Assembly: GCF_013409575.1 (NCBI RefSeq)
Contig: NZ_JACCCY010000002.1
Coordinates: forward strand, 434,001-498,000
Direction: 5' to 3'
DNA: 64,000 bases
Source: Macellibacteroides fermentans
GTDB taxonomy: Bacteria > Bacteroidota > Bacteroidia > Bacteroidales > Tannerellaceae
Shown here: positions 1 through 64,000 of the stretch, one piece after another
Layout of the letters: each line of letters begins with the position of its first letter
Position numbering within the stretch: position 1 is the first letter of the stretch
Made by a program: the position numbers and the translations under genes
The notes under the pieces: model-generated
Database searches by the model: none
Told to the model about the DNA's origin: nothing
Seen by the model: the letters and a program-made list of their open reading frames with translations, nothing else

Positions 1-605
1 AACATACCTTTATATATGATACTACATGTAGACAGCGAAACGATGTAAAAATCTTGTCTGATTTCGGCATTGGTCTGTCTTATCTTCTTCTCCACACGCT
101 TGCGGATCAGGTAAAGCTTCTTCTCCAGAAGAGCCTGATCGTTACAACCGGTTACAAAAATCTGACGGATGTCCGGTTCGGTAGATAGTGCATCCGTTCC
201 CAAGATAGACGAGTTAACAGGCACTTTACGCAGATGCATCAATGTTAGACCTTCTTTTTCAATCTCTTCAATCAGGATACTCAGAATTACATCCTGTAAT
301 TTGCTTTCCTTCGGTAAGAAAAGAAGTCCTGTTCCGTACTTTCCCTTTTCGGGAACCGGAATACCTTGCAGCAAAATAAATTCATGAGGTATCTGAAGCA
401 GGATACCAGCGCCATCACCGGTTTTGTTATCCGCCCCCTCTGCTCCGCGGTGTTGCATGTTCTCCAAAACCTTCAGCGCAGACTCAACAATTTCATGTGA
501 TTTGCCTCCGTGGATATTGACCAACATTCCTACTCCGCAAGCATCGTGTTCGTACGAGAAGTTGTATAGTCCCTTCTCATTGTTAAAAAGACTTCTTTCT
601 TTCAT
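1..605 (-). CDS. gltB: Glutamate synthase large subunit, N-terminal part (cut by window edge)
   Basis: The visible 201 codons encode the glutamine amidotransferase (Ntn-hydrolase) domain of glutamate synthase, which releases ammonia from glutamine for transfer to 2-oxoglutarate. After the start MKERSLFN the conserved HDACGVGML block puts the nucleophile at Cys23, so a 22-residue propeptide would be removed. The following ENMQHRGAEGADNKTGDGAG segment is diagnostic of GltB. The rest of the protein (FMN/Fe-S and glutamate-forming domains) lies beyond the left edge. The start is supported by a TAnnTTTG promoter box about 55 bp upstream. It is divergent from the PurF-like/carAB operon. Confidence 0.93.
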   Translation of the reverse strand, partial: MKERSLFNNEKGLYNFSYEHDACGVGMLVNIHGGKSHEIVESALKVLENMQHRGAEGADNKTGDGAGILLQIPHEFILLQGIPVPEKGKYGTGLLFLPKESKLQDVILSILIEEIEKEGLTLMHLRKVPVNSSILGTDALSTEPDIRQIFVTGCNDQALLEKKLYLIRKRVEKKIRQTNAEIRQDFYIVSLSTCSIIYKGM

Positions 606-658
606 TATTGTTGACCTTATGTTTGTGTTTATCTTATTTTAGTAATCATTCTGATTCG

Positions 659-666
659 CAAATATA
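659..666 (-). promoter_or_regulatory. Bacteroidota -7 box for gltB
   Basis: TATATTTG on the minus strand matches the TAnnTTTG -7 element of Bacteroidota housekeeping promoters and lies 53 bp before the gltB start codon. No convincing -33 TTTG is seen. Confidence 0.55.
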
Positions 667-910
667 GAATATATATTTCATAATGTAAATAATGGAGATT
701 GATTTGATACGGTTAAATTCACCTGTTTTTGCCTTTAAGTGATAAATGTTTGTATTTAGAGCTATATATATTACATATTTAAACTAAAAAACCACCTAAA
801 GGTATCTATTTGAAATTATATCTAATTGTATTTAATAATAAAGATTAATTAACTATTTGCACTCAAATAAGAATAATTCGATGAAAGTGTCATTTATTTT
901 CCTGAAAAAA

Positions 911-943
911 TTGTCATAATGTAATACAATCTAAGTATCTTTG
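911..943 (+). promoter_or_regulatory. Promoter of the purF-like/carAB operon
   Basis: TATCTTTG (936-943) fits the TAnnTTTG -7 consensus, and a TTG 22 bp upstream could be the -33 element. The start codon follows after 28 bp. Confidence 0.6.
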
Positions 944-971
944 CAGCGGGAATTAAACAAGACAAAATCAG

Positions 972-2846
972 ATGGAACAACTTAAACACGAGTGTGGCGT
1001 AGCCATGGTCCGTTTATTAAAGCCTTTAGAGTATTATCACAATAAATACGGTAGCTGGATGTATGGGCTTAACAAGCTCTATTTGTTGATGGAAAAGCAG
1101 CATAACCGTGGACAGGAGGGCGCGGGACTGGCATGCGTAAAGTTAGAAGCCCACACCGGAGAAGAATATATGTTCAGGGAAAGAGCGATGGGAACCGGAG
1201 CCATTACCGAAATCTTTGATGCCGTTTACCGCAACTTTAAAGATATATCCCCGCAGGAACTCAACGATCCCCTCTACGCTAAAAGCCGGCTTCCCTTTGC
1301 CGGAGAATTATATTTAGGTCATCTTCGCTACAGTACAACCGGTAAATCCGGAATATCCTATATACATCCTTTTTTACGCCGCAACAACTGGAGAGCAAAA
1401 AATCTTGCCTTATGCGGTAACTTCAATCTTACAAACGTCGATACCATATTTGAGGAAATTACCTCGATCGGTCAGCATCCCCGTAAATACTCAGACACCT
1501 ACATCATGTTGGAGCAGATGGGACATCGCCTGGACCGCGAAATAGAACGTTTGTATCAGCAATACGAGAAAGAGGGATTGAGAGGCATGGATATCACACA
1601 TGCCATTGAAGAGCACGTAGATCTATCCAATATGCTCCGTAAATGCAGTCCCCAGTGGGACGGAGGTTACGTGATCTGTGGTCTTACCGGAAGCGGAGAG
1701 GCCTTCAGTGTACGCGATCCCTGGGGTATACGTCCGGCTTTCTATTATGCCGACGACGAGATTGTTGTGCTGGCATCGGAACGCCCGGTTATTCAGACCG
1801 TGATGAACGTGCAACTGGACGATGTAAAAGAGCTCGACCCAGGACAGGCACTGCTGGTAAACAAAAAGGGAGAGTGGCGCACGGCAACCATCATGGAACC
1901 CAAGGAACGCAAAGCATGCTCGTTCGAGCGGATTTACTTTTCGCGGGGTAGTGATGCCGATATCTATAAAGAAAGGAAGAGTTTGGGCCATAACCTGGTA
2001 GGATCTATTCTCAAGGCCGTAAATTACGACCTGAAGCATACCGTCTTTTCCTTTATTCCCAATACCGCCGAGGTAGCCTACTACGGCATGCTGGAAGGGG
2101 TAAACGAATACCTCAACCACCGGAAGATGGAGCGGATCTCGCAGGCACAGGAACTCTCGGCCGACGAGCTGAAGGATATCCTCTCCATGTCGGTACGAAC
2201 CGAGAAAGTAGCGATCAAAGATATAAAACTACGTACCTTTATTGCTGAAGGCAACACCCGCAACGACCTTGCAGCCCACGTATACGATATAACATACGGA
2301 AGTCTGAATCCCAACGAAGATAACCTGGTGGTGATAGACGACAGTATCGTAAGGGGTACAACCCTGCGCCAAAGTATCATCGGTATACTGGACCGCCTGC
2401 ATCCCAAGAAGATAGTGGTGGTGTCTTCCTCTCCGCAGGTACGTTATCCCGATTATTACGGTATCGATATGTCCAAAATGAAGGAATTCATTGCCTTCCG
2501 TGCAGCCATCGAACTGCTGCGTGAGCGAGGCATGGAAAACCTGATAATGGAAACCTACACCAAGGCAAAGGAACAACAGCAAAAAACGGACGGAGTTTTG
2601 GTAAACTACGTGAAGGATATCTATGCTCCCTTTACCAACGAAGAAATTTCGGCCAAGATTGCCGAAATTCTTACCCCAAAGGGAACCCGTGCTGCCGTAG
2701 AAATTGTTTATCAGGATATAGAAGGTCTGCATGCCTCTTGCCCCAATCACAAAGGCGACTGGTATTTTTCGGGAGATTATCCCACACCCGGCGGTACACG
2801 TCTGGTAAATCAGGCTTACATTAATTATATTGAAGGAGAAATTTGA
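972..2846 (+). CDS. Long PurF-family amidophosphoribosyltransferase
   Basis: This 624-residue protein combines a class II glutaminase domain with a type I phosphoribosyltransferase domain, the architecture of PurF, which makes 5-phosphoribosylamine from PRPP and glutamine. The nucleophile is probably Cys8 (KHECGVAM), so a 7-residue propeptide would be cleaved. HNRGQEGAG and GHLRYSTTG are glutaminase motifs, and VVIDDSIVRGTT near residue 455 is the PRPP-binding loop. It is about 120 residues longer than E. coli PurF, with extra sequence in the glutaminase half and between the domains. Bacteroidetes genomes commonly have this long paralogue as well as a classical PurF, so the exact substrate is uncertain. 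It is followed 15 bp later by carA. Confidence 0.85.
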   Translation: MEQLKHECGVAMVRLLKPLEYYHNKYGSWMYGLNKLYLLMEKQHNRGQEGAGLACVKLEAHTGEEYMFRERAMGTGAITEIFDAVYRNFKDISPQELNDPLYAKSRLPFAGELYLGHLRYSTTGKSGISYIHPFLRRNNWRAKNLALCGNFNLTNVDTIFEEITSIGQHPRKYSDTYIMLEQMGHRLDREIERLYQQYEKEGLRGMDITHAIEEHVDLSNMLRKCSPQWDGGYVICGLTGSGEAFSVRDPWGIRPAFYYADDEIVVLASERPVIQTVMNVQLDDVKELDPGQALLVNKKGEWRTATIMEPKERKACSFERIYFSRGSDADIYKERKSLGHNLVGSILKAVNYDLKHTVFSFIPNTAEVAYYGMLEGVNEYLNHRKMERISQAQELSADELKDILSMSVRTEKVAIKDIKLRTFIAEGNTRNDLAAHVYDITYGSLNPNEDNLVVIDDSIVRGTTLRQSIIGILDRLHPKKIVVVSSSPQVRYPDYYGIDMSKMKEFIAFRAAIELLRERGMENLIMETYTKAKEQQQKTDGVLVNYVKDIYAPFTNEEISAKIAEILTPKGTRAAVEIVYQDIEGLHASCPNHKGDWYFSGDYPTPGGTRLVNQAYINYIEGEI

Positions 2847-2861
2847 TTTATTACAACCGAT

Positions 2862-3935
2862 ATGCAACAACAAAGAACTGTACAATTGCTGCTGGACGAT
2901 GGAAGTGTTTTTCACGGAAAATCATTTGGCTATGAAAAGGCTACGGCCGGCGAAGTAGTATTCAACACCGCCATGACAGGCTATCCGGAGAGTCTTACCG
3001 ACCCGTCGTATTCCGGACAGCTTATGGTGCTGACCTATCCGTTGGTAGGGAATTATGGGGTTCCTCCCCGTACGTTCGAAGCAAACGGACTGGCAACCTT
3101 TATGGAAAGTGAAAAAATCCATGCGGAAGCCATTATCGTATCAGACTACTCCTTCGAATACAGTCACTGGAATGCTGTGGAAAGTCTGGGTAGCTGGCTG
3201 AAAGATGAGAAAGTAGCCGGAATCTATGGGATAGATACCCGCGAGCTGACTAAACTATTGCGCGAAAAGGGCTCAATGAAGGGGAAAATTGTGTTCGATG
3301 CTGCAGACGAAATCGATTTTGTTGACCCCAACCTTATCAACCAGGTAGACATCGTAAGCTGCAAGGAGGTGATTACCTACGGTAACGGCTCGAAAAAAGT
3401 GGTGCTGGTAGACTGCGGGGTGAAGCATAACATTATCCGTTGCTTGCTGAAGCGAGACGTAACGGTGATACGCGTACCCTGGAATTACGACTTTACCAAC
3501 ATGGAGTACGACGGACTATTTATCAGTAACGGTCCGGGCGACCCGGATACCTGCGAGGCTGCGGTGATAAACATACGTAAAGCCATGGAACGTAATACAC
3601 CCATCTGCGGTATCTGCATGGGTAATCAACTATTGGCAAAGGCAGGAGGCGCCTCTATCTACAAATTGAAATACGGACATCGTAGTCACAACCAACCCGT
3701 TCGGATGGTAGGTACGGAGCGATGCTTTATCACCAGTCAGAATCACGGTTACGCCGTAGACAATTCCACCCTGGGAGCCGATTGGGAACCGCTGTTCATC
3801 AACATGAACGATGGCACCAACGAAGGAATCAAGCATAAGACCAAACCCTATTTCTCTGCACAGTTTCATCCCGAAGCATGCAGCGGACCTACGGATACGG
3901 AATTCCTTTTTGATAAATTTGTAGAATTGCTTTAA
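2862..3935 (+). CDS. carA: Carbamoyl-phosphate synthase small subunit
   Basis: CarA supplies ammonia from glutamine to CarB for carbamoyl phosphate, the shared precursor of pyrimidines and arginine. The 357-residue product has the CarA N-terminal domain (NTAMTGYPESLTDPSY) and a C-terminal class I amidotransferase domain. Its triad is visible as Cys252 (GICMGNQ) and His336/Glu338 (FHPEAC). The residue after the nucleophile elbow is Asn rather than the usual His of GxCxGHQ, which does not touch the triad. It lies 15 bp after the PurF-like gene and 20 bp before carB, so it is probably co-transcribed with both. Confidence 0.95.
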   Translation: MQQQRTVQLLLDDGSVFHGKSFGYEKATAGEVVFNTAMTGYPESLTDPSYSGQLMVLTYPLVGNYGVPPRTFEANGLATFMESEKIHAEAIIVSDYSFEYSHWNAVESLGSWLKDEKVAGIYGIDTRELTKLLREKGSMKGKIVFDAADEIDFVDPNLINQVDIVSCKEVITYGNGSKKVVLVDCGVKHNIIRCLLKRDVTVIRVPWNYDFTNMEYDGLFISNGPGDPDTCEAAVINIRKAMERNTPICGICMGNQLLAKAGGASIYKLKYGHRSHNQPVRMVGTERCFITSQNHGYAVDNSTLGADWEPLFINMNDGTNEGIKHKTKPYFSAQFHPEACSGPTDTEFLFDKFVELL

Positions 3936-3955
3936 CAGGCTTAAAAATTAGACAC

Positions 3956-6900
3956 ATGAACGAAATAAAAGACAAGATAAAGAAAGTCCTGGTTCTCGGT
4001 TCAGGCGCACTGAAGATTGGAGAAGCCGGTGAATTTGACTACTCCGGTTCACAAGCGCTGAAAGCGATTCGGGAAGAAGGCATTTATACAGTTCTTATCA
4101 ATCCGAACATTGCCACAGTTCAGACATCCGAAGGGGTAGCCGATCAAATCTATTTTTTGCCGGTAACTCCTTTTTTTGTGGAAAAGGTAATCGCCAAGGA
4201 ACGTCCGGATGGAATATTACTCGCTTTTGGTGGTCAGACTGCGCTTAACTGCGGGGTAGCACTTTACCAGAGCGGTGTACTGGAAAAATACAATGTACAG
4301 GTGCTGGGTACTCCGGTTCAGGCTATCATGGATACCGAAGACCGCGAACTCTTTGTACAGAAACTGAACGAGATCGATGTTAAGACCATCCAGAGCGAAG
4401 CGGTCGAAAACATGGAAGATGCCCGTCGTGCCGCACGCGAACTGGGTTATCCGGTTATCATACGTGCCGCCTATGCTTTAGGAGGATTGGGCAGCGGATT
4501 CTGCGACAACGAAGACGAGCTGGATAAGCTGGTTGAGAAAGCCTTCTCATTCTCACCCCAGGTATTGGTGGAGAAGAGTCTCAAAGGTTGGAAAGAGGTT
4601 GAATACGAAGTGGTACGCGACCGTTTCGACAACTGTATTACGGTTTGTAATATGGAAAACTTCGACCCCCTGGGAATCCATACCGGCGAAAGTATCGTTA
4701 TCGCTCCTTCGCAGACACTTACCAATGCCGAATATCATAAACTGCGCGAACTGGCTATCCGTATCATCCGCCACATCGGTATCGTGGGTGAATGTAACGT
4801 ACAGTACGCCTTCGACCCCTATTCGGAAGATTACCGGGTAATCGAGGTGAATGCCCGTCTGAGCCGCTCTTCGGCCCTGGCTTCCAAAGCAACCGGTTAT
4901 CCTTTGGCTTTTGTGGCTGCCAAACTGGGATTGGGATACGGACTTTTCGATCTTAAGAACTCGGTAACCAAAACAACCTCGGCCTTCTTCGAACCGGCCC
5001 TCGACTATGTGGTATGTAAGATTCCGCGCTGGGACCTTGGTAAGTTCCACGGTGTTTCCCGCGAGTTGGGCAGCAGTATGAAATCGGTAGGAGAGGTGAT
5101 GGCCATTGGTCGTACCTTCGAGGAGTCCCTGCAGAAGGGTCTTCGTATGATTGGTGCCGGTATGCACGGGTTTGTAGAGAACAAGGAACTTGTGATAGAG
5201 GATATAGACAAATCGCTGAACGAACCTACCGATACCCGTATCTTTGTGATAAGCAAGGCTTTCCGCAAAGGATATACCATCGATCAGATTCACGATCTTA
5301 CTAAGATAGACCGCTGGTTCCTGCAGAAATTATATGGCATTATTCAGACAGCCAACGAGCTTGAGAGTTACTCCGAAATTACCGAAGTGTCTGATCAGCT
5401 GCTGCTGCACGCCAAACAACAAGGCTTCTCTGACTTTCAGCTGGCACGCGCCCTTTACAAGGATAGCATGACCGATGTGGAGAAGTCGATGCTGAAGATC
5501 CGTCAGAACCGCAAATTCCGCGGCATTGTTCCGGTGGTGAAACAGATCGATACGCTGGCAGCCGAATATCCGGCACAGACCAATTACCTGTACCTTACCT
5601 ACAACGGAACAACCAACGATGTGGGCTACCTGGGCGACCACCGCTCAATCGTGGTACTGGGTTCCGGAGCCTATCGTATCGGTAGCTCGGTGGAATTCGA
5701 CTGGTGTGGTGTAAACGCGCTCAATACCATCCGTAAGGAGGGCTGGCGTTCGGTTATGATCAACTACAACCCCGAAACGGTAAGTACCGACTACGATATG
5801 TGCGACCGCCTTTACTTCGACGAACTTACCTTCGAGCGGGTGATGGATATCCTCGAACTTGAAAATCCCCACGGAGTGGTGCTTTCAACAGGCGGACAGA
5901 TTCCTAATAACCTGGCCATGCGCCTGGACGAACAACGGGTTAACATCCTGGGAACCTCGGCCAAGAGCATCGATAATGCAGAAGACCGTCACAAGTTCTC
6001 GGCCATGCTCGACCGTCTCGGAATCGATCAGCCACGATGGAAAGAACTTTCTTCGCTGGACGATATAGATACCTTCGTGGCCGAAGTGGGATTCCCCGTA
6101 TTGGTAAGACCTTCGTACGTACTTTCGGGTGCAGCCATGAACGTATGTTCCAACGACGACGAGCTGAAGCGCTTCCTGCAGCTGGCAGCCAACGTGTCGA
6201 AGAAACATCCGGTGGTGGTAAGTCAGTTTATCGAGCACGCCAAAGAGGTGGAGCTGGATGCTGTAGCCAAAGACGGCGAGATCATGTTATATGCCATCAG
6301 CGAACATATCGAGTTTGCCGGTGTACACTCGGGCGACGCTACGATTCAGTTCCCGGCCCAGAAATTATATGCCGAAACCCTGCGACGCGTGAAACGCATC
6401 AGCAAGCAGATCGCTCACGAATTGAACATATCGGGACCCTTCAATATCCAGTTCCTTGCCAAAGGAAACGACATCAAGGTAATTGAATGTAACCTGCGTG
6501 CTTCGCGAAGCTTCCCGTTTGTAAGCAAGGTGCTTAAGATAAACTTCATCGAACTGGCAACGAAGATTATGCTGGGTATCCCCGTGCAGAAACCTTCCAA
6601 AACCGACTTCGACCTCGATTACGTAGGTATCAAGGCTTCGCAATTCTCCTTCTCGCGTTTGCAGAAGGCAGACCCGGTACTGGGTGTAGATATGGCTTCA
6701 ACCGGTGAGGTGGGCTGTATAGCCGACGATTCTTCGGAAGCTATCCTCAAGTCCATGCTTTCGGTAGGATACCGCATCCCTAAAAAGAATATCCTGCTGT
6801 CTACCGGTAATGCCAAACAGAAGGTGGATATGCTGGATGCCGCCCGCTTGCTGGAGCTTAACGGCTATAACCTGTACGCTACCGGAGGTACCTACAAGAT

Positions 6901-7186
6901 GCTTGCCGAAAACGGTATCGAGGTTTCACGGGTGTTCTGGCCAAGCGAAGAGGGAGAGCCTCAGGCACTGGATATGCTCCGTAAGAAGCAGATCGATTTC
7001 GTGGTGAACATTCCAAAGAACCTTTCACCGGGCGAGCTTACCAACGGATACAAGATTCGTCGCGCTGCCATCGACCTGAACATTCCGCTTATTACCAATG
7101 CGCGTCTGGCCTCTGCCTTCATCACCGCATTCTGTACTTTAAGCGAAGACGATATTCAGATCAAGAGCTGGAGCGAGTATAAATAA
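3956..7186 (+). CDS. carB: Carbamoyl-phosphate synthase large subunit
   Basis: CarB makes carbamoyl phosphate from bicarbonate, two ATP and ammonia channelled from CarA. The 1076 residues match the usual length. The two homologous synthetase halves each begin with a VLGSGAxxIG nucleotide-fold motif (near residues 13 and 566). Each has an ATP-grasp domain, and the protein ends in an MGS-like allosteric domain (VDMLDAARLLELNGYNLYATGGT). It is the last gene of the operon and is followed by a strong terminator. Confidence 0.97.
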   Translation: MNEIKDKIKKVLVLGSGALKIGEAGEFDYSGSQALKAIREEGIYTVLINPNIATVQTSEGVADQIYFLPVTPFFVEKVIAKERPDGILLAFGGQTALNCGVALYQSGVLEKYNVQVLGTPVQAIMDTEDRELFVQKLNEIDVKTIQSEAVENMEDARRAARELGYPVIIRAAYALGGLGSGFCDNEDELDKLVEKAFSFSPQVLVEKSLKGWKEVEYEVVRDRFDNCITVCNMENFDPLGIHTGESIVIAPSQTLTNAEYHKLRELAIRIIRHIGIVGECNVQYAFDPYSEDYRVIEVNARLSRSSALASKATGYPLAFVAAKLGLGYGLFDLKNSVTKTTSAFFEPALDYVVCKIPRWDLGKFHGVSRELGSSMKSVGEVMAIGRTFEESLQKGLRMIGAGMHGFVENKELVIEDIDKSLNEPTDTRIFVISKAFRKGYTIDQIHDLTKIDRWFLQKLYGIIQTANELESYSEITEVSDQLLLHAKQQGFSDFQLARALYKDSMTDVEKSMLKIRQNRKFRGIVPVVKQIDTLAAEYPAQTNYLYLTYNGTTNDVGYLGDHRSIVVLGSGAYRIGSSVEFDWCGVNALNTIRKEGWRSVMINYNPETVSTDYDMCDRLYFDELTFERVMDILELENPHGVVLSTGGQIPNNLAMRLDEQRVNILGTSAKSIDNAEDRHKFSAMLDRLGIDQPRWKELSSLDDIDTFVAEVGFPVLVRPSYVLSGAAMNVCSNDDELKRFLQLAANVSKKHPVVVSQFIEHAKEVELDAVAKDGEIMLYAISEHIEFAGVHSGDATIQFPAQKLYAETLRRVKRISKQIAHELNISGPFNIQFLAKGNDIKVIECNLRASRSFPFVSKVLKINFIELATKIMLGIPVQKPSKTDFDLDYVGIKASQFSFSRLQKADPVLGVDMASTGEVGCIADDSSEAILKSMLSVGYRIPKKNILLSTGNAKQKVDMLDAARLLELNGYNLYATGGTYKMLAENGIEVSRVFWPSEEGEPQALDMLRKKQIDFVVNIPKNLSPGELTNGYKIRRAAIDLNIPLITNARLASAFITAFCTLSEDDIQIKSWSEYK

Positions 7187-7207
7187 TCGCTTTAACATAA
7201 AAAATAG

Positions 7208-7246
7208 ATGCTCTGCAACAAAATTGTTTGCAGAGCATTGTTTTTT
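7208..7246 (+). terminator. Rho-independent terminator after carB
   Basis: ATGCTCTGCAaaca and its complement tgttTGCAGAGCAT form a near-perfect hairpin followed by TTGTTTTTT. The right arm overlaps the -33 box of the next promoter. Confidence 0.9.
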
Positions 7247-7257
7247 AATTACATTTG
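7227..7257 (+). promoter_or_regulatory. Consensus promoter of the Crp/Fnr-type gene
   Basis: TTTG (7227-7230), exactly 19 bp, then TACATTTG (7250-7257) is a textbook Bacteroidota promoter. It makes the TTG codon at 7255 untenable as a start and supports the ATG at 7276, with a very short leader. Confidence 0.8.
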
Positions 7258-7275
7258 TCGAAGAAACAATTCAAT

Positions 7276-7854
7276 ATGGATACTAAACTGAATGCAGCCA
7301 CAGCCATTTCTCAGCTTCTTTCACCACTTAATGAAGACCAGCTCGAAATATTCGCTTCTATCCTTATACGAACGGAGCTAAAGAAGAACGAATTACTGTT
7401 TAAGGAAGGTCAGATCAGCGATCAGATAGGGTATGTTTACAAGGGTATGGTCCGGCAGTTCTATTACAAGAACAACCGCGAACTTACGGAACACTTTGCT
7501 TGTAACGGATCCATGTTTATCTGCATCGAAAGTTTCCTCCGTCAGAAGCCCACTCCTCTGAAGGTGGAGGCCATTGAACCCTCTGTTGTGTACGGAATAC
7601 CTTACCATCCGTTGGAAGAGTTGTCGAACGAATACTACGAAATCGGACTTCTATACCGTAAAATGCTGGAGGCATCGCTTATCTTATCACAGCGGAAAGC
7701 AGACTCCATCCGCTTCGAATCGGCACGCGAGCGCTACGAACGTCTGCTGAAGAACAACCCCGAAATCATTCGTCGCGCCCCTTTGTGTCAGATTGCCTCC
7801 CTGCTGGAGATGACCCCCGAAACCCTAAGCCGCGTACGGGCCGGTACCCTATAA
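7276..7854 (+). CDS. Crp/Fnr-family transcription regulator
   Basis: The 192-residue protein has an N-terminal cyclic-nucleotide-binding-like beta-barrel (about residues 15-110, including LLFKEGQISDQIGYVYKGMVR). This is followed by a long dimer helix and a short C-terminal helix-turn-helix ending in ASLLEMTPETLSRVRAGTL. The SDQIGYVYKGMVR pattern resembles the small Bacteroidota Crp-like regulators. No Fnr-type N-terminal cysteine cluster is present. The stop is 2 bp from the stop of trpFA on the other strand with no terminator between them, so the two transcripts probably overlap. The target genes are unknown. Confidence 0.85.
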   Translation: MDTKLNAATAISQLLSPLNEDQLEIFASILIRTELKKNELLFKEGQISDQIGYVYKGMVRQFYYKNNRELTEHFACNGSMFICIESFLRQKPTPLKVEAIEPSVVYGIPYHPLEELSNEYYEIGLLYRKMLEASLILSQRKADSIRFESARERYERLLKNNPEIIRRAPLCQIASLLEMTPETLSRVRAGTL

Positions 7855-7856
7855 GG

Positions 7857-9245
7857 TTAGCTGTTCAAGGCTTCCAATAGCTTGTCGACAGCCATTTCGG
7901 GCGAAGCCGACGATCCCAGAAGCTGTACGAACTTACTCCCAACAATTCCACCGGAGGCATTGCTGCAGGCTGCATCGAAGGTAGCCTTGTTTGAAATGCC
8001 GAATCCGATCAACCTCGGGTTACGAAGCTGCATGGAGTTGATGCGACGGAAGTAATCCTGCTTCTGTTCTGTGAAACTCTGCTGGGCACCGGTAGTGGAG
8101 GCCGACGATACCATGTAGATAAATCCGTCGGTATGGGCATCGATCAGACGGATACGTTCTTCCGATGTTTCGGGCGTAATCAGCATCACCACCTTCACGT
8201 TGTACTTTTCTGCCGTCTCCTTATAGTCCGCCAGGTAATCGGCAAAGGGCAGATCGGGAATAATCACCCCGTCTATTCCGCATTCGGCACACGAACGGCA
8301 AAAGTTTTCGAACCCGTACTGCATGATCGGGTTGAGGTACCCCATCAGTATCAGCGGTATATTTACCTCTTCACGAATATCCCGCAACTGGTCGAACAAC
8401 ACCCGCAGCGACATGCCGTTGCGCAGGGCACAGGTAGACGACTCCTGAATAACCGGACCGTCGGCCATGGGGTCCGAAAACGGAATCCCTATCTCCACCA
8501 GATTGATTCCCTTCTGTTGCAATGCCTTCAAGACACGGGTGGTATCGTTCAGGTTAGGATAACCTGCGGTAAAGTAAACCGACAAAATATTATTCTGTCT
8601 GGTTTTAAATAAAGTCGTTATACGATTCATACGACGTAATTTTTTTATTGATTTTACAAATTCTTTCAGCTTATCAACCTCCTTCATCCCCGGTGTCGTT
8701 TCGAAGCCACTGTTCAGGTCAACCCCCACCCAGTAGGGATGGGCAAATTCCGTAAGGTCACCCAAGCTGTCGGGATTAATCCCGCCGCTCAGCAAGAAAG
8801 GCGTCTCCCCTTTGTAGGCAGATAAAACGGACCAGTCAAAACGCTTGCCCGAACCACCATACCCGGCACATTTGGTATCAAACAGATAGTAGTTGCAGCA
8901 GCCTTCGTAGGCAACGGTAGCCTGCAGATCGGCTTCGGTTTCGATGGCGAAAGCCTTGATGACCGGTATCCCCGCCTGACGCAGTTCCCAGCACAGGGCC
9001 GGCGATTCGCTGCCATGCAGCTGCACCATATCCAACCCGTATCGCTTTACCGTATTCCACACCTCCGAACCGTCGGCATCCACAAAAACACCCACCTTCT
9101 TGATATGTCCCGGCAACGTCTCAGGCACATACTCCGTAAACCGTTTGGAAGCCCCGTAAAAGATGAACCCCATCCAATGAATATCCAGAGCAGACAACCG
9201 GCTGATATTATCCGGGTCGCGCATTCCACAAACCTTGATCAACAT
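7857..9245 (-). CDS. trpFA: Fused phosphoribosylanthranilate isomerase / tryptophan synthase alpha (TrpF-TrpA)
   Basis: One open frame of 462 codons covers two enzymes of tryptophan synthesis. Residues 1-204 are TrpF (IKVCGM with Cys7 as general base, [17 protein letters not shown]). Residues 206-462 are TrpA ([14 protein letters not shown] with catalytic Glu, [10 protein letters not shown] with catalytic Asp). The joint is KSIKKLRRM, encoded across a run of seven A (plus-strand T tract 8640-8646). Removing one A would end TrpF at a TGA overlapping the TrpA ATG (ATGA), the normal separate-gene layout. The fusion may therefore be real, a sequencing indel, or a slippage site. Its start overlaps the trpC stop by 7 bp. 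It is the last gene of the trp operon. Confidence 0.85.
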
Positions 9246-10030
9246 GGTATAGCCTCTTTAAAATGAGTGAGAGTAAGTCCCGGGTCCGCCTCCTTCATAA
9301 ACGTCTCCCCAATCAGGAACCCCCGGTACCCTACCTTACGCAGGCGGGAAATCAGCTGCGGATCGGCAATGCCGCTCTCCGAAACCTTCAGCACCTCTTT
9401 GGGCAGCAATTCGGCCAGACGGAACGAATTCTCCACGTCCGTATGAAACGACCCCAGGTTCCGGTTATTCACCCCCACCATATCCACGTGCGGATTCAGG
9501 TGATCCAGCTCCTGCTGGCTGTGCACCTCCAGCAATACCTCCAGCTGAAGCGAGTGAGCCGTTTCGGCCAGGCTGAGGCACTCTGCAGGCGTAAGGCAGG
9601 CGGCAATCAGCAATATCGCATCCGCACCCATCACACGGGCCTGGTATAACTGGTAACTGTTAATAATAAAATCTTTCCGTAGCAAAGGCAGATCCACCAC
9701 CTTGCGTGCCGTAGCCAGATCCCCCAGCGAACCCCCGAAAAACAGACTGTCGGTCAGCACCGAGCAAGCCGATGCCCCTGCCAGCTCGTAAGCGGGAAGT
9801 ACCTCGCGCACGTTGGCTTCCGGATGCAGCCACCCCTTGGAGGGCGACTTCCGTTTAAACTCGGCAATGATACCCGCTTCAGAAGCAGCCAGAGCCGCCC
9901 GCATCGAACGAGTGGGCAAGTCAAGGCGCGTACTCCCCATGCTTACCAAAGTCTGCAACGAGATAGCCTCCTCCTGACGGGCCACCTCAATCCGTTTGTT
10001 TGCAATAATATCTTGTAAAATATCTTTCAT
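9239..10030 (-). CDS. trpC: Indole-3-glycerol-phosphate synthase
   Basis: TrpC closes the indole ring, turning carboxyphenylamino-deoxyribulose phosphate into indole-3-glycerol phosphate. The TIM-barrel motifs are clear: [13 protein letters not shown] with catalytic Glu and Lys, [16 protein letters not shown] and VSESGI. I start it at [12 protein letters not shown] (263 aa), the usual family N-terminus, not at an upstream in-frame ATG that would add 14 unrelated residues. It lies 38 bp after trpD and overlaps trpFA by 7 bp, suggesting translational coupling. Confidence 0.95.
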
Positions 10031-10068
10031 TGTCTTATCAATTAAATACAATAAACAATCCCCTCCAA

Positions 10069-11064
10069 TCAACTGTTCAACGCTACAAACTTTTTAAAAG
10101 TAGCCAACGTCTTACCACTCTCCAGCGATTCGCGGGCAATGGCCAGACACGATTCCACCGACCGTTCCGGCTCGATCACCCGGATGGCAAAGGCCGCGTT
10201 TATCAGCACACAATCCCGTTGTGCATCCGTACACTGGTTACGCAACACCCGGTCGAACAACAAAGCAGCCTCTTCCGGCGTTTCACCCCCGTATAACTCC
10301 GTAGGATCTATGCGTTTCAGTCCCAGCATCTCGGGTGTATACACCTTTTCGGTGGTAGCTGTAGCCACTTTGAAGGGAGCCGTAAGCGAAATCTCGTCGT
10401 ACCCGTCCATACTGTGAACTACCGCAAAATTAGCCAGACTCTGCTGGTAGCTGTAACTATACAACCGCAGCAACGGCAGGTTGTACACACCCAGCAACTG
10501 ATACGCCGGACGGCACGGATTGATAAGCGGTCCCAGCATATTAAAGAACGTACGCACCCCCAGACTCTTACGTATGGGCGCCACCGCCTTCATGGCCGAA
10601 CTGAACAGCGGTGCATGCAGGTAAGCCATGTTGCATCCATCCATGGAAGCCCTCAGCTTATCATTATCGGCCGTAAACTTCACCCCGTGCTGCTCAATCA
10701 CGTTAGACGAACCACTCACCGACGTAGCCCCGTAGTTACCCTGCTTTACCACCGGATAACCCGCACCCGCCACCACAAAACAGGCCGCAGTCGAAATGTT
10801 GAAGGTATTCTTACCATCACCACCCGTACCCACAATATCCAGCGGCTTATATTCCGCCAGATCCACCGGCACCCGCATCTCCAGCAAGGCATCGGTAAAG
10901 CCGGCCAGCTCCTCTACGGAAATGTTACGCATCAGAAACACCGTGATAAGCGAAGCAATCTGGGTGTCGGTATATTTGCCGGCCACCATATTCTGCAATA
11001 TCTCGCGTGCCTCCTCCTTGCCAAGATACTGGTGTTCAAACAATCTGTATAATATCTGTTTCAT
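10069..11064 (-). CDS. trpD: Anthranilate phosphoribosyltransferase
   Basis: TrpD transfers phosphoribose from PRPP to anthranilate. The 331-residue protein has the glycosyltransferase family 3 fold with VGTGGDGKNTFNIS (PRPP/Mg binding), KQGNYGATSVSGSSNV and MLGPLINP. I chose the start MKQILYRLFEHQYLG, 4 bp after the trpG stop. An in-frame ATG 12 bp further upstream would overlap trpG. Confidence 0.95.
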   Translation of the reverse strand: MKQILYRLFEHQYLGKEEAREILQNMVAGKYTDTQIASLITVFLMRNISVEELAGFTDALLEMRVPVDLAEYKPLDIVGTGGDGKNTFNISTAACFVVAGAGYPVVKQGNYGATSVSGSSNVIEQHGVKFTADNDKLRASMDGCNMAYLHAPLFSSAMKAVAPIRKSLGVRTFFNMLGPLINPCRPAYQLLGVYNLPLLRLYSYSYQQSLANFAVVHSMDGYDEISLTAPFKVATATTEKVYTPEMLGLKRIDPTELYGGETPEEAALLFDRVLRNQCTDAQRDCVLINAAFAIRVIEPERSVESCLAIARESLESGKTLATFKKFVALNS

Positions 11065-11068
11065 ACCC

Positions 11069-11638
11069 TTATGCATTTAACCAGTTTGCAATCAACTCAA
11101 TCCCTTTAGGCGTAAGCACCGATTCCGGGTGGAACTGAATGCCCCGCACATCGTAACAGCAATGGCGCAATGCCATAATCTCGCCCGCATCATCCTGGGC
11201 TGTAATCTCCAGGCAGTCGGGAAAGTTCTCACCGCTCACCACCCACGAGTGGTAACGCCCCGCCTCGAAGCTATCGCCCAACCCGTTGAACAGGTAATCG
11301 TTTTCCACCACCCTGATTACCGAGCTGATGCCATGATGCACCTCCTTCAGGTTCTCCAGCCGGGCCCCGAAAGCCTCGCCTATGGCCTGTTCGCCCAGGC
11401 ATACCCCCAGGATACTTTTGGTAGGCGCATACCTTTTAATCACATCCAGCAAAATACCCGCTTCGGATGGGATACCCGGTCCCGGAGAAAGTAAAATCTT
11501 ATCAAAGCGCTCAATCTCATCCAGTCCGATGCAATCGTTGCGATGCACCTCCACATCCGTAAAACCCAGTTGTTTCACAATATGAAGCAGGTTATAGGTA
11601 AACGAATCGTAATTATCCAGTAACAATATCTTTTTCAT
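11069..11638 (-). CDS. trpG: Anthranilate synthase component II (glutamine amidotransferase)
   Basis: TrpG hydrolyses glutamine and passes ammonia to TrpE. The 189-residue protein begins MKKILLLDNYDSFTYNL and has oxyanion motif SPGPGIP, nucleophile Cys80 in GVCLGEQ, and the C-terminal HPES block of the triad. It is not fused to TrpD or TrpE. It starts 19 bp after the trpE stop. Confidence 0.95.
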   Translation of the reverse strand: MKKILLLDNYDSFTYNLLHIVKQLGFTDVEVHRNDCIGLDEIERFDKILLSPGPGIPSEAGILLDVIKRYAPTKSILGVCLGEQAIGEAFGARLENLKEVHHGISSVIRVVENDYLFNGLGDSFEAGRYHSWVVSGENFPDCLEITAQDDAGEIMALRHCCYDVRGIQFHPESVLTPKGIELIANWLNA

Positions 11639-11657
11639 ATACAATCTGATTTTACTA

Positions 11658-13061
11658 TTAATTCTTTAATGTGGCAGCCAGGTCGATCGCCTTTTTCAAC
11701 GCCGCCAGCTTACGGTTGGTCTCCTCCAGTTCGCGGGCATCATCACTTTTAGACACAATGCCGGCCCCCGCCTGATAGTACAACTTATTGCCCCTGCTAA
11801 CAAACGAACGGATGGTGATGGCCTGGTTCAGGTCGCCGTTAAACCCTATAAACCCGATACACCCCCCGTAGGCACCCCGGTTATGATGTTCAATCTCGCT
11901 GATCAGCTGCATGGCACGCACCTTGGGTGCACCACTCAACGTACCCGCCGGAAAGGTGTCAATGTAAGTCTTCACCGGATTACTCTCCGGATTCAACGCA
12001 CCGCTCACCCTCGAAACCAGGTGAATCACATGCGAGTAATACTGAGGCTCCTTGTAAAAATCCACCTTCACATCGTGGGCGTTCCTGCTCAAATCATTAC
12101 GAGCCAGATCCACCAGCATCACATGCTCTGCATTCTCCTTCGGATCGTTCAGCAACGCCTCCGTAAGCAACTTATCCTGCAACAGGTCGCCCGTACGGAA
12201 AGCCGTGCCCGCAATAGGATCGATGCTGGCGCGACCGTTGCTCACCTTGCAATGCGTTTCGGGCGAGGAGCCGAAGATGCGGAAACCCCCGAAGTCGAAA
12301 TAAAACAGGTAAGGCGACGGATTGATACTCCGCAACGCACGGTACACCTTGAAATCGTCACCCCTGAAAGCCTGCTTGAACTGACGCGCCAGCACAATCT
12401 GGAACACATCCCCCCGCATACAATGAGCCACCCCCTTGCGCACCATGGCACGGTACTCATCGTCCGTAATGGGACTCGTCTCCTTGCCATCCGGAATAAA
12501 ATTGTACGACGCATAGTTGCGGTTCTCAATCATCGTCTCGATACGCTCCATCTCGCTGGCTTCGTCCTCACGCAACAGCTCTATCAGGGTAAGCTCGTTC
12601 TTGAAATGGTTGAACACTAAAATATATTTATACAAAAGATAATACATATCCGGTGCATCGTTCTGTGCATGGTGACTCTCCATCACCTCTATCTTCTCAA
12701 AATAGCGAACCGCATCAAAGGCCGTGTAACCGAACAAACCGCAAACCTCGCTGTTGTCGCCCTCCACCTTAAACCGTTTCAGGAAATCGTTCAGCGCGTC
12801 CGCCACTGTATAGGCATCCGTAACCGGCAGCTCCTCCGTGTGATTATCCGGATAGCGCATGGTACTCATTCCGCTGTTAATGCCAATGCTGGCAATGGGA
12901 CAGAGGGCGATAAACGAAAGACTGTTCTCGTTGGCATGAAAATCCGAGCTTTCCAGCAAGGCCGACTCAGGATACATATCCCTCACCTTCAGGTAAATGC
13001 TCACCGGCGTATGTAAATCGCCCAATATCCTTTTGCTGTGTGTCTTATAACTGTAGTTCAT
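11658..13061 (-). CDS. trpE: Anthranilate synthase component I
   Basis: TrpE makes anthranilate from chorismate with ammonia from TrpG. The 467-residue protein has the chorismate-binding domain in its C-terminal half, with IDPIAGTAFRTGD, FPAGTLSGAPKVRAMQLI and AGAGIVSKSD. The N-terminal part is the usual regulatory region, so feedback inhibition by tryptophan is likely but the binding residues were not checked. It lies 25 bp after trpB. Confidence 0.95.
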   Translation of the reverse strand: MNYSYKTHSKRILGDLHTPVSIYLKVRDMYPESALLESSDFHANENSLSFIALCPIASIGINSGMSTMRYPDNHTEELPVTDAYTVADALNDFLKRFKVEGDNSEVCGLFGYTAFDAVRYFEKIEVMESHHAQNDAPDMYYLLYKYILVFNHFKNELTLIELLREDEASEMERIETMIENRNYASYNFIPDGKETSPITDDEYRAMVRKGVAHCMRGDVFQIVLARQFKQAFRGDDFKVYRALRSINPSPYLFYFDFGGFRIFGSSPETHCKVSNGRASIDPIAGTAFRTGDLLQDKLLTEALLNDPKENAEHVMLVDLARNDLSRNAHDVKVDFYKEPQYYSHVIHLVSRVSGALNPESNPVKTYIDTFPAGTLSGAPKVRAMQLISEIEHHNRGAYGGCIGFIGFNGDLNQAITIRSFVSRGNKLYYQAGAGIVSKSDDARELEETNRKLAALKKAIDLAATLKN

Positions 13062-13086
13062 AGAAGTATGCTGTTAAGTGGGTATG

Positions 13087-14268
13087 TTATTTCATCGAAT
13101 CAATGTAAGTATCCATATCCTTGTCGCCGCGCCCCGAAACCGTAAGCACCACCACATCGGTAGGTTTAAAAGAAAGCTTGGGCAAAGCACCCAGGGCATG
13201 AGCCGATTCCAGCGCCGGAATAATCCCTTCCAGCCGGGTAAGTTCGAAGGCCGCATCCAACGCCTCCTGGTCGTCCACCGCCAGAATAAGAGCACGTTTG
13301 GTAGCCGAAAGGTTGGCATGAAACGGACCGATACCCGGATAATCCAAACCTGCCGATATAGAGTAAGGCTCCTCGATCTGTCCGTCTTCACTCTGCATCA
13401 CCAGGGTTTTCGCCCCGTGGATGATACCCATCCGTCCCAGCTGGATGGTAGCCGCCGATTCGCCGGAATCAATCCCTTTGCCACCCGCTTCGGCCAGTAC
13501 GATCTGCACCTCCGGATTATCCACAAAATGATAAATGGTACCCGCCGCATTGCTTCCCCCGCCCACACAGGCAATCAGGTAATCCGGGTTCTCCCGTCCC
13601 TCTTTCTCCAGCAACTGCTTTTTAATCTCCTCGCTTATAACAGACTGCAGGCGAGCCACCATATCGGGGTAGGGGTGTGGCCCCACGGTAGAACCGATAA
13701 TGTAAAACGTATCCGCCGGGTTACAGCACCAGTCGCGTATGGCCTCGTTGGTAGCATCCTTCAGCGTCATGTTGCCCGATGTAACCGGACGAACCTCGGC
13801 ACCCAGCATCTTCATTTTCTGCACATTCACATGCTGGCGCTCCACATCCGTCTTCCCCATGTACACGATACACTTCATATCCATCAGGGCACAAACCGTA
13901 GCCGTGGCCACCCCGTGCTGACCGGCACCCGTCTCAGCGATGATGCGCGTTTTGCCCATGCGCCGTGCCAGCAGAATCTGTCCGATGGTATTGTTAATCT
14001 TATGTGCACCCGTATGGTTCAGATCCTCGCGCTTCAGGTAGATGCGGCAGCCGTAGCGGGCAGACAGGCGGTTGGCCAGGTAAAGCGGCGACGGCCTCCC
14101 CACGTAATCGCGCAACAAGGCATCAAACTCCTGTTTAAAGTCGGCACTCTGCAGTACCTTCAGGTAAGTATTCTTCAAGTCTTCCACACAGCGGTGTAAA
14201 ATTTCCGGAATGTAAGCTCCTCCAAATTCACCGTAATAACCCTCTTCGTTAACCAGATACGTTTTCAT
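13087..14268 (-). CDS. trpB: Tryptophan synthase beta chain
   Basis: TrpB condenses indole with serine using PLP. The 393-residue protein is of the standard TrpB1 type. It has GEFGGAYIPE, the PLP lysine in HTGAHKINN, catalytic Glu in AETGAGQHGVA, and the phosphate-binding GGGSNA. As in other Bacteroidales, trpB leads the operon. It is preceded by an attenuator with a two-Trp leader peptide. Confidence 0.97.
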   Translation of the reverse strand: MKTYLVNEEGYYGEFGGAYIPEILHRCVEDLKNTYLKVLQSADFKQEFDALLRDYVGRPSPLYLANRLSARYGCRIYLKREDLNHTGAHKINNTIGQILLARRMGKTRIIAETGAGQHGVATATVCALMDMKCIVYMGKTDVERQHVNVQKMKMLGAEVRPVTSGNMTLKDATNEAIRDWCCNPADTFYIIGSTVGPHPYPDMVARLQSVISEEIKKQLLEKEGRENPDYLIACVGGGSNAAGTIYHFVDNPEVQIVLAEAGGKGIDSGESAATIQLGRMGIIHGAKTLVMQSEDGQIEEPYSISAGLDYPGIGPFHANLSATKRALILAVDDQEALDAAFELTRLEGIIPALESAHALGALPKLSFKPTDVVVLTVSGRGDKDMDTYIDSMK

Positions 14269-14297
14269 TCTATTTTGTTTTTTATTAAATTCTGCAA

Positions 14298-14332
14298 ATT
14301 AAAAAAGGCCTGTCGCAAGAGCGGCAGGCCTT
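14298..14332 (-). terminator. trp attenuator terminator
   Basis: On the minus strand AAGGCCTGCCGC, loop, GCGACAGGCCTT and six U form an intrinsic terminator between the leader peptide and trpB. It can stop transcription before the structural genes when tryptophan is plentiful. Confidence 0.88.
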
Positions 14333-14374
14333 CTAAAATATCTTATACTTTATGGATATACACAGGACTGTTCC

Positions 14375-14434
14375 TTACGACTTTGTGAGTTGTAAGAAGC
14401 GCCACCAATATGTATTAACCATTATAGTTCTCAT
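14375..14434 (-). CDS. trpL: trp operon leader peptide
   Basis: A 19-codon ORF reads MRTIMVNTYWWRFLQLTKS, with two adjacent UGG codons at positions 10 and 11. It lies just downstream of a consensus promoter and about 40 nt before a terminator hairpin. A ribosome stalling at the Trp codons when charged tRNA-Trp is scarce would change pairing downstream and prevent the terminator. From memory this matches the Bacteroidetes trp-leader RNA described computationally (Bacteroid-trp motif). I did not derive the alternative antiterminator pairing. Confidence 0.88.
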   Translation of the reverse strand: MRTIMVNTYWWRFLQLTKS

Positions 14435-14457
14435 TTCCTTTGTTGTTATATCGGCAG

Positions 14458-14488
14458 CAAATGTATATCTTTTCTGATAATCTGCAAA
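14458..14488 (-). promoter_or_regulatory. Consensus promoter of the trp operon
   Basis: On the minus strand TTTG (14488-14485), exactly 19 bp, then TACATTTG (14465-14458). The leader-peptide ATG follows 23 bp later. Confidence 0.82.
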
Positions 14489-14574
14489 TAATTCGTCCTT
14501 TTTTTTATATTTTTTTTCTTCGCAGCATCCGGATGTGTTCAAAAAAGTAGTCGGTCTTAAACTTAAGACAGCAG

Positions 14575-14595
14575 TTGTCCTAAGTTTGTCCTAAG
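14575..14595 (+). repeat. Two tandem TTGTCCTAAG repeats
   Basis: TTGTCCTAAG occurs at 14575-14584 and 14586-14595, an 11-bp period. A near-identical ATGTCCTAAG lies at 15656-15665 beyond the winged-helix gene, so the motif brackets that gene. Confidence 0.6.
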
Positions 14596-14637
14596 CCAGA
14601 TTATAGTCCGAATGTTTATTTGAAGTTTAGCACAACC

Positions 14638-14937
14638 ATAAAGAAAGCCAAACTTCCTGAACCGGAGTTTCATACAGATGGTATGTTTACGGTTGTGCTC
14701 AAGCGTAAACAAAACAACTATGCCACCAATGACATAGTAAATGGCATAGTAAATGAGAATGAGCAAGCGATAACAATCCTTCTTAGAGCTAAGCCTGGAT
14801 TAAATGCATCAGAAATTGCAGAAAGCATTTCTAAAAGCTGAAGAACCACTATGCGTTATCTAAAATCTTTAAACCAAAAAGGATTATTAGAATTTCGTGG
14901 TGCTCCGAAGTCAGGAGGCTACTATATCAAAGATTAA
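14638..14937 (+). pseudogene. Remnant of an AlbA_2/RecG-like ATP-binding protein (C-terminal end)
   Basis: The frame reads IKKAKLPEPEFHTDGMFTVV and then a winged-helix tail whose end is YLKSLNQKGLLEFRGAPKSG. A TGA at 14839-14841 interrupts it. The pattern matches the C-terminus of the widespread divergent-AAA/AlbA_2 ('RecG-like' transcriptional regulator/helicase) family. The upstream ATPase and DNA-binding parts are missing. It is therefore a doubly broken fragment, left by deletion and a nonsense mutation, at the border of the accessory region. Confidence 0.65.
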
Positions 14938-14987
14938 TAATACGTAGAACTAATTCTTATTTAGGCATTGATTCATATAATAAACCA

Positions 14988-15548
14988 TTATTTCTTGTCA
15001 TCCAGTTTGTCCTGGAATGCTGGTATTTTGCTTAAATCAATCTCAAGTGGGGGGATGTAACAACCTTTTACGTGGTGCTCGGGGTAGTAGTTCTCTACTG
15101 AGACACCTAGTTTCGGTTTCTTGGCTTTGGGGGCTGCATCTGCAGCTTTATCACCACCGTTGGCCTGCTTGTACTGGGCACTTTTCTTACCCACAATGCA
15201 GTCGTAAGCTACTATGGAGATGCGGGATCCACCTCTTAATCGGTCAACACGGATGATGTTTTCGCTTGTAAACTCTGCCATGATGCGGTTCCATTGCCTG
15301 CGTTCGGTTTTAAAAAAAGCGGCTAGTTCTTGCTGATTCACAATCAGCTCTCCCCTGAAGCAGGTGTAGATCCGCCCGTCCAGCACTACATCGCCTTTGG
15401 CAAAGTAGGCCTTTTGGTAAAAGTAGCTGAGGATATCTGCTCTGAGGGCTATCTTTTTACAGCTGCTCTGCTGGTTATCCAATATCACCCGGGGGATGAT
15501 GCAGTATCCGCTTTTCAGTAAGTTTTCTAACGCAAAAAATTTATTCAT
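14988..15548 (-). CDS. Winged-helix protein of unknown function
   Basis: I do not recognise this 186-residue protein as a named family. Residues about 15-110 resemble the winged-helix N-terminal domain of plasmid/phage replisome-organiser proteins: a basic helix, then RGELIVNQQELAAFF, a recognition-like helix TERRQWNRIMAEFTSENI and a wing RVDRLRGGSRISIVAYD. The C-terminal third is Lys/Ala rich and probably disordered. It has no partner genes; its neighbours are a relic ATPase and an IS. Clustered GTCCTA-type repeats lie just upstream and could be its binding sites. A role in replication or regulation of a lost mobile element is a guess. Confidence 0.6.
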   Translation of the reverse strand: MNKFFALENLLKSGYCIIPRVILDNQQSSCKKIALRADILSYFYQKAYFAKGDVVLDGRIYTCFRGELIVNQQELAAFFKTERRQWNRIMAEFTSENIIRVDRLRGGSRISIVAYDCIVGKKSAQYKQANGGDKAADAAPKAKKPKLGVSVENYYPEHHVKGCYIPPLEIDLSKIPAFQDKLDDKK

Positions 15549-15587
15549 CGTATCGATTTTTAAGGTAATTAATAATTTTATAATTAA

Positions 15588-15665
15588 ATGTCCTATCCTA
15601 ATGTCGTCTACTTCCCTGTATTGATGCGGGTTTTGACTTCGAAATGTCCTATCTTATGTCCTAAG
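15588..15665 (+). repeat. Cluster of ATGTCCTA-type repeats upstream of the winged-helix gene
   Basis: ATGTCCTATC (about 15588), AATGTCGTCTA (about 15600), ATGTCCTATC (about 15643) and ATGTCCTAAG (15656) lie within 80 bp just before the winged-helix gene start. The arrangement resembles iterons or multiple operator sites. Confidence 0.5.
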
Positions 15666-15747
15666 CTTCTTAAATATATAATGCATATTCAAGATAGTTT
15701 TAAAAAAAACCGGAATTCAAAGACTTTCCATTACTGACAAATGCTTC

Positions 15748-15830
15748 AGACAATCGCTATTGTCTTTCCGGATTTGTTCTGCCCTCCGGCCGGGCTTTGG
15801 TTAAATCGCTTCCGCAAGCGGAGGTGATTT
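15748..15830. other. Three consecutive GC-rich hairpins
   Basis: AGACAAT/ATTGTCT (15748-15765), GCCC/GGGC (15781-15795) and AAATCGCTTCCGC/GCGGAGGTGATTT (15803-15830, with two G-U pairs) follow one another in otherwise AT-rich DNA. This could be a structured RNA, or the relic of an att or transfer-origin region of a lost element. Confidence 0.4.
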
Positions 15831-16106
15831 GTTTCGTGCAATGTTTGAAATTGCTTTCGGCTGCAATGATACGACATATTTTTGGAAGGTCAAGTTATAC
15901 TTTTTTGACGGTGTTATTAATCTTTAGATTATTAAGGTTTTGTATTAAATGTTTGAACTACAGTGTTATAATTCTTTATTGCTGACTTTTTTTTGACGAA
16001 AAACTATTCATTTTGTATAATATTAAAATTAAAATATTTTTTTATCAGCTTGCAGATACGCTTTATTGCACATCTTCTGGAGGTAACTCTTTTACTTTTA
16101 AGTAAT

Positions 16107-17189
16107 AATGCGAATCAGTATTTGACATTGATTCATTTGTTTTAAACAATTAGATAAATGAATGCGATGGCTATTTTCCCCATCGTATGTATAAGAAGTC
16201 CAGATGTTGATCTGACCTTCATCGCTCTTTGAATATTTGTTTTCTCATTCAACCAGTTGAAGAAAGACTCTATGGGTTGTCTGACTTTAGAAACAGCCGT
16301 CGAAAATAAGTCTCTGTGGGCTTTCTCTCTTTGAGTAATTACGGGCTCTTCAGCCTTAATAGCTTTTACGGGAGTTAGCATATCCAGACCTATTTCCCTG
16401 TGTTTTTCTCCCCAAAAAGAGAAATCGGAGTAGATTTTATCGGCAAAGATACTTCTATTGGTCAGGCTGTCTGCTGCTTCTGTTTTAAGTACCGTCAAAT
16501 CGTTCTCTGCCGCAGATGAAAGTATCAACATCTCAGGGAATGGAATAGTTCCTTTCCTTCTGAAAGCTAACGTGTGGAGTTTCAAACCAAAGTAGTACAT
16601 ATTTTTGGTAGAGCAGTAGCCTTTTGTTGCAATTTCTGTAGCCACTTTTCCTGTTTTATTCTTTCCTTTGCAGGTAACAATTGGCATGGAATCGATCAGT
16701 GATGTCATATTGTCGCAATCTTCTGGTTTAAAGGATGTAATGAGATGCTTTACGAGTTCATTAATTGCCTCACTTAACAGGTTCAATCGATAATTGAACG
16801 TCTGATAAGAAGGTAGACAAGGAAACCAAGAAAGCAAATATTCTTTAGTGAATGTATGTATCTCTTTGATACTGAAGTAGCGTTGATAAGCTCCACAGAA
16901 CAGGTATACAGTAAGCAGTTCCTGGTCGGTGAAGATAGGAGTTGCATTATTACTGAATCTCTGACAACAAAATTTCAGTGAAGACTCATAGATATCGCAG
17001 ATATACATATATATTTTTATAAGCTTAAGTTCTTTCTCCTTGGGAATCATAATTAGAAAAATGAGTGGTTTTATTCTTCTAAGATACTGATTTCCAGGGA
17101 GATTAAGAAATATTTTAATGTAATAATAAACTGTATAACAACATTTTAACTAAATGAATCAGCAAGTGATTTCAACTACTGATTCGCAT
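16107..17189 (-). mobile_element. Complete insertion sequence, IS982-like
   Basis: This 1083-bp element has terminal inverted repeats beginning ATGCGAATCAGTA at both ends, followed by TTGA and a further shared GATTCATTT block. It is flanked by a 5-bp direct repeat TAATA (16102-16106 and 17190-17194). It holds a single intact transposase gene reading leftwards. The family assignment is by eye from the transposase. Confidence 0.85.
16142..17050 (-). CDS. IS transposase (DDE type, IS982-like)
   Basis: The 302-residue transposase has the candidate DDE triad LIDSMPIV, FADKIYSDF and RQPIESFFNWL, plus YYFGLKLH, which is typical of the IS982/IS4-related transposase domain. The N-terminal part (FTDQELLTVYLFCG) looks like the DNA-binding region. 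The gene is intact with no frameshift, so the element could be active. It fills most of the IS. Confidence 0.85.
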   Translation of the reverse strand: MIPKEKELKLIKIYMYICDIYESSLKFCCQRFSNNATPIFTDQELLTVYLFCGAYQRYFSIKEIHTFTKEYLLSWFPCLPSYQTFNYRLNLLSEAINELVKHLITSFKPEDCDNMTSLIDSMPIVTCKGKNKTGKVATEIATKGYCSTKNMYYFGLKLHTLAFRRKGTIPFPEMLILSSAAENDLTVLKTEAADSLTNRSIFADKIYSDFSFWGEKHREIGLDMLTPVKAIKAEEPVITQREKAHRDLFSTAVSKVRQPIESFFNWLNEKTNIQRAMKVRSTSGLLIHTMGKIAIAFIYLIV

Positions 17190-17344
17190 TAATAATAATT
17201 ACCTGTCGTCTGTTTGTTACAGGAAGGAATAAATTATCTATAATCTTAGTCTGAAGAAGATTGCGAGTACATGTTTATCTCGTCTTAGATTAATCACTGC
17301 AGATTAAGTTACATGTGTTTATCTCTACAAGCTTTCCCCGTTTT

Positions 17345-17454
17345 AAATCAATTGATTTCAGGACTCAGATAAGTTTATTTGAGCGTTGAAATAAGCTTAT
17401 TTTGAAGAGCAAATAAGCTTATTTTGGAAAGGAAATAGTTTGTGTTCCATTTTC
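17345..17454. repeat. Array of four (perhaps five) 22-bp repeats with palindromic cores
   Basis: Units start at 17345, 17367, 17389 and 17411, each exactly 22 bp. They begin with AAATCAATTGATTT, AGATAAGTTTATTT, AAATAAGCTTATTT and AAATAAGCTTATTT; three of the four are perfect palindromes. A degenerate fifth unit begins at 17433. The 22-bp period is about two helical turns, so the centres face the same side of the DNA. Iterons or a cooperative operator array are both possible. Confidence 0.7.
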
Positions 17455-17530
17455 CGTGCTTCGATTTAGGACAAAAAACTCTAGTCAGAAATGCTGAAAG
17501 CATACGGTAAGTGTACTTATCTTTACTTAA

Positions 17531-17570
17531 GTGGACAAATGCGGACACAAGTGGACACAGGTGGATTTGT
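17531..17570 (+). repeat. Four tandem 10-bp GTGGACA-type repeats
   Basis: GTGGACAAAT, GCGGACACAA, GTGGACACAG and GTGGATTTGT follow without gaps and end 16 bp before the -7 box. The 10-bp period keeps them on one face of the helix, as expected for a regulator array. Confidence 0.5.
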
Positions 17571-17585
17571 GTCTTTGGGCGGTGG

Positions 17586-17593
17586 TATATTTG
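17586..17593 (+). promoter_or_regulatory. -7 box of the secreted esterase gene
   Basis: TATATTTG matches TAnnTTTG. It implies a leader of about 100 nt before the ATG at 17701 and argues against the longer in-frame reading from 17491. Confidence 0.55.
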
Positions 17594-17700
17594 CATCAAC
17601 AACCAGATCTTTTTCGCAATATGAGATATTTATTTCGCAATTGTGGGAAACTGATAAATTATATATGATTATTTTTACATGCATTGAAACGATAAAGTCT

Positions 17701-18837
17701 ATGAAACAATTTTGGTTAACCTTGTTACTCGCTATTATTACGGTCGCCCCCGATCTTTATTCGCAGGAAAGTCTCGCCGATAAGGGTAGGGCATGGAGGT
17801 ATATAGAGCCCTGTTTTACACCTCCTGCCCGGTTCAGGGATAGCGTGGGTGATTATCGGTCGGCGTTACGGTTCTATAATGGAGATACGGTTGCCAACCC
17901 CACGGAATGGAAAAGCCGCAGGAATGAAATCGTAGCGAAATGGAATGCCATGCTGGGAGTGTGGCCGCCATTGATTGAAAATAACAACCTGCAGATTATC
18001 AGCAAGGTGTTACGTGAAGACTTTATACAGTATACAGTGCGCTTCCGGTGGACCCCGAATGAATATACCACAGGCTACCTGCTTGTGCCCGTTGGGGAAG
18101 GGAAAAAGCCGGCCGTGATTACTGTTTTCTATGAGCCGGAAACGGCCATCGGACTGAGCGATAAACCGAATCGTGATTTTGCTTACCAGCTTGTGAAGAG
18201 GGGATTTATCACCCTTTCCATCGGGACCAAAGAGGCCTCCGAAGCAAAAACATATGCACTGTTCTATCCTGAATTAAACCATACAACCATCCAGCCTCTG
18301 TCTGTGCTGGCCTATGCCGCTGCAAACGCATGGGATGCATTGTCACGGTTTCCCGATGTAGATTCTACACGTATCGGAATTGTTGGTCATTCCTTCGGTG
18401 GCAAATGGGCGATGTTTGCCTCTTGTCTGTTCGATAAATTTGCCTGTGCTGCCTGGTCGGATCCCGGCATTGTATTTGACGAAACAAGGGAATCTGTAAA
18501 CTACTGGGAGCCTTACTATCTGGGTTACCACCCGCAGCCCTGGAGGCCGAGGGGTGTTATAAGTAAAGATAATCCGGCAAAGGGATTGTATCCCGAGTTG
18601 AGAAAAAAGGGCTTCGATCTGCACGAATTACATGCCTTGATGGCCCCAAGACCTTTCCTGGTTTCAGGAGGTTCGGAAGATCCGGTTGAACGTTGGATTC
18701 CTTTAAACAGAACGATTGAAGTATATAAATTGCTGGGCTATGAAAACAGGGTGGGTATGAGTAACAGGCCGACTCATTCTCCTACAACCGCATCAAACGA
18801 GATTATTTACTCATTTTTTGAATATTATCTGAAGTAG
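17701..18837 (+). CDS. Secreted alpha/beta-hydrolase, probable carbohydrate esterase
   Basis: The 378-residue protein starts with a signal peptide (MKQFWLTLLLAIITVAPDLYSQ). Ser231 in GHSFGGKWA is the nucleophile elbow and His359 (THSPTT) a plausible catalytic His. LMAPRPFLVSGGSEDP is typical of acetyl-xylan/glucuronoyl-esterase-like hydrolases of Bacteroidota, so removal of acyl or ester groups from plant or host glycans is plausible; the substrate is not known. The start was chosen for the signal peptide and because the upstream extension would run through the promoter. It stands alone, behind unusual repeat arrays. Confidence 0.75.
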   Translation: MKQFWLTLLLAIITVAPDLYSQESLADKGRAWRYIEPCFTPPARFRDSVGDYRSALRFYNGDTVANPTEWKSRRNEIVAKWNAMLGVWPPLIENNNLQIISKVLREDFIQYTVRFRWTPNEYTTGYLLVPVGEGKKPAVITVFYEPETAIGLSDKPNRDFAYQLVKRGFITLSIGTKEASEAKTYALFYPELNHTTIQPLSVLAYAAANAWDALSRFPDVDSTRIGIVGHSFGGKWAMFASCLFDKFACAAWSDPGIVFDETRESVNYWEPYYLGYHPQPWRPRGVISKDNPAKGLYPELRKKGFDLHELHALMAPRPFLVSGGSEDPVERWIPLNRTIEVYKLLGYENRVGMSNRPTHSPTTASNEIIYSFFEYYLK

Positions 18838-19139
18838 ATTTTGGGAATTTATTTATGTATGAAAAAAGTGTAAGATGCGGATTATCGTATTTTTAAATTA
18901 GTTGAATTGTAATTGGCCTTAGGAATGGTTCCCCGTTTTAGTTACGAAGATTTAAATTCACTTATTAAAGTTGATTCTTTAAGGTTTATCACATAAACCA
19001 TTAATTGAAGATTTGGAATTGTGAGCTATTGTTTAAATACCTGAATACAAGTCTGATATAGACTTTTAAGGATAAATAAAGCCAGTTAGCATTGACTAAC
19101 TGGCTTTATTATTATTAAATTACCGCTTTGCATATTTTA
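18838..19139. other. Convergent intergenic region
   Basis: These 302 bp lie between two genes read towards each other. Apart from the terminator palindrome near its right end I see no gene, repeat or promoter. Confidence 0.6.
19075..19110. terminator. Bidirectional terminator
   Basis: AATAAAGCCAGTTAG, a 6-nt loop and CTAACTGGCTTTATT form a perfect 15-bp stem, with T-rich ends on both strands. It serves the leucine-rich-repeat gene and probably also the esterase. Confidence 0.85.
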
Positions 19140-20930
19140 TTACATGGCAATTTTAAATGATTTATTTCCTGTTTTAACGATATAAATCTTTTGAGGAGCA
19201 ACAGTAATTCGAACAATGTGGTCTGTTATTTTTATTTTCTGCAGCAAAGATCCTGAAACACTGTAAATATCAACAAGATTTCCCAATTTTCCACCCTGAA
19301 CGATAATAGAACCATTTTCTGAATACACATTTAAGTTGCCAGCATCTGTATCGGAAATTGATGTGATAACTTGTTTTATAATATTAAATTTACCCCAATA
19401 TGGATCATTCAGATAAGCAGAATAGGCTACTTCCGGTACATATAATTCGCAGGTATTATAGATATTGGAGAATGTTTCTGACTCAATTTGTGGAGGAGTA
19501 GTTGCTTCACAATAAATCTGTTTTAGTAGGCATTCATTAAATGCGTAATCTTCAATATCTGTTACACTATTTGGAATAGTTATAGTCGTTAATCCTGAGT
19601 TTCTAAAAGCTGCATATTCAATTGTTGTTACACTATTTGGAATAGTTACAGAAATTAGTGAAGTACAGTCATGAAAAGAGCTTTGTCCAATTAATTTTAC
19701 ATTATTTGGAATAGTAACAGAAGTTAATCCTGTGCATTCATTAAAAGCCCAACCTTCAATTATAGTAACACTTGTTGGAATAGTTATGGAGGTTAATCCT
19801 TTGCAATTTCTAAAAGCCGAACTTCCAATGATAGTCACACTGTTTGGAATAGTTACAGAAGTTAATCCTGAGCAATAACTAAAAGTAAAATCATTGATTT
19901 TGGTCACACTGTTTGGAATAGTTACAGAAGTTAATCCCGAGCATTGATAAAAAGCTGAATTTCCAATTGCTGTAACCCCGTTTGGGATTGTTACAGACGT
20001 TAATCCTGTGCAAAAACTAAAAGCCGAACTTCCTATGGAAGTCACACTGTTTGGGATTGTTACAGACGTTAATCCTGAACAAGAACTAAAAGCCGAACTT
20101 CCTACGGAAGTGACACTGTTAGGAATAGTGACAGATGTTAATCTTCTACAAAAACTAAAAGCCGAACTTCCTATGGAAGTAACACTCTTTGGAATAGTAA
20201 CAGAAGTTAATTCTGTGCAATTACTAAAAACACCATTTCCAATTACAGTTAATCTATTGGGAACCGTTATAGAAGTTAATTTTTTACATCCAGTTAAAGC
20301 AAAGTTTCCAATTTGAGTCACACTATTTGGAATCGTTATAGAAGTTAATTCTGTACATCCTACAAAAGCATAATCCCCAATAGAAGTAACACTATTTGGA
20401 ATAGTTAAAGCAATTAATCCTATGCAACAATAGAATGCGTTATTCCCAATTACAGTAATACTATTTGGAATTGTTACAGACGTTAATCCAAAGCAATTGC
20501 CAAATGCAAAATCTCCAATTTTAGTAACATTATTTGGCAAAATTACAGAAGTTAATGTATTACATCCATAAAAAATACCTTCGCCGAAGGTATTTGACCC
20601 AGAGTAAAGTTTTCTACCAGACAGATTTATATAATAGTCTCCGCCGGCTACAATTTTAATTTTAGCAAGATCCAGAACAGATAGACTTCCATAAGTAAAC
20701 TGTGTATCGGCATCACTCCCAGCCATTTCGCGTATGTAGCGAATATCGGTTCCATTTAGATTGCCGGTTAAAGTTAGGTTTGTAATTTGATTCTTTTGTG
20801 ATGTAGGGATCAATTCAGGCAGAGTTCCTGCTGTTTCAACATTAATTGTTAATGAAACAGTTTCTTGAGCATTGATATTGATTGATATCAATGCAATGAT
20901 AAGTAACAAAAGATGTTTAGTGGATTTCAT
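19140..20930 (-). CDS. Secreted BspA-type leucine-rich-repeat protein
   Basis: The 596-residue protein has a signal peptide (about 22 aa, ending NINAQ) and an N-terminal domain of about 100 residues. About 15 tandem 23-residue LRR_5 repeats follow (residues 127-470, consensus TSVTIPNSVTSIGSSAFxxC). The C-terminal region ends in a beta-rich domain (LNVYSENGSIIVQGG ... IYIVKTGNKSFKIAM) resembling a Por-type/DUF6383 sorting domain. BspA-like proteins are surface adhesins, so a role at the cell surface is likely. The sorting-domain reading is uncertain because only its general pattern is seen. The repeats are highly similar in DNA and could recombine. Confidence 0.85.
   Translation of the reverse strand: MKSTKHLLLLIIALISININAQETVSLTINVETAGTLPELIPTSQKNQITNLTLTGNLNGTDIRYIREMAGSDADTQFTYGSLSVLDLAKIKIVAGGDYYINLSGRKLYSGSNTFGEGIFYGCNTLTSVILPNNVTKIGDFAFGNCFGLTSVTIPNSITVIGNNAFYCCIGLIALTIPNSVTSIGDYAFVGCTELTSITIPNSVTQIGNFALTGCKKLTSITVPNRLTVIGNGVFSNCTELTSVTIPKSVTSIGSSAFSFCRRLTSVTIPNSVTSVGSSAFSSCSGLTSVTIPNSVTSIGSSAFSFCTGLTSVTIPNGVTAIGNSAFYQCSGLTSVTIPNSVTKINDFTFSYCSGLTSVTIPNSVTIIGSSAFRNCKGLTSITIPTSVTIIEGWAFNECTGLTSVTIPNNVKLIGQSSFHDCTSLISVTIPNSVTTIEYAAFRNSGLTTITIPNSVTDIEDYAFNECLLKQIYCEATTPPQIESETFSNIYNTCELYVPEVAYSAYLNDPYWGKFNIIKQVITSISDTDAGNLNVYSENGSIIVQGGKLGNLVDIYSVSGSLLQKIKITDHIVRITVAPQKIYIVKTGNKSFKIAM
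19521..20552 (-). repeat. 69-bp tandem repeats coding for LRR units
   Basis: About 15 in-frame units of 69 bp encode the 23-residue repeats. Several central units (about 19990-20200) are nearly identical, which suggests recent duplication. Confidence 0.85.
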
Positions 20931-20957
20931 AAATGATGTATTTAGGGATAAGTGTCA

Positions 20958-20965
20958 CAAACATA
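20958..20965 (-). promoter_or_regulatory. -7 box of the LRR gene
   Basis: TATGTTTG on the minus strand fits TAnnTTTG and lies 27 bp before the start codon. Confidence 0.5.
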
Positions 20966-21154
20966 TAAAAGTTTCGATAGATAAACTATAGATTGTTGAT
21001 GTTTAACATATTAATTCGATTTAAATGATTTGTGTTTTTATCAACTCAAAACGGTTGATAGTATAAAATCAATCAAATATTGTTGATTTTCTCTACCCAC
21101 GCATGCAGCCAATCGGGGTGTTTATGCGTCTTAATTTGTATAGAAACAGGTGGT

Positions 21155-21559
21155 ATGAAGAGGAGATTGTTTTTGTTTTTGAATTTGACGGCCTTGCTGT
21201 TGATGGTGGGTTTTACGGGGTGCGACGACGACGATGACACCGCCCGGCAGGCCATTGTGGGGAAATGGGTGAATGTTACCGGCGACGAGGGCCATGTGCC
21301 TGTGGATACCGATTTCAGCATGGAGTTTCTTTCTGATGGTACGGTGCTGTATCACGATGATCTGATGACCCTGACTGCCAGGCCTTCGAAGTACGAGATT
21401 GCAGGGAAGTTCCTGTACCTGTACTATGCAAACGGAGCCGGTGCCGACGAGCCTGCGGATGTGTTTATCTTTCATTTCTCCGACGATTTTAACCGGTTGG
21501 AGCTTAAAAATGTGCTTTCGTCCATGCTTGAACCTATGGTGTTCAAGCGTTTGAAATAA
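21155..21559 (+). CDS. Small lipoprotein, lipocalin-like
   Basis: The 134-residue protein has a lipoprotein signal (MKRRLFLFLNLTALLLMVGF then TGC, lipidated Cys23) followed by an acidic DDDDD stretch, a common surface-export-like feature in Bacteroidota lipoproteins. The rest begins IVGKWVNV and is beta-rich, like the lipocalin-like (DUF4923/Lipocalin_5) families. Function is unknown. I start at the ATG next to the basic n-region. Confidence 0.7.
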   Translation: MKRRLFLFLNLTALLLMVGFTGCDDDDDTARQAIVGKWVNVTGDEGHVPVDTDFSMEFLSDGTVLYHDDLMTLTARPSKYEIAGKFLYLYYANGAGADEPADVFIFHFSDDFNRLELKNVLSSMLEPMVFKRLK

Positions 21560-21580
21560 AAATTGCGGATTTCCTGACAG

Positions 21581-21623
21581 AGGGTCTGTGTCTGCTTTAA
21601 CGTGGATGCGGACCCTTTTTTTT
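21581..21623 (+). terminator. Terminator after the small lipoprotein gene
   Basis: AGGGTCTGTGTCTGC pairs fully (with several G-U pairs) with CGTGGATGCGGACCCT and is followed by eight T. Confidence 0.8.
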
Positions 21624-21695
21624 GCAATCTGACAAAGATTCAGTTTTTAAAAGGAATTTTAGTAGTACGAACTGCCTTATTAGAAATAAAATAGC

Positions 21696-21703
21696 TATTT
21701 TTG
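21696..21703 (+). promoter_or_regulatory. -7 box of the purH-mre operon
   Basis: TATTTTTG fits TAnnTTTG and lies 34 bp before the purH start. No clear -33 element is seen. Confidence 0.5.
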
Positions 21704-21737
21704 TGCTTCAAAACAATAAAGTAAATAGTTAGGTAAG

Positions 21738-23261
21738 ATGTCTGCAACGAAAAAAATCAAACGCGCACTGGTATCGGTATACCATAAGGAGGGATTGGAT
21801 GAAATTTTAACAAAGCTTCACCGTGAGGGCGTTAGCTTTGTTTCTACGGGAGGAACGCAAACTTTTATTGAATCTTTGGGAATTCCCTGCGATGCGGTGG
21901 AAGACCTTACGGGGTATCCGTCTATTTTGGGTGGCCGTGTTAAAACATTGCACCCCAAGGTTTTTGGTGGTATCCTGACCCGCAGGGATAATCCTACGGA
22001 TAACGAACAGATTGCGCAGTACGAAATACCTGAGATAGACCTGGTGATTGTTGACCTATATCCTTTCGAGGATACAGTGGCTTCGGGGGCCGAAGATCAG
22101 GCAATTATTGAAAAGATTGATATAGGTGGCATTTCGCTGATTCGCGCTGCTGCTAAAAATTATAAGGATGTGGTGATTGTGGCTTCCAAAGCGCAGTACA
22201 AACCACTTTTACAGTTACTGGACGAGCAGGGTGCGCTTACCTCCCTGGAAGACCGCCGTTGGTTTGCCAAGGAGGCCTTCATGGTTTCGTCTGGTTACGA
22301 CAGTGCGATTTTCTCTTACTTCGACGGGGGCGAGGGTTCTGCCTTCCGCTGTGCAGTAAACGATGCCAAGGTGCTTCGTTATGGCGAGAATCCGCATCAG
22401 AAGGGCTTGTTCTATGGGAACTTCGAAGCGATGTTCGAACAGCTGCAGGGTAAGGAGATTTCGTATAATAACTTGTTGGATATTGATGCTGCCGTAACGC
22501 TGATCAATGAGTTTAACGAACTTACATTCGCCATCCTGAAGCACAACAACGCCTGTGGTATCGCATCGCGCAGCACTGTGCTGGAAGCCTGGAAGGATGC
22601 ACTTGCCGGCGATCCGGTTTCTGCCTTTGGCGGTATCCTGATTACCAACGGCGTGATTAATAAAGAGGCTGCCGAAGAGATCAACAAGATTTTCTTCGAA
22701 GTGATTATCGCTCCGGATTACGATACGGATGCGCTTGAAGTGTTGATGCAAAAGAAAAACCGGATTATCCTGATCCGTAAAAATACGAAGACAGCCGATG
22801 TTCAGTTCCGTTCGTTGTTGAATGGTGTACTGGTGCAGGACAAGGACCTGAGCATTCAGACGGCTGCCGATCTGGAAGCGATGACAGACAAACAGCCTAC
22901 ATCGGCCGAAGTGGATGATTTGTTGTTTGCCAACAAGTTGGTGAAGAACAGTAAGTCTAACGCCATCACCCTGGTTAAGAACAAGCAGTTGTGCGCCAGC
23001 GGTATCGGTCAGACTTCGCGTGTGGATGCTCTGAAGCAGGCCATCGAAAAGGCGGCCAGCTTTAACTTCGACCTGAAGGGTGCTGTTATGGCTTCGGATG
23101 CTTTCTTCCCTTTCCCCGATTGCGTGGAAATTGCAGATCAGGCGGGTATTACCGCGGTAATTCAACCGGGTGGTTCAATCAATGACAAGTTGTCTGTGGC
23201 TTATTGCAACGAGCATGGATTGGCTATGGTTAAGACGGGGGTTCGTCACTTCAAACATTAA
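21738..23261 (+). CDS. purH: Bifunctional AICAR transformylase / IMP cyclohydrolase
   Basis: PurH performs the last two steps of IMP synthesis. The 507-residue protein has the N-terminal MGS-like cyclohydrolase domain (VSVYHKEGL, FVSTGGTQ, GGRVKTLHPKVFGGIL) and the AICARFT domain (RYGENPHQKGLFY, LKHNNACGIA, FPFPDCVEIA). It sits 21 bp before mreB, so purine synthesis and the cell-shape genes are probably co-transcribed, an order seen in Bacteroidales. Confidence 0.97.
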   Translation: MSATKKIKRALVSVYHKEGLDEILTKLHREGVSFVSTGGTQTFIESLGIPCDAVEDLTGYPSILGGRVKTLHPKVFGGILTRRDNPTDNEQIAQYEIPEIDLVIVDLYPFEDTVASGAEDQAIIEKIDIGGISLIRAAAKNYKDVVIVASKAQYKPLLQLLDEQGALTSLEDRRWFAKEAFMVSSGYDSAIFSYFDGGEGSAFRCAVNDAKVLRYGENPHQKGLFYGNFEAMFEQLQGKEISYNNLLDIDAAVTLINEFNELTFAILKHNNACGIASRSTVLEAWKDALAGDPVSAFGGILITNGVINKEAAEEINKIFFEVIIAPDYDTDALEVLMQKKNRIILIRKNTKTADVQFRSLLNGVLVQDKDLSIQTAADLEAMTDKQPTSAEVDDLLFANKLVKNSKSNAITLVKNKQLCASGIGQTSRVDALKQAIEKAASFNFDLKGAVMASDAFFPFPDCVEIADQAGITAVIQPGGSINDKLSVAYCNEHGLAMVKTGVRHFKH

Positions 23262-23282
23262 TGTTTTAAATTAGCAGAAACA

Positions 23283-24302
23283 ATGGGATTATTTTCTTTC
23301 ACACAAGAGATAGCAATGGACCTTGGAACGGCCAACACGATTATTATCTGCAATGGTAAGATTGTGGTGGACGAACCTTCGGTAGTTGCCCTGGACCGCC
23401 GTACCGACAAGGTGCTGGCTGTAGGGGAAAAGGCACGTCAGATGCATGGTAAGACCCACGAGAACATCCGGACCATCCGTCCGCTTCGCGACGGGGTGAT
23501 TGCCGACTTCTATGCGGCCGAGCAGATGATTCGCGGCATGATTAAGATGATAAACCCCAAAAGCCGTTGGTTTACGCCTTCGCTGCGGATGGTGGTTTGT
23601 ATTCCTTCGGGTAGTACCGAAGTGGAATTGCGTGCTGTACGCGACTCTGCCGAGCATGCCGGAGGTCGAGATGTATACATGATTTACGAACCGATGGCTG
23701 CGGCAATCGGTATCGGTATCGATGTGGAAGCGCCCGAGGGTAACATGATTGTGGATATAGGTGGAGGTACTACCGAAATTGCGGTTATTTCGCTGGGCGG
23801 AATTGTTTCCAACAAGTCGATCCGTATTGCCGGAGACGACCTTACGGCCGACATCATGGAGTACATGCGCAGACAGCACAACGTGAAGGTGGGCGAACGA
23901 ACGGCCGAACAGATTAAGATAAATGTAGGTTCGTCGCTTACTTCGCTGGAGAATCCTCCCCAGGACTTTATTGTGCATGGTCCCAATCAGATGACGGCTC
24001 TTCCGATGGAGGTGCCCGTATCTTACCAGGAGATTGCCCACTGTCTGGAAAAATCTTTTTCCAAGATGGAGGCGGCTATCCTGAGTGCATTGGAGCAGAC
24101 TCCCCCCGAATTGTATGCCGATATTGTTCGTAACGGTATTTACCTGGCCGGTGGTGGTGCCCTGATGCGTGGATTGGATAAGCGTCTGACCGATAAGATC
24201 GGTATCGCGTTCCATGTGGCGGAAGATCCGTTGCACGCTGTCGCGAAAGGAACCGGGGTGGCTCTGAAGAATATTGATAAGTTTAATTTCCTTATCCGAT
24301 AA
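23283..24302 (+). CDS. mreB: Rod-shape protein MreB
   Basis: MreB is the bacterial actin that positions the elongation machinery under the inner membrane. The 339 residues match the family length. The actin-fold motifs are visible: MDLGTANT (phosphate 1), VDIGGGTTEIAV (phosphate 2) and LAGGGALMRGLDKRL (adenosine). It heads the mreB-mreC-mreD-mrdA-rodA run and is followed by a hairpin. Confidence 0.97.
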   Translation: MGLFSFTQEIAMDLGTANTIIICNGKIVVDEPSVVALDRRTDKVLAVGEKARQMHGKTHENIRTIRPLRDGVIADFYAAEQMIRGMIKMINPKSRWFTPSLRMVVCIPSGSTEVELRAVRDSAEHAGGRDVYMIYEPMAAAIGIGIDVEAPEGNMIVDIGGGTTEIAVISLGGIVSNKSIRIAGDDLTADIMEYMRRQHNVKVGERTAEQIKINVGSSLTSLENPPQDFIVHGPNQMTALPMEVPVSYQEIAHCLEKSFSKMEAAILSALEQTPPELYADIVRNGIYLAGGGALMRGLDKRLTDKIGIAFHVAEDPLHAVAKGTGVALKNIDKFNFLIR

Positions 24303-24308
24303 TAAGTA

Positions 24309-24340
24309 ATCCCCCGGGCGGTTGTCCGGGGGATCCTTTT
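24309..24340 (+). terminator. Intercistronic hairpin between mreB and mreC
   Basis: ATCCCCCGG, an 8-nt loop and CCGGGGGAT, then CCTTTT, form a strong terminator-like hairpin inside the operon. It may be a partial terminator or an mRNA-stabilising element that lets mreB be made in excess over mreC-rodA. Confidence 0.75.
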
Positions 24341-24351
24341 AATTAGTAGCT

Positions 24352-25206
24352 ATGCGGAAACTGCTTGATTTCCTGATTAGAAAAAGACATTGGTTTTTAT
24401 TCCTTTTGCTGGAGATTGTATCGCTGGTGCTGGTGTATCGCAGCAACGCGTATCAGCGCAACATACTCTTTAGCTCCGGTAATGTGATTACCGGGAAAAT
24501 AGCTTCCGTAACAGGTGCTGTAAATACGTACCTGAGTCTGCGTGATATTAACAAAGACCTGATGGAGCGTAACGGCCTGCTGGAGATGGAGCTGCTTCGC
24601 GTACAGGACCAGATGGATGGATTGCTTGCCGATACGGTGGCTTTCCGTGGTTTCACCCCCGACTCGACGGAGGTGTTTGATTTCGACTTTATTAGTGCGG
24701 AGGTGGTGAGCAACAGCATCTCGTCGCAATTCAATTATATTACGGTAAACAAGGGTAAAGCAGATGGTATCGCACCGGATATGGGGGTGGTTTCCTCCAA
24801 AGGTGTGGTGGGCATTGTTTCGGTGGTGAGCGATCATTATGCGGTGATCCTGCCGGTGCTTAATCCTAAATTCCGACTTAGCTGCAAGGTGTTGCGCAGC
24901 AATAATTTCGGGTCGTTAACCTGGAACGGACGTGATCCGCGGATGGCCGACCTGGAGGAGCTGCCCCGTCACGTGGTATTCCAGAAAGGGGATACGGTGG
25001 TAACCAGCGGGTATTCCGCTATCTTCCCTTCGGGGATACGGGTGGGTACCATCGCGGCGCACAAGAAGCAGCGCGACGATAATTTCTATACGCTGGAAGT
25101 GTTGCTGGCAACAGATTTTACATCGTTGCAGCATGTGCGTATCATAAATAATAAAAGGCAGAAAGAACAAATAGAAGTAGAACAAGAGGCGAAACGAAAT
25201 GATTAA
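24352..25206 (+). CDS. mreC: Rod-shape-determining protein MreC
   Basis: The 284-residue protein has a short cytoplasmic N-terminus, one membrane helix (about residues 14-30), a coiled-coil stretch and the periplasmic beta-domain (NKGKADGIAPDMGVVSSKGVVGIV). It links MreB to the periplasmic synthases. The C-terminus is charged (KQRKEQIEVEQEAKR-like). It overlaps mreD by 8 bp, suggesting translational coupling. Confidence 0.93.
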   Translation: MRKLLDFLIRKRHWFLFLLLEIVSLVLVYRSNAYQRNILFSSGNVITGKIASVTGAVNTYLSLRDINKDLMERNGLLEMELLRVQDQMDGLLADTVAFRGFTPDSTEVFDFDFISAEVVSNSISSQFNYITVNKGKADGIAPDMGVVSSKGVVGIVSVVSDHYAVILPVLNPKFRLSCKVLRSNNFGSLTWNGRDPRMADLEELPRHVVFQKGDTVVTSGYSAIFPSGIRVGTIAAHKKQRDDNFYTLEVLLATDFTSLQHVRIINNKRQKEQIEVEQEAKRND

Positions 25207-25717
25207 TAATATACTGAGAGGTACGTTTTATTTTGTTGTGTTTGCATTGATTCAGATTTTTGTACTGAACAACATTCACTTCCTGCGCATTGCAACGCCT
25301 TTCCTGTACCTGTATTTTATATTGAAGTTGCCGGTGGGTACCTCCCGCTCGCTGGTTGTTTTCTTTTCCTTTTTAATGGGATTGGTGATCGATCTGTTTG
25401 CCAATACGCCGGGTATGCATGCTGCGGCCTGTACCCTGGTGGGTTTCTTGCGTGCTCCGCTTATCAATGTGATGATGGGGAACGAGCTGCCCGAAGGTGT
25501 TTATCCCTCTTTCAAGGTGTTTGGCTACGGTGGTTTTTTCCGTTTTTCGTTGTTTATCACCATATTGCATCATGTGGCTCTGTTCAGTATCGAGTCGCTC
25601 ACCTTTTTTGATCCGCTCTTCATGCTGCTGCGTATCGTGGCCAGTGCGGCGCTTACGGTGCTGGTGATTTTTATCGTTGAGGCGTTTAATATCGAATCGC
25701 ACAGGATAGATGGCTAA
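25199..25717 (+). CDS. mreD: Rod-shape-determining protein MreD
   Basis: This 172-residue inner-membrane protein has about five hydrophobic segments and little soluble sequence, as expected for MreD. PFLYLYFILKLP and the GLVIDLFANTPGMHAAACTL block resemble the family in Bacteroidota. Its position between mreC and the PBP2 gene, overlapping both by 8 bp, supports the assignment. Confidence 0.9.
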   Translation: MINNILRGTFYFVVFALIQIFVLNNIHFLRIATPFLYLYFILKLPVGTSRSLVVFFSFLMGLVIDLFANTPGMHAAACTLVGFLRAPLINVMMGNELPEGVYPSFKVFGYGGFFRFSLFITILHHVALFSIESLTFFDPLFMLLRIVASAALTVLVIFIVEAFNIESHRIDG

Positions 25718-27563
25718 CAGGGTGTACAATGAGGAGAACAGGCAGTATGTGATTGGCGGGGCGGTTGTCTTGCTGGTTGTTATTTTTATTGCCCGTCTGT
25801 TCTATCTGCAGGTGCTGGATAACGATTACAAGGCGTGGGCCGATAGTAATGCGTTTCTTAAAAAGACATTGTATCCGTCTCGGGGGATGTTGTACGACCG
25901 TAACGGAAAGTTACTGGTGTATAACCAGCCTGCCTACGACGTGATGCTGATTATGCGCGAGATTCAGCCTTTTGATACAACCGACCTGTGTGATATATTG
26001 GGCATAACCAAGGCTCAGTTTATCAAACGGATGGGCGACATCAAAAACCGGAAACTTAATCCGGGTTACTCGTCGTATGTGCCTCAGGTGTTTATGAATC
26101 AGCTTTCGGCACAGGAGTACGGTGTGTTGCAGGAGAAGTTATATAAGTTTCCGGGTTTTTATATCCAGAACCGTACCATCCGCCAGTATCAGTATCCTTA
26201 TGCCGCCCATGTGTTGGGTAACATAGGAGAGGTGAACCAGCGGGATATCCAGAAAGATCCCTACTATGTGCAGGGCGACTATTCGGGCCGCACGGGGGTT
26301 GAGAAGTTTTACGAAGAGATACTGCGTGGCGAGAAAGGGGTGGAGATTCTGCTCCGCGATGCCCACGGCAGGATAAAAGGCCGTTACGAAGAGGGCAAAC
26401 ACGATGTGGTGCCTCAATCGGGTAAAAACCTTACCTTGGCCATTGATATGGATTTACAGGCCTACGGCGAAAAGCTGATGCAGAATAAGCTGGGCGGGAT
26501 CGTGGTGATCGAGCCCGAAACGGGCGAGATATTGGCCATGGTGTCGGCTCCTACGTTCGATCCTTCCATGTTGGTGGGACGTATGCGCGGTAAGAATCAT
26601 CAGTTGCTGGAGAAGGATCCCAACAAACCTTTGTTCGATCGCCCTATCATGGCCTACTACCCGCCGGGTTCGACCTTTAAACCGGTACAGGGACTTGTTT
26701 TCCTGCAGGAGGGTATCATTTCGCCGCAAACCATGTACACCTGTTATCACGGATATCCGTTGCGGGGGGGCAAGCCTGCTTGTCACGGTCACGCTTCGCC
26801 TCTTAACCTGGTGTCTGCCCTGGCTACCTCGTGCAACGCCTATTTTTGCTGGGGGTTGCACGATATGCTGGACAGCCGCAAGCGTTATCCCAGCATTCAG
26901 GAGGCTTTCGAGGTTTGGAAGAACCACGTGGTTTCCATGGGATACGGGTATAAGCTGGGTATCGATTTACCGGGAGAGAAGCGGGGGTACATTCCCAATA
27001 GTCAGGTTTACGACAAGATTTACCGCAAGCGCTGGAACTCCAGCACGATTATATCTACAGCCATCGGTCAGGGTGAAATTACCTCTACTCCGTTGCAGAT
27101 TGCCAATCTGGCAGCTACCATCGCCAACCGGGGGTATTTCTTTACGCCCCACGTGGTAAAGAAGATTGAAGATATGCCGCTGGATACCTTGTATACAAAG
27201 AAAAGAAAGACCTCTATCGATTCGCATTATTACGATTATATTGTCGAGGGGATGGCACAGGCGGTTTCCGGCGGAACCTGCCGGGGTACTTATATGCCTG
27301 ATATCGAGGTTTGTGGTAAGACGGGTACGGCCGAGAATCCACATGGAAAGGACCACTCCATCTTTATGGGGTTTGCTCCGAAGGATAATCCGCGGATTGC
27401 CGTGGCCGTGTTTATCGAGAATGCTGGTTTTGGAGCAACTTATGCGGTTCCTATCGCGAAGTTGATGTTCGAGAAGTACCTGCGGGGAGAGATTCCGGAA
27501 GCAAGCAAGGCTACGGAAGAGTTTATTGTTAATTCAGTTATAATGCCGGGAAATGCCTTATAG
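25710..27563 (+). CDS. mrdA: Penicillin-binding protein 2
   Basis: The 617-residue class B PBP is the transpeptidase partner of RodA in lateral wall growth. It has an N-terminal membrane anchor (about residues 15-33), the pedestal domain with RGMLYDRNGK, and the transpeptidase domain. Ser321 is the nucleophile (STFK motif after YYPPG), SCN is the second motif and CGKTGTAE is the KTG motif. Its end overlaps rodA by 11 bp. Confidence 0.96.
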   Translation: MANRVYNEENRQYVIGGAVVLLVVIFIARLFYLQVLDNDYKAWADSNAFLKKTLYPSRGMLYDRNGKLLVYNQPAYDVMLIMREIQPFDTTDLCDILGITKAQFIKRMGDIKNRKLNPGYSSYVPQVFMNQLSAQEYGVLQEKLYKFPGFYIQNRTIRQYQYPYAAHVLGNIGEVNQRDIQKDPYYVQGDYSGRTGVEKFYEEILRGEKGVEILLRDAHGRIKGRYEEGKHDVVPQSGKNLTLAIDMDLQAYGEKLMQNKLGGIVVIEPETGEILAMVSAPTFDPSMLVGRMRGKNHQLLEKDPNKPLFDRPIMAYYPPGSTFKPVQGLVFLQEGIISPQTMYTCYHGYPLRGGKPACHGHASPLNLVSALATSCNAYFCWGLHDMLDSRKRYPSIQEAFEVWKNHVVSMGYGYKLGIDLPGEKRGYIPNSQVYDKIYRKRWNSSTIISTAIGQGEITSTPLQIANLAATIANRGYFFTPHVVKKIEDMPLDTLYTKKRKTSIDSHYYDYIVEGMAQAVSGGTCRGTYMPDIEVCGKTGTAENPHGKDHSIFMGFAPKDNPRIAVAVFIENAGFGATYAVPIAKLMFEKYLRGEIPEASKATEEFIVNSVIMPGNAL

Positions 27564-29001
27564 AAAAATAGATACATGGAGGTCGGTCGACTGGTTTACC
27601 ATCGCTTTGTATGTGATTATGATCATCATGGGGTGGATAAGTATCTGCGGTGCCAGTTACGAGTTCGATAATACGGGACTGTTCAGCCTGGACGGTCGTG
27701 CCGGGTCGCAGCTTATGTGGGCCGGGATGGCTGTGGGACTTATTTTTGTGATCCTGATGCTGGAGAGTGATTTCTACGATATTTTTGCCTATATCTTTTA
27801 TATAGGTATGATTTTACTGCTTATCGCCACCATTTTTCTGGCTCCCGACATCAAGGGTTCGCGTTCCTGGCTGGTGCTGGGGCCCATCCGCTTGCAGCCG
27901 GCCGAGTTTGCCAAGTTTGCCACGGCACTGGCGGTGGCAAAGCTTATGAGTTCCTACGGGTTTACGCTTTCCAATGTCCGCAATTTTGCACTTACCCTGG
28001 GGCTGATCTTGCTGCCTATGTTGCTGATTATGATGCAGAAGGAGACGGGTTCGGCGTTGGTGTACCTGGCCTTCTTTTTGGTGTTGTATCGCGAGGGTAT
28101 GTCCGGCTACATCTTGCTTACAGGTGTTTGTGCAGTGGTGTTCTTTGTTACTTCCATGAAGTTTTCGGATGTGTTGTGGGGCATTACGCCTTTGGGACAG
28201 TTTCTGGTGTTTCTGATGGTGTTGCTTATTACGCCTTTCCTGGTACAGGTTTTGCGCAGGGACGGTCTGGTGGTGAAGGTGATTCTGATAACGGTGGGGA
28301 CTGCCTTTCTGATCGGTTACCTGGTTAATTTCTTTGTTCCGGTTAATTTCCTCTGGATTGCCTGGGGGCTGATGGCTGCTTTGGTGATTTACCTTGTTTA
28401 TCTTTCCCTTAGGGGGTGGGTACGGCAGTATGCGATGATTGCTTTGTTTGCCGTGGGTTCTGTAGGGTTTCTTTATTCGGTGGATTATGTGTTCGACGAG
28501 ATTATGGAACCGCATCAACAGATTCGTATCAAGGTGTCACTGGGTTTGGAAGACGATCCCAGTGGTGCGGGGTATAATGTGAATCAGTCCAAGATTGCCA
28601 TCGGTTCCGGTGGATTTTCCGGTAAGGGATTCCTGAATGGGACGCAGACCAAATTAAAGTATGTACCCGAACAGGATACGGATTTTATTTTCTGTACGGT
28701 GGGTGAGGAGCAGGGCTTTGTAGGGGCGGCATTGGTGGTGATCTTGTTTGGGGTCTTTATCTTGCGCCTGATCACTCTGGCCGAGCGGCAACACGGCACG
28801 TTCCAGCGTATTTACGGGTATTCCGTGGCTTCCATCTTTTTCTTCCACGTGGCTATTAATATAGGAATGGTAACGGGACTTACTCCGGTTATCGGAATTC
28901 CGCTACCATTCTTTAGTTATGGAGGTTCCTCCCTGTGGGGATTTACCATCTTGCTGTTTATCTTCCTGCGTATGGATGCTGCCCGTAACGAGCGGCTCTG
29001 A
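27553..29001 (+). CDS. rodA: SEDS glycosyltransferase RodA
   Basis: RodA polymerises lipid II in the elongasome. The 482-residue polytopic protein has the SEDS signatures RSWLVLGPIRLQPAEFAK and PFFSYGGSSLWGF. It is about 100 residues longer than E. coli RodA because of extra membrane segments in the middle (about residues 215-330), as in other Bacteroidetes. Its stop codon abuts the stop of gldH on the other strand with no base between. Confidence 0.95.
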   Translation: MPYRKIDTWRSVDWFTIALYVIMIIMGWISICGASYEFDNTGLFSLDGRAGSQLMWAGMAVGLIFVILMLESDFYDIFAYIFYIGMILLLIATIFLAPDIKGSRSWLVLGPIRLQPAEFAKFATALAVAKLMSSYGFTLSNVRNFALTLGLILLPMLLIMMQKETGSALVYLAFFLVLYREGMSGYILLTGVCAVVFFVTSMKFSDVLWGITPLGQFLVFLMVLLITPFLVQVLRRDGLVVKVILITVGTAFLIGYLVNFFVPVNFLWIAWGLMAALVIYLVYLSLRGWVRQYAMIALFAVGSVGFLYSVDYVFDEIMEPHQQIRIKVSLGLEDDPSGAGYNVNQSKIAIGSGGFSGKGFLNGTQTKLKYVPEQDTDFIFCTVGEEQGFVGAALVVILFGVFILRLITLAERQHGTFQRIYGYSVASIFFFHVAINIGMVTGLTPVIGIPLPFFSYGGSSLWGFTILLFIFLRMDAARNERL

Positions 29002-29496
29002 TTACTGCGACTGTATCACGCGCATGCCTATCTCCTGGATGCCGGGAAGCGAGTCGTTTCGCATGCCCTGGCGGATACTGAAGGTGTACTGCCCCGTATG
29101 GGAGAAGGTATACCTTTTTCGCAGGGGAAAGCTGGACTGAAACAGGGAAATTCCCTTACCATGCCATTTTCCGCGGTTATCTGCCAGCATGCATTGCAAC
29201 GTATCCCGCTTTAGCGGACCGATGGGTTGTTCTTCACTATAAAATACCCATAGGTCTTGAAAGGGATACAGGTTGTTGTTCCTTATCTCGAGGGTTACAT
29301 CGTATGGCACACTGATATCGCTCACCTGAAATGAGAAATAGTATTCTTTATTCTTCTCCCATACCGCATTTTCAATGGGCTGGTACTGGTCGTACAGAGC
29401 CGGTTGCGTACAGGAGAAGAACAGAGTGGCCAACAGGCAAATCAACAGGTAGTTACGCTTCGGGCGTTGGTCCGGGGTTGTTTCCGCTTTGCGCAT
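29002..29496 (-). CDS. gldH: Gliding-motility/T9SS-associated lipoprotein GldH
   Basis: The 164-residue protein has a lipoprotein signal (KRNYLLICLLATLFFSC, lipidated Cys about residue 29). The body contains NKEYYFSFQVSDISVPYDV and HTGQYTFSIRQGM patterns, which fit GldH of Bacteroidota. GldH is needed for gliding in Flavobacterium; in non-gliding Bacteroidales its role is unclear. The start (ATG at 29496; another in frame 6 bp upstream) lies inside the 3' end of the ricT/PSP1 gene, an overlap of 44 bp, so the two are probably coupled. Confidence 0.85.
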   Translation of the reverse strand: MRKAETTPDQRPKRNYLLICLLATLFFSCTQPALYDQYQPIENAVWEKNKEYYFSFQVSDISVPYDVTLEIRNNNLYPFQDLWVFYSEEQPIGPLKRDTLQCMLADNRGKWHGKGISLFQSSFPLRKRYTFSHTGQYTFSIRQGMRNDSLPGIQEIGMRVIQSQ

Positions 29497-31063
29497 TGTC
29501 ATTGTTTCTGGACTTATCACCTTTGTTACGCTGTCTGTTTTTACGTTTGTTGCGGGGGTTGCCTCCTTCACGCGGTGCATTGTTATCACGAGGTGATGCA
29601 TTGTTCTCACGCGGTTTTGCATTGTCGCGTACCGGATTTTCTTTGTTATCTTTCCCCTCGGGCTGATTGCTTTCGCGAGCTTCCCGTTGCACGTTATCGC
29701 GTGGATTGGCATCGCGGTTCCCGTTTTCGCGGTTGGGTCGGTTGGGCCTTTCGCGGTTGTCACGTGGATTGCGGTTATCGCGGTCGCGGTTTTGTTCGCG
29801 GTCGGGTTTGTTCCCTTCAGACTTGTTGCTTTCGGGTCTATTGCCTTCGTTTGGGTTGCCTGCCTTTTTGACTGGCGACTGGTTGTCGGTTACCGGTGTT
29901 ACTTTCTTAACAAGCGAATCGCCTTCTGCAGAGGCTTTTACGGGCCCTTGCTCTCTGTCGCCACCTTCGTTGGGACGCTTCTTTTTCTTCTTCTTTACGG
30001 TGTTGTCGAAACGGGTTAAGCTTTCCTGTCCCAATATATCCTGTGCATCTCTCTTAGGTGCTTCGGGCTTGGTTTCGCCTTCCAGGTTTACGGGTTTATT
30101 ACCCCTTTTGTTCATTCCGATGATATCAAAGGCCCTGTCGGCCGAAATCGTTACCAGGTTGGCTGCAAACGATCTGTCGGTAGAGTAGGTGATTTCTCTC
30201 TTGAATATATCGGTCTTGAAATGGTAGTAATTGCTGTCTTTTGTTTCAAGTACCACTTCGCGTGAAGGGAGTCTTTTTTGTGCTTCCACATAGGAATCCA
30301 CTTCGTAGTTGATGCAGCACTTAAGCTTGGCACATTGACCGGCCAGCTTTTGCGGATTCATGGATATATCCTGATAGCGGGCCGCACCCGTGGCAACGGA
30401 TACAAAGCTGGTCATCCAGCTGGAACAGCAAAGTTCGCGGCCGCAGGGACCGATTCCTCCGATTCGTCCGGCTTCCTGACGGGCACCGATCTGTTTCATC
30501 TCGATGCGTACGCGGAAGGCATCGGCCAATACTTTGATAAGCTGACGGAAGTCCACGCGCTCGTCGGCTATGTAATAGAAAATGGCCTTGTTGCCGTCTC
30601 CCTGGTATTCCACATCGCCAATCTTCATATTCAGGCCAAGCTCGGTAGCAATTTGCCGCGAACGGATCATGGTGGCATGTTCCTTGGCTTTGGCCTCTTC
30701 AAACTTCTCTATATCATTGGGTTTAGCCTTGCGGTAAACCTTCTTTACCTCGGTCCCTTCGGTACGTGCATTGTTCTTTTTCATTTGAAGCAGAACAAGT
30801 TTGCCGGTTAGGGTTACAGTGCCGATATCGTGACCGGGACTGGCTTCTACGGCTACCACATCTCCCTTTTCCAACGGGATTTTTGTGTTGTTGAGGTAGT
30901 AACCTTTACGGGTGTTCTTAAATTGAACCTCTACATAGTCGGTGGCATTGGCCGCATCGGGTACGTCGCATAGCCAGTCGTATGTATTAAGTTTGGTATC
31001 TTGTTTCTTGCTGCAGCCCTTGGAGTTCATGCAGCAACCTCCTTTATTTAGTTTAAAATCCAT
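29453..31063 (-). CDS. ricT: PSP1/RicT-family protein with long disordered tail
   Basis: Residues 1-340 form the PSP1 domain, with the cysteine-rich CGRELCC and CAKLKCCINYE motifs that bind Fe-S clusters in RicT (YaaT) of Bacillus. In other phyla the family affects RNA maturation and development; its Bacteroidota role is unknown. From about residue 365 the tail is low complexity and rich in Arg, Asn, Pro, Asp and Glu (NRDRDNRNPRDNRE), likely disordered and RNA-binding. I start at MDFKLNKGGCCM. An alternative ATG 33 bp downstream (31030) is preceded by AAAGGAGG, an unusually good Shine-Dalgarno for this phylum. Confidence 0.82.
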   Translation of the reverse strand: MDFKLNKGGCCMNSKGCSKKQDTKLNTYDWLCDVPDAANATDYVEVQFKNTRKGYYLNNTKIPLEKGDVVAVEASPGHDIGTVTLTGKLVLLQMKKNNARTEGTEVKKVYRKAKPNDIEKFEEAKAKEHATMIRSRQIATELGLNMKIGDVEYQGDGNKAIFYYIADERVDFRQLIKVLADAFRVRIEMKQIGARQEAGRIGGIGPCGRELCCSSWMTSFVSVATGAARYQDISMNPQKLAGQCAKLKCCINYEVDSYVEAQKRLPSREVVLETKDSNYYHFKTDIFKREITYSTDRSFAANLVTISADRAFDIIGMNKRGNKPVNLEGETKPEAPKRDAQDILGQESLTRFDNTVKKKKKKRPNEGGDREQGPVKASAEGDSLVKKVTPVTDNQSPVKKAGNPNEGNRPESNKSEGNKPDREQNRDRDNRNPRDNRERPNRPNRENGNRDANPRDNVQREARESNQPEGKDNKENPVRDNAKPRENNASPRDNNAPREGGNPRNKRKNRQRNKGDKSRNNDNAQSGNNPGPTPEA

Positions 31064-31093
31064 TTTTTTTACTGTATAATATATGTAGTTATG

Positions 31094-31101
31094 CAAAAAT
31101 A
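31094..31101 (-). promoter_or_regulatory. -7 box of ricT
   Basis: TATTTTTG on the minus strand fits TAnnTTTG, 30 bp before the chosen ATG. Confidence 0.5.
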
Positions 31102-31161
31102 GCTATTTATTCTTACACTTTTGTAAAAGGATAAAAAAAAGAAAGAAATGAGATAAAATAA

Positions 31162-31194
31162 GAAAGCCCCGAACCAAAACGGTTCAGGGCTTTC
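31162..31194 (-). terminator. Terminator after spt
   Basis: On the minus strand GAAAGCCCTGAACC and GGTTCGGGGCTTTC pair around a short loop and run into TTATTTTAT. Confidence 0.85.
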
Positions 31195-31216
31195 CTGTAT
31201 GGATTTAGAATCAAAA

Positions 31217-32401
31217 TTAAATGATTCCGTATTTCTTGAATACTGTCTGGATAGCATCCATTGCCTGGTTGAGCTGCTCTTGTGTGTGTGTAGCCATCAA
31301 CGAGAAACGGATCAACGTGTCTTGAGGTGCTACTGCAGGAGAAACCACCGGGTTTACAAATACACCTAAGTCGAACAAATCGCGAACAACCATGAAGGTC
31401 TTATCGTTATCACGGATATACAAAGGAATGATAGGGGTCGAAGTATGACCAATCTCACATCCCATAGTACGGAATCCTTCCAACGCATAGTTGGTAAGTT
31501 TCCACAGGTGATCGATACGTTCGGGTTCGCTTAACATGATGTCCAGGGCTGCGCCTGCTGCTGCTGTAGCTGCCGGAGTGTTGCTGGCACTGAAGATGTA
31601 TGAGCGCGAATTATGACGAAGGTAATTAATTGTTTCCTTGTCGGATGCGATAAAACCACCGATGGAAGCGAAAGACTTGCTGAAGGTACCCATGATCAGG
31701 TCTACATCTTCGGTAACACCGAAATGATCGCAGGTTCCGCGACCTTGTTTACCTAACACACCGATTCCGTGGGCTTCGTCAACCATTACGCTTGCATTGT
31801 ATTTTTTTGCCAAAGCAATAATTTCGGGTAACTTGGCTACATCTCCTTCCATGCTGAATACACCGTCTGTCACAATTAACTTGATCTTGTCCGGTTCGCA
31901 CTTCTGAAGCTGTTTTTCCAACGATTCCATGTCGTTGTGCTTGTACTTCAGTTTGGTGGAGTAAGAAAGACGATGACCTTCAATAATGGAGGCATGGTCT
32001 AATTCGTCCCAAAGAATATAATCCTCTCGTCCTGTCAGACACGACACTACGCCAAGATTAACCTGGAAGCCGGTTGAATAAATGATGGCCTCCTCTTTTC
32101 CAACAAACTCAGCCAATCTTTTTTCAAGCTGAATATGCAAATCCAATGTTCCGTTCAGGAATCTAGATCCGGCGCAACCTGTGCCATACTTCTTGATAGC
32201 ATCGATGGCTGCCTCCTTTACTTTAGGATGATTTGTCAATCCTAAGTACGCATTCGACCCAAACATCAGGACTTTTTTTCCACTAATGATAACTTCAGTG
32301 TCTTGATCACTTTCAATCATTCTGAAATAGGGGTAAATTCCTGCGGCCATAGCCTTCTGCGGAATATCGTACTTTGCTAGTTTCTCTTGTAAAAGTTTCA
32401 T
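31217..32401 (-). CDS. spt: Serine palmitoyltransferase (sphingolipid synthesis)
   Basis: This 394-residue alpha-oxoamine synthase has the PLP lysine at Lys242 (GTFSKSFAS), DEAHGIGVLG, and the FGSNAYLGL and GTGCAGSRFLNGT substrate-side motifs. In Bacteroides the closely related enzyme condenses serine with a fatty acyl-CoA/ACP to 3-ketosphinganine, the first step to sphingolipids. The family also includes KBL and BioF, but the length and the N-terminal KYDIPQKAMAAGIYPYFRMI favour SPT. It stands alone and divergent from a lipid-kinase-like gene, which fits a role in membrane lipid metabolism. Confidence 0.85.
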   Translation of the reverse strand: MKLLQEKLAKYDIPQKAMAAGIYPYFRMIESDQDTEVIISGKKVLMFGSNAYLGLTNHPKVKEAAIDAIKKYGTGCAGSRFLNGTLDLHIQLEKRLAEFVGKEEAIIYSTGFQVNLGVVSCLTGREDYILWDELDHASIIEGHRLSYSTKLKYKHNDMESLEKQLQKCEPDKIKLIVTDGVFSMEGDVAKLPEIIALAKKYNASVMVDEAHGIGVLGKQGRGTCDHFGVTEDVDLIMGTFSKSFASIGGFIASDKETINYLRHNSRSYIFSASNTPAATAAAGAALDIMLSEPERIDHLWKLTNYALEGFRTMGCEIGHTSTPIIPLYIRDNDKTFMVVRDLFDLGVFVNPVVSPAVAPQDTLIRFSLMATHTQEQLNQAMDAIQTVFKKYGII

Positions 32402-32496
32402 ATTGTAATAAAGAGAATGATTTATATCGCTTTAATGTTTCCGGAAAAACATAGATCTGTTACATTTATACACAAGTGCTTTTTCAAATCTAGCCG

Positions 32497-32504
32497 CAAA
32501 AGTA
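32497..32504 (-). promoter_or_regulatory. -7 box of spt
   Basis: TACTTTTG on the minus strand fits TAnnTTTG and implies a leader of about 90 nt. Confidence 0.45.
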
Positions 32505-32556
32505 GTAAAAAATATCTTATGGTACCCCAAACACGTTAAAAGTTTTACAAAAATAT

Positions 32557-32564
32557 TAAATTTG
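32557..32564 (+). promoter_or_regulatory. -7 box of the lipid-kinase-like gene
   Basis: TAAATTTG fits TAnnTTTG, 27 bp before the start codon. The divergent spt box is about 53 bp away. Confidence 0.5.
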
Positions 32565-32591
32565 CAAACCAATTGTAATTAAATAAATGCA

Positions 32592-33563
32592 ATGATTAAC
32601 CAGAAGGTATCTGTACATGCGATAATTAATCCGATTTCGGGTGTGGGTTCTAAAAGAGCCATACCCCGGATGATAGAAAAGATTTGTTCCCGTAACGACC
32701 ATGCTTTAACCATATCTTTCACGGAATATGCCGGACATGCCAGTGTGCTTACACAGGCTGCATTGGATGCCGGGGCAGATTATATAATTGCGGTTGGAGG
32801 CGACGGAACGGTAAACGAGATAGCCCGTGCCATGTTGCACTCAAGGGCGATATTGGGAATTGTGCCCAAAGGTTCAGGAAACGGCTTGGCAAGAGAGCTT
32901 CATATTCCCATGGATTCAAAAAAAGCGCTTGAAGTTATTTTGAAGGGAAATGTAACCACTATCGATTGCTGCAGTGCGAACCAGCGTGTCTTTTTCTGCA
33001 CCTGCGGTGTAGGGTTCGACGCGGCGGTAAGTCAGAAGTTCGCTGCCGAGAAAAGACGTGGCTCCATCACCTATATAAAGAATACCATTGAGGAGTACCT
33101 TAGTTACCGGCCGCAGCCCTACGAATTGTTGGTAGACAACCAGACAATCAAGGAAAAGGCGTTTTTGGTTGCTTGTGGCAATGCTTCGCAATACGGGAAC
33201 AATGCGTTTATTGCGCCCCATGCCAATATTCAGGACGGGATGATGGACCTTACCATCTTGTCTCCCTTTACTCCGCTGGATATTGCGCCTTTGGCCATTC
33301 AGCTTTTTACCAAGCAGATAGACCGTAATAGTAAGATAAAGACGTTGAAGGCTAAGCAAGTGAGGATCATCCGCCAGCAAGATGGTGTGATGCACCTGGA
33401 TGGCGAGCCTGTTATGGCAGATGCTGTTATCGATATCCATGTGATACCTGCAGCCCTGAAGGTGTTTACACCGGAGGTGATCACTTTTTCCAAGGAGGTG
33501 CATAATTTCTTCGAAGAGGTTACCCGCTTCTTCGATAAACGCCTGCCTTACATATTTAAATAA
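32592..33563 (+). CDS. Diacylglycerol/sphingosine-kinase-fold lipid kinase
   Basis: The 323-residue protein is a DAGK catalytic-domain lipid kinase (YegS/DgkB type). It has an N-terminal Rossmann-like half with AIINPISGVGSK, the nucleotide motif GGDGTVNE (GGDGT at 69-73), PKGSGNGLAR, and a C-terminal beta-sandwich with MHLDGEPV. The same fold covers diacylglycerol and sphingosine/ceramide kinases. Divergence from spt across 190 bp suggests, but does not show, a sphingoid-base or ceramide substrate. The 3' end overlaps trmN by 16 bp (convergent). Confidence 0.85.
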   Translation: MINQKVSVHAIINPISGVGSKRAIPRMIEKICSRNDHALTISFTEYAGHASVLTQAALDAGADYIIAVGGDGTVNEIARAMLHSRAILGIVPKGSGNGLARELHIPMDSKKALEVILKGNVTTIDCCSANQRVFFCTCGVGFDAAVSQKFAAEKRRGSITYIKNTIEEYLSYRPQPYELLVDNQTIKEKAFLVACGNASQYGNNAFIAPHANIQDGMMDLTILSPFTPLDIAPLAIQLFTKQIDRNSKIKTLKAKQVRIIRQQDGVMHLDGEPVMADAVIDIHVIPAALKVFTPEVITFSKEVHNFFEEVTRFFDKRLPYIFK

Positions 33564-34261
33564 TACTCTTTTGTTAATTGGATATAGTCAGCAGAGTACT
33601 GGTGACGGGCCAGTTCAATGATCAGTTGACTGGTCTCGCAGGCGGTCTCTTGCGAACGTGAAAGTTCCACCAATATCCGCTTGGGTGCAGACCCGGGAGT
33701 AGGTATTACCAAAGTGCGACGTGTCGGATACAGCCGGTAACTTGTTGTTATTTCGTTTAATGCGTCTGATAACGACTCCGGAAGTATAAGCGATATCTTT
33801 CCCTCGGGGGCAAGCATCTTATTACAGGATGCGAGCAATTCTTCCAGTGGCAGGGTGTCATTGTGTCGTGCGGCGTTGCGTTGCTTGTCCGGACCTTTCA
33901 GCGAGTTAGGAAAATAGGGGGGATTGGACAGAATGTGACTGAAGGTGCGATCCGTCTTTTCGGCAAATTCCTGAACCGAGGTGCATGTTACCTGTATACG
34001 GCTCCGGTATGCAGAGTCCGCAATGTTATCTTTAGCCTGTAGGCAGGCGGCTTCGTCGATATCTATTGCATGAATGTCAGCCTCACTGCGTTGAGCAACC
34101 ATGAGGGAAATCAGCCCTGTACCTGTTCCTACATCGAGAATGGAGTCACATCCGTCTACAGATGCCCACGAGCCCAGCAGTACCCCATCGGTACCTACTT
34201 TCATTGCACATTTGTCATGCCACACCGTGAAATTCTTAAATTTAAAAAAAGGATTTGCCAT
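33548..34261 (-). CDS. trmN: tRNA1(Val) adenine-N6-methyltransferase family protein
   Basis: This 237-residue SAM-dependent methyltransferase resembles YfiC/TrmN6. The N-terminus (FFKFKNFTVWHDKCAMKVGTDG) is characteristic, LDVGTGTGLISLMVAQ is the SAM loop, and NPPYF is the amino-methylase motif IV. The E. coli enzyme modifies A37 of tRNA-Val. It is divergent from lon and convergent with the lipid-kinase gene. Confidence 0.88.
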   Translation of the reverse strand: MANPFFKFKNFTVWHDKCAMKVGTDGVLLGSWASVDGCDSILDVGTGTGLISLMVAQRSEADIHAIDIDEAACLQAKDNIADSAYRSRIQVTCTSVQEFAEKTDRTFSHILSNPPYFPNSLKGPDKQRNAARHNDTLPLEELLASCNKMLAPEGKISLILPESLSDALNEITTSYRLYPTRRTLVIPTPGSAPKRILVELSRSQETACETSQLIIELARHQYSADYIQLTKEYYLNM

Positions 34262-34279
34262 ACTATATTAAAGAGGTTG

Positions 34280-34287
34280 CAAATTTA
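34280..34287 (-). promoter_or_regulatory. -7 box of trmN
   Basis: TAAATTTG on the minus strand fits TAnnTTTG, 18 bp before the trmN ATG. Confidence 0.5.
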
Positions 34288-34309
34288 TCCTATTTTGTCT
34301 TATATTCAT

Positions 34310-34317
34310 TATCTTTG
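34310..34317 (+). promoter_or_regulatory. -7 box of lon
   Basis: TATCTTTG fits TAnnTTTG and gives a leader of roughly 35 nt before the lon ATG at 34358, ruling out the longer upstream reading through trmN. Confidence 0.55.
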
Positions 34318-34357
34318 GCACGTTTATTGTCATGAATACAATAATAATGTAATAAGT

Positions 34358-36817
34358 ATGATAAAGAATAGAATTATGCAATTAACCGACGATCTTTACG
34401 ACGATTTGGACGAAGATATGGAAATGGTAGTTCCAATACTAACGGAATGCGATGTTGACGATGATTTTATGGACGGTATAGAAAATATTGGAAACGAGAT
34501 ACCTATTTTACCTCTGCGGAATATGGTTTTGTTTCCCGGGATAGCCATGCCTGTGATGTTAGGCAGACAGAAATCACTTCGTTTAGCCAAGGAAGTTCAG
34601 GGGAAAAAGATATTGATTGGCGTGATTTGCCAGAAAGATAGGGAAACGGATGATCCCGGGATGGATGATCTGTACAATATAGGAGTTATAGCCGAAGTGG
34701 TACGCGTACTGGATATGCCGGATGGAACAACAACAGCCATTTTGCAGGGAAAAAAGCGTTTTGAATTGAAGGAGATTACCCAGACGGAACCCTACCTGAA
34801 AGGAAAAGTGGAGCTGCTTGAAGACGTTATGCCCGACAAGAAAGATCGTGAGTTTGAGGCACTGATTTCAACCATAAAGGATTTGACGATTAAGATGCTG
34901 AAGTCGGAAGGAGATCCAAGCCGCGACATGATCTTTTCAATCAAAAATAATAACAACGTAATATATCTGATAAACTTCTCGTGTACCAACGTGGTGAGTG
35001 GTTCCGAAAAGATGGAGTTGCTACTGATTGGCGATTTGAAGGAAAGGGCCTATCGCTTGCTGTTTATCCTGAATCGCGAGTACCAGCTTTTGGAGTTGAA
35101 GAATTCCATCCAGCTGAAAACGCATGAGGATATCAACCAACAGCAAAGAGAGTATTTCCTGCAGCAACAGATCAAGACCATTCAGGAGGAGTTGGGTGGA
35201 AACATCAACGAGCAGGAGATAAAAGCGCTGAAGGCTAAAGCAGCCAAGAAGAAATGGTCGGCCGAAGTTGCCGAAACCTTCGAAAAAGAATTAAGAAAGC
35301 TGGAGCGGCTGCATCCGCAGAGTCCCGATTTCTCAATTCAGACTCAGTATGTGCAAACATTTGTAAATCTTCCGTGGAACGAATACAGCAAAGATAATTT
35401 TAATCTGAAGCATGCCGAGAAGGTATTGGACAGAGACCACTACGGACTCGAAAAGGTAAAAGAACGTATCATCGAGCACCTGGCTGTTTTGAAACTGAAG
35501 GGAGACATGAAGTCGCCCATTATCTGCCTTTACGGTCCTCCGGGGGTGGGAAAAACCTCTTTGGGTAAATCGGTGGCAGAGGCGCTGAACCGTAAATATG
35601 TTCGCATGTCGTTGGGCGGTTTGCACGACGAGGCCGAGATTCGCGGTCACCGACGCACCTATATCGGGGCGATGACGGGACGTATTATTCAGAATATCCT
35701 GAAAGCCGGTACATCCAATCCGGTGTTTATTCTGGATGAGATCGATAAGATTACATCCGATTTCAAGGGCGATCCCGCAGCAGCGCTGCTGGAAGTACTT
35801 GATCCGGAGCAGAACAATGCCTTCCACGACAATTACCTGGATGTAGATTACGATTTAAGCAAGGTGATGTTTATAGCTACAGCCAATAACATCAATTCCA
35901 TCTCGCAACCATTGCTGGACCGTATGGAACTGATCGAAGTGAGCGGATACATCATTGAGGAAAAGGTTGAGATTGCTGCCAAGCATTTAGTGCCTAAACA
36001 GCTGGAAGCGCATGGTATACCAAAGAAATCGGTTAAGTTCCCCAAGAAAACCCTGCAGGTGATTGTGGAATCGTACACCCGCGAAAGTGGCGTGCGCGAA
36101 CTGGATAAGATGATTGCCAAAGTATTGCGTAAAGTGGCCCGTAAAATTGCCACCAACGAGGTAGTGCCAGAATCTATCATGCCGGAAGACCTGCACGAGT
36201 ATCTGGGTGCAGTTACCTACAACAGCGATAAATACCAGGGCAATGAGTATGCCGGTGTGGTGACAGGACTAGCATGGACCTCCGTAGGTGGCGAAATTCT
36301 CTTTGTAGAGTCGAGCTTAAGCAAAGGAAAAGGATCGAAGTTAACGTTGACAGGTAATCTGGGTGATGTAATGAAAGAGTCTGCCATGTTGGCACTGGAA
36401 TACATCCATGCCCACGCAGGTCAGTTTGGTATTAGTGAAGACTTTTTCGAAAACTGGAACGTACACGTTCACGTGCCCGAAGGAGCCATACCCAAGGATG
36501 GTCCAAGTGCCGGGGTAACTATGGTTACATCGCTGGTATCTGCATTCACACAGCGGAAGGTAAAGCCTAACCTGGCGATGACAGGAGAAATTACCTTGCG
36601 TGGAAAAGTGTTGCCGGTAGGAGGTATCAAAGAGAAGATATTGGCAGCCAAGCGTGCCGGGATTAAGACCATTATTTTATGTTCGGAAAATAAGAAGGAC
36701 ATCGGAGAGATAAAGGAAGAGTATCTGAAAGGATTGGAATTCCATTATGTGGACGATATCAGTCAGGTTATCAAGCTGGCATTACTGGATGAAAAGGTGA
36801 GCAACCCGATATTCTAA
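34358..36817 (+). CDS. lon: ATP-dependent protease Lon
   Basis: This 819-residue LonA protease degrades misfolded and regulatory proteins. It has an acidic N-terminal extension (about 45 residues, DDLYDDLDEDMEM), then the LON substrate domain (ILPLRNMVLFPG). The AAA+ module has Walker A GPPGVGKTS and Walker B FILDEIDK. The protease domain has Ser717 (KDGPSAGVTM) and a downstream catalytic Lys (GGIKEKILAAKRAG). An in-frame ATG at 34376 is an alternative start. A strong terminator follows. Confidence 0.96.
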   Translation: MIKNRIMQLTDDLYDDLDEDMEMVVPILTECDVDDDFMDGIENIGNEIPILPLRNMVLFPGIAMPVMLGRQKSLRLAKEVQGKKILIGVICQKDRETDDPGMDDLYNIGVIAEVVRVLDMPDGTTTAILQGKKRFELKEITQTEPYLKGKVELLEDVMPDKKDREFEALISTIKDLTIKMLKSEGDPSRDMIFSIKNNNNVIYLINFSCTNVVSGSEKMELLLIGDLKERAYRLLFILNREYQLLELKNSIQLKTHEDINQQQREYFLQQQIKTIQEELGGNINEQEIKALKAKAAKKKWSAEVAETFEKELRKLERLHPQSPDFSIQTQYVQTFVNLPWNEYSKDNFNLKHAEKVLDRDHYGLEKVKERIIEHLAVLKLKGDMKSPIICLYGPPGVGKTSLGKSVAEALNRKYVRMSLGGLHDEAEIRGHRRTYIGAMTGRIIQNILKAGTSNPVFILDEIDKITSDFKGDPAAALLEVLDPEQNNAFHDNYLDVDYDLSKVMFIATANNINSISQPLLDRMELIEVSGYIIEEKVEIAAKHLVPKQLEAHGIPKKSVKFPKKTLQVIVESYTRESGVRELDKMIAKVLRKVARKIATNEVVPESIMPEDLHEYLGAVTYNSDKYQGNEYAGVVTGLAWTSVGGEILFVESSLSKGKGSKLTLTGNLGDVMKESAMLALEYIHAHAGQFGISEDFFENWNVHVHVPEGAIPKDGPSAGVTMVTSLVSAFTQRKVKPNLAMTGEITLRGKVLPVGGIKEKILAAKRAGIKTIILCSENKKDIGEIKEEYLKGLEFHYVDDISQVIKLALLDEKVSNPIF

Positions 36818-36824
36818 GAAAAAC

Positions 36825-36860
36825 AAAGGCGTCTGATGTAAATTCAGACGCCTTTATTTT
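36825..36860. terminator. Bidirectional terminator lon / DUF5606
   Basis: AAAGGCGTCTGA, a 7-nt loop and TCAGACGCCTTT form a perfect 12-bp stem with T-rich sequence on both sides, ending convergent transcripts. Confidence 0.9.
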
Positions 36861-37295
36861 TTAATTCTCTGTTTCCGCTTCAGCTTCAGCCTCTTCCGCA
36901 TTTTCCTGCGGAGTGAAGTCTGTAATTCCTGCGTTAATCAGGATGTTATACCACGAAATAAGTTTCTTTATATCGCTTGGGTATACACGTTCGCGGTCAA
37001 AATCAGGAAGCACTTCTGCCATGAAAGCACGAAGCTCTTCCGGCTTGGCGGCTGGATTAACTGATACCAGGTTTCCGTTCTCTTTATTTTTTACAGAAGT
37101 AAGTACTTCATGCAATGGAACTTCTGTCTCATCCGTATAGATAGCGATATCTCCTAAGGAAATTACTTTATCTTTGGCATAAGCAGGGACTCTTTTCTTG
37201 TCGACCAACGATTCTACGATCAACATGTTTTTACCTTGAGAAACCAGTTTAAATAATCCGGGTTTGCCGGAAATAGACAAGATAGTCTTCAACAT
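36861..37295 (-). CDS. DUF5606 family protein
   Basis: The 144-residue protein begins MLKTILSISGKPGLFKLVS, the conserved start of the Bacteroidota DUF5606 family. A compact beta-rich N-terminal domain is followed by a helical part (RAFMAEVLPDFDRERVYPSDI) and a Glu/Ala-rich acidic tail. Function is unknown. It has its own promoter box and lies downstream of coaE in the same direction. Confidence 0.85.
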   Translation of the reverse strand: MLKTILSISGKPGLFKLVSQGKNMLIVESLVDKKRVPAYAKDKVISLGDIAIYTDETEVPLHEVLTSVKNKENGNLVSVNPAAKPEELRAFMAEVLPDFDRERVYPSDIKKLISWYNILINAGITDFTPQENAEEAEAEAETEN

Positions 37296-37329
37296 AATTT
37301 TCTTTTCTATAGTGTTAAACTTGAATGTG

Positions 37330-37337
37330 CAAATGTA
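37330..37337 (-). promoter_or_regulatory. -7 box of the DUF5606 gene
   Basis: TACATTTG on the minus strand fits TAnnTTTG, 34 bp before the start codon. Confidence 0.5.
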
Positions 37338-37435
37338 ACATAAGAATACCGAACTATTGACAAACGGACCCGAAAAATATATAACATCTTTTCCAAACAG
37401 CTATATATTTGTATGAATCTGTTGTTTATTTATGA

Positions 37436-38020
37436 TTAGAGAGTCGGCCGTATTTGCTTTAAAAGAGACTCTACCTGAGGAATTAAGGCCTGAATACCGT
37501 CATTCAGGATTACAAAATCCGATTTATCTCTCTTTATTTCATCCGGCAGCTGGTTCTTAATACGGTTTGTAACATCTGTACGGCTTGAGTTATCACGGTT
37601 CATGGCACGTTGTATCCGGATCTCTTCCGGAGCATATACCATAACCGTATAGTCGGCCAGTTTGTCAAAACCCGATTCAAACAAGATGGCCGATTCAAGG
37701 GCGCACAGCTCAGTATTTTTCGATTCGGTCCATTGCAGATAGTCTTTATATACTTCCGGGTGAATAAGGCTGTTAACCGCTTTCAGCATCTGCGGATTGC
37801 CGAATATCAGAGAGGCAAGTCTTCTTTTGTCGAGGCCTTCGCCGGTGTAGATCGATTCGTCAAACAGTTCGATAAGCCCCTTGCGAATAACCGGAGACGA
37901 TTGGGTAAGTCGTTTGCTCTCCTCGTCCGCTATATAAACAGGAATGCCATATAGCTCCAGCAGAGCGGAGACTACCGATTTTCCACTGCCTATACCTCCA
38001 GTAATGCCGATGGTTTTCAT
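37436..38020 (-). CDS. coaE: Dephospho-CoA kinase
   Basis: CoaE phosphorylates dephospho-CoA in the last step of coenzyme A synthesis. The 194-residue protein has the P-loop TGGIGSGKS at the N-terminus and the CoaE-type ADEESKRL and HPEVYKDYL motifs. Its ATG shares one base with the stop of the upstream YbbR-like gene (TAATG), so translation is probably coupled. Confidence 0.95.
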   Translation of the reverse strand: MKTIGITGGIGSGKSVVSALLELYGIPVYIADEESKRLTQSSPVIRKGLIELFDESIYTGEGLDKRRLASLIFGNPQMLKAVNSLIHPEVYKDYLQWTESKNTELCALESAILFESGFDKLADYTVMVYAPEEIRIQRAMNRDNSSRTDVTNRIKNQLPDEIKRDKSDFVILNDGIQALIPQVESLLKQIRPTL

Positions 38021-39027
38021 TAATAATTGTTTTGTTCCAGTATAAATTCAATTTTGTCCGGGTGCACCGTGGGGGATTGAATCCAGTTGGGTTTCTTTGT
38101 CAGCTTGATTGATACCGTACCCGAAATGTTCTGTTCCAGATCCGAATAGTTTATCTCGGCTGCAAAATCACTTTCCTTTAGCTGGTTGAAGCGCGAAAGA
38201 GGTACATTGCAGGTAACCTGCACCATGGATGGGAAGGTCCGCAGCGTAAGATTCTGCGGCAATGTCTTACATTGGATCGGTATATTCAATGTTTTTTCCG
38301 TATATTCTTCAATGGGGAAGGTGATGGTTACCTGTTCGGGTTCGAACCGGGCTCCTTTAACCGGCAACAGATTGAACGTGCGGGTAAATGTCTTTCTCGC
38401 TTTCTCAATCTTGGTGTTTACTGTTTGTACGGTAATCAGACTATCCAGAATTTCTTCGCCGGCATAAACCTGCACAGTGGCAGGGGTGATATTTATTTCT
38501 CCCGACAGCCCGAATCCGGGTTCTGTACGTAACGACCCGTTAAACTCCACCTGGATTCTTCGGCTCTTTAACGGAGTATAGTCGACCTCTATCTGCTGAG
38601 GCTCGAAGCTTATCAGCGTAGTGGTTGCAATCATCTGCTTAAGCAGATCCCGTTCAATTATTTTCTTGCTGATAAGAAAGGTCCCACCTTTGGCTGAAAG
38701 CGATCCAAGAGATGCTTCGATAGGTAAAAGTGTTCCACCCAGGGAGTAATTTAGCAATACACTTCCTTTGTCTCTGACTTTTACCTTGATATTGTCTGGT
38801 AACTTGTCGGAGAATGCAATATTGGCTGGAACATTCTTATATCTGACCGGTATGATAAGTTCAATTTCGTAATCTTGCTGAAGACTTTGAAGCATCCAAA
38901 AGCCCAGAGAAAGAAGTACAAAAAAGAAAAAGATTAAAACTTCTTTCCACCCTTGACGGCGTAACAGAGTTTTAATCTTTTTTGGTGCAGACTTGAATGT
39001 TAAAAATAAAGCTTCAAGTCGGGACAT
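38020..39027 (-). CDS. YbbR-like domain protein (CdaR-related)
   Basis: The 335-residue protein has one N-terminal membrane helix (about residues 29-46, VLIFFFFVLLSLGFWML) followed by YbbR-type beta domains facing out of the cytoplasm. CdaR, a YbbR protein in Firmicutes, regulates a c-di-AMP cyclase. The Bacteroidota homologue has no such partner here; it lies between yajC and coaE. Function is inferred only at the domain level. Confidence 0.8.
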   Translation of the reverse strand: MSRLEALFLTFKSAPKKIKTLLRRQGWKEVLIFFFFVLLSLGFWMLQSLQQDYEIELIIPVRYKNVPANIAFSDKLPDNIKVKVRDKGSVLLNYSLGGTLLPIEASLGSLSAKGGTFLISKKIIERDLLKQMIATTTLISFEPQQIEVDYTPLKSRRIQVEFNGSLRTEPGFGLSGEINITPATVQVYAGEEILDSLITVQTVNTKIEKARKTFTRTFNLLPVKGARFEPEQVTITFPIEEYTEKTLNIPIQCKTLPQNLTLRTFPSMVQVTCNVPLSRFNQLKESDFAAEINYSDLEQNISGTVSIKLTKKPNWIQSPTVHPDKIEFILEQNNY

Positions 39028-39038
39028 GTAACTATTTT

Positions 39039-39350
39039 TTACTTTTGTTGCGCGTCTTCTGCCGATGCAAAAATGGATGTTTTGTCTACACGGATGTTTA
39101 CACCTTCCGCAATTTCGATTGACATATAGTTGTCGCTGATCTCTTTGATTTTACCATAGATACCACCGGCTGTAATCACCTTGTCACCCTTCTTCAGAGC
39201 TTCGCGTGATTTTTGAATTTCTTTCTGTTTCTTTTGCTGCGGACGGATCATGAAGAAATAAAAGATAGCTACTACCACTACCATCATTAAAATTCCTGAC
39301 CACTGATTTGCGCCACCTGCTGCTTGAAGTAAAATACTTAGTAAGTTCAT
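39039..39350 (-). CDS. yajC: Preprotein translocase subunit YajC
   Basis: The 103-residue protein has a single membrane helix (GILMMVVVVAIFYFFMI) followed by RPQQKKQKE and the GDKVITAGGIYGKI motif, all classical YajC features. YajC associates with SecDF in protein export. It lies 11 bp before the YbbR-like gene and 63 bp after nusB. Confidence 0.95.
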   Translation of the reverse strand: MNLLSILLQAAGGANQWSGILMMVVVVAIFYFFMIRPQQKKQKEIQKSREALKKGDKVITAGGIYGKIKEISDNYMSIEIAEGVNIRVDKTSIFASAEDAQQK

Positions 39351-39413
39351 GCTATAAAATTTAAACGTTTTACTGGATTCTATTTGTAATTATTGCAAAT
39401 ATAACGAAAATTG

Positions 39414-40340
39414 TCAATCTTTAATCAACAAACGCTCATTTTTTAGCTCAGTTACAACAGAATCGAGAATTCCATTGATGAAATTACCGCTTTTGGGTGT
39501 ACTGTAGTATTTAGCTGTGTCGATGTATTCGTTCAGGCTTACATTGATAGGTATTGTTGGGAAATTCATGATTTCAGCCAGGGCAACCTGCATGATGATC
39601 TGGTCCATATTGGCAATACGTTCGCTCTCCCAGTTTTTCATGTGCTTTTGGATACGTTCGCGGTATTCGCTTCCTTTCAATAATGACTGACGGAATAATT
39701 TGATAGCGAATTCCTGGTCGTCCTGATCTTTGAACATTGGCAACAAAGGCTGTTTGCTTCCCTCTTTTTCTGAAAACTTCTTGATGGTTTTCAACGTGAA
39801 AGTCTGAACAATCTCAATGTCGTCGTTCCAATAAATACTTTTATCTTCCAGATAGGATTCGATTTCTTCGTTACCGCAGATCAGTTTCTTGAAAACAATC
39901 CGCCAGAAGTCGCGGTCGGCTTCGTAAGAATCGTTGGCATCTGCCAGATAATCAGCATAGATATCCGAATTTAAAATGATATCCAGTACCGATTTTACAA
40001 AATCTTCTTCGTTGTTCCATGAAATACCATTGTCTTTCACATAAGCCAAAAGAGACTCGTTTGCTTCTACCTGTGCAGCAAAGCGGTTATCTACAAATCG
40101 GGTGTTGGGATTCAACTCTTCCTGGGTTGGAACATACTTGTTTTTGCGATTGTCCAGCACTCTTTTTTGAAGTCTGGTTGTTTCAACTATGAGAAGAAGG
40201 AAATAATGGTATAAGTCGTATGACTTTTGAAGACTGAAAAGCAATTCGTTTTCTGCAGTTTTGAGGTCTTTGTTTCCGTTCTGATAGTATGCGTATACTA
40301 TCTGTAAAACTTTAATGCGAATTAAAATTCTGTTGATCAT
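39414..40340 (-). CDS. nusB: Transcription antitermination factor NusB
   Basis: The 308-residue protein begins INRILIRIKVLQIVYAYYQ, the NusB start with the Arg-rich RNA-binding helix. The NusB fold is completed by the C-terminal part (DQIIMQVALAEIMNFPTIP, GNFINGILDSVV). It is more than twice as long as E. coli NusB because of a long insertion, as in other Bacteroidetes. NusB acts with NusE on boxA in rRNA operons. Confidence 0.93.
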   Translation of the reverse strand: MINRILIRIKVLQIVYAYYQNGNKDLKTAENELLFSLQKSYDLYHYFLLLIVETTRLQKRVLDNRKNKYVPTQEELNPNTRFVDNRFAAQVEANESLLAYVKDNGISWNNEEDFVKSVLDIILNSDIYADYLADANDSYEADRDFWRIVFKKLICGNEEIESYLEDKSIYWNDDIEIVQTFTLKTIKKFSEKEGSKQPLLPMFKDQDDQEFAIKLFRQSLLKGSEYRERIQKHMKNWESERIANMDQIIMQVALAEIMNFPTIPINVSLNEYIDTAKYYSTPKSGNFINGILDSVVTELKNERLLIKD

Positions 40341-40373
40341 CGTTTGAAGGAACTACTTTGTTTAAATTGGATG

Positions 40374-40381
40374 CAAAGGTA
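40374..40381 (-). promoter_or_regulatory. -7 box of the nusB operon
   Basis: TACCTTTG on the minus strand fits TAnnTTTG, 33 bp before the nusB start codon. Confidence 0.5.
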
Positions 40382-40560
40382 GGCAATCTTTTTTGTTTTC
40401 ATATTTCAATTCAATCTTTTTTATTTAATCACCCCAATCTTTTACATTATGATACAATACGTTATGATTTTTTGCGTTAAAATAGCAGTTATTTAAAAAA
40501 AAATATCCATATTTGGAAATTATTAAGATTTGAGAGTGTTTATAAACAAAATTTGCTGTT

Positions 40561-40929
40561 ATGGAAGATGCAGGGAAAAAAATGAATGTTGAAACAGGAG
40601 ATAAAGAAATTCTTTATTCCAGAGCCATTAAAGCCGGCAAGAGGATATATTACCTCGATGTGAAGAGGAATCTGAAGGATGATTTGTTTCTGGCTATAAC
40701 AGAAAGCAAAAAAGTCCAATCTAAAGAGGGTGCGCAGGCAACATTCGAAAAGCACAAGATTTTTCTGTATAAGGAAGACTTTGAGAAGTTTATAGAAGGC
40801 TTATCTGATGTGATCGGGTACATACAGCAACATAACGGAGATGTTTCTACTAAGCCCGCTAACAGCAATGATCCGGAGGAAAACGACACATCAGATTCGG
40901 GCGACATTAAATTAACCATCGATTTTTAA
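40561..40929 (+). CDS. DUF3276 (PUR-alpha-like) protein
   Basis: The 122-residue protein has the PUR-like core EILYSRAIKAGKRIYYLDV and the KIFLYKEDFEKFIEGL helix, matching the Bacteroidota DUF3276 family, which shares the PUR-alpha nucleic-acid-binding fold. The C-terminal 30 residues are acidic and disordered. It probably binds single-stranded nucleic acid; targets are unknown. It is divergent from nusB and closed by a terminator. Confidence 0.85.
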   Translation: MEDAGKKMNVETGDKEILYSRAIKAGKRIYYLDVKRNLKDDLFLAITESKKVQSKEGAQATFEKHKIFLYKEDFEKFIEGLSDVIGYIQQHNGDVSTKPANSNDPEENDTSDSGDIKLTIDF

Positions 40930-40956
40930 GAGAACACAGATTAATCGAAATAAAAT

Positions 40957-40999
40957 ATAACGGGCTGTTTGTCTGGTTTCAGATTAAACAGCCCGTTAT
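40957..40999. terminator. Terminator hairpin after DUF3276 gene and ferredoxin
   Basis: ATAACGGGCTGTTT and AAACAGCCCGTTAT form a perfect 14-bp stem, with an inner GTCTG/CAGAT stem in the loop. It serves converging transcripts. Confidence 0.85.
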
Positions 41000-41041
41000 C
41001 TATATAGGCATTCATTAAAAAAGCCTACTCTTTTACTTGAA

Positions 41042-41212
41042 TTATGCTACCGGATGGATAGCTTCTGTAGGACATACATCAGCGCAAGTACCGCAGTCTG
41101 TACACATTTCAGGATCAATCTTATAGATATCGCCTTCAGAAATTGCTCCTACCGGACACTCGTCAATGCAAGTACCGCAAGCAATGCAATCTTCACTAAT
41201 TAAATAAGCCAT
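41042..41212 (-). CDS. Two-cluster [4Fe-4S] ferredoxin
   Basis: A 56-residue protein starts MAYLISEDCIACGTC and holds two classical CxxCxxCxxxCP motifs (CIACGTCIDECP and CTDCGTCADVCP) arranged as in clostridial-type 2[4Fe-4S] ferredoxins. It is an electron carrier for anaerobic redox enzymes such as 2-oxoacid oxidoreductases. No partner gene is adjacent. Confidence 0.95.
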   Translation of the reverse strand: MAYLISEDCIACGTCIDECPVGAISEGDIYKIDPEMCTDCGTCADVCPTEAIHPVA

Positions 41213-41249
41213 TTTCTTAACCTTTTAAATTTGTAACTATTAGTTGCTG

Positions 41250-41257
41250 CAAAAATA
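41250..41257 (-). promoter_or_regulatory. -7 box of the ferredoxin gene
   Basis: TATTTTTG on the minus strand fits TAnnTTTG, 37 bp before the start codon. Confidence 0.5.
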
Positions 41258-41400
41258 GAGCTTTCTTTGTATTAAAAAAATAAGTTTTCGTTTTATTTGC
41301 GTACAAGCTCCCTTTTTTTTGCATATTAATGCATCAGCAATATCAGGATGTTAAACCTGCGCCTTCAGCTGTGCAATAAAAGGAGATTAAATTCGTTTTA

Positions 41401-42138
41401 TTGAAAAATTGTAGAGAATTGAAACAGATCGTATTTCTATTTTTGTCTTGTTTCTTCTTTTGCGGACCTTTGTTGTCGCAGAAGGAGAAGGTGAAAAATC
41501 AGCCTTATGCCGACCAAAAGCTATTTCATTTGGGATTTCATGTGGGGTTGCATTCGCAGGATATGATTCTGACCAATGTGGGAGTTGCCGGCGACGACGG
41601 GAAGACGTGGTACGGCGAGATTCCTTCGTACTCACCCGGCTTTACTGTGGGTGTGATAGGAGACATGTATCTGAACCCTAATCTGAATCTGAGGTTTTCG
41701 CCCACGCTACATTTTGGTGATAAGAAGTTTGTATTCCGCTCCTTCGAAGGGGCTGATGTGGCCGACGAGCCCGAGTTTACTACCACCGTACGATCCAATT
41801 ACCTGATGTTTCCGCTGGATATCAAATACAGTGCATTTCGTATCAACAACTACCGGCCGTACGTTATAGGTGGGGTGTATGGAAGTATGGATCTGGGACG
41901 AAAGAAAGGCAATCCCTTGCTTCTGAAGAGTGCGGATTACGGTGTTCAGTTTGGCCTGGGCTGCGATCTTTACCTGCCATACTTCAAGCTGTGTCCGGAA
42001 CTTAAATTTTGTTTCGGATTGGCCGATCTGCTTGAAAAAGACAGAACCGACCTTCAGGATGCAGCCCTGATGAGGTACACCCAATCTTTATCCAAAGTTA
42101 CTTCCAGAATGATTGTGCTTACCTTTAATTTCGAATAA
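41401..42138 (+). CDS. porT: PorT-family outer-membrane beta-barrel protein
   Basis: The protein (about 245 aa) has a signal peptide ending FFFCGPLLSQ and a beta-barrel body. Matches to PorT as I remember it from Porphyromonas are the LFHLGFHVGLHSQD start, INNYRPYVIGGVYGSMDL, YLPYFKLCPELKF, and a terminal aromatic strand ending TFNFE. PorT is part of the type IX secretion system. There is no ATG near the start; TTG at 41401 or 41419 is the likely initiator. The 3' end overlaps the stop of cdsA by 14 bp. Confidence 0.75.
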   Translation: MKNCRELKQIVFLFLSCFFFCGPLLSQKEKVKNQPYADQKLFHLGFHVGLHSQDMILTNVGVAGDDGKTWYGEIPSYSPGFTVGVIGDMYLNPNLNLRFSPTLHFGDKKFVFRSFEGADVADEPEFTTTVRSNYLMFPLDIKYSAFRINNYRPYVIGGVYGSMDLGRKKGNPLLLKSADYGVQFGLGCDLYLPYFKLCPELKFCFGLADLLEKDRTDLQDAALMRYTQSLSKVTSRMIVLTFNFE

Positions 42139-42958
42139 AAAGTTCAATGTAGATATAGGCAGCCGGGATGGCAAGCAGTATACTGTCAAACCGGTCCAGC
42201 ATTCCGCCGTGTCCGGGAAGCATCTTGCCGGAGTCTTTTACCCCAACGGTGCGTTTTATCAATGATTCGATCAGGTCGCCCCATGTGCCAAAACAAACGA
42301 TTGTGGCAGCCAGTCCCAGCCAGTTATACCAGCTTATCTCCGGATTAAGGTTGGCAAAAACAAAGGAACTTGCCAGAGCAAAGACAAGGCCTCCCCAAAA
42401 GCCTTCCCACGACTTTTTAGGTGATATACGCTCAAATAACCTGTGTTTCCCAAATTGAGATCCCACCAGGTATGCTCCCGTATCGTTTATCCAGACGAAT
42501 ATAAAAAGAGCCATAAGCAGGAGAGGAGTGAAGATAATCGCCCCTTCTTCATTCTTTCCAAGAACGATGTAATTGGAAAGGGCAAAAGTTCCGGCACAAT
42601 ACACCTGCGCAAACAGGGAATAAGCCAGATTATTTAACGGATTTTGCTGCTTGTTGTAAAGTTCCGAAACAAACAGATAGATTAGAAACGCAAGATAAGG
42701 TGTAAATACGAGGCTTTCGGCAAGGCCGTTTGCATGTAAGAAGGTAGCCACGAAAAGATACATACCGCCAATTGTTCCTACAATCCGTCTTGGAACGGAT
42801 GGAAAATACTCCTTTAGCAAACTATAGAATTCCCAGAGCAATAAGCCTGTGAGTATACTGAATAAAGCAAGAAACGTATAGGGATTATAGCAAATAGCTC
42901 CTGCTAATACGGCAACAAATACTGCACCGGTAAGCCCTCGTATAATTAGATTTTTCAA
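42125..42958 (-). CDS. cdsA: Phosphatidate cytidylyltransferase
   Basis: CdsA makes CDP-diacylglycerol, the branch point of phospholipid synthesis. The 277-residue polytopic protein has about eight membrane segments and the C-terminal CDS signature KDSGKMLPGHGGMLDRFDS. It lies downstream of ftsH in the same direction but has its own promoter box after the ftsH terminator. Confidence 0.95.
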   Translation of the reverse strand: MKNLIIRGLTGAVFVAVLAGAICYNPYTFLALFSILTGLLLWEFYSLLKEYFPSVPRRIVGTIGGMYLFVATFLHANGLAESLVFTPYLAFLIYLFVSELYNKQQNPLNNLAYSLFAQVYCAGTFALSNYIVLGKNEEGAIIFTPLLLMALFIFVWINDTGAYLVGSQFGKHRLFERISPKKSWEGFWGGLVFALASSFVFANLNPEISWYNWLGLAATIVCFGTWGDLIESLIKRTVGVKDSGKMLPGHGGMLDRFDSILLAIPAAYIYIELFIRN

Positions 42959-42986
42959 GATAGACTTATGTTTGTGTTTCAGGCTG

Positions 42987-42994
42987 CAAATATA
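42987..42994 (-). promoter_or_regulatory. -7 box of cdsA
   Basis: TATATTTG on the minus strand fits TAnnTTTG, 28 bp before the start codon. Confidence 0.5.
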
Positions 42995-43021
42995 GATAAT
43001 AAATTGATAAATAGTAAAAAA

Positions 43022-43061
43022 GAGGCAGGATAGTAATCTTCAAAAGATACTTTCCAGCCTC
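43022..43061 (-). terminator. Terminator after ftsH
   Basis: On the minus strand GAGGCT.GGAAAGTATCT and AGATTACTATCCTGCCTC pair with small bulges around a TTTG loop and run into TTTTTT. Confidence 0.75.
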
Positions 43062-43092
43062 ATTTCCTATTATTAATTATGTATTTAACTAA

Positions 43093-45105
43093 TTATTGCT
43101 CTGTTTCTGTAGCTTCGGGTTGAACATCCGGATTAGCTGCAGGTTCCGGCTTATCCTCTGCAGCTTTTTCCTGCAGATCCAGAATCTCCTGCGAACGCGA
43201 AATCCACGGACGCTTTCCGAAGATATGCTCAACGTCTTCGGTGTAAATCACCTCCCTTTCAAGCAATACATTGGCCAGTTGATGATGCTTTTCGGCATTT
43301 TCCTGCAGGATGCGTTTAGCTCTTGCATACTCCGTGTTGATGATGTTCTGCACCTCAGAGTCGATCAGTTTGGCTGTATCTTCACTGTATGGTTTAGTAA
43401 AGCCCCATTCCTGACCGGTTGAGTCGTAATAGTTGAGGTTAGGCAACTTGTCGCTCATACCAAAGTAGACAACCATGGCATAAGCCTGCTTGGTTACCCT
43501 TTCGAGGTCGTTGGAAGCTCCGGTGGAAATCTTTCCCAGGAACAGCTCTTCAGCAGCGCGTCCACCCAACGTAGCACACATCTCATCAAGCAGCTGCTCT
43601 TTATTTGTAATCTGACGCTCTTCCGGCAAATACCAAGCGGCACCCAGCGCCTTTCCTCGCGGAACAATGGTTACCTTCACCAATGGATTGGCATGTTCGA
43701 GCAGCCAGCTGATCGATGCATGACCTGCTTCGTGGTTGGCAATGCTGCGTCTTTCCTCGGCAGTTGTTATTTTGGATCTTTTCTCCAAACCACCCACAAT
43801 GCGGTCTACCGCATTCATGAAGTCTTCCTTCTGCACAAATTTCTTCAATCCCCTAGCTGCAATAAGGGCAGCCTCGTTACAAACATTGGCAATATCAGCT
43901 CCGGAAAAACCGGGAGTCTGACGGGCAAGGAATTCGGCATCCACACTTTCGTCAATCTTAATAGGACGAAGATGCACACCAAAAATTTCTTTACGCTCGT
44001 TTAAATCGGGCAACTCAACATGTATCTGTCGGTCAAAACGTCCGGCACGAAGCAAGGCTTTGTCTAATATGTCAGCACGGTTCGTAGCAGCAAGGATGAT
44101 CACCCCGCTGTTTGATCCGAAACCATCCATCTCTGTCAGCAATTGGTTAAGCGTATTTTCGCGCTCGTCGTTGCTGTTCATGTTGGCATTTTTACCACGG
44201 GCACGACCAACGGCATCAATCTCGTCAATAAATACGATACAGGGAGCCTTTTCTTTAGCCTGACGGAACAGGTCGCGTACCCTTGAGGCACCAACCCCTA
44301 CGAACATTTCTACAAAGTCGGATCCGGATAAAGAGAAGAACGGAACATTTGCCTCGCCGGCCACAGCCTTTGCCAATAAAGTCTTACCGGTTCCCGGAGG
44401 GCCTACCAACAAAGCACCCTTAGGAATCTTACCTCCAAGTTCGGTATATTTTTCGGGACTGCGTAAAAACGCCACAATCTCTTCAATTTCCTGTTTTGCT
44501 TCCGATAGTCCGGCTACATCTTTAAAGGTAACCTTCTTATCGTTATCCTTGTCGAATAGCTGAGCCTTTGCCTTGCCCACGCTAAACACACCTCCGGCGC
44601 CACCACCGGCATTTCCGGACATTCTTTTCATCAGGAATATCCATACAAGTACAAGCAGGATGATAGGACCAAAGGAAATAAAGAAATTCCAGAATGTATC
44701 ATCACCCTCTTCAAAGCTTACCGAAGTGTCGATATTGTTTTTTTCAACCGCTTTGTCATAAAAATCGGAAAACTTGTCAGCCGACGGGATTTTTACAAAG
44801 ACCATAGGCGAATCGCCCACTAAAGCCGAATCCTCTTTAAAAACCACGCCCAGTTGTCCTTTTTTAATAGTAGCTTCCAGTGTATTCTTTTTATTGAATA
44901 CGGTTATTTTTTCAAAAACGTTTTGGTTCGCCAGCTTCTGAAACTCAGTCCAACCCATCTCTTTCGTTGTAGACGAATCATTTGTCATATACAAAGCTGC
45001 AAGCAAGATGAAAATTATTCCATACATCCAATACAGATTAAAGCGGAACATCTTCGTCTTGTTGTTTTTTGGCGGCTTATTAAACGCGTTGTTGTTATTC
45101 TCCAT
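43093..45105 (-). CDS. ftsH: ATP-dependent zinc metalloprotease FtsH
   Basis: This 670-residue membrane protease controls quality of inner-membrane proteins. Two membrane helices (about 23-41 and 133-155) flank the periplasmic domain. They are followed by the AAA+ module (Walker A GPPGTGKT, Walker [13 protein letters not shown], second region of homology) and the M41 domain with zinc motif HEAGH. The tail is Glu/Pro-rich. It lies 35 bp after rsfS. Confidence 0.96.
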
Positions 45106-45140
45106 AAATGATAGTCGATATTGTTTATGATCTCCGGTTA

Positions 45141-45500
45141 TTAATCAAGATCCGGTATTCGAATAACCTTCGAGTCTGCCCAAAGGTTTTCCAAATTATA
45201 GAAAGTTCTTAATTCCGGCAGAAAAATATGAACAAGAACCGTGCCATAATCCATACCTATCCACTGAGCGTTTCTTTCTCCATCGATGGAGATAGGTTTT
45301 TCTCCCGCCTCTTTTCTTACATAATCCCATACGGAGTCTGAAAGAGCAGCTACCTGGGTAGGAGTGTTACCTTCACAAATAACCATATATTGACATATGG
45401 CACCTGATAATTTTGTTAAGTCTATTGTTGCGATTTTTTTGCCTTTTTTCTCTTGTAGGCCTTCTACAATCTTTTTTACCAATGATTCTGTTTGATCCAT
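45141..45500 (-). CDS. rsfS: Ribosomal silencing factor RsfS
   Basis: RsfS binds L14 of the large ribosomal subunit and prevents subunit joining in poor conditions. The 119-residue protein has the family pattern IATIDLTKLSGAICQYMVIC, KPISIDGERNAQWIGMDYG and VLVHIFLPELRTFYNLENLW. It precedes ftsH, a common order in Bacteroidetes. Confidence 0.93.
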   Translation of the reverse strand: MDQTESLVKKIVEGLQEKKGKKIATIDLTKLSGAICQYMVICEGNTPTQVAALSDSVWDYVRKEAGEKPISIDGERNAQWIGMDYGTVLVHIFLPELRTFYNLENLWADSKVIRIPDLD

Positions 45501-45532
45501 TTATTTTGTCTTAAAGTGTAATTACGAATCTG

Positions 45533-45540
45533 CAAATATA
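45533..45540 (-). promoter_or_regulatory. -7 box of rsfS-ftsH
   Basis: TATATTTG on the minus strand fits TAnnTTTG, 32 bp before the rsfS start codon. Confidence 0.5.
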
Positions 45541-45653
45541 ATCCATAAAATTAGTATCTGAGTGATGTTATCGAATTTATCTCTTTTTTTACTTTTGTAA
45601 ATCAAACAAGTAGATTAATAATTTGTTCAAAGATAAAAAAATGGGCATAAAAA

Positions 45654-45684
45654 TTTGGAGCAATCAAAAAAAGCTGTAAATTTG
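45654..45684 (+). promoter_or_regulatory. Consensus promoter of tRNA-Gln
   Basis: TTTG (45654-45657), exactly 19 bp, then TAAATTTG (45677-45684). The leader to the tRNA carries a direct repeat GTTAACGA. Confidence 0.8.
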
Positions 45685-45724
45685 CACCCGTTAACGAAAG
45701 AGAGTTAACGACAAATAAGCGTAT

Positions 45725-45795
45725 TGTTCTATGGTGTAATGGTAACACGTCAGATTCTGGTCCTGAAATTCCAGGTTCGAGCCCTGGTAGAACAA
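45725..45795 (+). tRNA. tRNA-Gln (CTG anticodon)
   Basis: The acceptor stem is TGTTCTA/TAGAACA with the U1-A72 pair typical of tRNA-Gln. The D-arm is GTGT-AATGGTA-ACAC, the anticodon loop TTCTGGT gives anticodon CTG, and the T-arm is CCAGG-TTCGAGC-CCTGG. The last anticodon-stem pair (31-39) is an A-C mismatch. CCA is not fully encoded. A terminator follows. Confidence 0.93.
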
Positions 45796-45804
45796 CAGAA
45801 AATT

Positions 45805-45840
45805 AAAAAAGGTTTGGAAAATTATTTTCCAAACCTTTTT
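45805..45840 (+). terminator. Terminator after tRNA-Gln
   Basis: AAAAAGGTTTGGAAAA and TTTTCCAAACCTTTTT form a perfect 16-bp palindromic hairpin 10 nt after the tRNA. Confidence 0.9.
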
Positions 45841-46349
45841 CTGTTATTATAATCTCCAATTCCCACCGAAAGCAAGATCTCCAGACTCCGGTTAATCATA
45901 CTTCCCGGCCTTTTCTGTTGACTTAGTGTTATCTGACTTATATCTATTATTCCGGTTATGCTTACAAACTATTCCTAAGCCTACGAAGAACTATTATTTT
46001 CATAACGATCAACTATTCGTTTGACAGCTGTTGAATGCAATGTATACATATGTGTAACTTGCATTCAACAATTGACAAACGCAAAGTAATCAAATGGCAA
46101 ACGAATAGTTCTTCGTATAGAAAAGAATAGAAGACAGTATATTCTGAACTAATTTGTGTGGAGAACATGTTTAGTATATACATAGAAAATAGGATATTAG
46201 CCGGTTATAATAATATCGTTTTTCTATAGTATGTGCCGGAAATATGTAAACGATGCCTGTTTGTTTGTGATTTGATTCACATTAAGTATGTTTGTAACAA
46301 TGAAAGCAGAAAACAATGATAAAATACTAAAGAAGAAAAAAGACAAGAG
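45841..46349. other. Non-coding region with an inverted-repeat element
   Basis: About 510 bp with no credible gene separate tRNA-Gln from the DUF1697 gene. The middle is occupied by the imperfect inverted repeat described separately; the flanks are featureless AT-rich DNA. Confidence 0.6.
45982..46117. repeat. 136-bp imperfect inverted-repeat element (MITE-like)
   Basis: The outer arms TACGAAGAACTATT (45982) and AATAGTTCTTCGTA (ending 46117) are exact complements. The inner arms TTGAATGCAA and TTGCATTCAA, extended by TGTC/GACA-like flanks and CGTTTG/CAAACG, are also complementary. The sequence CTATTCGTTTG occurs in both arms at shifted positions. A transcript would fold into one long hairpin with an internal loop. 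A miniature non-autonomous transposon or a structured RNA is possible. Confidence 0.55.
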
Positions 46350-46913
46350 ATGAAGCCAACGGTCTATGTTTTGCTTTTAAGAGGAATTAATGTGGGCGGT
46401 AATCAGATTATCCGGATGGATGACTTAAAAGAGGTTTTATCCCGCACCGGATTGGTGGATGTTGAGACGTATATTCAAAGTGGTAACGTATTGTTTTCAA
46501 CGACTCAATCGGATCGCAAGCTTCTGTCCGATGGAATAGCCCAGTCTTTAAAAGAGAATTTTGGATATCAATCGGGAGTTTTCTTATTTACATCCCAAGA
46601 GATTGACGCAATTATTTCTTCTGCTCCCCAAGGTTTTGGATCTTCCCCCGATCTATACAGATACGATGTGATTTATTTAGATGGATTACTTGATGCGAAT
46701 GACATCGAAAAACTTATTCCAGCAAGACAAGGAGTGGACCAATTAAATTCCGGAAATAAAGCAATCTATTTTTCCCGCCTAATAAGCGAAGCCGGTAAAA
46801 GTTACCTTAGTAAGATTGTTTCTTTACCTTTTTATAAGTCGGTTACAGTACGAAATTGGAATACAACGGTAAAATTGCAGGTTTTGGCAAAAGGAAAAAT
46901 TGCGCGTGATTAA
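46350..46913 (+). CDS. DUF1697 family protein
   Basis: The 187-residue protein begins YVLLLRGINVGGNQIIRMDDL and contains TYIQSGNVLFST and the C-terminal TVRNWNTTVKL, the conserved blocks of DUF1697. The family is widespread in bacteria and its function is unknown. It stands alone with no partner. Confidence 0.9.
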   Translation: MKPTVYVLLLRGINVGGNQIIRMDDLKEVLSRTGLVDVETYIQSGNVLFSTTQSDRKLLSDGIAQSLKENFGYQSGVFLFTSQEIDAIISSAPQGFGSSPDLYRYDVIYLDGLLDANDIEKLIPARQGVDQLNSGNKAIYFSRLISEAGKSYLSKIVSLPFYKSVTVRNWNTTVKLQVLAKGKIARD

Positions 46914-47199
46914 ACAGATTGGAAGTGACTATTGAGTCTGTTTTAGTGAACAAGCGTTAATTGCAATGCTTTAAAGTGGCCGATTTCCAATAAAATCTTA
47001 TTTATTTGAAAATAAACAGGAAAGTATAGTTGGATATCGGAATTATATGTCGTTCTTTGTATCAGACAAACAAAAGAAGGTTTATATTGCTCTCTCTCTC
47101 CGACTATCTTTCTCATCCCGAGAAAATTATTGCAGAAATTGATCTTTCCCCAAACTTAATTGTTTATTTTATTAATTATTTATTTTATATCGTTTTTTT

Positions 47200-47451
47200 A
47201 TGAACATTTACATTGGCAATCTTAGCTACACAGTTAAGGAATCGGATTTAAGACAAGTTATGGAAGACTATGGTACAGTTGATTCAGCAAAATTAATTAT
47301 TGACCGTGATACTAACAGATCTAAAGGTTTTGCATTTGTAGAAATGCCAAACGAGGCTGAAGCTATCAATGCAATCAAAGAATTGGATGGAGCAGAATAT
47401 CAAGGCCGTCAGATGGTTTTGAAGGAAGCTACTCCTAAGCGGTCTTATTAA
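47200..47451 (+). CDS. RRM-domain RNA-binding protein
   Basis: The 83-residue protein is a single RNA recognition motif: RNP2 is IYIGNL near the N-terminus and RNP1 is KGFAFVEM. It matches the small RRM proteins common in Bacteroidota and cyanobacteria. These are candidates for global RNA chaperones in a phylum that often lacks Hfq. It stands alone, behind a T- and pyrimidine-rich leader, and has a strong terminator. Confidence 0.93.
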   Translation: MNIYIGNLSYTVKESDLRQVMEDYGTVDSAKLIIDRDTNRSKGFAFVEMPNEAEAINAIKELDGAEYQGRQMVLKEATPKRSY

Positions 47452-47520
47452 TATAAAGCTGAAACAAATTCTCTGTTAGCAGAGAGTTGTTACTACAGTT
47501 TTTATATATAATACACACAA

Positions 47521-47563
47521 AGAGGGTAAACGAGATAAATGTCTTGTTTATCCTCTTTTTTAT
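47521..47563 (+). terminator. Terminator after the RRM gene
   Basis: AGAGGGTAAACGAGA pairs completely (two G-U pairs) with TCTTGTTTATCCTCT and is followed by a T run. Confidence 0.88.
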
Positions 47564-47596
47564 TATTAACGTAATACGAATAGGTGGAAAATGTTT

Positions 47597-47604
47597 TATG
47601 TTTG
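47597..47604 (+). promoter_or_regulatory. -7 box of the secreted phosphoesterase gene
   Basis: TATGTTTG fits TAnnTTTG and lies downstream of an in-frame ATG at 47591, so the start must be the later ATG at 47678. Confidence 0.5.
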
Positions 47605-47677
47605 TATATTATGTGTGAACAGCCGGGAAAGCAACTCCTTTCTGGCTGCATTCGCAATAACTCTAATATATAGTATC

Positions 47678-48673
47678 ATGAATAACTTTTCAAGAAAAAC
47701 CGGTTTATTTTGTGTGGCTATCCTGTCCTTGCTTACTGTGTCCGGACTACAGGCGCAACAATTGTCCTTTCGTAAGGATGGAAGTTTTAAGATCGTTCAG
47801 TTTACAGATGTGCATTATTGTGTTTCAAAACCGGAGTCTAAAGAGGCTTTGGCAGTTATAAACGAAACCCTGGATGCCGAGAAACCGGATCTGGTAATAT
47901 TTACAGGTGATATAGTTACAGAGGCTCCTGCCAAAAACGGCTGGGATGTGGTTACAGAGGCAGTTAGTAAAAGAGGAATTCCTTTTGCCGTTACATTGGG
48001 TAATCACGACGACGAACAGGATCTTTCGCGTGCTCAGGTTGCCCGCTTGGTGGCTTCGTACCCTAAGAGCTTGTTTAAGGATACAACCGATAATGTATCC
48101 GGATACGGAAATTATACGTTACCAATCAAGAGTGCCACAGGAAATAAAACGTCGGCAGTGTTGTATTGCATGGACTCGCGTTCGTACAGTAAAATAAAAG
48201 CTGTAGAGGGATACGGCTGGTTCTCGCAAGACCAGGTAAATTGGTACAGAAACCAAAGTAAAGATTTTACCACACAAAACGGAGGCAAACCGTTGCCAGC
48301 CCTGGCCTTTTTCCATATTGCCCTGCCCGAATATAACAAAGCTTATAATACCCGCGCCATTGGTTTACGTTTTGAAGACGAATGCAATCCGAAAGTGAAT
48401 TCGGGAATGTTCACCGCCATGCTGGAGTCGGGCGATGTAATGGGTACATTTGTTGGTCACGACCATGATAACGACTACATTGCCTGGTTGGATGGCATTG
48501 CTTTGGTGTACGGACGCTTTACCGGTGGTAAAACCACTTACATCAACATTGAAAACGGCGCACGCGTCATTACCCTGCAGGAAGGTGAAGTTGCATTTAA
48601 AAGCTGGATCCGTCTGAGAGGGAATCGTATCATTCAGCAAACAGAATTCCCCAAAACTTTCATTAAGAAGTAA
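47678..48673 (+). CDS. Secreted calcineurin-like metallophosphoesterase
   Basis: The 331-residue protein has a signal peptide (GLFCVAILSLLTVSGLQAQ) and the metal-binding motifs of the calcineurin superfamily: FTDVHY, FTGDIV, LGNHDDE, a His in FFHIALPE, and GHDHDNDY. The closest type by pattern is the purple-acid-phosphatase/Sia1-like group, so it is probably a periplasmic or surface phosphatase. Its original downstream terminator appears displaced by the adjacent IS66-type insertion. Confidence 0.85.
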   Translation: MNNFSRKTGLFCVAILSLLTVSGLQAQQLSFRKDGSFKIVQFTDVHYCVSKPESKEALAVINETLDAEKPDLVIFTGDIVTEAPAKNGWDVVTEAVSKRGIPFAVTLGNHDDEQDLSRAQVARLVASYPKSLFKDTTDNVSGYGNYTLPIKSATGNKTSAVLYCMDSRSYSKIKAVEGYGWFSQDQVNWYRNQSKDFTTQNGGKPLPALAFFHIALPEYNKAYNTRAIGLRFEDECNPKVNSGMFTAMLESGDVMGTFVGHDHDNDYIAWLDGIALVYGRFTGGKTTYINIENGARVITLQEGEVAFKSWIRLRGNRIIQQTEFPKTFIKK

Positions 48674-48758
48674 CTTTTAGCTTGAATATTGTGCATCCGG
48701 GCACTTTCGTGCGGTAAGCGTCTCCGCGATACCGTCTTGTAAGATTTATTAATTGTTA

Positions 48759-50330
48759 TTAGAGTTTAGTCCACTTGTCTGGAAGTAAATCGCGATATAT
48801 TTGATCGGGAGCGGTTGGACTTATGTATGCCAGTCGGTTTAGTATGTCCGTAAAGTATTCGAAGGAGTTTATATTATGAAGTTTGCAGGAGATGGATAGC
48901 GAGTAGAGCAATGCCGTTCTTTTAGCTCCGGCATGACTGCCACAAAAAAGAGAGTTTTTTCTGCTTAAAGATATGCTTCGCATACATCTTTCCACGGCAT
49001 TGTTATCCAACGCATAGTCCGGACGTACAATGTAATTACACAGTGCATCGTACTCGTTGAGAGTATAATTCACGGCCTTCGAGAGGGGACTCTTGGGAAG
49101 GGTGGATGGATTGGATTGTATTTCCAACAGTTTGCTTTTTAGTTCAGCCAGTATGGGTGGGGCGTACTCTTGTCTATGTTCAAGGATTTTGTCGGGCTTC
49201 CATTTCGGGTCAATCTTATGCTCCGCCTGATAAAGCCGGTTGATTATGTTGACAATTCCGATGGCTTCTTTATCGTTTGCGAGATCCAGGAACTGACGCT
49301 TGCAGTGCTGGAAGCATGCCAGCCGGATTACATCAGGATAGGTATCGGTCTCAAGTATTTTATAGTTGATCAGCCCGTCACTCTGGATGGCTCCTTTGTA
49401 ATGATTGCCGATATAGTTGGTCAGAACCTCCCGGGATCGAGACCCGTTTTCATAAAAGTACTGGACCAATTTCTTTGTATTGGCCAGCGCAGCCCAGATA
49501 TACCCTTTGCGTACGCCCTTACCATCCTTGTTTTTCTCTTTGGTAAGGATGGTATGGTAACTTTCATCCATACAAAGATAGTCATCTTCAAGGATCGCTG
49601 TATGAAGAACATCATCCAGGCGGTCCATTAATCCGGCAGACTTCTTAATCAGTCCGTGGGCGGTAGCTTTGTTTAATTCAAAGCCATTTTCTGTAAAATA
49701 CTTGACAATCCGCTCCACAGGCATGGAGTAAACATACCGCAGTTGAAGCATGCCGGCGATAAAGGAGGCATCATAGTTTGAGTTCTGCAGGGGAGATCTG
49801 GGGGCTTTACCCGAGTAAACCTTTTCCTGCTGTACGCAATTATATTGTCTGTATATGATTTTCTTAAAAGTAGCCTTGCTGTAGGTATACATGACGGAGT
49901 CTACAGATCCGATCACCCTGGCCTTTTCTTTGTCAAAGGCAGGATCATCGGGATATACATGCTCGACAATGGTTTCTAGAGAGAAGTATTCTTTCCGTTT
50001 GGCATTGTTGTTTCCGCGGTCTTTGGGCAAAACAGGGGGAGCGGTTTCTGTCGGTTCTTCTTTTGCGGTATCGGGCACAAGCTTTTCCGATTTATTGGAG
50101 AGAAGCTTGCTCATTCTCCGGTTTTTCCCCTCAACCTTCTGCATGTCCCCGTTCTTTTGAAGCAGGCTTTTTTCCAGCGAACGGATTGTTTCGGTTAAAC
50201 TACCAACCTGGACAGAGAGTCTTTCTATTTGTTCAGATTGCCGGACGAGTTGTTCCAAATACATCTTTTCCCTTTGAGCGGAAAGTTTCAGCTGGTCTTC
50301 CTGTAGTTCAATAATCCGTTTGCTATTCAT
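48759..50330 (-). CDS. tnpC: IS66 transposase (TnpC)
   Basis: The 523-residue transposase has an N-terminal coiled coil (about residues 1-65) and the IS66 catalytic domain. Candidate DDE residues are in LCMDESYH, QSDGLINYKI and DNNAVERCMR. DNNAVERCMRSISLSRKNSLF is split here only to name it: DNNAVERCM is the IS66 C-terminal signature. The gene is intact. Confidence 0.93.
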   Translation of the reverse strand: MNSKRIIELQEDQLKLSAQREKMYLEQLVRQSEQIERLSVQVGSLTETIRSLEKSLLQKNGDMQKVEGKNRRMSKLLSNKSEKLVPDTAKEEPTETAPPVLPKDRGNNNAKRKEYFSLETIVEHVYPDDPAFDKEKARVIGSVDSVMYTYSKATFKKIIYRQYNCVQQEKVYSGKAPRSPLQNSNYDASFIAGMLQLRYVYSMPVERIVKYFTENGFELNKATAHGLIKKSAGLMDRLDDVLHTAILEDDYLCMDESYHTILTKEKNKDGKGVRKGYIWAALANTKKLVQYFYENGSRSREVLTNYIGNHYKGAIQSDGLINYKILETDTYPDVIRLACFQHCKRQFLDLANDKEAIGIVNIINRLYQAEHKIDPKWKPDKILEHRQEYAPPILAELKSKLLEIQSNPSTLPKSPLSKAVNYTLNEYDALCNYIVRPDYALDNNAVERCMRSISLSRKNSLFCGSHAGAKRTALLYSLSISCKLHNINSFEYFTDILNRLAYISPTAPDQIYRDLLPDKWTKL

Positions 50331-50422
50331 GTCATAAAGATACGGACAATACTTCGGATATCAAAGTAAATTACAATAAATAATTTAGCTATGTATTTGG
50401 TATACAATATATTAAGCCTTAT

Positions 50423-50764
50423 CTAAAACCTTCTCCTGTACTTTGCCGAACGGACCGAGACGCCCTCCATTATCAAGACAAAGGTCTTCCATTTCATCTC
50501 AAACTCATTGTTTGAAGGGTTAAATCGGGGGACTTCAAAGGTGCCCCGTTCCAGCTTTTTCTGATACAAAACAAATCCACCGTCTTCCCAGTGAAGGATC
50601 TTAATTAACGACCGGTTCCTGCCAAGGAAGAGAAAAACCTCTCCCGACAAAGGATTCCGTTTCATGTCTGTCTTCACTAACTGGTATAGGGAATAGATGC
50701 CTTTGCGCATGTCCACGTAATGCGGACATAGATAATAGCTCATGGATTCTGTAAGTGCAAACAT
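50423..50764 (-). CDS. tnpB: IS66 accessory protein TnpB
   Basis: The 113-residue protein has the IS66 Orf2 pattern DMRKGIYSLYQLV, SGEVFLFLGRNRSLIKIL and W/GGFVLYQKKLERGTF. It is required with TnpC in IS66 transposition. It starts 4 bp after the preceding gene. Confidence 0.93.
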   Translation of the reverse strand: MFALTESMSYYLCPHYVDMRKGIYSLYQLVKTDMKRNPLSGEVFLFLGRNRSLIKILHWEDGGFVLYQKKLERGTFEVPRFNPSNNEFEMKWKTFVLIMEGVSVRSAKYRRRF

Positions 50765-50768
50765 CGGA

Positions 50769-51191
50769 TTATTGGTTAAAATAGGTTTGTATAAATTTAT
50801 TCAGATCTTCCTGGCTAATCTCTTTAATGGTTATAATTACGCCATCGGGAAAAGTGATGTTGACGCCTTTAAGCACAGGGAAAACATTCCCTGTGAAAAC
50901 CGGTTTTTCTGATGCTTCCTTTATAAAGGAGAGCGGATAGAGTTGTTGTCCTTCACAAGAGGCTTGCTCAGGAGTGGAGGCAGAAGTATCGGGTAATACG
51001 GGACGAGGCTTGAGATCTGCTACTTTGATCGAATGCCTGCTCATCCAATTCTGGATACCTCCGTAGCAGACATGACGTTCTTTGCAATAGTCCCGTAAAG
51101 TCATGCTACTTAAAATACAGATTTGCCTGTACTCTTCGATTGCCAATGCATAAAGTTCGGATGCTTTCATTTGTTTCTTTTTTGAAAACAA
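50769..51191 (-). CDS. tnpA: IS66 accessory protein TnpA-like
   Basis: The 140-residue protein has an N-terminal helix-turn-helix-like part (MTLRDYCKERHVCYGGIQNWM) and a C-terminal FPDGVIITIKEIS strand pattern, as in IS66 Orf1 proteins of Bacteroidota. The start could also be the ATG at 51170. It is the first gene of the element. Confidence 0.85.
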   Translation of the reverse strand: MFSKKKQMKASELYALAIEEYRQICILSSMTLRDYCKERHVCYGGIQNWMSRHSIKVADLKPRPVLPDTSASTPEQASCEGQQLYPLSFIKEASEKPVFTGNVFPVLKGVNITFPDGVIITIKEISQEDLNKFIQTYFNQ

Positions 51192-51268
51192 AGGTAAAGG
51201 GGATCAAATGTGTTCACAAGATGGCATCGCGGAGACGCTTACTTCGTGCGGATGACAGATGATAGTTG

Positions 51269-51300
51269 ATGACAGATCAATTTTTTGATCTGTCATTTTA
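51269..51300 (+). terminator. Displaced terminator
   Basis: ATGACAGATCAA and TTGATCTGTCAT form a perfect 12-bp stem followed by TTTTAT. It lies just beyond the IS66 right end and is probably the original terminator of the phosphoesterase gene, now 2.5 kb away. Confidence 0.75.
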
Positions 51301-51394
51301 TATCTCTTTGTAAATTAAAAGGATAGAGCCGAATAATGATAGATAACAGATTGTTTTGCAATAAATCGGTTTTATTTGGAAGATGAACCGTCTA

Positions 51395-51476
51395 TAAACA
51401 ATTAAAGGATGTCATCCCGACATCCCCTAACCAAACTTTGTTAACCTTAAATCTAATACTATTATGAAAAAACCAC
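51395..51476 (-). ncRNA. Candidate orphan antisense small RNA
   Basis: On the minus strand a near-consensus promoter (CTTG, 19 bp, TATCTTTG at 51488-51481) would start a transcript of about 80 nt. It would end at the hairpin GGATGTC-GGGAT-GACATCC followed by TTTAATTGTTT. The plus strand of this interval (TTAACCTTAAATCTAATACT, then ATGAAAAAACC) looks like the translation-initiation region of SusC-type genes, so the RNA would be antisense to such leaders. No SusC gene is adjacent. PUL-associated antisense RNAs (DonS type) are known in Bacteroides fragilis; assignment here is by resemblance. The terminator U-tract is weak. Confidence 0.5.
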
Positions 51477-51480
51477 GATA

Positions 51481-51511
51481 CAAAGATAGTGGAATACATT
51501 TATTTGTCAAG
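51481..51511 (-). promoter_or_regulatory. Promoter of the small-RNA candidate
   Basis: CTTG (51511-51508), exactly 19 bp, then TATCTTTG (51488-51481) on the minus strand, pointing away from the DUF3332 gene into non-coding DNA. Confidence 0.6.
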
Positions 51512-51579
51512 GGTTTTGGTCATAAAACATGTTAAACAATTTATAATAAATCTGAATAAGCAGATAATAGGACCAAAAA

Positions 51580-51606
51580 AAGACCTCCGTTTAAAACAGA
51601 GGTCTT
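51580..51606 (-). terminator. Terminator after the DUF3332 gene
   Basis: On the minus strand AAGACCTCTG and GGAGGTCTT pair around TTTTAAAC and run into TTTTTT. Confidence 0.85.
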
Positions 51607-51631
51607 AAATATACATATCCGGATGAATTTA

Positions 51632-52186
51632 TCAGCGGGCAGCAAAGAAATTATAGTTGTCTGCGATCTGTCTGAAAGCAAGTACACCTGCCTGATTTAA
51701 TTCAACATTCATCTCTTTTCCGTCGGGAAGATACATTACTACTTTGTCGTCTTCCGTAAATTTAAGAAGCTTGGCAGTTTCGCCATCGCTTTCTACACTC
51801 CAGGTTTTGTCGGCTTTGTCAAAAATAAGATCTACGGTCTTATCGTCGCCTTCTTTTTTAATCTGGTAACCATCCGCTTTTGTCTCAACTGTGTAAATGC
51901 CGTCTTTACCTTCAATGGTTTTAACCTTGCCGGTGTCGGCCACAGGATTTTCGCCCGACCAGAACTCAATTGAATTGATTACGATCAGATCCGCCATAGC
52001 AGATATAGGATATACGGGTACAATGCAAAACGCGATAAAAACCAATTCGTTTACGAATTTACTGTCGATTGTCTGGTTCCATGCCAACAACTTGTTAGTA
52101 AGGCCAAATGAACCAATACAAGACGAAAACATAACGCTGCCACCTAGCACAGTAGCAAGCAATAGAGTTGAACTTTTCCTTTTCAT
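51632..52186 (-). CDS. DUF3332 family lipoprotein
   Basis: The 184-residue protein has a lipoprotein signal (LLLATVLGGSVMFSSC, Cys at about 23) and the GSFGLTNKLLAWNQTI motif typical of DUF3332. It then has a hydrophobic segment (LVFIAFCIVPVYPISAMADL) and a beta-rich C-terminal half. Function is unknown; it is probably an envelope protein. It is divergent from the alpha/beta-hydrolase gene. Confidence 0.88.
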   Translation of the reverse strand: MKRKSSTLLLATVLGGSVMFSSCIGSFGLTNKLLAWNQTIDSKFVNELVFIAFCIVPVYPISAMADLIVINSIEFWSGENPVADTGKVKTIEGKDGIYTVETKADGYQIKKEGDDKTVDLIFDKADKTWSVESDGETAKLLKFTEDDKVVMYLPDGKEMNVELNQAGVLAFRQIADNYNFFAAR

Positions 52187-52267
52187 GACTAATAGATGTT
52201 AGTATATATGTGGCGAAGTTAAAAACATTTTGTTTGTAAAAGCTATAATGCTCAATAAAAATGATAA

Positions 52268-52285
52268 ATTTACATCGATGTAAAT
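52268..52285. promoter_or_regulatory. Perfect 18-bp palindrome, operator candidate
   Basis: ATTTACATCGATGTAAAT is a perfect palindrome 18 bp before the alpha/beta-hydrolase start and 82 bp from the divergent DUF3332 start. Its size and place suit a dimeric repressor. Confidence 0.5.
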
Positions 52286-52303
52286 CTATTTAAAACAAAA
52301 AGA

Positions 52304-53278
52304 ATGAGAAATGTCCGTTTTGTAATAACACTTTGTCTTTTTATTCTGCTTGGCACTCATTTGGTGAAGGCACAGACTGTTACAAATCCAAACGACAGAG
52401 AGTATAGTTTGCAAACACCCCAGGGAATCATCCGGGGAATGATGATGACTCCCGGAATAGGAGAGGGGTATCCTGTTGTGTTACTGATTGCCGGATCCGG
52501 ACCAACGGATATGAATGGAAACAGTATGCAGTTGGGTATACAGCCCAATACCCTGAAGCTGATAGCTGAAGGTTTGGCCCAAAAAGGGATTGCCACCGTA
52601 CGTTTCGATAAAAGGGGGATTGCATCCAGTGCCGCTGCTGCTAAAGATGAGTTTTCGTTACGTTTCGACGATTACGTAAACGATGTACGTTTGTGGATAG
52701 ATAAACTGGCGGGCGACCGTCGTTTTAAGGATGTATATGTGCTTGGTCATAGCGAAGGGGCGCTTATCGGGATGGTGTCATGCCGTACCAATGCAAAAGT
52801 AAAAGGGTTTGTTTCGGTAGCCGGACCCGGTAAACCGATGGACAAGCTGATTGAATCGCAACTGTCGGCTTTGCCTCAGGAGTTGAAAGACCGGGTGGTA
52901 GCTATAAACGACTCGCTTCGGAACGGGAAACTTTACCCCCAGGTTCCGTTGGGTCTACAGGCTCTGTTCAGAACATCGGTTCAGCCGTATCTTATTTCGT
53001 GTTACAAGTACAATCCTCTCGAAATAATAGGTACACTGGAGATGCCGGTGCTGATTGTTCAGGGGAAGACCGACATACAGGTTCCCTGGGCTGATGCCGA
53101 ACTTTTAAAGCAGGCTGCACCCAAAGCCGGATTATTTATGATAGCTGATATGAATCATGTTCTTAAAGATTGTAGCGTTATGGAACAGCAGGCTCAGCTT
53201 GCTACCTATTCGGATCCTTCCCTTCCGTTAAACAGCGAACTGCTGTTATTGCTCGAAAAGTTTGTAAAGAACCCCTAA
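52304..53278 (+). CDS. Secreted alpha/beta-hydrolase
   Basis: The 324-residue protein has a signal peptide (about 23 aa, ending HLVKAQ) and an alpha/beta-hydrolase fold. LLIAGSGPTDMNGN provides the oxyanion loop, Ser150 in GHSEGAL is the nucleophile, and a C-terminal MNHVLKD gives the likely catalytic His. The GSGPTDMNGN pattern is typical of the S9-like/YqkD-type periplasmic hydrolases of Bacteroidota. The substrate is unknown. Confidence 0.85.
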   Translation: MRNVRFVITLCLFILLGTHLVKAQTVTNPNDREYSLQTPQGIIRGMMMTPGIGEGYPVVLLIAGSGPTDMNGNSMQLGIQPNTLKLIAEGLAQKGIATVRFDKRGIASSAAAAKDEFSLRFDDYVNDVRLWIDKLAGDRRFKDVYVLGHSEGALIGMVSCRTNAKVKGFVSVAGPGKPMDKLIESQLSALPQELKDRVVAINDSLRNGKLYPQVPLGLQALFRTSVQPYLISCYKYNPLEIIGTLEMPVLIVQGKTDIQVPWADAELLKQAAPKAGLFMIADMNHVLKDCSVMEQQAQLATYSDPSLPLNSELLLLLEKFVKNP

Positions 53279-53293
53279 TCTGTTGTATCTTTG
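53261..53293 (+). promoter_or_regulatory. Promoter of the ABC-F gene
   Basis: TTTG (53261-53264), 21 bp, then TATCTTTG (53286-53293). The -33 box lies inside the end of the preceding gene. Confidence 0.6.
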
Positions 53294-53312
53294 CTGTCAT
53301 AAATAATGAATT

Positions 53313-55247
53313 ATGATATCGGTTGAAGGACTTACAGTAGAGTTTGGTGGTTTTACACTTTTTGATGATGTTTCGTTTGTTGTTAACAAGAAAGACAGGA
53401 TTGCCTTGGTTGGTAAAAACGGAGCCGGTAAATCCACCATGCTTAAAATCTTTGCGGGATTGCAATCGCCTACTGCAGGAAACATTAGCGTTCCCAAAGA
53501 ACTTACCATCGGGTACCTTCCTCAGCAAATGCAGCTTACGGATACACGTACGGTACGCGAAGAGGCAGAACAGGCCTTCGACCAGATACATCAACTTGAA
53601 AAACAACTGGAGCGGCTTACTTTAGAGTTGGCCGAACGTACCGACTACGAATCGGAGTCGTATCACGACCTGATAGACAAGGTGACGCACCTTACCGAAC
53701 ATTTCCAGATGATGGGGGGAAACTCTTATCAGGCCGAGCTGGAACGCACCCTGATGGGACTCGGTTTTGTACGTGAGGATTTCGAACGGCTTACCTCCGA
53801 ATTCAGCGGTGGATGGCGTATGCGTATCGAGCTGGCTAAATTATTGCTTCGTCAGCCCGACGTATTATTACTGGATGAGCCTACCAATCACCTTGATATC
53901 GAATCTATCCAATGGCTCGAGAACTTTCTGGCTACCCGTGCCAATGCGGTTATATTGGTTTCGCACGACCGGGCCTTTATTGATGCCACTACTTTCCGTA
54001 CAATCGAGATCTCGCTTGGTAAGATATACGACTATAAGGTAAATTACTCTCATTATGTAGTGCTGCGCGAAGAGCGGAGGGAGCAACAGATGCGGGCATT
54101 TGAGAATCAACAGAAAAAGCTTCAGGATACCGAAGCCTTTATCGAGCGGTTCCGTTACAAGGCTACCAAATCGGTTCAGGTACAATCGCGTATCAAACAA
54201 CTCGAAAAAATAGATCGGATTGAGGTGGATGAAGTGGATACAGCTATGCTGAACCTTAAGTTTCCACCGGCTCCCCGATCGGGTTCGTATCCGGTTATTA
54301 TGGAAGATGTAGCCAAACGATATGGCGATCACCTTATCTTCGAACATGCAACATTAACTATCAACCGGGGCGATAAGGTGGCCTTTGTGGGTAAAAACGG
54401 TGAGGGTAAGTCTACGTTGGTAAAATGTATTATGGGTGAGATTGATTTTGAAGGCAAGCTGCAGCTCGGTCACAATGTGAAGATCGGTTACTTTGCCCAG
54501 AATCAGGCTCAGTTACTGGACGACAAACTTACGGTATTCGACACCATCGATTATGTGGCCCAGGGAGATATCCGTACCAAAATAAGGGATATCTTAGGTG
54601 CTTTTATGTTTGGAGGCGAAGCGTCGGACAAGAAAGTGGAGGTATTGTCGGGGGGTGAGCGAAGCCGCCTGGCCATGATACGCCTGTTGCTGGAGCCGGT
54701 TAATTTGCTGATACTCGATGAGCCCACGAACCATTTGGACATGCGATCGAAAGATGTGCTGAAAGACGCCTTGCGCGAATTTGATGGAACGGTGATTCTG
54801 GTGTCGCACGACCGCGAATTCCTTGACGGACTGGTGGATAAAGTGTATGAGTTTGGCAACCAGCGGGTGACAGAGCATCTGGGTGGTATTTATGAATTCC
54901 TGAACCGGAAGAAGATGGATAACCTGCAGGAGCTTGAAAAAGCAACATCCGCAGTACAAAAAAATACTGAAACAGACGACCAGCCCTCGCAGAGTAAAAT
55001 GTCGTACGAATCACGTAAGGAACAAAACAGGGCATTGAAAAAAGCTGAAAAGTCGGTTGCCGAAGCGGAAGCAAAAATAGAACGGCTGGAAGCCGAACAG
55101 GCCCAACTGGAATCCATGCTTGCAACGCCCGAAGGCTCTGCAGATACAGCCTTATATGCAAAATATGGTGCCATAAAAAAGGAGTTGTCCGAAACAATGG
55201 ACCTTTGGAGTTGTTGTATACAAGAGCTGGAAGACCTGAAATCGTGA
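53313..55247 (+). CDS. ABC-F family ATPase
   Basis: The 644-residue protein has two ABC domains without membrane segments: Walker A GKNGAGKST (34-42) and GKNGEGKST (near 363), and signatures FSGGW and LSGGERSRL. Both Walker B motifs read LLLDEPTNHLD or LILDEPTNHLD. A charged linker (about 240-320) and a C-terminal coiled coil (about 560-640) match the Uup/EttA-type translation factors that act on the ribosome. Antibiotic-resistance ABC-F proteins look similar, but the coiled-coil tail favours a housekeeping Uup-like member. Confidence 0.9.
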   Translation: MISVEGLTVEFGGFTLFDDVSFVVNKKDRIALVGKNGAGKSTMLKIFAGLQSPTAGNISVPKELTIGYLPQQMQLTDTRTVREEAEQAFDQIHQLEKQLERLTLELAERTDYESESYHDLIDKVTHLTEHFQMMGGNSYQAELERTLMGLGFVREDFERLTSEFSGGWRMRIELAKLLLRQPDVLLLDEPTNHLDIESIQWLENFLATRANAVILVSHDRAFIDATTFRTIEISLGKIYDYKVNYSHYVVLREERREQQMRAFENQQKKLQDTEAFIERFRYKATKSVQVQSRIKQLEKIDRIEVDEVDTAMLNLKFPPAPRSGSYPVIMEDVAKRYGDHLIFEHATLTINRGDKVAFVGKNGEGKSTLVKCIMGEIDFEGKLQLGHNVKIGYFAQNQAQLLDDKLTVFDTIDYVAQGDIRTKIRDILGAFMFGGEASDKKVEVLSGGERSRLAMIRLLLEPVNLLILDEPTNHLDMRSKDVLKDALREFDGTVILVSHDREFLDGLVDKVYEFGNQRVTEHLGGIYEFLNRKKMDNLQELEKATSAVQKNTETDDQPSQSKMSYESRKEQNRALKKAEKSVAEAEAKIERLEAEQAQLESMLATPEGSADTALYAKYGAIKKELSETMDLWSCCIQELEDLKS

Positions 55248-55307
55248 AAAAGATTTTAAAATAAATAAAGAATACCTTGATGTTTCATCTTTTTATTAAA
55301 AAAGTTA

Positions 55308-55338
55308 TTTGAGGTACGTTCAGAAAAGGTTATATTTG
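55308..55338 (+). promoter_or_regulatory. Consensus promoter of the NagB-like/LmbE gene
   Basis: TTTG (55308-55311), exactly 19 bp, then TATATTTG (55331-55338), 47 bp before the start codon. Confidence 0.8.
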
Positions 55339-55385
55339 CAGCTTAAACGTTTATGATATATATGTTGTACTAAATCAGAATAATA

Positions 55386-57371
55386 ATGAAAACAAACCTT
55401 AGTTCTCAAATTACGTTGACCCGCATCCCTGAGCGGTTCTATCGTCCTGATAACGCCTATGAGCATTCTGTCTTGACCCGTTTCGAGAAAATTCCGACGA
55501 ATATTTACGAATCGGCCGACAAAGGTGCATTAGCCATTGCTACAGAGATTGCAACGGAGATCCGTAAGAAACAAGCTGCCGGCGAAAAGCTGGTGTTGGG
55601 ACTTTCAGGCGGACGTTCTCCTATCAGTGTTTATCGTAATTTGGTTCGGATGCACAAGGAAGAAGGATTGAGCTTCCGGAATGTTAAAGTGTTCAACGTG
55701 TACGAATTTTATCCGTTGACATCTGCCGCATTCAGCAATCTTTCTCAATTAAAAGAGGCTCTTCTCGACCATGTAGATATCGATCCGGCCAATATCTATT
55801 CGCCAGACGGTTTCATGGAAAAGGATAATATCTACGAATTCTGCCGTAACTATGAACGTCAGATTCAACAGGTAGGGGGAATAGACTATATGTTGTTGGG
55901 TGTAGGATATGCTTGTAATATCGGCTTTAACGGTCCGGGTTCGAGTGCCAATACCACAACTCGTCTGGTTTTTATGGACAACAATTCCCGCAAGGAGGCT
56001 TCCCGTATGTTCAACTCCATCGACAATGTGCCCACCAGCGTTATCACAATGGGTATTTCTACCATACTGAAGTCGAAGCACATTATCTTAATGGCTTGGG
56101 GTGAAGATAAAGCTGCAAACATATTCAACGCGGTTGAAGGTAAATTAAGCGATACGATTCCGGCTACTTTCTTGCAGAATCACGATAATGCGAAGGTGGT
56201 GATCGACCTGTCTGCTGCCTACAACCTCACCCGTATCAGCCATCCCTGGTTGGTTACAAATTGCGATTGGGACAATAAGCTGATAAGACGTGCCATCGTT
56301 TGGTTGTGCCAGCTTACCAAAAAACCGATCCTGAAACTTACAAATAAAGATTACAGCGAACACGGTCTGGGCGAACTGCTTGGTATTTACGGTTCGGCTT
56401 ACAATGTAAACATAAAGATCTTCAATGATCTGCAGCATACTATCACCGGATGGCCGGGTGGTAAACCCAATGCAGACGACAGCAATCGTCCCGAAAGAGC
56501 CAATCCGTTTCCTAAGAAGGTGATTGTGTTTAGTCCGCATCCCGATGATGATGTAATCTCCATGGGTGGAACTTTACGCCGTCTTTGTGTGCAGAATCAT
56601 GATGTGCATGTGGCATACCAGACTTCGGGTAATATTGCCGTTGGCGACGAAGAGGTAATCCGCTACGTTTCTTACCTGCACAATGTTTGCGAGAAGTATG
56701 CTTCGAAAGATGATCCTGTTCTGAAGAAAGCCGACGAGATAAAGCATTACCTGCTTCACGAGAAGGTGGAAGGCGAAAAAGAAAAACCGGATGTACTTTT
56801 CATGAAGGGTACTATTCGTCGCGAAGAGGCACGTACTGCTTGTCGTTATACGGGTGTTAAGGATGAGAATGTGCATTTCCTTGATTTGCCTTTCTACGAA
56901 ACCGGTCTGGTAAAGAAGAACGACCTGGGTGAAGCCGATAAGGACATTGTAAAGGCGCTTATCGAAAAGATTCAGCCCGATCAGATGTTCGTGGCAGGTG
57001 ACTTAGCCGATCCTCACGGAACACACAAGGTATGTCTGGATGCTATCCTGGCTGCCATCGATGATGTGAAAGATGAAGAATGGATGAAGAATTGCCGTGT
57101 ATGGATGTACCGCGGTGCCTGGGCAGAATGGGAAATGGACCACGTTGAAATGGCCGTTCCAATCAGTCCGGAAGAATTACGCTTTAAACGTAACTCGATC
57201 CTGAAACATCAGTCGCAGATGGAAAGTGCTCCGTTCCTTGGTGACGACGAGCGTTTGTTCTGGCAACGTGCCGAAGATCGTAACCGTGCTACTGCCGAAC
57301 TTTACAACGACCTCGGACTTGCATCATACGAAGCTATCGAGGCCTTTGTTCAGTATATTCCTTTACGCTGA
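55386..57371 (+). CDS. NagB-like (inactive?) / LmbE-PIG-L deacetylase fusion
   Basis: The 661-residue protein joins a NagB/RpiA-fold domain (about 40-345) to an LmbE/PIG-L deacetylase domain (about 375-655). The latter has the zinc motif SPHPDDDV (HPDDD 385-389) and DPHGTH. It is usually annotated as glucosamine-6-phosphate deaminase. By alignment to E. coli NagB, catalytic Asp72, Asp141, His143 and Glu148 correspond to Tyr106, Ala176, Asn178 and Gly183 here, so deamination is unlikely. The NagB half may bind an amino-sugar phosphate while the LmbE half removes an N-acyl group. It stands alone with a consensus promoter and a terminator. Confidence 0.8.
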   Translation: MKTNLSSQITLTRIPERFYRPDNAYEHSVLTRFEKIPTNIYESADKGALAIATEIATEIRKKQAAGEKLVLGLSGGRSPISVYRNLVRMHKEEGLSFRNVKVFNVYEFYPLTSAAFSNLSQLKEALLDHVDIDPANIYSPDGFMEKDNIYEFCRNYERQIQQVGGIDYMLLGVGYACNIGFNGPGSSANTTTRLVFMDNNSRKEASRMFNSIDNVPTSVITMGISTILKSKHIILMAWGEDKAANIFNAVEGKLSDTIPATFLQNHDNAKVVIDLSAAYNLTRISHPWLVTNCDWDNKLIRRAIVWLCQLTKKPILKLTNKDYSEHGLGELLGIYGSAYNVNIKIFNDLQHTITGWPGGKPNADDSNRPERANPFPKKVIVFSPHPDDDVISMGGTLRRLCVQNHDVHVAYQTSGNIAVGDEEVIRYVSYLHNVCEKYASKDDPVLKKADEIKHYLLHEKVEGEKEKPDVLFMKGTIRREEARTACRYTGVKDENVHFLDLPFYETGLVKKNDLGEADKDIVKALIEKIQPDQMFVAGDLADPHGTHKVCLDAILAAIDDVKDEEWMKNCRVWMYRGAWAEWEMDHVEMAVPISPEELRFKRNSILKHQSQMESAPFLGDDERLFWQRAEDRNRATAELYNDLGLASYEAIEAFVQYIPLR

Positions 57372-57405
57372 TCCGGCAGCCTTTAGGCTGTTGGTATAGA
57401 TACTT

Positions 57406-57443
57406 AAAACACCGCACTGTAGTATAAAGTGCGGTGTTTTTTT
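57406..57443 (+). terminator. Terminator after the NagB-like/LmbE gene
   Basis: AAAACACCGCACT and AGTGCGGTGTTTT form a perfect stem followed by more T. The group IIC intron begins 4 bp after it. Confidence 0.92.
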
Positions 57444-57861
57444 ATTGTTCGCCCAGCACGAACGTATTCTAACGGGTGTAAGTCCCCAACGCGCCCTAAC
57501 AGCGGGAAGCGTCCAGCCAACGACAAGGGTGTTCATCGCGAGGTGTAATCTGAAGGAAGTCTTCGGCAAAGATCTGGCCTGACGAACAGAAACTTGATAC
57601 CAAGGCTCACGAGTGTGGATTAGTTTGCAATACAAAACAAAGTCCGATAGCTGTTCGGAACACTTGGAGTAAATCAAGCAGGTATAAGATTGAAAGAATA
57701 CGTCCATAACTGGGGAGATCTCACGGGCGAGGTCATCCGAGCAGTAACAACGAACCGTGAGAAGTCAGCAGAGGTCATAGTAACCGGGAAGGGAAAAAAA
57801 CATCGACAACCTGGTGAAGGACTGAACTTTAATTAAACTGGAATTATTACATTATTACCAA

Positions 57862-59268
57862 ATGGAAGAAACAATGCAGCAAACAACAGAATCTGTTGGC
57901 TGCCATCAGATGAATAGGACGGAATCCGAAGGGTATGATGGAGCGCAGACTTTTATGAGGATAATAGGTGAAAACCTAGTGGAAGTGCAGATAGGCACAA
58001 CCAATTTGTTGGAACTTATCCTGAGTCCCGAAAACTTAAATCGATCTTATCGGCAAGTAATAGGGAATGACGGATCCGGAGGTGTCGATAAGATGGGAAC
58101 GAGCGAACTGTTGCCATACCTAAACCTCCACAAAGACGAATTGATAGAGCAGCTACTAAAGGGTAAGTACCGGCCCAATCCGGTCCGTCGTGTCGATATC
58201 CCCAAGGACAACGGCAAGGCACGTCAACTCGGTATCCCTACGGTTGTTGACCGGTTCATCCAACAGGCTATAAGCCAAGTGTTGATACCGATATACGAAC
58301 GAGAGTTCAATGACAACAGTTTTGGCTTCCGCCCAAACCGCAGCGCCCACGATGCGCTGAAGCGGGTGCAGGAATATGCAGACAATGGGTATCATTACTG
58401 CATAAACCTTGACTTGGAACGATTCTTCGATACAGTAAACCATAGCAAGCTGATAGAGGTGTTGTCACGGACAATCAAAGATGGACGGGTAATTTCACTT
58501 ATCCATCACTATCTCAAAGCCGGCGTAATGGTTGCTCATAAGTATGAATCAACCGAGGAGGGAGTTCCTCAAGGGGGTCCGTTAAGCCCGATTCTAAGCA
58601 ATATCTTGCTGAATGAGCTTGATAAAGAGTTGTCTCGCCGAGGTCATCCATTTGTACGCTACGCAGACGATTGTCTGATTTTGGTTAAAAGCAAGCGAGC
58701 CACAGAACGAGTACGAGACAGTATATCCACCTATTTAGAGAAGAAACTCTTCCTTAAAGTGAATATGGAAAAGACCATCATTGGAGATGTTCGAGGCATG
58801 AAATACCTTGGCTACTCATTCTACTGAAGGTCCAAAGGCAAGTGCGGTCTACGCACCCACCGTACAAGTCAAGAAAAGTTCAAACGCACGCTCAAACAAA
58901 TAACCAAACGAAACAATGGAAAAGGTTATGCATGGCTAAAGCAACGATTGTCACAATACGTACGAGGCTGGCTAACTTACTACCGTTTAGCAGACATGAA
59001 CCAATTTATCCAAAAGACGGATGGTTGGTATCGTCGCAGGCTAAGGACGTATATATGGAAGAGTTGGAAGAAAATCAGCACGAAGTCACATAATCTCCAG
59101 AAATGTGGTATAAACAAACATCAGGCTTGGCAATGGGCTAATACCCGTAAAGGATACTGGCACATAGCCAACAGCTGGGTGCTGCATCGGGCAATTACAG
59201 ATGAGAGTCTAGACCGAGCAGGTTATCCACAAATAATGAGATTATATCGCCGTCTGCATCGTAATTAA
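57862..59268 (+). pseudogene. ltrA: Group II intron reverse transcriptase/maturase, interrupted by TGA
   Basis: The frame has the RT domain with RQLGIPTVVDRFIQQA, NSFGFRPNRSAHDAL, QGGPLSPILSNI and YADD (267-270). After an in-frame TGA (codon 322, right after YLGYSFY) it continues with the thumb/maturase domain (WLKQRLSQYVRGWLTYYRL, NTRKGYWHIANS). There is no endonuclease domain, as in class C. The sequence closely resembles GsI-IIC-type enzymes. The single stop is best read as a nonsense mutation that inactivates splicing help; the truncated 321-residue product keeps the RT fingers and palm. Confidence 0.85.
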
Positions 59269-59270
59269 AG

Positions 59271-59303
59271 AACCGCCGTATGCCGAACGGCATGTACGGT
59301 GGT
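59271..59303 (+). other. Group II intron domain V
   Basis: AACCGCCGTATGCC, GAAC-type tetraloop, GGCATGTACGGTGGT form the short domain V hairpin with its two-nucleotide bulge, the catalytic core of the ribozyme. A longer domain VI hairpin (about 59313-59351) follows. Confidence 0.8.
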
Positions 59304-59367
59304 GGGAGAGGTCGGAAAACAAAAGTAGGAAGAAAACTACTTTTGTTTTCCTCCTACTCGATTTATG

Positions 59368-59398
59368 TTTGCTTATCTGGGTAATTCATTTATCTTTG
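59368..59398 (+). promoter_or_regulatory. Consensus promoter of the DUF5009 gene
   Basis: TTTG (59368-59371), exactly 19 bp, then TATCTTTG (59391-59398). It begins 6 bp after the intron end and is undamaged. Confidence 0.8.
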
Positions 59399-59435
59399 TT
59401 GCCATCTCAGTTATCCTTAAATATACGATCTGTTT

Positions 59436-60617
59436 ATGAATAATATAAAGATGCTGCGCGTGGAGGCATTAGATATATTCCGTGCACTTACCATGTTCCT
59501 GATGCTTTTTGTAAATGATATTCCCGGGTTGAGGGATATCCCGCATTGGTTACTGCATGCTACGGAACATGAAGATATGCTGGGTTTTTCCGATACAATA
59601 TTTCCGGGGTTCTTATTTGCTATGGGAATGGCTGTTCCGTTTGCCATTGAAAACCGCTTCAAGAAGGGTGATACTACGGGTCAGGTGGCTGTCCATATTT
59701 TCTGGCGTACGGTTGCATTGCTGGTGATGGGGCTTTTTACCGTTAACCGGGATACCATTGATGCCACGGCAACCGGTATATCAAAGCCCTGGTTTTCTAT
59801 CCTTATGGTATTGGCGTTTTTCCTTGTCTGGAGTCTTTATCCCAAGGTATCCGGTTTAAGAAAATGGTTGTTTGCAGCAATGAAGCTGTTGGGTGTTGCC
59901 ATATTAGCATACCTGTTTTATCGCTACCGCGGTGCGAATGGTTCCTCTTTTTCGCCACAGTGGTGGGGCATATTGGGTCTTATCGGGTGGACTTACCTGG
60001 TGTGTGCCTTCATATATCTTTTAATAAGGTCGAATCTGATGTTGAATCTGATCGCTTTAGGGTTGATGTTGGGTTGCTCTGTTTGTTCTGAAGCCGGTCT
60101 GTTCAGTACGGTTGGATTTATTCAAGCTGTGCCCAGTGAAGCTACTTTGCATGCCTTTGGTCTTGCTGGTGTTGTAGCATCCCTCCTGATGCAGCGATAT
60201 GCAGATCCTCAACGGCCTAATTCCTTTCTGCTGCTATTCCTGCAGATTGGAATCGGGATGCTGATTGCGGGAGTGGTATCGCACAACTTCTGGATAATAT
60301 CAAAATTACAGGCAACTCCCACCTGGTTTTTTTATTGCTGCTCAATCTTCTTCCCTTTATTCGCATTTATATATCTGCTAACGGACGTATTGGGTAAAAG
60401 CGGTTGGTTTAAGCTGCTCGCTCCGGCAGGCAAGGTTACGCTAACCTGTTATATTATACCCTATGTATGGTATAGTTTGCAGTCGCTGCTGCAGGTTTCG
60501 TATCCGGAGGTGCTTACCTCCGGTTTGCCGGGATTGCTTAGATCGGTTGTCTACTCTTTCCTTATTCTGGCAATTGCCTGGGGATTAATGAAGATTAATA
60601 TAAAGCTTAAGGTTTAG
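59436..60617 (+). CDS. DUF5009 polytopic membrane protein (HGSNAT-like acyltransferase family)
   Basis: The 393-residue protein has 10-11 membrane helices. The N-terminal RVEALDIFRALTMFLMLFVN and the FSDTIFPGFLFAMGMAVPFAI block match the DUF5009/heparan-alpha-glucosaminide N-acetyltransferase-like family. In that family a membrane enzyme transfers acetyl groups across the membrane to sugars. A histidine near LLHATEHED could be the acetyl-carrying residue, but this is a guess. The following genes suggest sugar metabolism. Confidence 0.8.
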   Translation: MNNIKMLRVEALDIFRALTMFLMLFVNDIPGLRDIPHWLLHATEHEDMLGFSDTIFPGFLFAMGMAVPFAIENRFKKGDTTGQVAVHIFWRTVALLVMGLFTVNRDTIDATATGISKPWFSILMVLAFFLVWSLYPKVSGLRKWLFAAMKLLGVAILAYLFYRYRGANGSSFSPQWWGILGLIGWTYLVCAFIYLLIRSNLMLNLIALGLMLGCSVCSEAGLFSTVGFIQAVPSEATLHAFGLAGVVASLLMQRYADPQRPNSFLLLFLQIGIGMLIAGVVSHNFWIISKLQATPTWFFYCCSIFFPLFAFIYLLTDVLGKSGWFKLLAPAGKVTLTCYIIPYVWYSLQSLLQVSYPEVLTSGLPGLLRSVVYSFLILAIAWGLMKINIKLKV

Positions 60618-60632
60618 AAAAGATAAAAATAC

Positions 60633-60640
60633 TATATTTG
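60633..60640 (+). promoter_or_regulatory. -7 box of the isomerase-like gene
   Basis: TATATTTG fits TAnnTTTG, 25 bp before the start codon. Confidence 0.45.
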
Positions 60641-60665
60641 ATTTTTAATCATATTTACAATCTAT

Positions 60666-61544
60666 ATGAAGAACATAAACAGGCGTACAGCCATTAAAAC
60701 GGTATTGGCAGGTGGTGCGGCTTTGGCAGTATCGGGTGTTTCAGCACAGTCAAAACAATCAAAAAAGAATGTCCCTGCTCCCCTGAAAGGCAATATCCGT
60801 CACTCTGTGAGCAAATGGTGTTTCGGGAATTATGATCTGGATGAATTCTGTAAAATCTGTAAACGCATAGGAATTGAATCTGTAGAGCTGCTGGATCCGA
60901 AAGATTGGCCCATCGTGCAGCAAAACGGACTCACGGTGGCTATGGCGCAGGGAGCCGGTTTAGGAATTGACCGGGCATTTAACGATCCTTCATTGCACGA
61001 TGAACTGGTTAAAAGCTATGAAGAGGTTATACCGCAGGTAGCAGCAGCCGGACTAACCAACCTGATTTGTTTTGCAGGCAAAAGGAACGGGGTTACCGAT
61101 CTGCAGGGGTGGGAGAATTGTGAGAAAGGATTGAAACGTATACTCCCTATAGCCGAGAAACACAATGTGGTACTTACCATGGAGCTGCTTAACAGTGTAG
61201 GGCATAAGGATTATTTGTGCGATCATACGGTATGGGGTGTTGAATTATGCCGTCGCTTGGGTTCTCCCAATTTTAAACTGTTGTATGATATTTATCATAT
61301 GCAGATTATGGAGGGTAATATCATTGAGAACATAAACCGTTATCATTCTTTCTTTTCACATATACATACGGGGGGAAATCCTGGTAGAAATGAGATTGAT
61401 GAAACTCAGGAGCTTTATTATCCGGCTATCATGCAGGCGATTGTGAAGACCGGTTATAAAGGTTTTGTAGGACAGGAGTTTGTCCCCAAACAGGCCGATC
61501 CTATTGCTTCCCTTGAAAAATGTATCCGCATTTGCGATGTATGA
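60666..61544 (+). CDS. Exported hydroxypyruvate-isomerase/sugar-epimerase-like TIM barrel
   Basis: The 292-residue protein has a twin-arginine-type leader (NRRTAIKTVLAGGAALAVSG) and an AP-endonuclease-2/xylose-isomerase-like TIM barrel. Likely metal ligands are Glu in MELLNS, Asp in LLYDIYH, His in HIHTGG and Glu in GQEFVP. It resembles hydroxypyruvate isomerase (Hyi), but an exported copy probably acts on another sugar or polyol. It follows the DUF5009 gene by 48 bp. Confidence 0.8.
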   Translation: MKNINRRTAIKTVLAGGAALAVSGVSAQSKQSKKNVPAPLKGNIRHSVSKWCFGNYDLDEFCKICKRIGIESVELLDPKDWPIVQQNGLTVAMAQGAGLGIDRAFNDPSLHDELVKSYEEVIPQVAAAGLTNLICFAGKRNGVTDLQGWENCEKGLKRILPIAEKHNVVLTMELLNSVGHKDYLCDHTVWGVELCRRLGSPNFKLLYDIYHMQIMEGNIIENINRYHSFFSHIHTGGNPGRNEIDETQELYYPAIMQAIVKTGYKGFVGQEFVPKQADPIASLEKCIRICDV

Positions 61545-61607
61545 TTCGAATCTGCAAATTAAGGGGTATCTGTATTGATTTTTTATAGACACTTGATAGT
61601 TCGTTGT

Positions 61608-61645
61608 TAACATCTTCCGGCAAAGCCGGAAGATGTTATTTTGTG
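61608..61645 (+). terminator. Terminator after the isomerase-like gene
   Basis: TAACATCTTCCGGC, AAA loop and GCCGGAAGATGTTA form a perfect 14-bp stem followed by TTTTG. Confidence 0.88.
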
Positions 61646-61710
61646 GAATTTCGCTTGTTACTTTACTTTATAAACCGTTCCTTTGTACCGGTTTTTAATA
61701 TATAGGTATC

Positions 61711-62604
61711 GTGCTTAAATTTATAAAGGACTGGATGCTTCCACTTGCCATGCTTACGGGAGCTCTTTCTTACCGGTTGGTCGGTTATATTTCTTTCCTT
61801 ACACCGTATCTTATTTTTACGATGCTATTGCTTACGTTTTGTAAGTTGTCGCCCCGTGAGATGCGATTGCATCCGCTTCATAAATGGCTATTGCTTATTC
61901 AGTTGGTTGGTTGTGTCGTTGTGTATGGGTTGGTGTACCTGTATGATCCGGTGGTGGCCCAGGGCGCGCTTATCTGTGTGCTGGCTCCAACCGCCACATC
62001 GGCGGCTGTTATTACAGGTATGTTGGGTGGCAGTGTGGCATTTCTGACTAACTATGTGTTGTTATGCAACATTGGAGTGGCGATTATGGCTCCGGTTTTG
62101 TTTTCTTTTATGGGGAGCCAGAGTGAGATGCCATTCTTCGAATCTTTTCTTTTTATCTGCCGCCAGGTTGGTCCGTTGCTGATTCTTCCTTTAGTATTTG
62201 CCTGGTCTTTACGAGCATTTCTTCCTAAACTACATGCCAGGATACTTAGTGTTCATAAATTGTCTTTTTATTTGTGGGCTGTGGCGCTTACTATCGTTAC
62301 GGGTAGTACTGTAAGGTTTCTGGTGGAACAGCAAGATCCCGACTATACCGTTGAGATTGGATTGGCTGTGGTTTCGCTCGTAATCTGTGTAGGTCAATTT
62401 CTATTGGGCAGGCGTTTGGGTAAAAGGTATGGAGATCCGGTGTCGTCCGGACAAGGTCTGGGACAGAAGAATACAATCCTTGCTATCTGGATGGCTCAGG
62501 TGTATTTAAATCCGATTGCGTCCATAGCTCCAGCGGCTTATGTGTTGTGGCAGAATTCCATAAATTCGTATCAGCTCTGGTTGAAGGGACGAAAAAATGA
62601 ATAA
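61711..62604 (+). CDS. BASS-family (bile-acid:Na+ symporter-like) transporter
   Basis: The 297-residue protein has 9-10 membrane helices. LAPTATSAAVITGMLGGS and the QVYLNPIASIAPAAYVLWQNSI segment resemble the two crossover motifs of the BASS transporter fold. The start is GTG (no nearby in-frame ATG) with codons for LKFIKDWMLPLAM. The substrate cannot be told from the sequence; bile acids, pantoate and 2-oxoacids are all carried by relatives. Confidence 0.8.
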   Translation: MLKFIKDWMLPLAMLTGALSYRLVGYISFLTPYLIFTMLLLTFCKLSPREMRLHPLHKWLLLIQLVGCVVVYGLVYLYDPVVAQGALICVLAPTATSAAVITGMLGGSVAFLTNYVLLCNIGVAIMAPVLFSFMGSQSEMPFFESFLFICRQVGPLLILPLVFAWSLRAFLPKLHARILSVHKLSFYLWAVALTIVTGSTVRFLVEQQDPDYTVEIGLAVVSLVICVGQFLLGRRLGKRYGDPVSSGQGLGQKNTILAIWMAQVYLNPIASIAPAAYVLWQNSINSYQLWLKGRKNE

Positions 62605-62660
62605 GCTGTATAACACACTCTTTTTTTACGTGATAAGTACGGATAGTTCGTGTTGTAAAC

Positions 62661-62668
62661 TATCTTTG
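62661..62668 (+). promoter_or_regulatory. -7 box of the DUF695 gene
   Basis: TATCTTTG fits TAnnTTTG, 33 bp before the start codon. Confidence 0.5.
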
Positions 62669-62701
62669 AAGAAAAATACGAAAAATTAATACATTAAGGA
62701 T

Positions 62702-63139
62702 ATGAGACTAAGTAAGGAATGGTTTACTGCACTTTCGGAAGACGAAAAAGGGCAGCTTGTCACGGTTTGTGGTAGAGAAGAGCTGACCGAATTTGTAAAG
62801 TCGGGTAAGTTTAAGGAGAGAGTGGAAATTTCGTGGAAGTTTGAAGGCGACGAGAAAGGGATGCCTTCGGACGAATTGGCCGAGAAAATGGAAAGTGTAC
62901 AAGAGGCTATGGCGAAAGCGATGGAAAAGGATAAGCTGGCAATTCTTACGGGTGTATATACGGGTGGAGGAGAGAAGACCTGGATATTCTATACCCGTAC
63001 GGTGCGTGTATTTGGTGAACGTCTCAATGAAGCATTGGAATCTTTTGAATTATTACCGATCGAAATATATACGGAAGTGGATCCGGAATGGGATGAGTAT
63101 CTTGATATGTATGAAATGAAACAGTGGGCGGTAGACTAA
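62702..63139 (+). CDS. DUF695 family protein
   Basis: The 145-residue protein carries the DUF695 pattern: WKFEGDEKGMPSDELAEKME, ILTGVYTGGGEKTWIFYTR, RVFGERLNEALE and the acidic EVDPEWDEYLDMYE. The family is found in Gram-negative bacteria, function unknown. It is monocistronic, between its own promoter box and a terminator. Confidence 0.8.
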   Translation: MRLSKEWFTALSEDEKGQLVTVCGREELTEFVKSGKFKERVEISWKFEGDEKGMPSDELAEKMESVQEAMAKAMEKDKLAILTGVYTGGGEKTWIFYTRTVRVFGERLNEALESFELLPIEIYTEVDPEWDEYLDMYEMKQWAVD

Positions 63140-63162
63140 GTATTATCTGCCTTTTATTATTT

Positions 63163-63203
63163 ATCCCGGAAAATTCGACCCGAATTTCTCCGGGATTGTT
63201 TAT
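63163..63203 (+). terminator. Terminator after the DUF695 gene
   Basis: ATCCCGGA.AAATTCG and CGAATTT.CTCCGGGAT pair around ACC and are followed by TGTTTATTTTT. Confidence 0.82.
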
Positions 63204-63208
63204 TTTTG
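63201..63208 (+). promoter_or_regulatory. -7 box of the fucosidase gene
   Basis: TATTTTTG fits TAnnTTTG and overlaps the T-tract of the preceding terminator. It lies 31 bp before the start codon. Confidence 0.5.
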
Positions 63209-63239
63209 TTCTTTTAGTATCCATATTATATTTTTAATC

Positions 63240-64000
63240 ATGAAGAAAATTATTGTGACTAGCTTGACGCTTTTGGCATTGAGTGCCTCTCTATTTGCGC
63301 AGTCGCCCGTTGTTCCTCAACCTCCGGTTCAACCCTATACACCATCCGATGCGAATATGCAATCCCGCGAATGGTTCAAAAATGCTAAATTCGGTATGTT
63401 TGTTCACTGGGGACTTTTCAGTCTGCTGGGGGATGGCGAATGGGTGATGAATAATAAAAACATAAAGATCAAGGATTATTCGTTGCTTACCAAAAGTTTT
63501 AATCCGGTAGATTTTGATGCGGCCAGGTGGGTGGCGGATGCCAAACGGGCCGGGATGAAGTATATTACGTTTGTTACCCGTCATCACGATGGTTTCAGCC
63601 TTTGGGATACCCGGTATTCCGATTTTAATATAATGAATACCCATTTTAAAAGGGATGTTCTGAAAGAGTTGGCCGAGGAGTGCCGTAAACAGGATATGAA
63701 ACTTTTCCTCTATTATTCTATTCTGGATTGGCGCCGCGACGATTATTCGTGGTGGACAGGCCGGACAGGTCAGGGTACGGGGCGTACAGTGAAAGGTAAT
63801 TGGGAAGATTACATCCAGTTTATGAAAAACCAGTTGAGCGAGCTGCTTACCAATTATGGTCCGATTGGAGGAATATGGTTTGATGGTTATTGGGATCAGA
63901 TGCCGGTAGAAAGTGAGACTCGTAAGGATTCGGATGTCTTTGTAAATTGGCACATGCGTGAGATTTACGATCACATTCATGCTTTGCAGCCGGGTTGTCT
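63240..64000 (+). CDS. GH29 alpha-L-fucosidase, N-terminal part (cut by window edge)
   Basis: The visible 253 codons encode a signal peptide (about 21 aa, ending ASLFAQ) and the first part of a family 29 glycoside hydrolase. FGMFVHWGLFS, the KRAGMKYITFVTRHHDGF block and GIWFDGYWD with the nucleophile Asp215 are diagnostic. It would remove alpha-L-fucose from host or plant glycans in the periplasm or at the surface. The C-terminus lies beyond the right edge. Confidence 0.93.
   Translation, partial: MKKIIVTSLTLLALSASLFAQSPVVPQPPVQPYTPSDANMQSREWFKNAKFGMFVHWGLFSLLGDGEWVMNNKNIKIKDYSLLTKSFNPVDFDAARWVADAKRAGMKYITFVTRHHDGFSLWDTRYSDFNIMNTHFKRDVLKELAEECRKQDMKLFLYYSILDWRRDDYSWWTGRTGQGTGRTVKGNWEDYIQFMKNQLSELLTNYGPIGGIWFDGYWDQMPVESETRKDSDVFVNWHMREIYDHIHALQPGC

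Follow-up and report, generated by a model that had tools for sequence, protein, structure and literature searches.

The minus strand of positions 51392-51476 very probably carries a stand-alone FopS small RNA (sRNA) gene whose product would act on unlinked susC-like mRNAs, as FopS RNAs do in B. thetaiotaomicron. These coordinates refer to the window, the entire 64,000-nucleotide stretch of Macellibacteroides fermentans DNA that was analysed. For the latter species, 14 FopS sRNAs are described that base-pair with the translation initiation regions of susC and inhibit its translation (Ruttiger et al., 2025; PMC11697453). Family membership, multi-copy status, the promoter boxes, a covarying hairpin and an excess of complementarity to SusC leaders were obtained directly for the M. 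fermentans RNA. The features of the locus are as follows.

51392..51476, minus strand: FopS sRNA, long form, ~80-85 nt (RF04319, 59.2 bits), with a predicted 5′ end at ~51476 and a predicted 3′ end at ~51392-51396
51433..51467, minus strand: seed region (R1/R1′ equivalent), in which CAU pairs with the SusC AUG and the rest with the leader, as judged from pairing scores and from the R1′ function given in PMC11697453
51400..51432, minus strand: terminator hairpin with a 13-14 bp stem and a 5-nt loop, followed by a U-rich tail at 51399-51392 (fold and covariation)
51481..51510, minus strand: sigma-ABfr-type promoter, TTGACA (from 51510) and TATCTTTG (51488-51481), assigned from its sequence boxes
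51529..51542, minus strand: AAATTGTTTAACAT, a partly decayed copy of a TATGTTG-NN-TAACATA-type palindrome, putatively a regulator site
ends at 48714 and 51242, same strand as the sRNA: complete IS66 element (transposase, TnpB, third ORF) with an 8-bp target duplication, TTCGTGCG, on both sides

Family membership and gene architecture

The locus matches the Rfam family RF04319 (FopS, "family of paralogous sRNAs") over the whole of the 71-position model, with a score of 59.2 bits against a curated gathering cut-off of 56 bits (E = 4.1e-6 in the whole-window search). The next-best family, GibS (RF04182), reaches 23.8 bits at this locus, far below its cut-off of 115 bits. GibS has the R1 seed in common with the window RNA, but it is longer (a 142-position model), carries a second seed, R2, is transcribed from a PM2 promoter and has other targets (PMC7366714). 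As expected for a paralogous family, the 3.94-Mb genome of M. fermentans yields 12 FopS matches, nine of them above the cut-off. The window copy and four others score 59.2 bits each and specify an identical 85-nt RNA, with differing promoter spacers, and two of the 12 are short (73 nt). FopS matches are present in 30 of the 41 genomes searched, M. fermentans included, and most related genomes carry several.

Read from 51510 to 51392, the minus strand consists of TTGACA, 16 nt, TATCTT(TG) and then GTGGTTTTTTCATAATAGTATTAGATTTAAGGTTAACAAAGTTTGGTTAGGGGATGTCGGGATGACATCCTTTAATTGTTTATAG, which places the predicted RNA start at ~51476, downstream of TATCTTTG. The gene thus has its own sigma-ABfr promoter as judged by sequence, and the same boxes recur in most long-form copies: TAnnTTTG is found in 138 of 143, and in 131 of the 143 it is preceded, at a distance of 17-21 nt, by a TTG-type -33 box. 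FopS genes of B. thetaiotaomicron are likewise served by sigma-ABfr promoters, possibly together with an unknown additional regulator (PMC11697453).

Support for the terminator hairpin comes from an alignment of 33 diverse long-form copies, most of which were retrieved by, and all of which were filtered on, an exact 37-nt 5′ pattern. This selection makes the 5′ half necessarily invariant, so that the alignment is uninformative on conservation of the seed; the 13-bp hairpin is not covered by the pattern. Changes on both sides are seen in 12 of the 13 hairpin pairs and 97% of the cells are paired; the covariation score is 0.642, compared with 0.232 for shuffled alignments and at most 0.148 for slid ones, and none of 500 shuffles reaches the observed value. 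The single-sequence fold of the window RNA has a z-score of -2.4. Fold and covariation together yield the FopS architecture, namely an unpaired 5′ seed (R1/R1′) followed by a 3′ intrinsic terminator hairpin. The U-tract of the window copy, UUGUUUAU, is weaker than that of many relatives. At two unlinked loci, L003 and L008, a second terminator-like hairpin (GGGGGAGCTATCTCCC plus a T run) lies directly 3′ of the FopS hairpin.

A first-pass annotation, made from raw sequence alone, had correctly inferred a trans-acting SusC repressor at this locus. Its individual observations hold as well: a promoter composed of CTTG, 19 bp and TATCTTTG, now seen as TTGACA from 51510 and TATCTTTG at 51488-51481; a hairpin (stem 51432-51400, with its U-rich tail) ending an RNA of ~80 nt, consistent with the RF04319 span of 51392-51476; a complementary strand that resembles a SusC leader up to a start codon; and no adjoining SusC gene, the neighbours being DUF3332, IS66 transposase and metallophosphoesterase genes. 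Its view that action in trans on unlinked genes would be a new mode has been overtaken, because this mode was already published in 2025 (PMC11697453).

Complementarity to SusC leaders and the proposed mode of action

Pairing was assessed for the 40 SusC genes of the M. fermentans genome that score above the TIGR04056 cut-off, using 850 nt around each start. The mean pairing score of the seed with these leaders is 22.5, compared with 18.7 ± 0.76 for shuffled seeds (~5 SD above), and none of 150 dinucleotide-preserving shuffles attains a mean as high. Thirteen leaders score at least 25, where the shuffles predict 2.1. In the best local pairings, the CAU of the sRNA often lies on the AUG and the remainder on the 20-30 nt upstream. 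Seed pairing is also stronger for SusC leaders than for 42 other genes (p = 1.8e-7), although this comparison is inflated because SusC leaders are AT-rich (74%, compared with 61% for the control genes), a bias that the shuffled-seed control answers only in part.

The complementarity to susC translation start regions thus exceeds that of shuffled seeds but is imperfect, with a longest unbroken stretch of ~11 nt among the pairings seen. A stricter, ungapped 19-nt test is weakly positive, as evident by five leaders with at least 13 matches (1.3 expected, maximum 6), and the same scan gave no clear preferred spacing that would support two spacing classes of SusC leaders. RNA duplex minimisation over 850 nt produced long, bulged duplexes and was uninformative. 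The matches of 20 nt or more that the first-pass annotation anticipated at several SusC starts are absent: when 30 nt of the leader-like plus strand were compared with the genome, allowing at most three mismatches, the near-perfect hits were other FopS copies only, with no SusC start among them. Trans-acting sRNAs, however, usually pair imperfectly with their targets. Taken with the B. thetaiotaomicron mode implied by FopS membership, complementarity above both the shuffled-seed and the non-SusC controls supports the proposal of an RNA that would act in trans on unlinked SusC leaders.

By analogy with B. thetaiotaomicron, where FopS represses SusC in trans and is bound and antagonised by the RRM-1 protein RbpB (PMC11697453), expression, repression and RbpB binding may be supposed for M. 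fermentans. RNA polymerase carrying sigma-ABfr would start at ~51476, transcribe ~80-85 nt and terminate at the hairpin. Through its single-stranded 5′ half, the RNA would then form imperfect duplexes at the translation starts of several unlinked susC-like mRNAs, such that the CAU sits on the start codon and ribosome entry is blocked. Glycan-uptake operons would in this way be turned down when substrate is scarce. A probable binding partner of the RNA is an RRM-1 protein such as RbpB, which may oppose its action. The genome holds three RRM-1 genes, one of which encodes a stand-alone 83-aa protein (window 47200-47451, plus strand; PF00076, 79 bits). It is separated from the sRNA by 4 kb, a proximity that may be coincidental. 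Elsewhere in the window, group II intron domains occur together with a reverse transcriptase ORF (57862-58827) at 57532-59362, and the minus strand carries a Bacteroidota trp peptide leader RNA at 14323-14454 (RF01692, 73.1 bits).

Origin of the window copy and competing explanations

The window copy is flanked by a metallophosphoesterase gene on the left and by DUF3332 and alpha/beta hydrolase genes on the right. In two sister species, G001 and G002, the flanking genes are adjacent, with neither FopS nor SusC between them, and thus the window copy was either gained in its own lineage or lost in the others. Syntenic partners were found for eight of the 12 matches in the M. fermentans genome, at seven locations (L001, L002, L003, L007 for a single flank, L008, the L009/L010 pair and L011), and these copies are kept in sister species although flank identity falls to 72-82%. 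Among the sister loci fetched, which represent part of the sister matches, the window copy, L004, L006 and L012 have no such partner. The L009/L010 pair (G000:C3:691273-691538; also L047 and L056) is a tandem arrangement of FopS genes ~180 bp apart that is kept in two sister species, and the seed of its upstream member has diverged in M. fermentans.

These observations bear on whether the RNA is real but the window copy is a surplus paralogue of little effect of its own, with other copies doing the work, a reading that we consider unlikely though deserving of weight. Redundancy or weak expression of the window copy would fit its partly decayed palindrome, with one half degenerate unlike in other long-form copies, its weaker U-tract and the empty site in both sister species; moreover, loss of an RNA identical to other copies would be buffered. 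However, the window copy retains an intact RNA and two intact promoter boxes, and perfect identity to other copies favours selection, recent duplication or homogenisation over decay.

It is far less probable that the locus is the relic of a deleted polysaccharide utilisation locus (PUL), the alternative offered by the first-pass annotation, in which a SusC leader was left behind and the antisense promoter is fortuitous or belongs to a left-over DonS-type antisense RNA. The plus strand does resemble a SusC leader up to ATGAAAAAACC, with no SusC gene near, but the same 85 nt recur at several unlinked places, the minus-strand hairpin covaries in relatives, and G001 and G002 share the flanking genes but have no SusC between them. 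These facts largely refute a relic. DonS cis-antisense RNAs of Bacteroides are of similar size and also have a negative effect on susC homologues, but they are encoded divergently to the homologue that they repress (PMC7366714). The window RNA is not of this type, as its DUF3332, IS66 transposase and metallophosphoesterase neighbours include no susC.

Carriage of the sRNA as cargo of the adjoining IS66 transposon, suggested by its same-strand genes and by the five identical sRNA copies in the genome, is refuted for this element and has next to no probability, because the IS66 ends (48714 and 51242) and the TTCGTGCG duplication leave the sRNA outside, a 100% identical IS66 sequence near L009/L010 stops at the equivalent of 51242, and the window copy has no IS66 flank in common with other identical FopS copies.

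Long and short forms of FopS

The stand-alone FopS gene of the window resembles those of B. thetaiotaomicron in being multi-copy, in its sigma-ABfr promoter, in an unstructured 5′ seed complementary to SusC starts and in its 3′ terminator hairpin. It differs in carrying CAUAAUAG in place of CAUGG, with three extra nucleotides between the start-codon and leader parts of the seed, and in a longer linker and stem (~85 versus ~73 nt). This long form, recognised here by its sequence, belongs to Tannerellaceae and their neighbours, whereas B. thetaiotaomicron FopS belongs to Bacteroidaceae.

At least 120 stretches contain the long form (CAUAAUAGUAUUAG). Among the matches listed, none is titled Bacteroides; the titles are Parabacteroides, Tannerella, Massilibacteroides, Proteiniphilum, Seramator, Dysgonamonadaceae and Porphyromonas macacae, with a few others or simply Bacteroidales/Bacteroidia. 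Across 295 Bacteroidales genomes, the exact long-form seed occurs in eight and the exact short-form seed in 47, counts that exact patterns underestimate. The main text of PMC11697453 treats FopS as conserved in Bacteroidaceae and reports a phage copy; neither Parabacteroides nor Tannerella is named there. The long form occurs beyond the Bacteroidaceae of that study, in Tannerellaceae, Dysgonomonadaceae and Porphyromonas. Viral contigs gave zero matches to the exact long-form seed; the short-form seed matches three, one of which passes the Rfam threshold (L226, 58.5 bits). Matching pieces in the phage collection cover only 25-27% of the query, and plasmid records gave partial matches only, except for one P. 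distasonis record. That record (NZ_OY725749.1, Parabacteroides distasonis, 169 kb, listed as a plasmid) resembles the sRNA plus promoter at four sites, the best of them annotated under dprA.

Upstream sequences also vary with form. A palindrome of the TATGTTG-NN-TAACATA type lies upstream of many FopS genes and is possibly the site of a regulator. In most short-form genes, a palindrome such as TATGCTGTATAACATA sits immediately upstream of the -7 box. Most long-form genes carry the TTG-type -33 box, and 55 of 143 have TTAACAT within 80 nt upstream. The palindrome pattern TATGYTGNNNAACATA occurs at five sites in the genome, two of which are short-form FopS promoters; the remaining three have no obvious regulated gene in common.

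We propose tentatively that the long form could form a FopS subclass of its own in Tannerellaceae, Dysgonomonadaceae and Porphyromonas. If so, the seed spacing widened by 3 nt, the -33-dependent promoter and the upstream palindrome would imply its own regulation and SusC targets partly different from those of the coexisting short form.

The window locus is real and well explained, and its kind is already published; what it adds, in taxonomic range and in form, is modest. A type of post-transcriptional PUL control that was described only recently, for Bacteroidaceae, is thereby extended to Parabacteroides, Tannerella and their relatives, and a single genome holds both forms of the sRNA.
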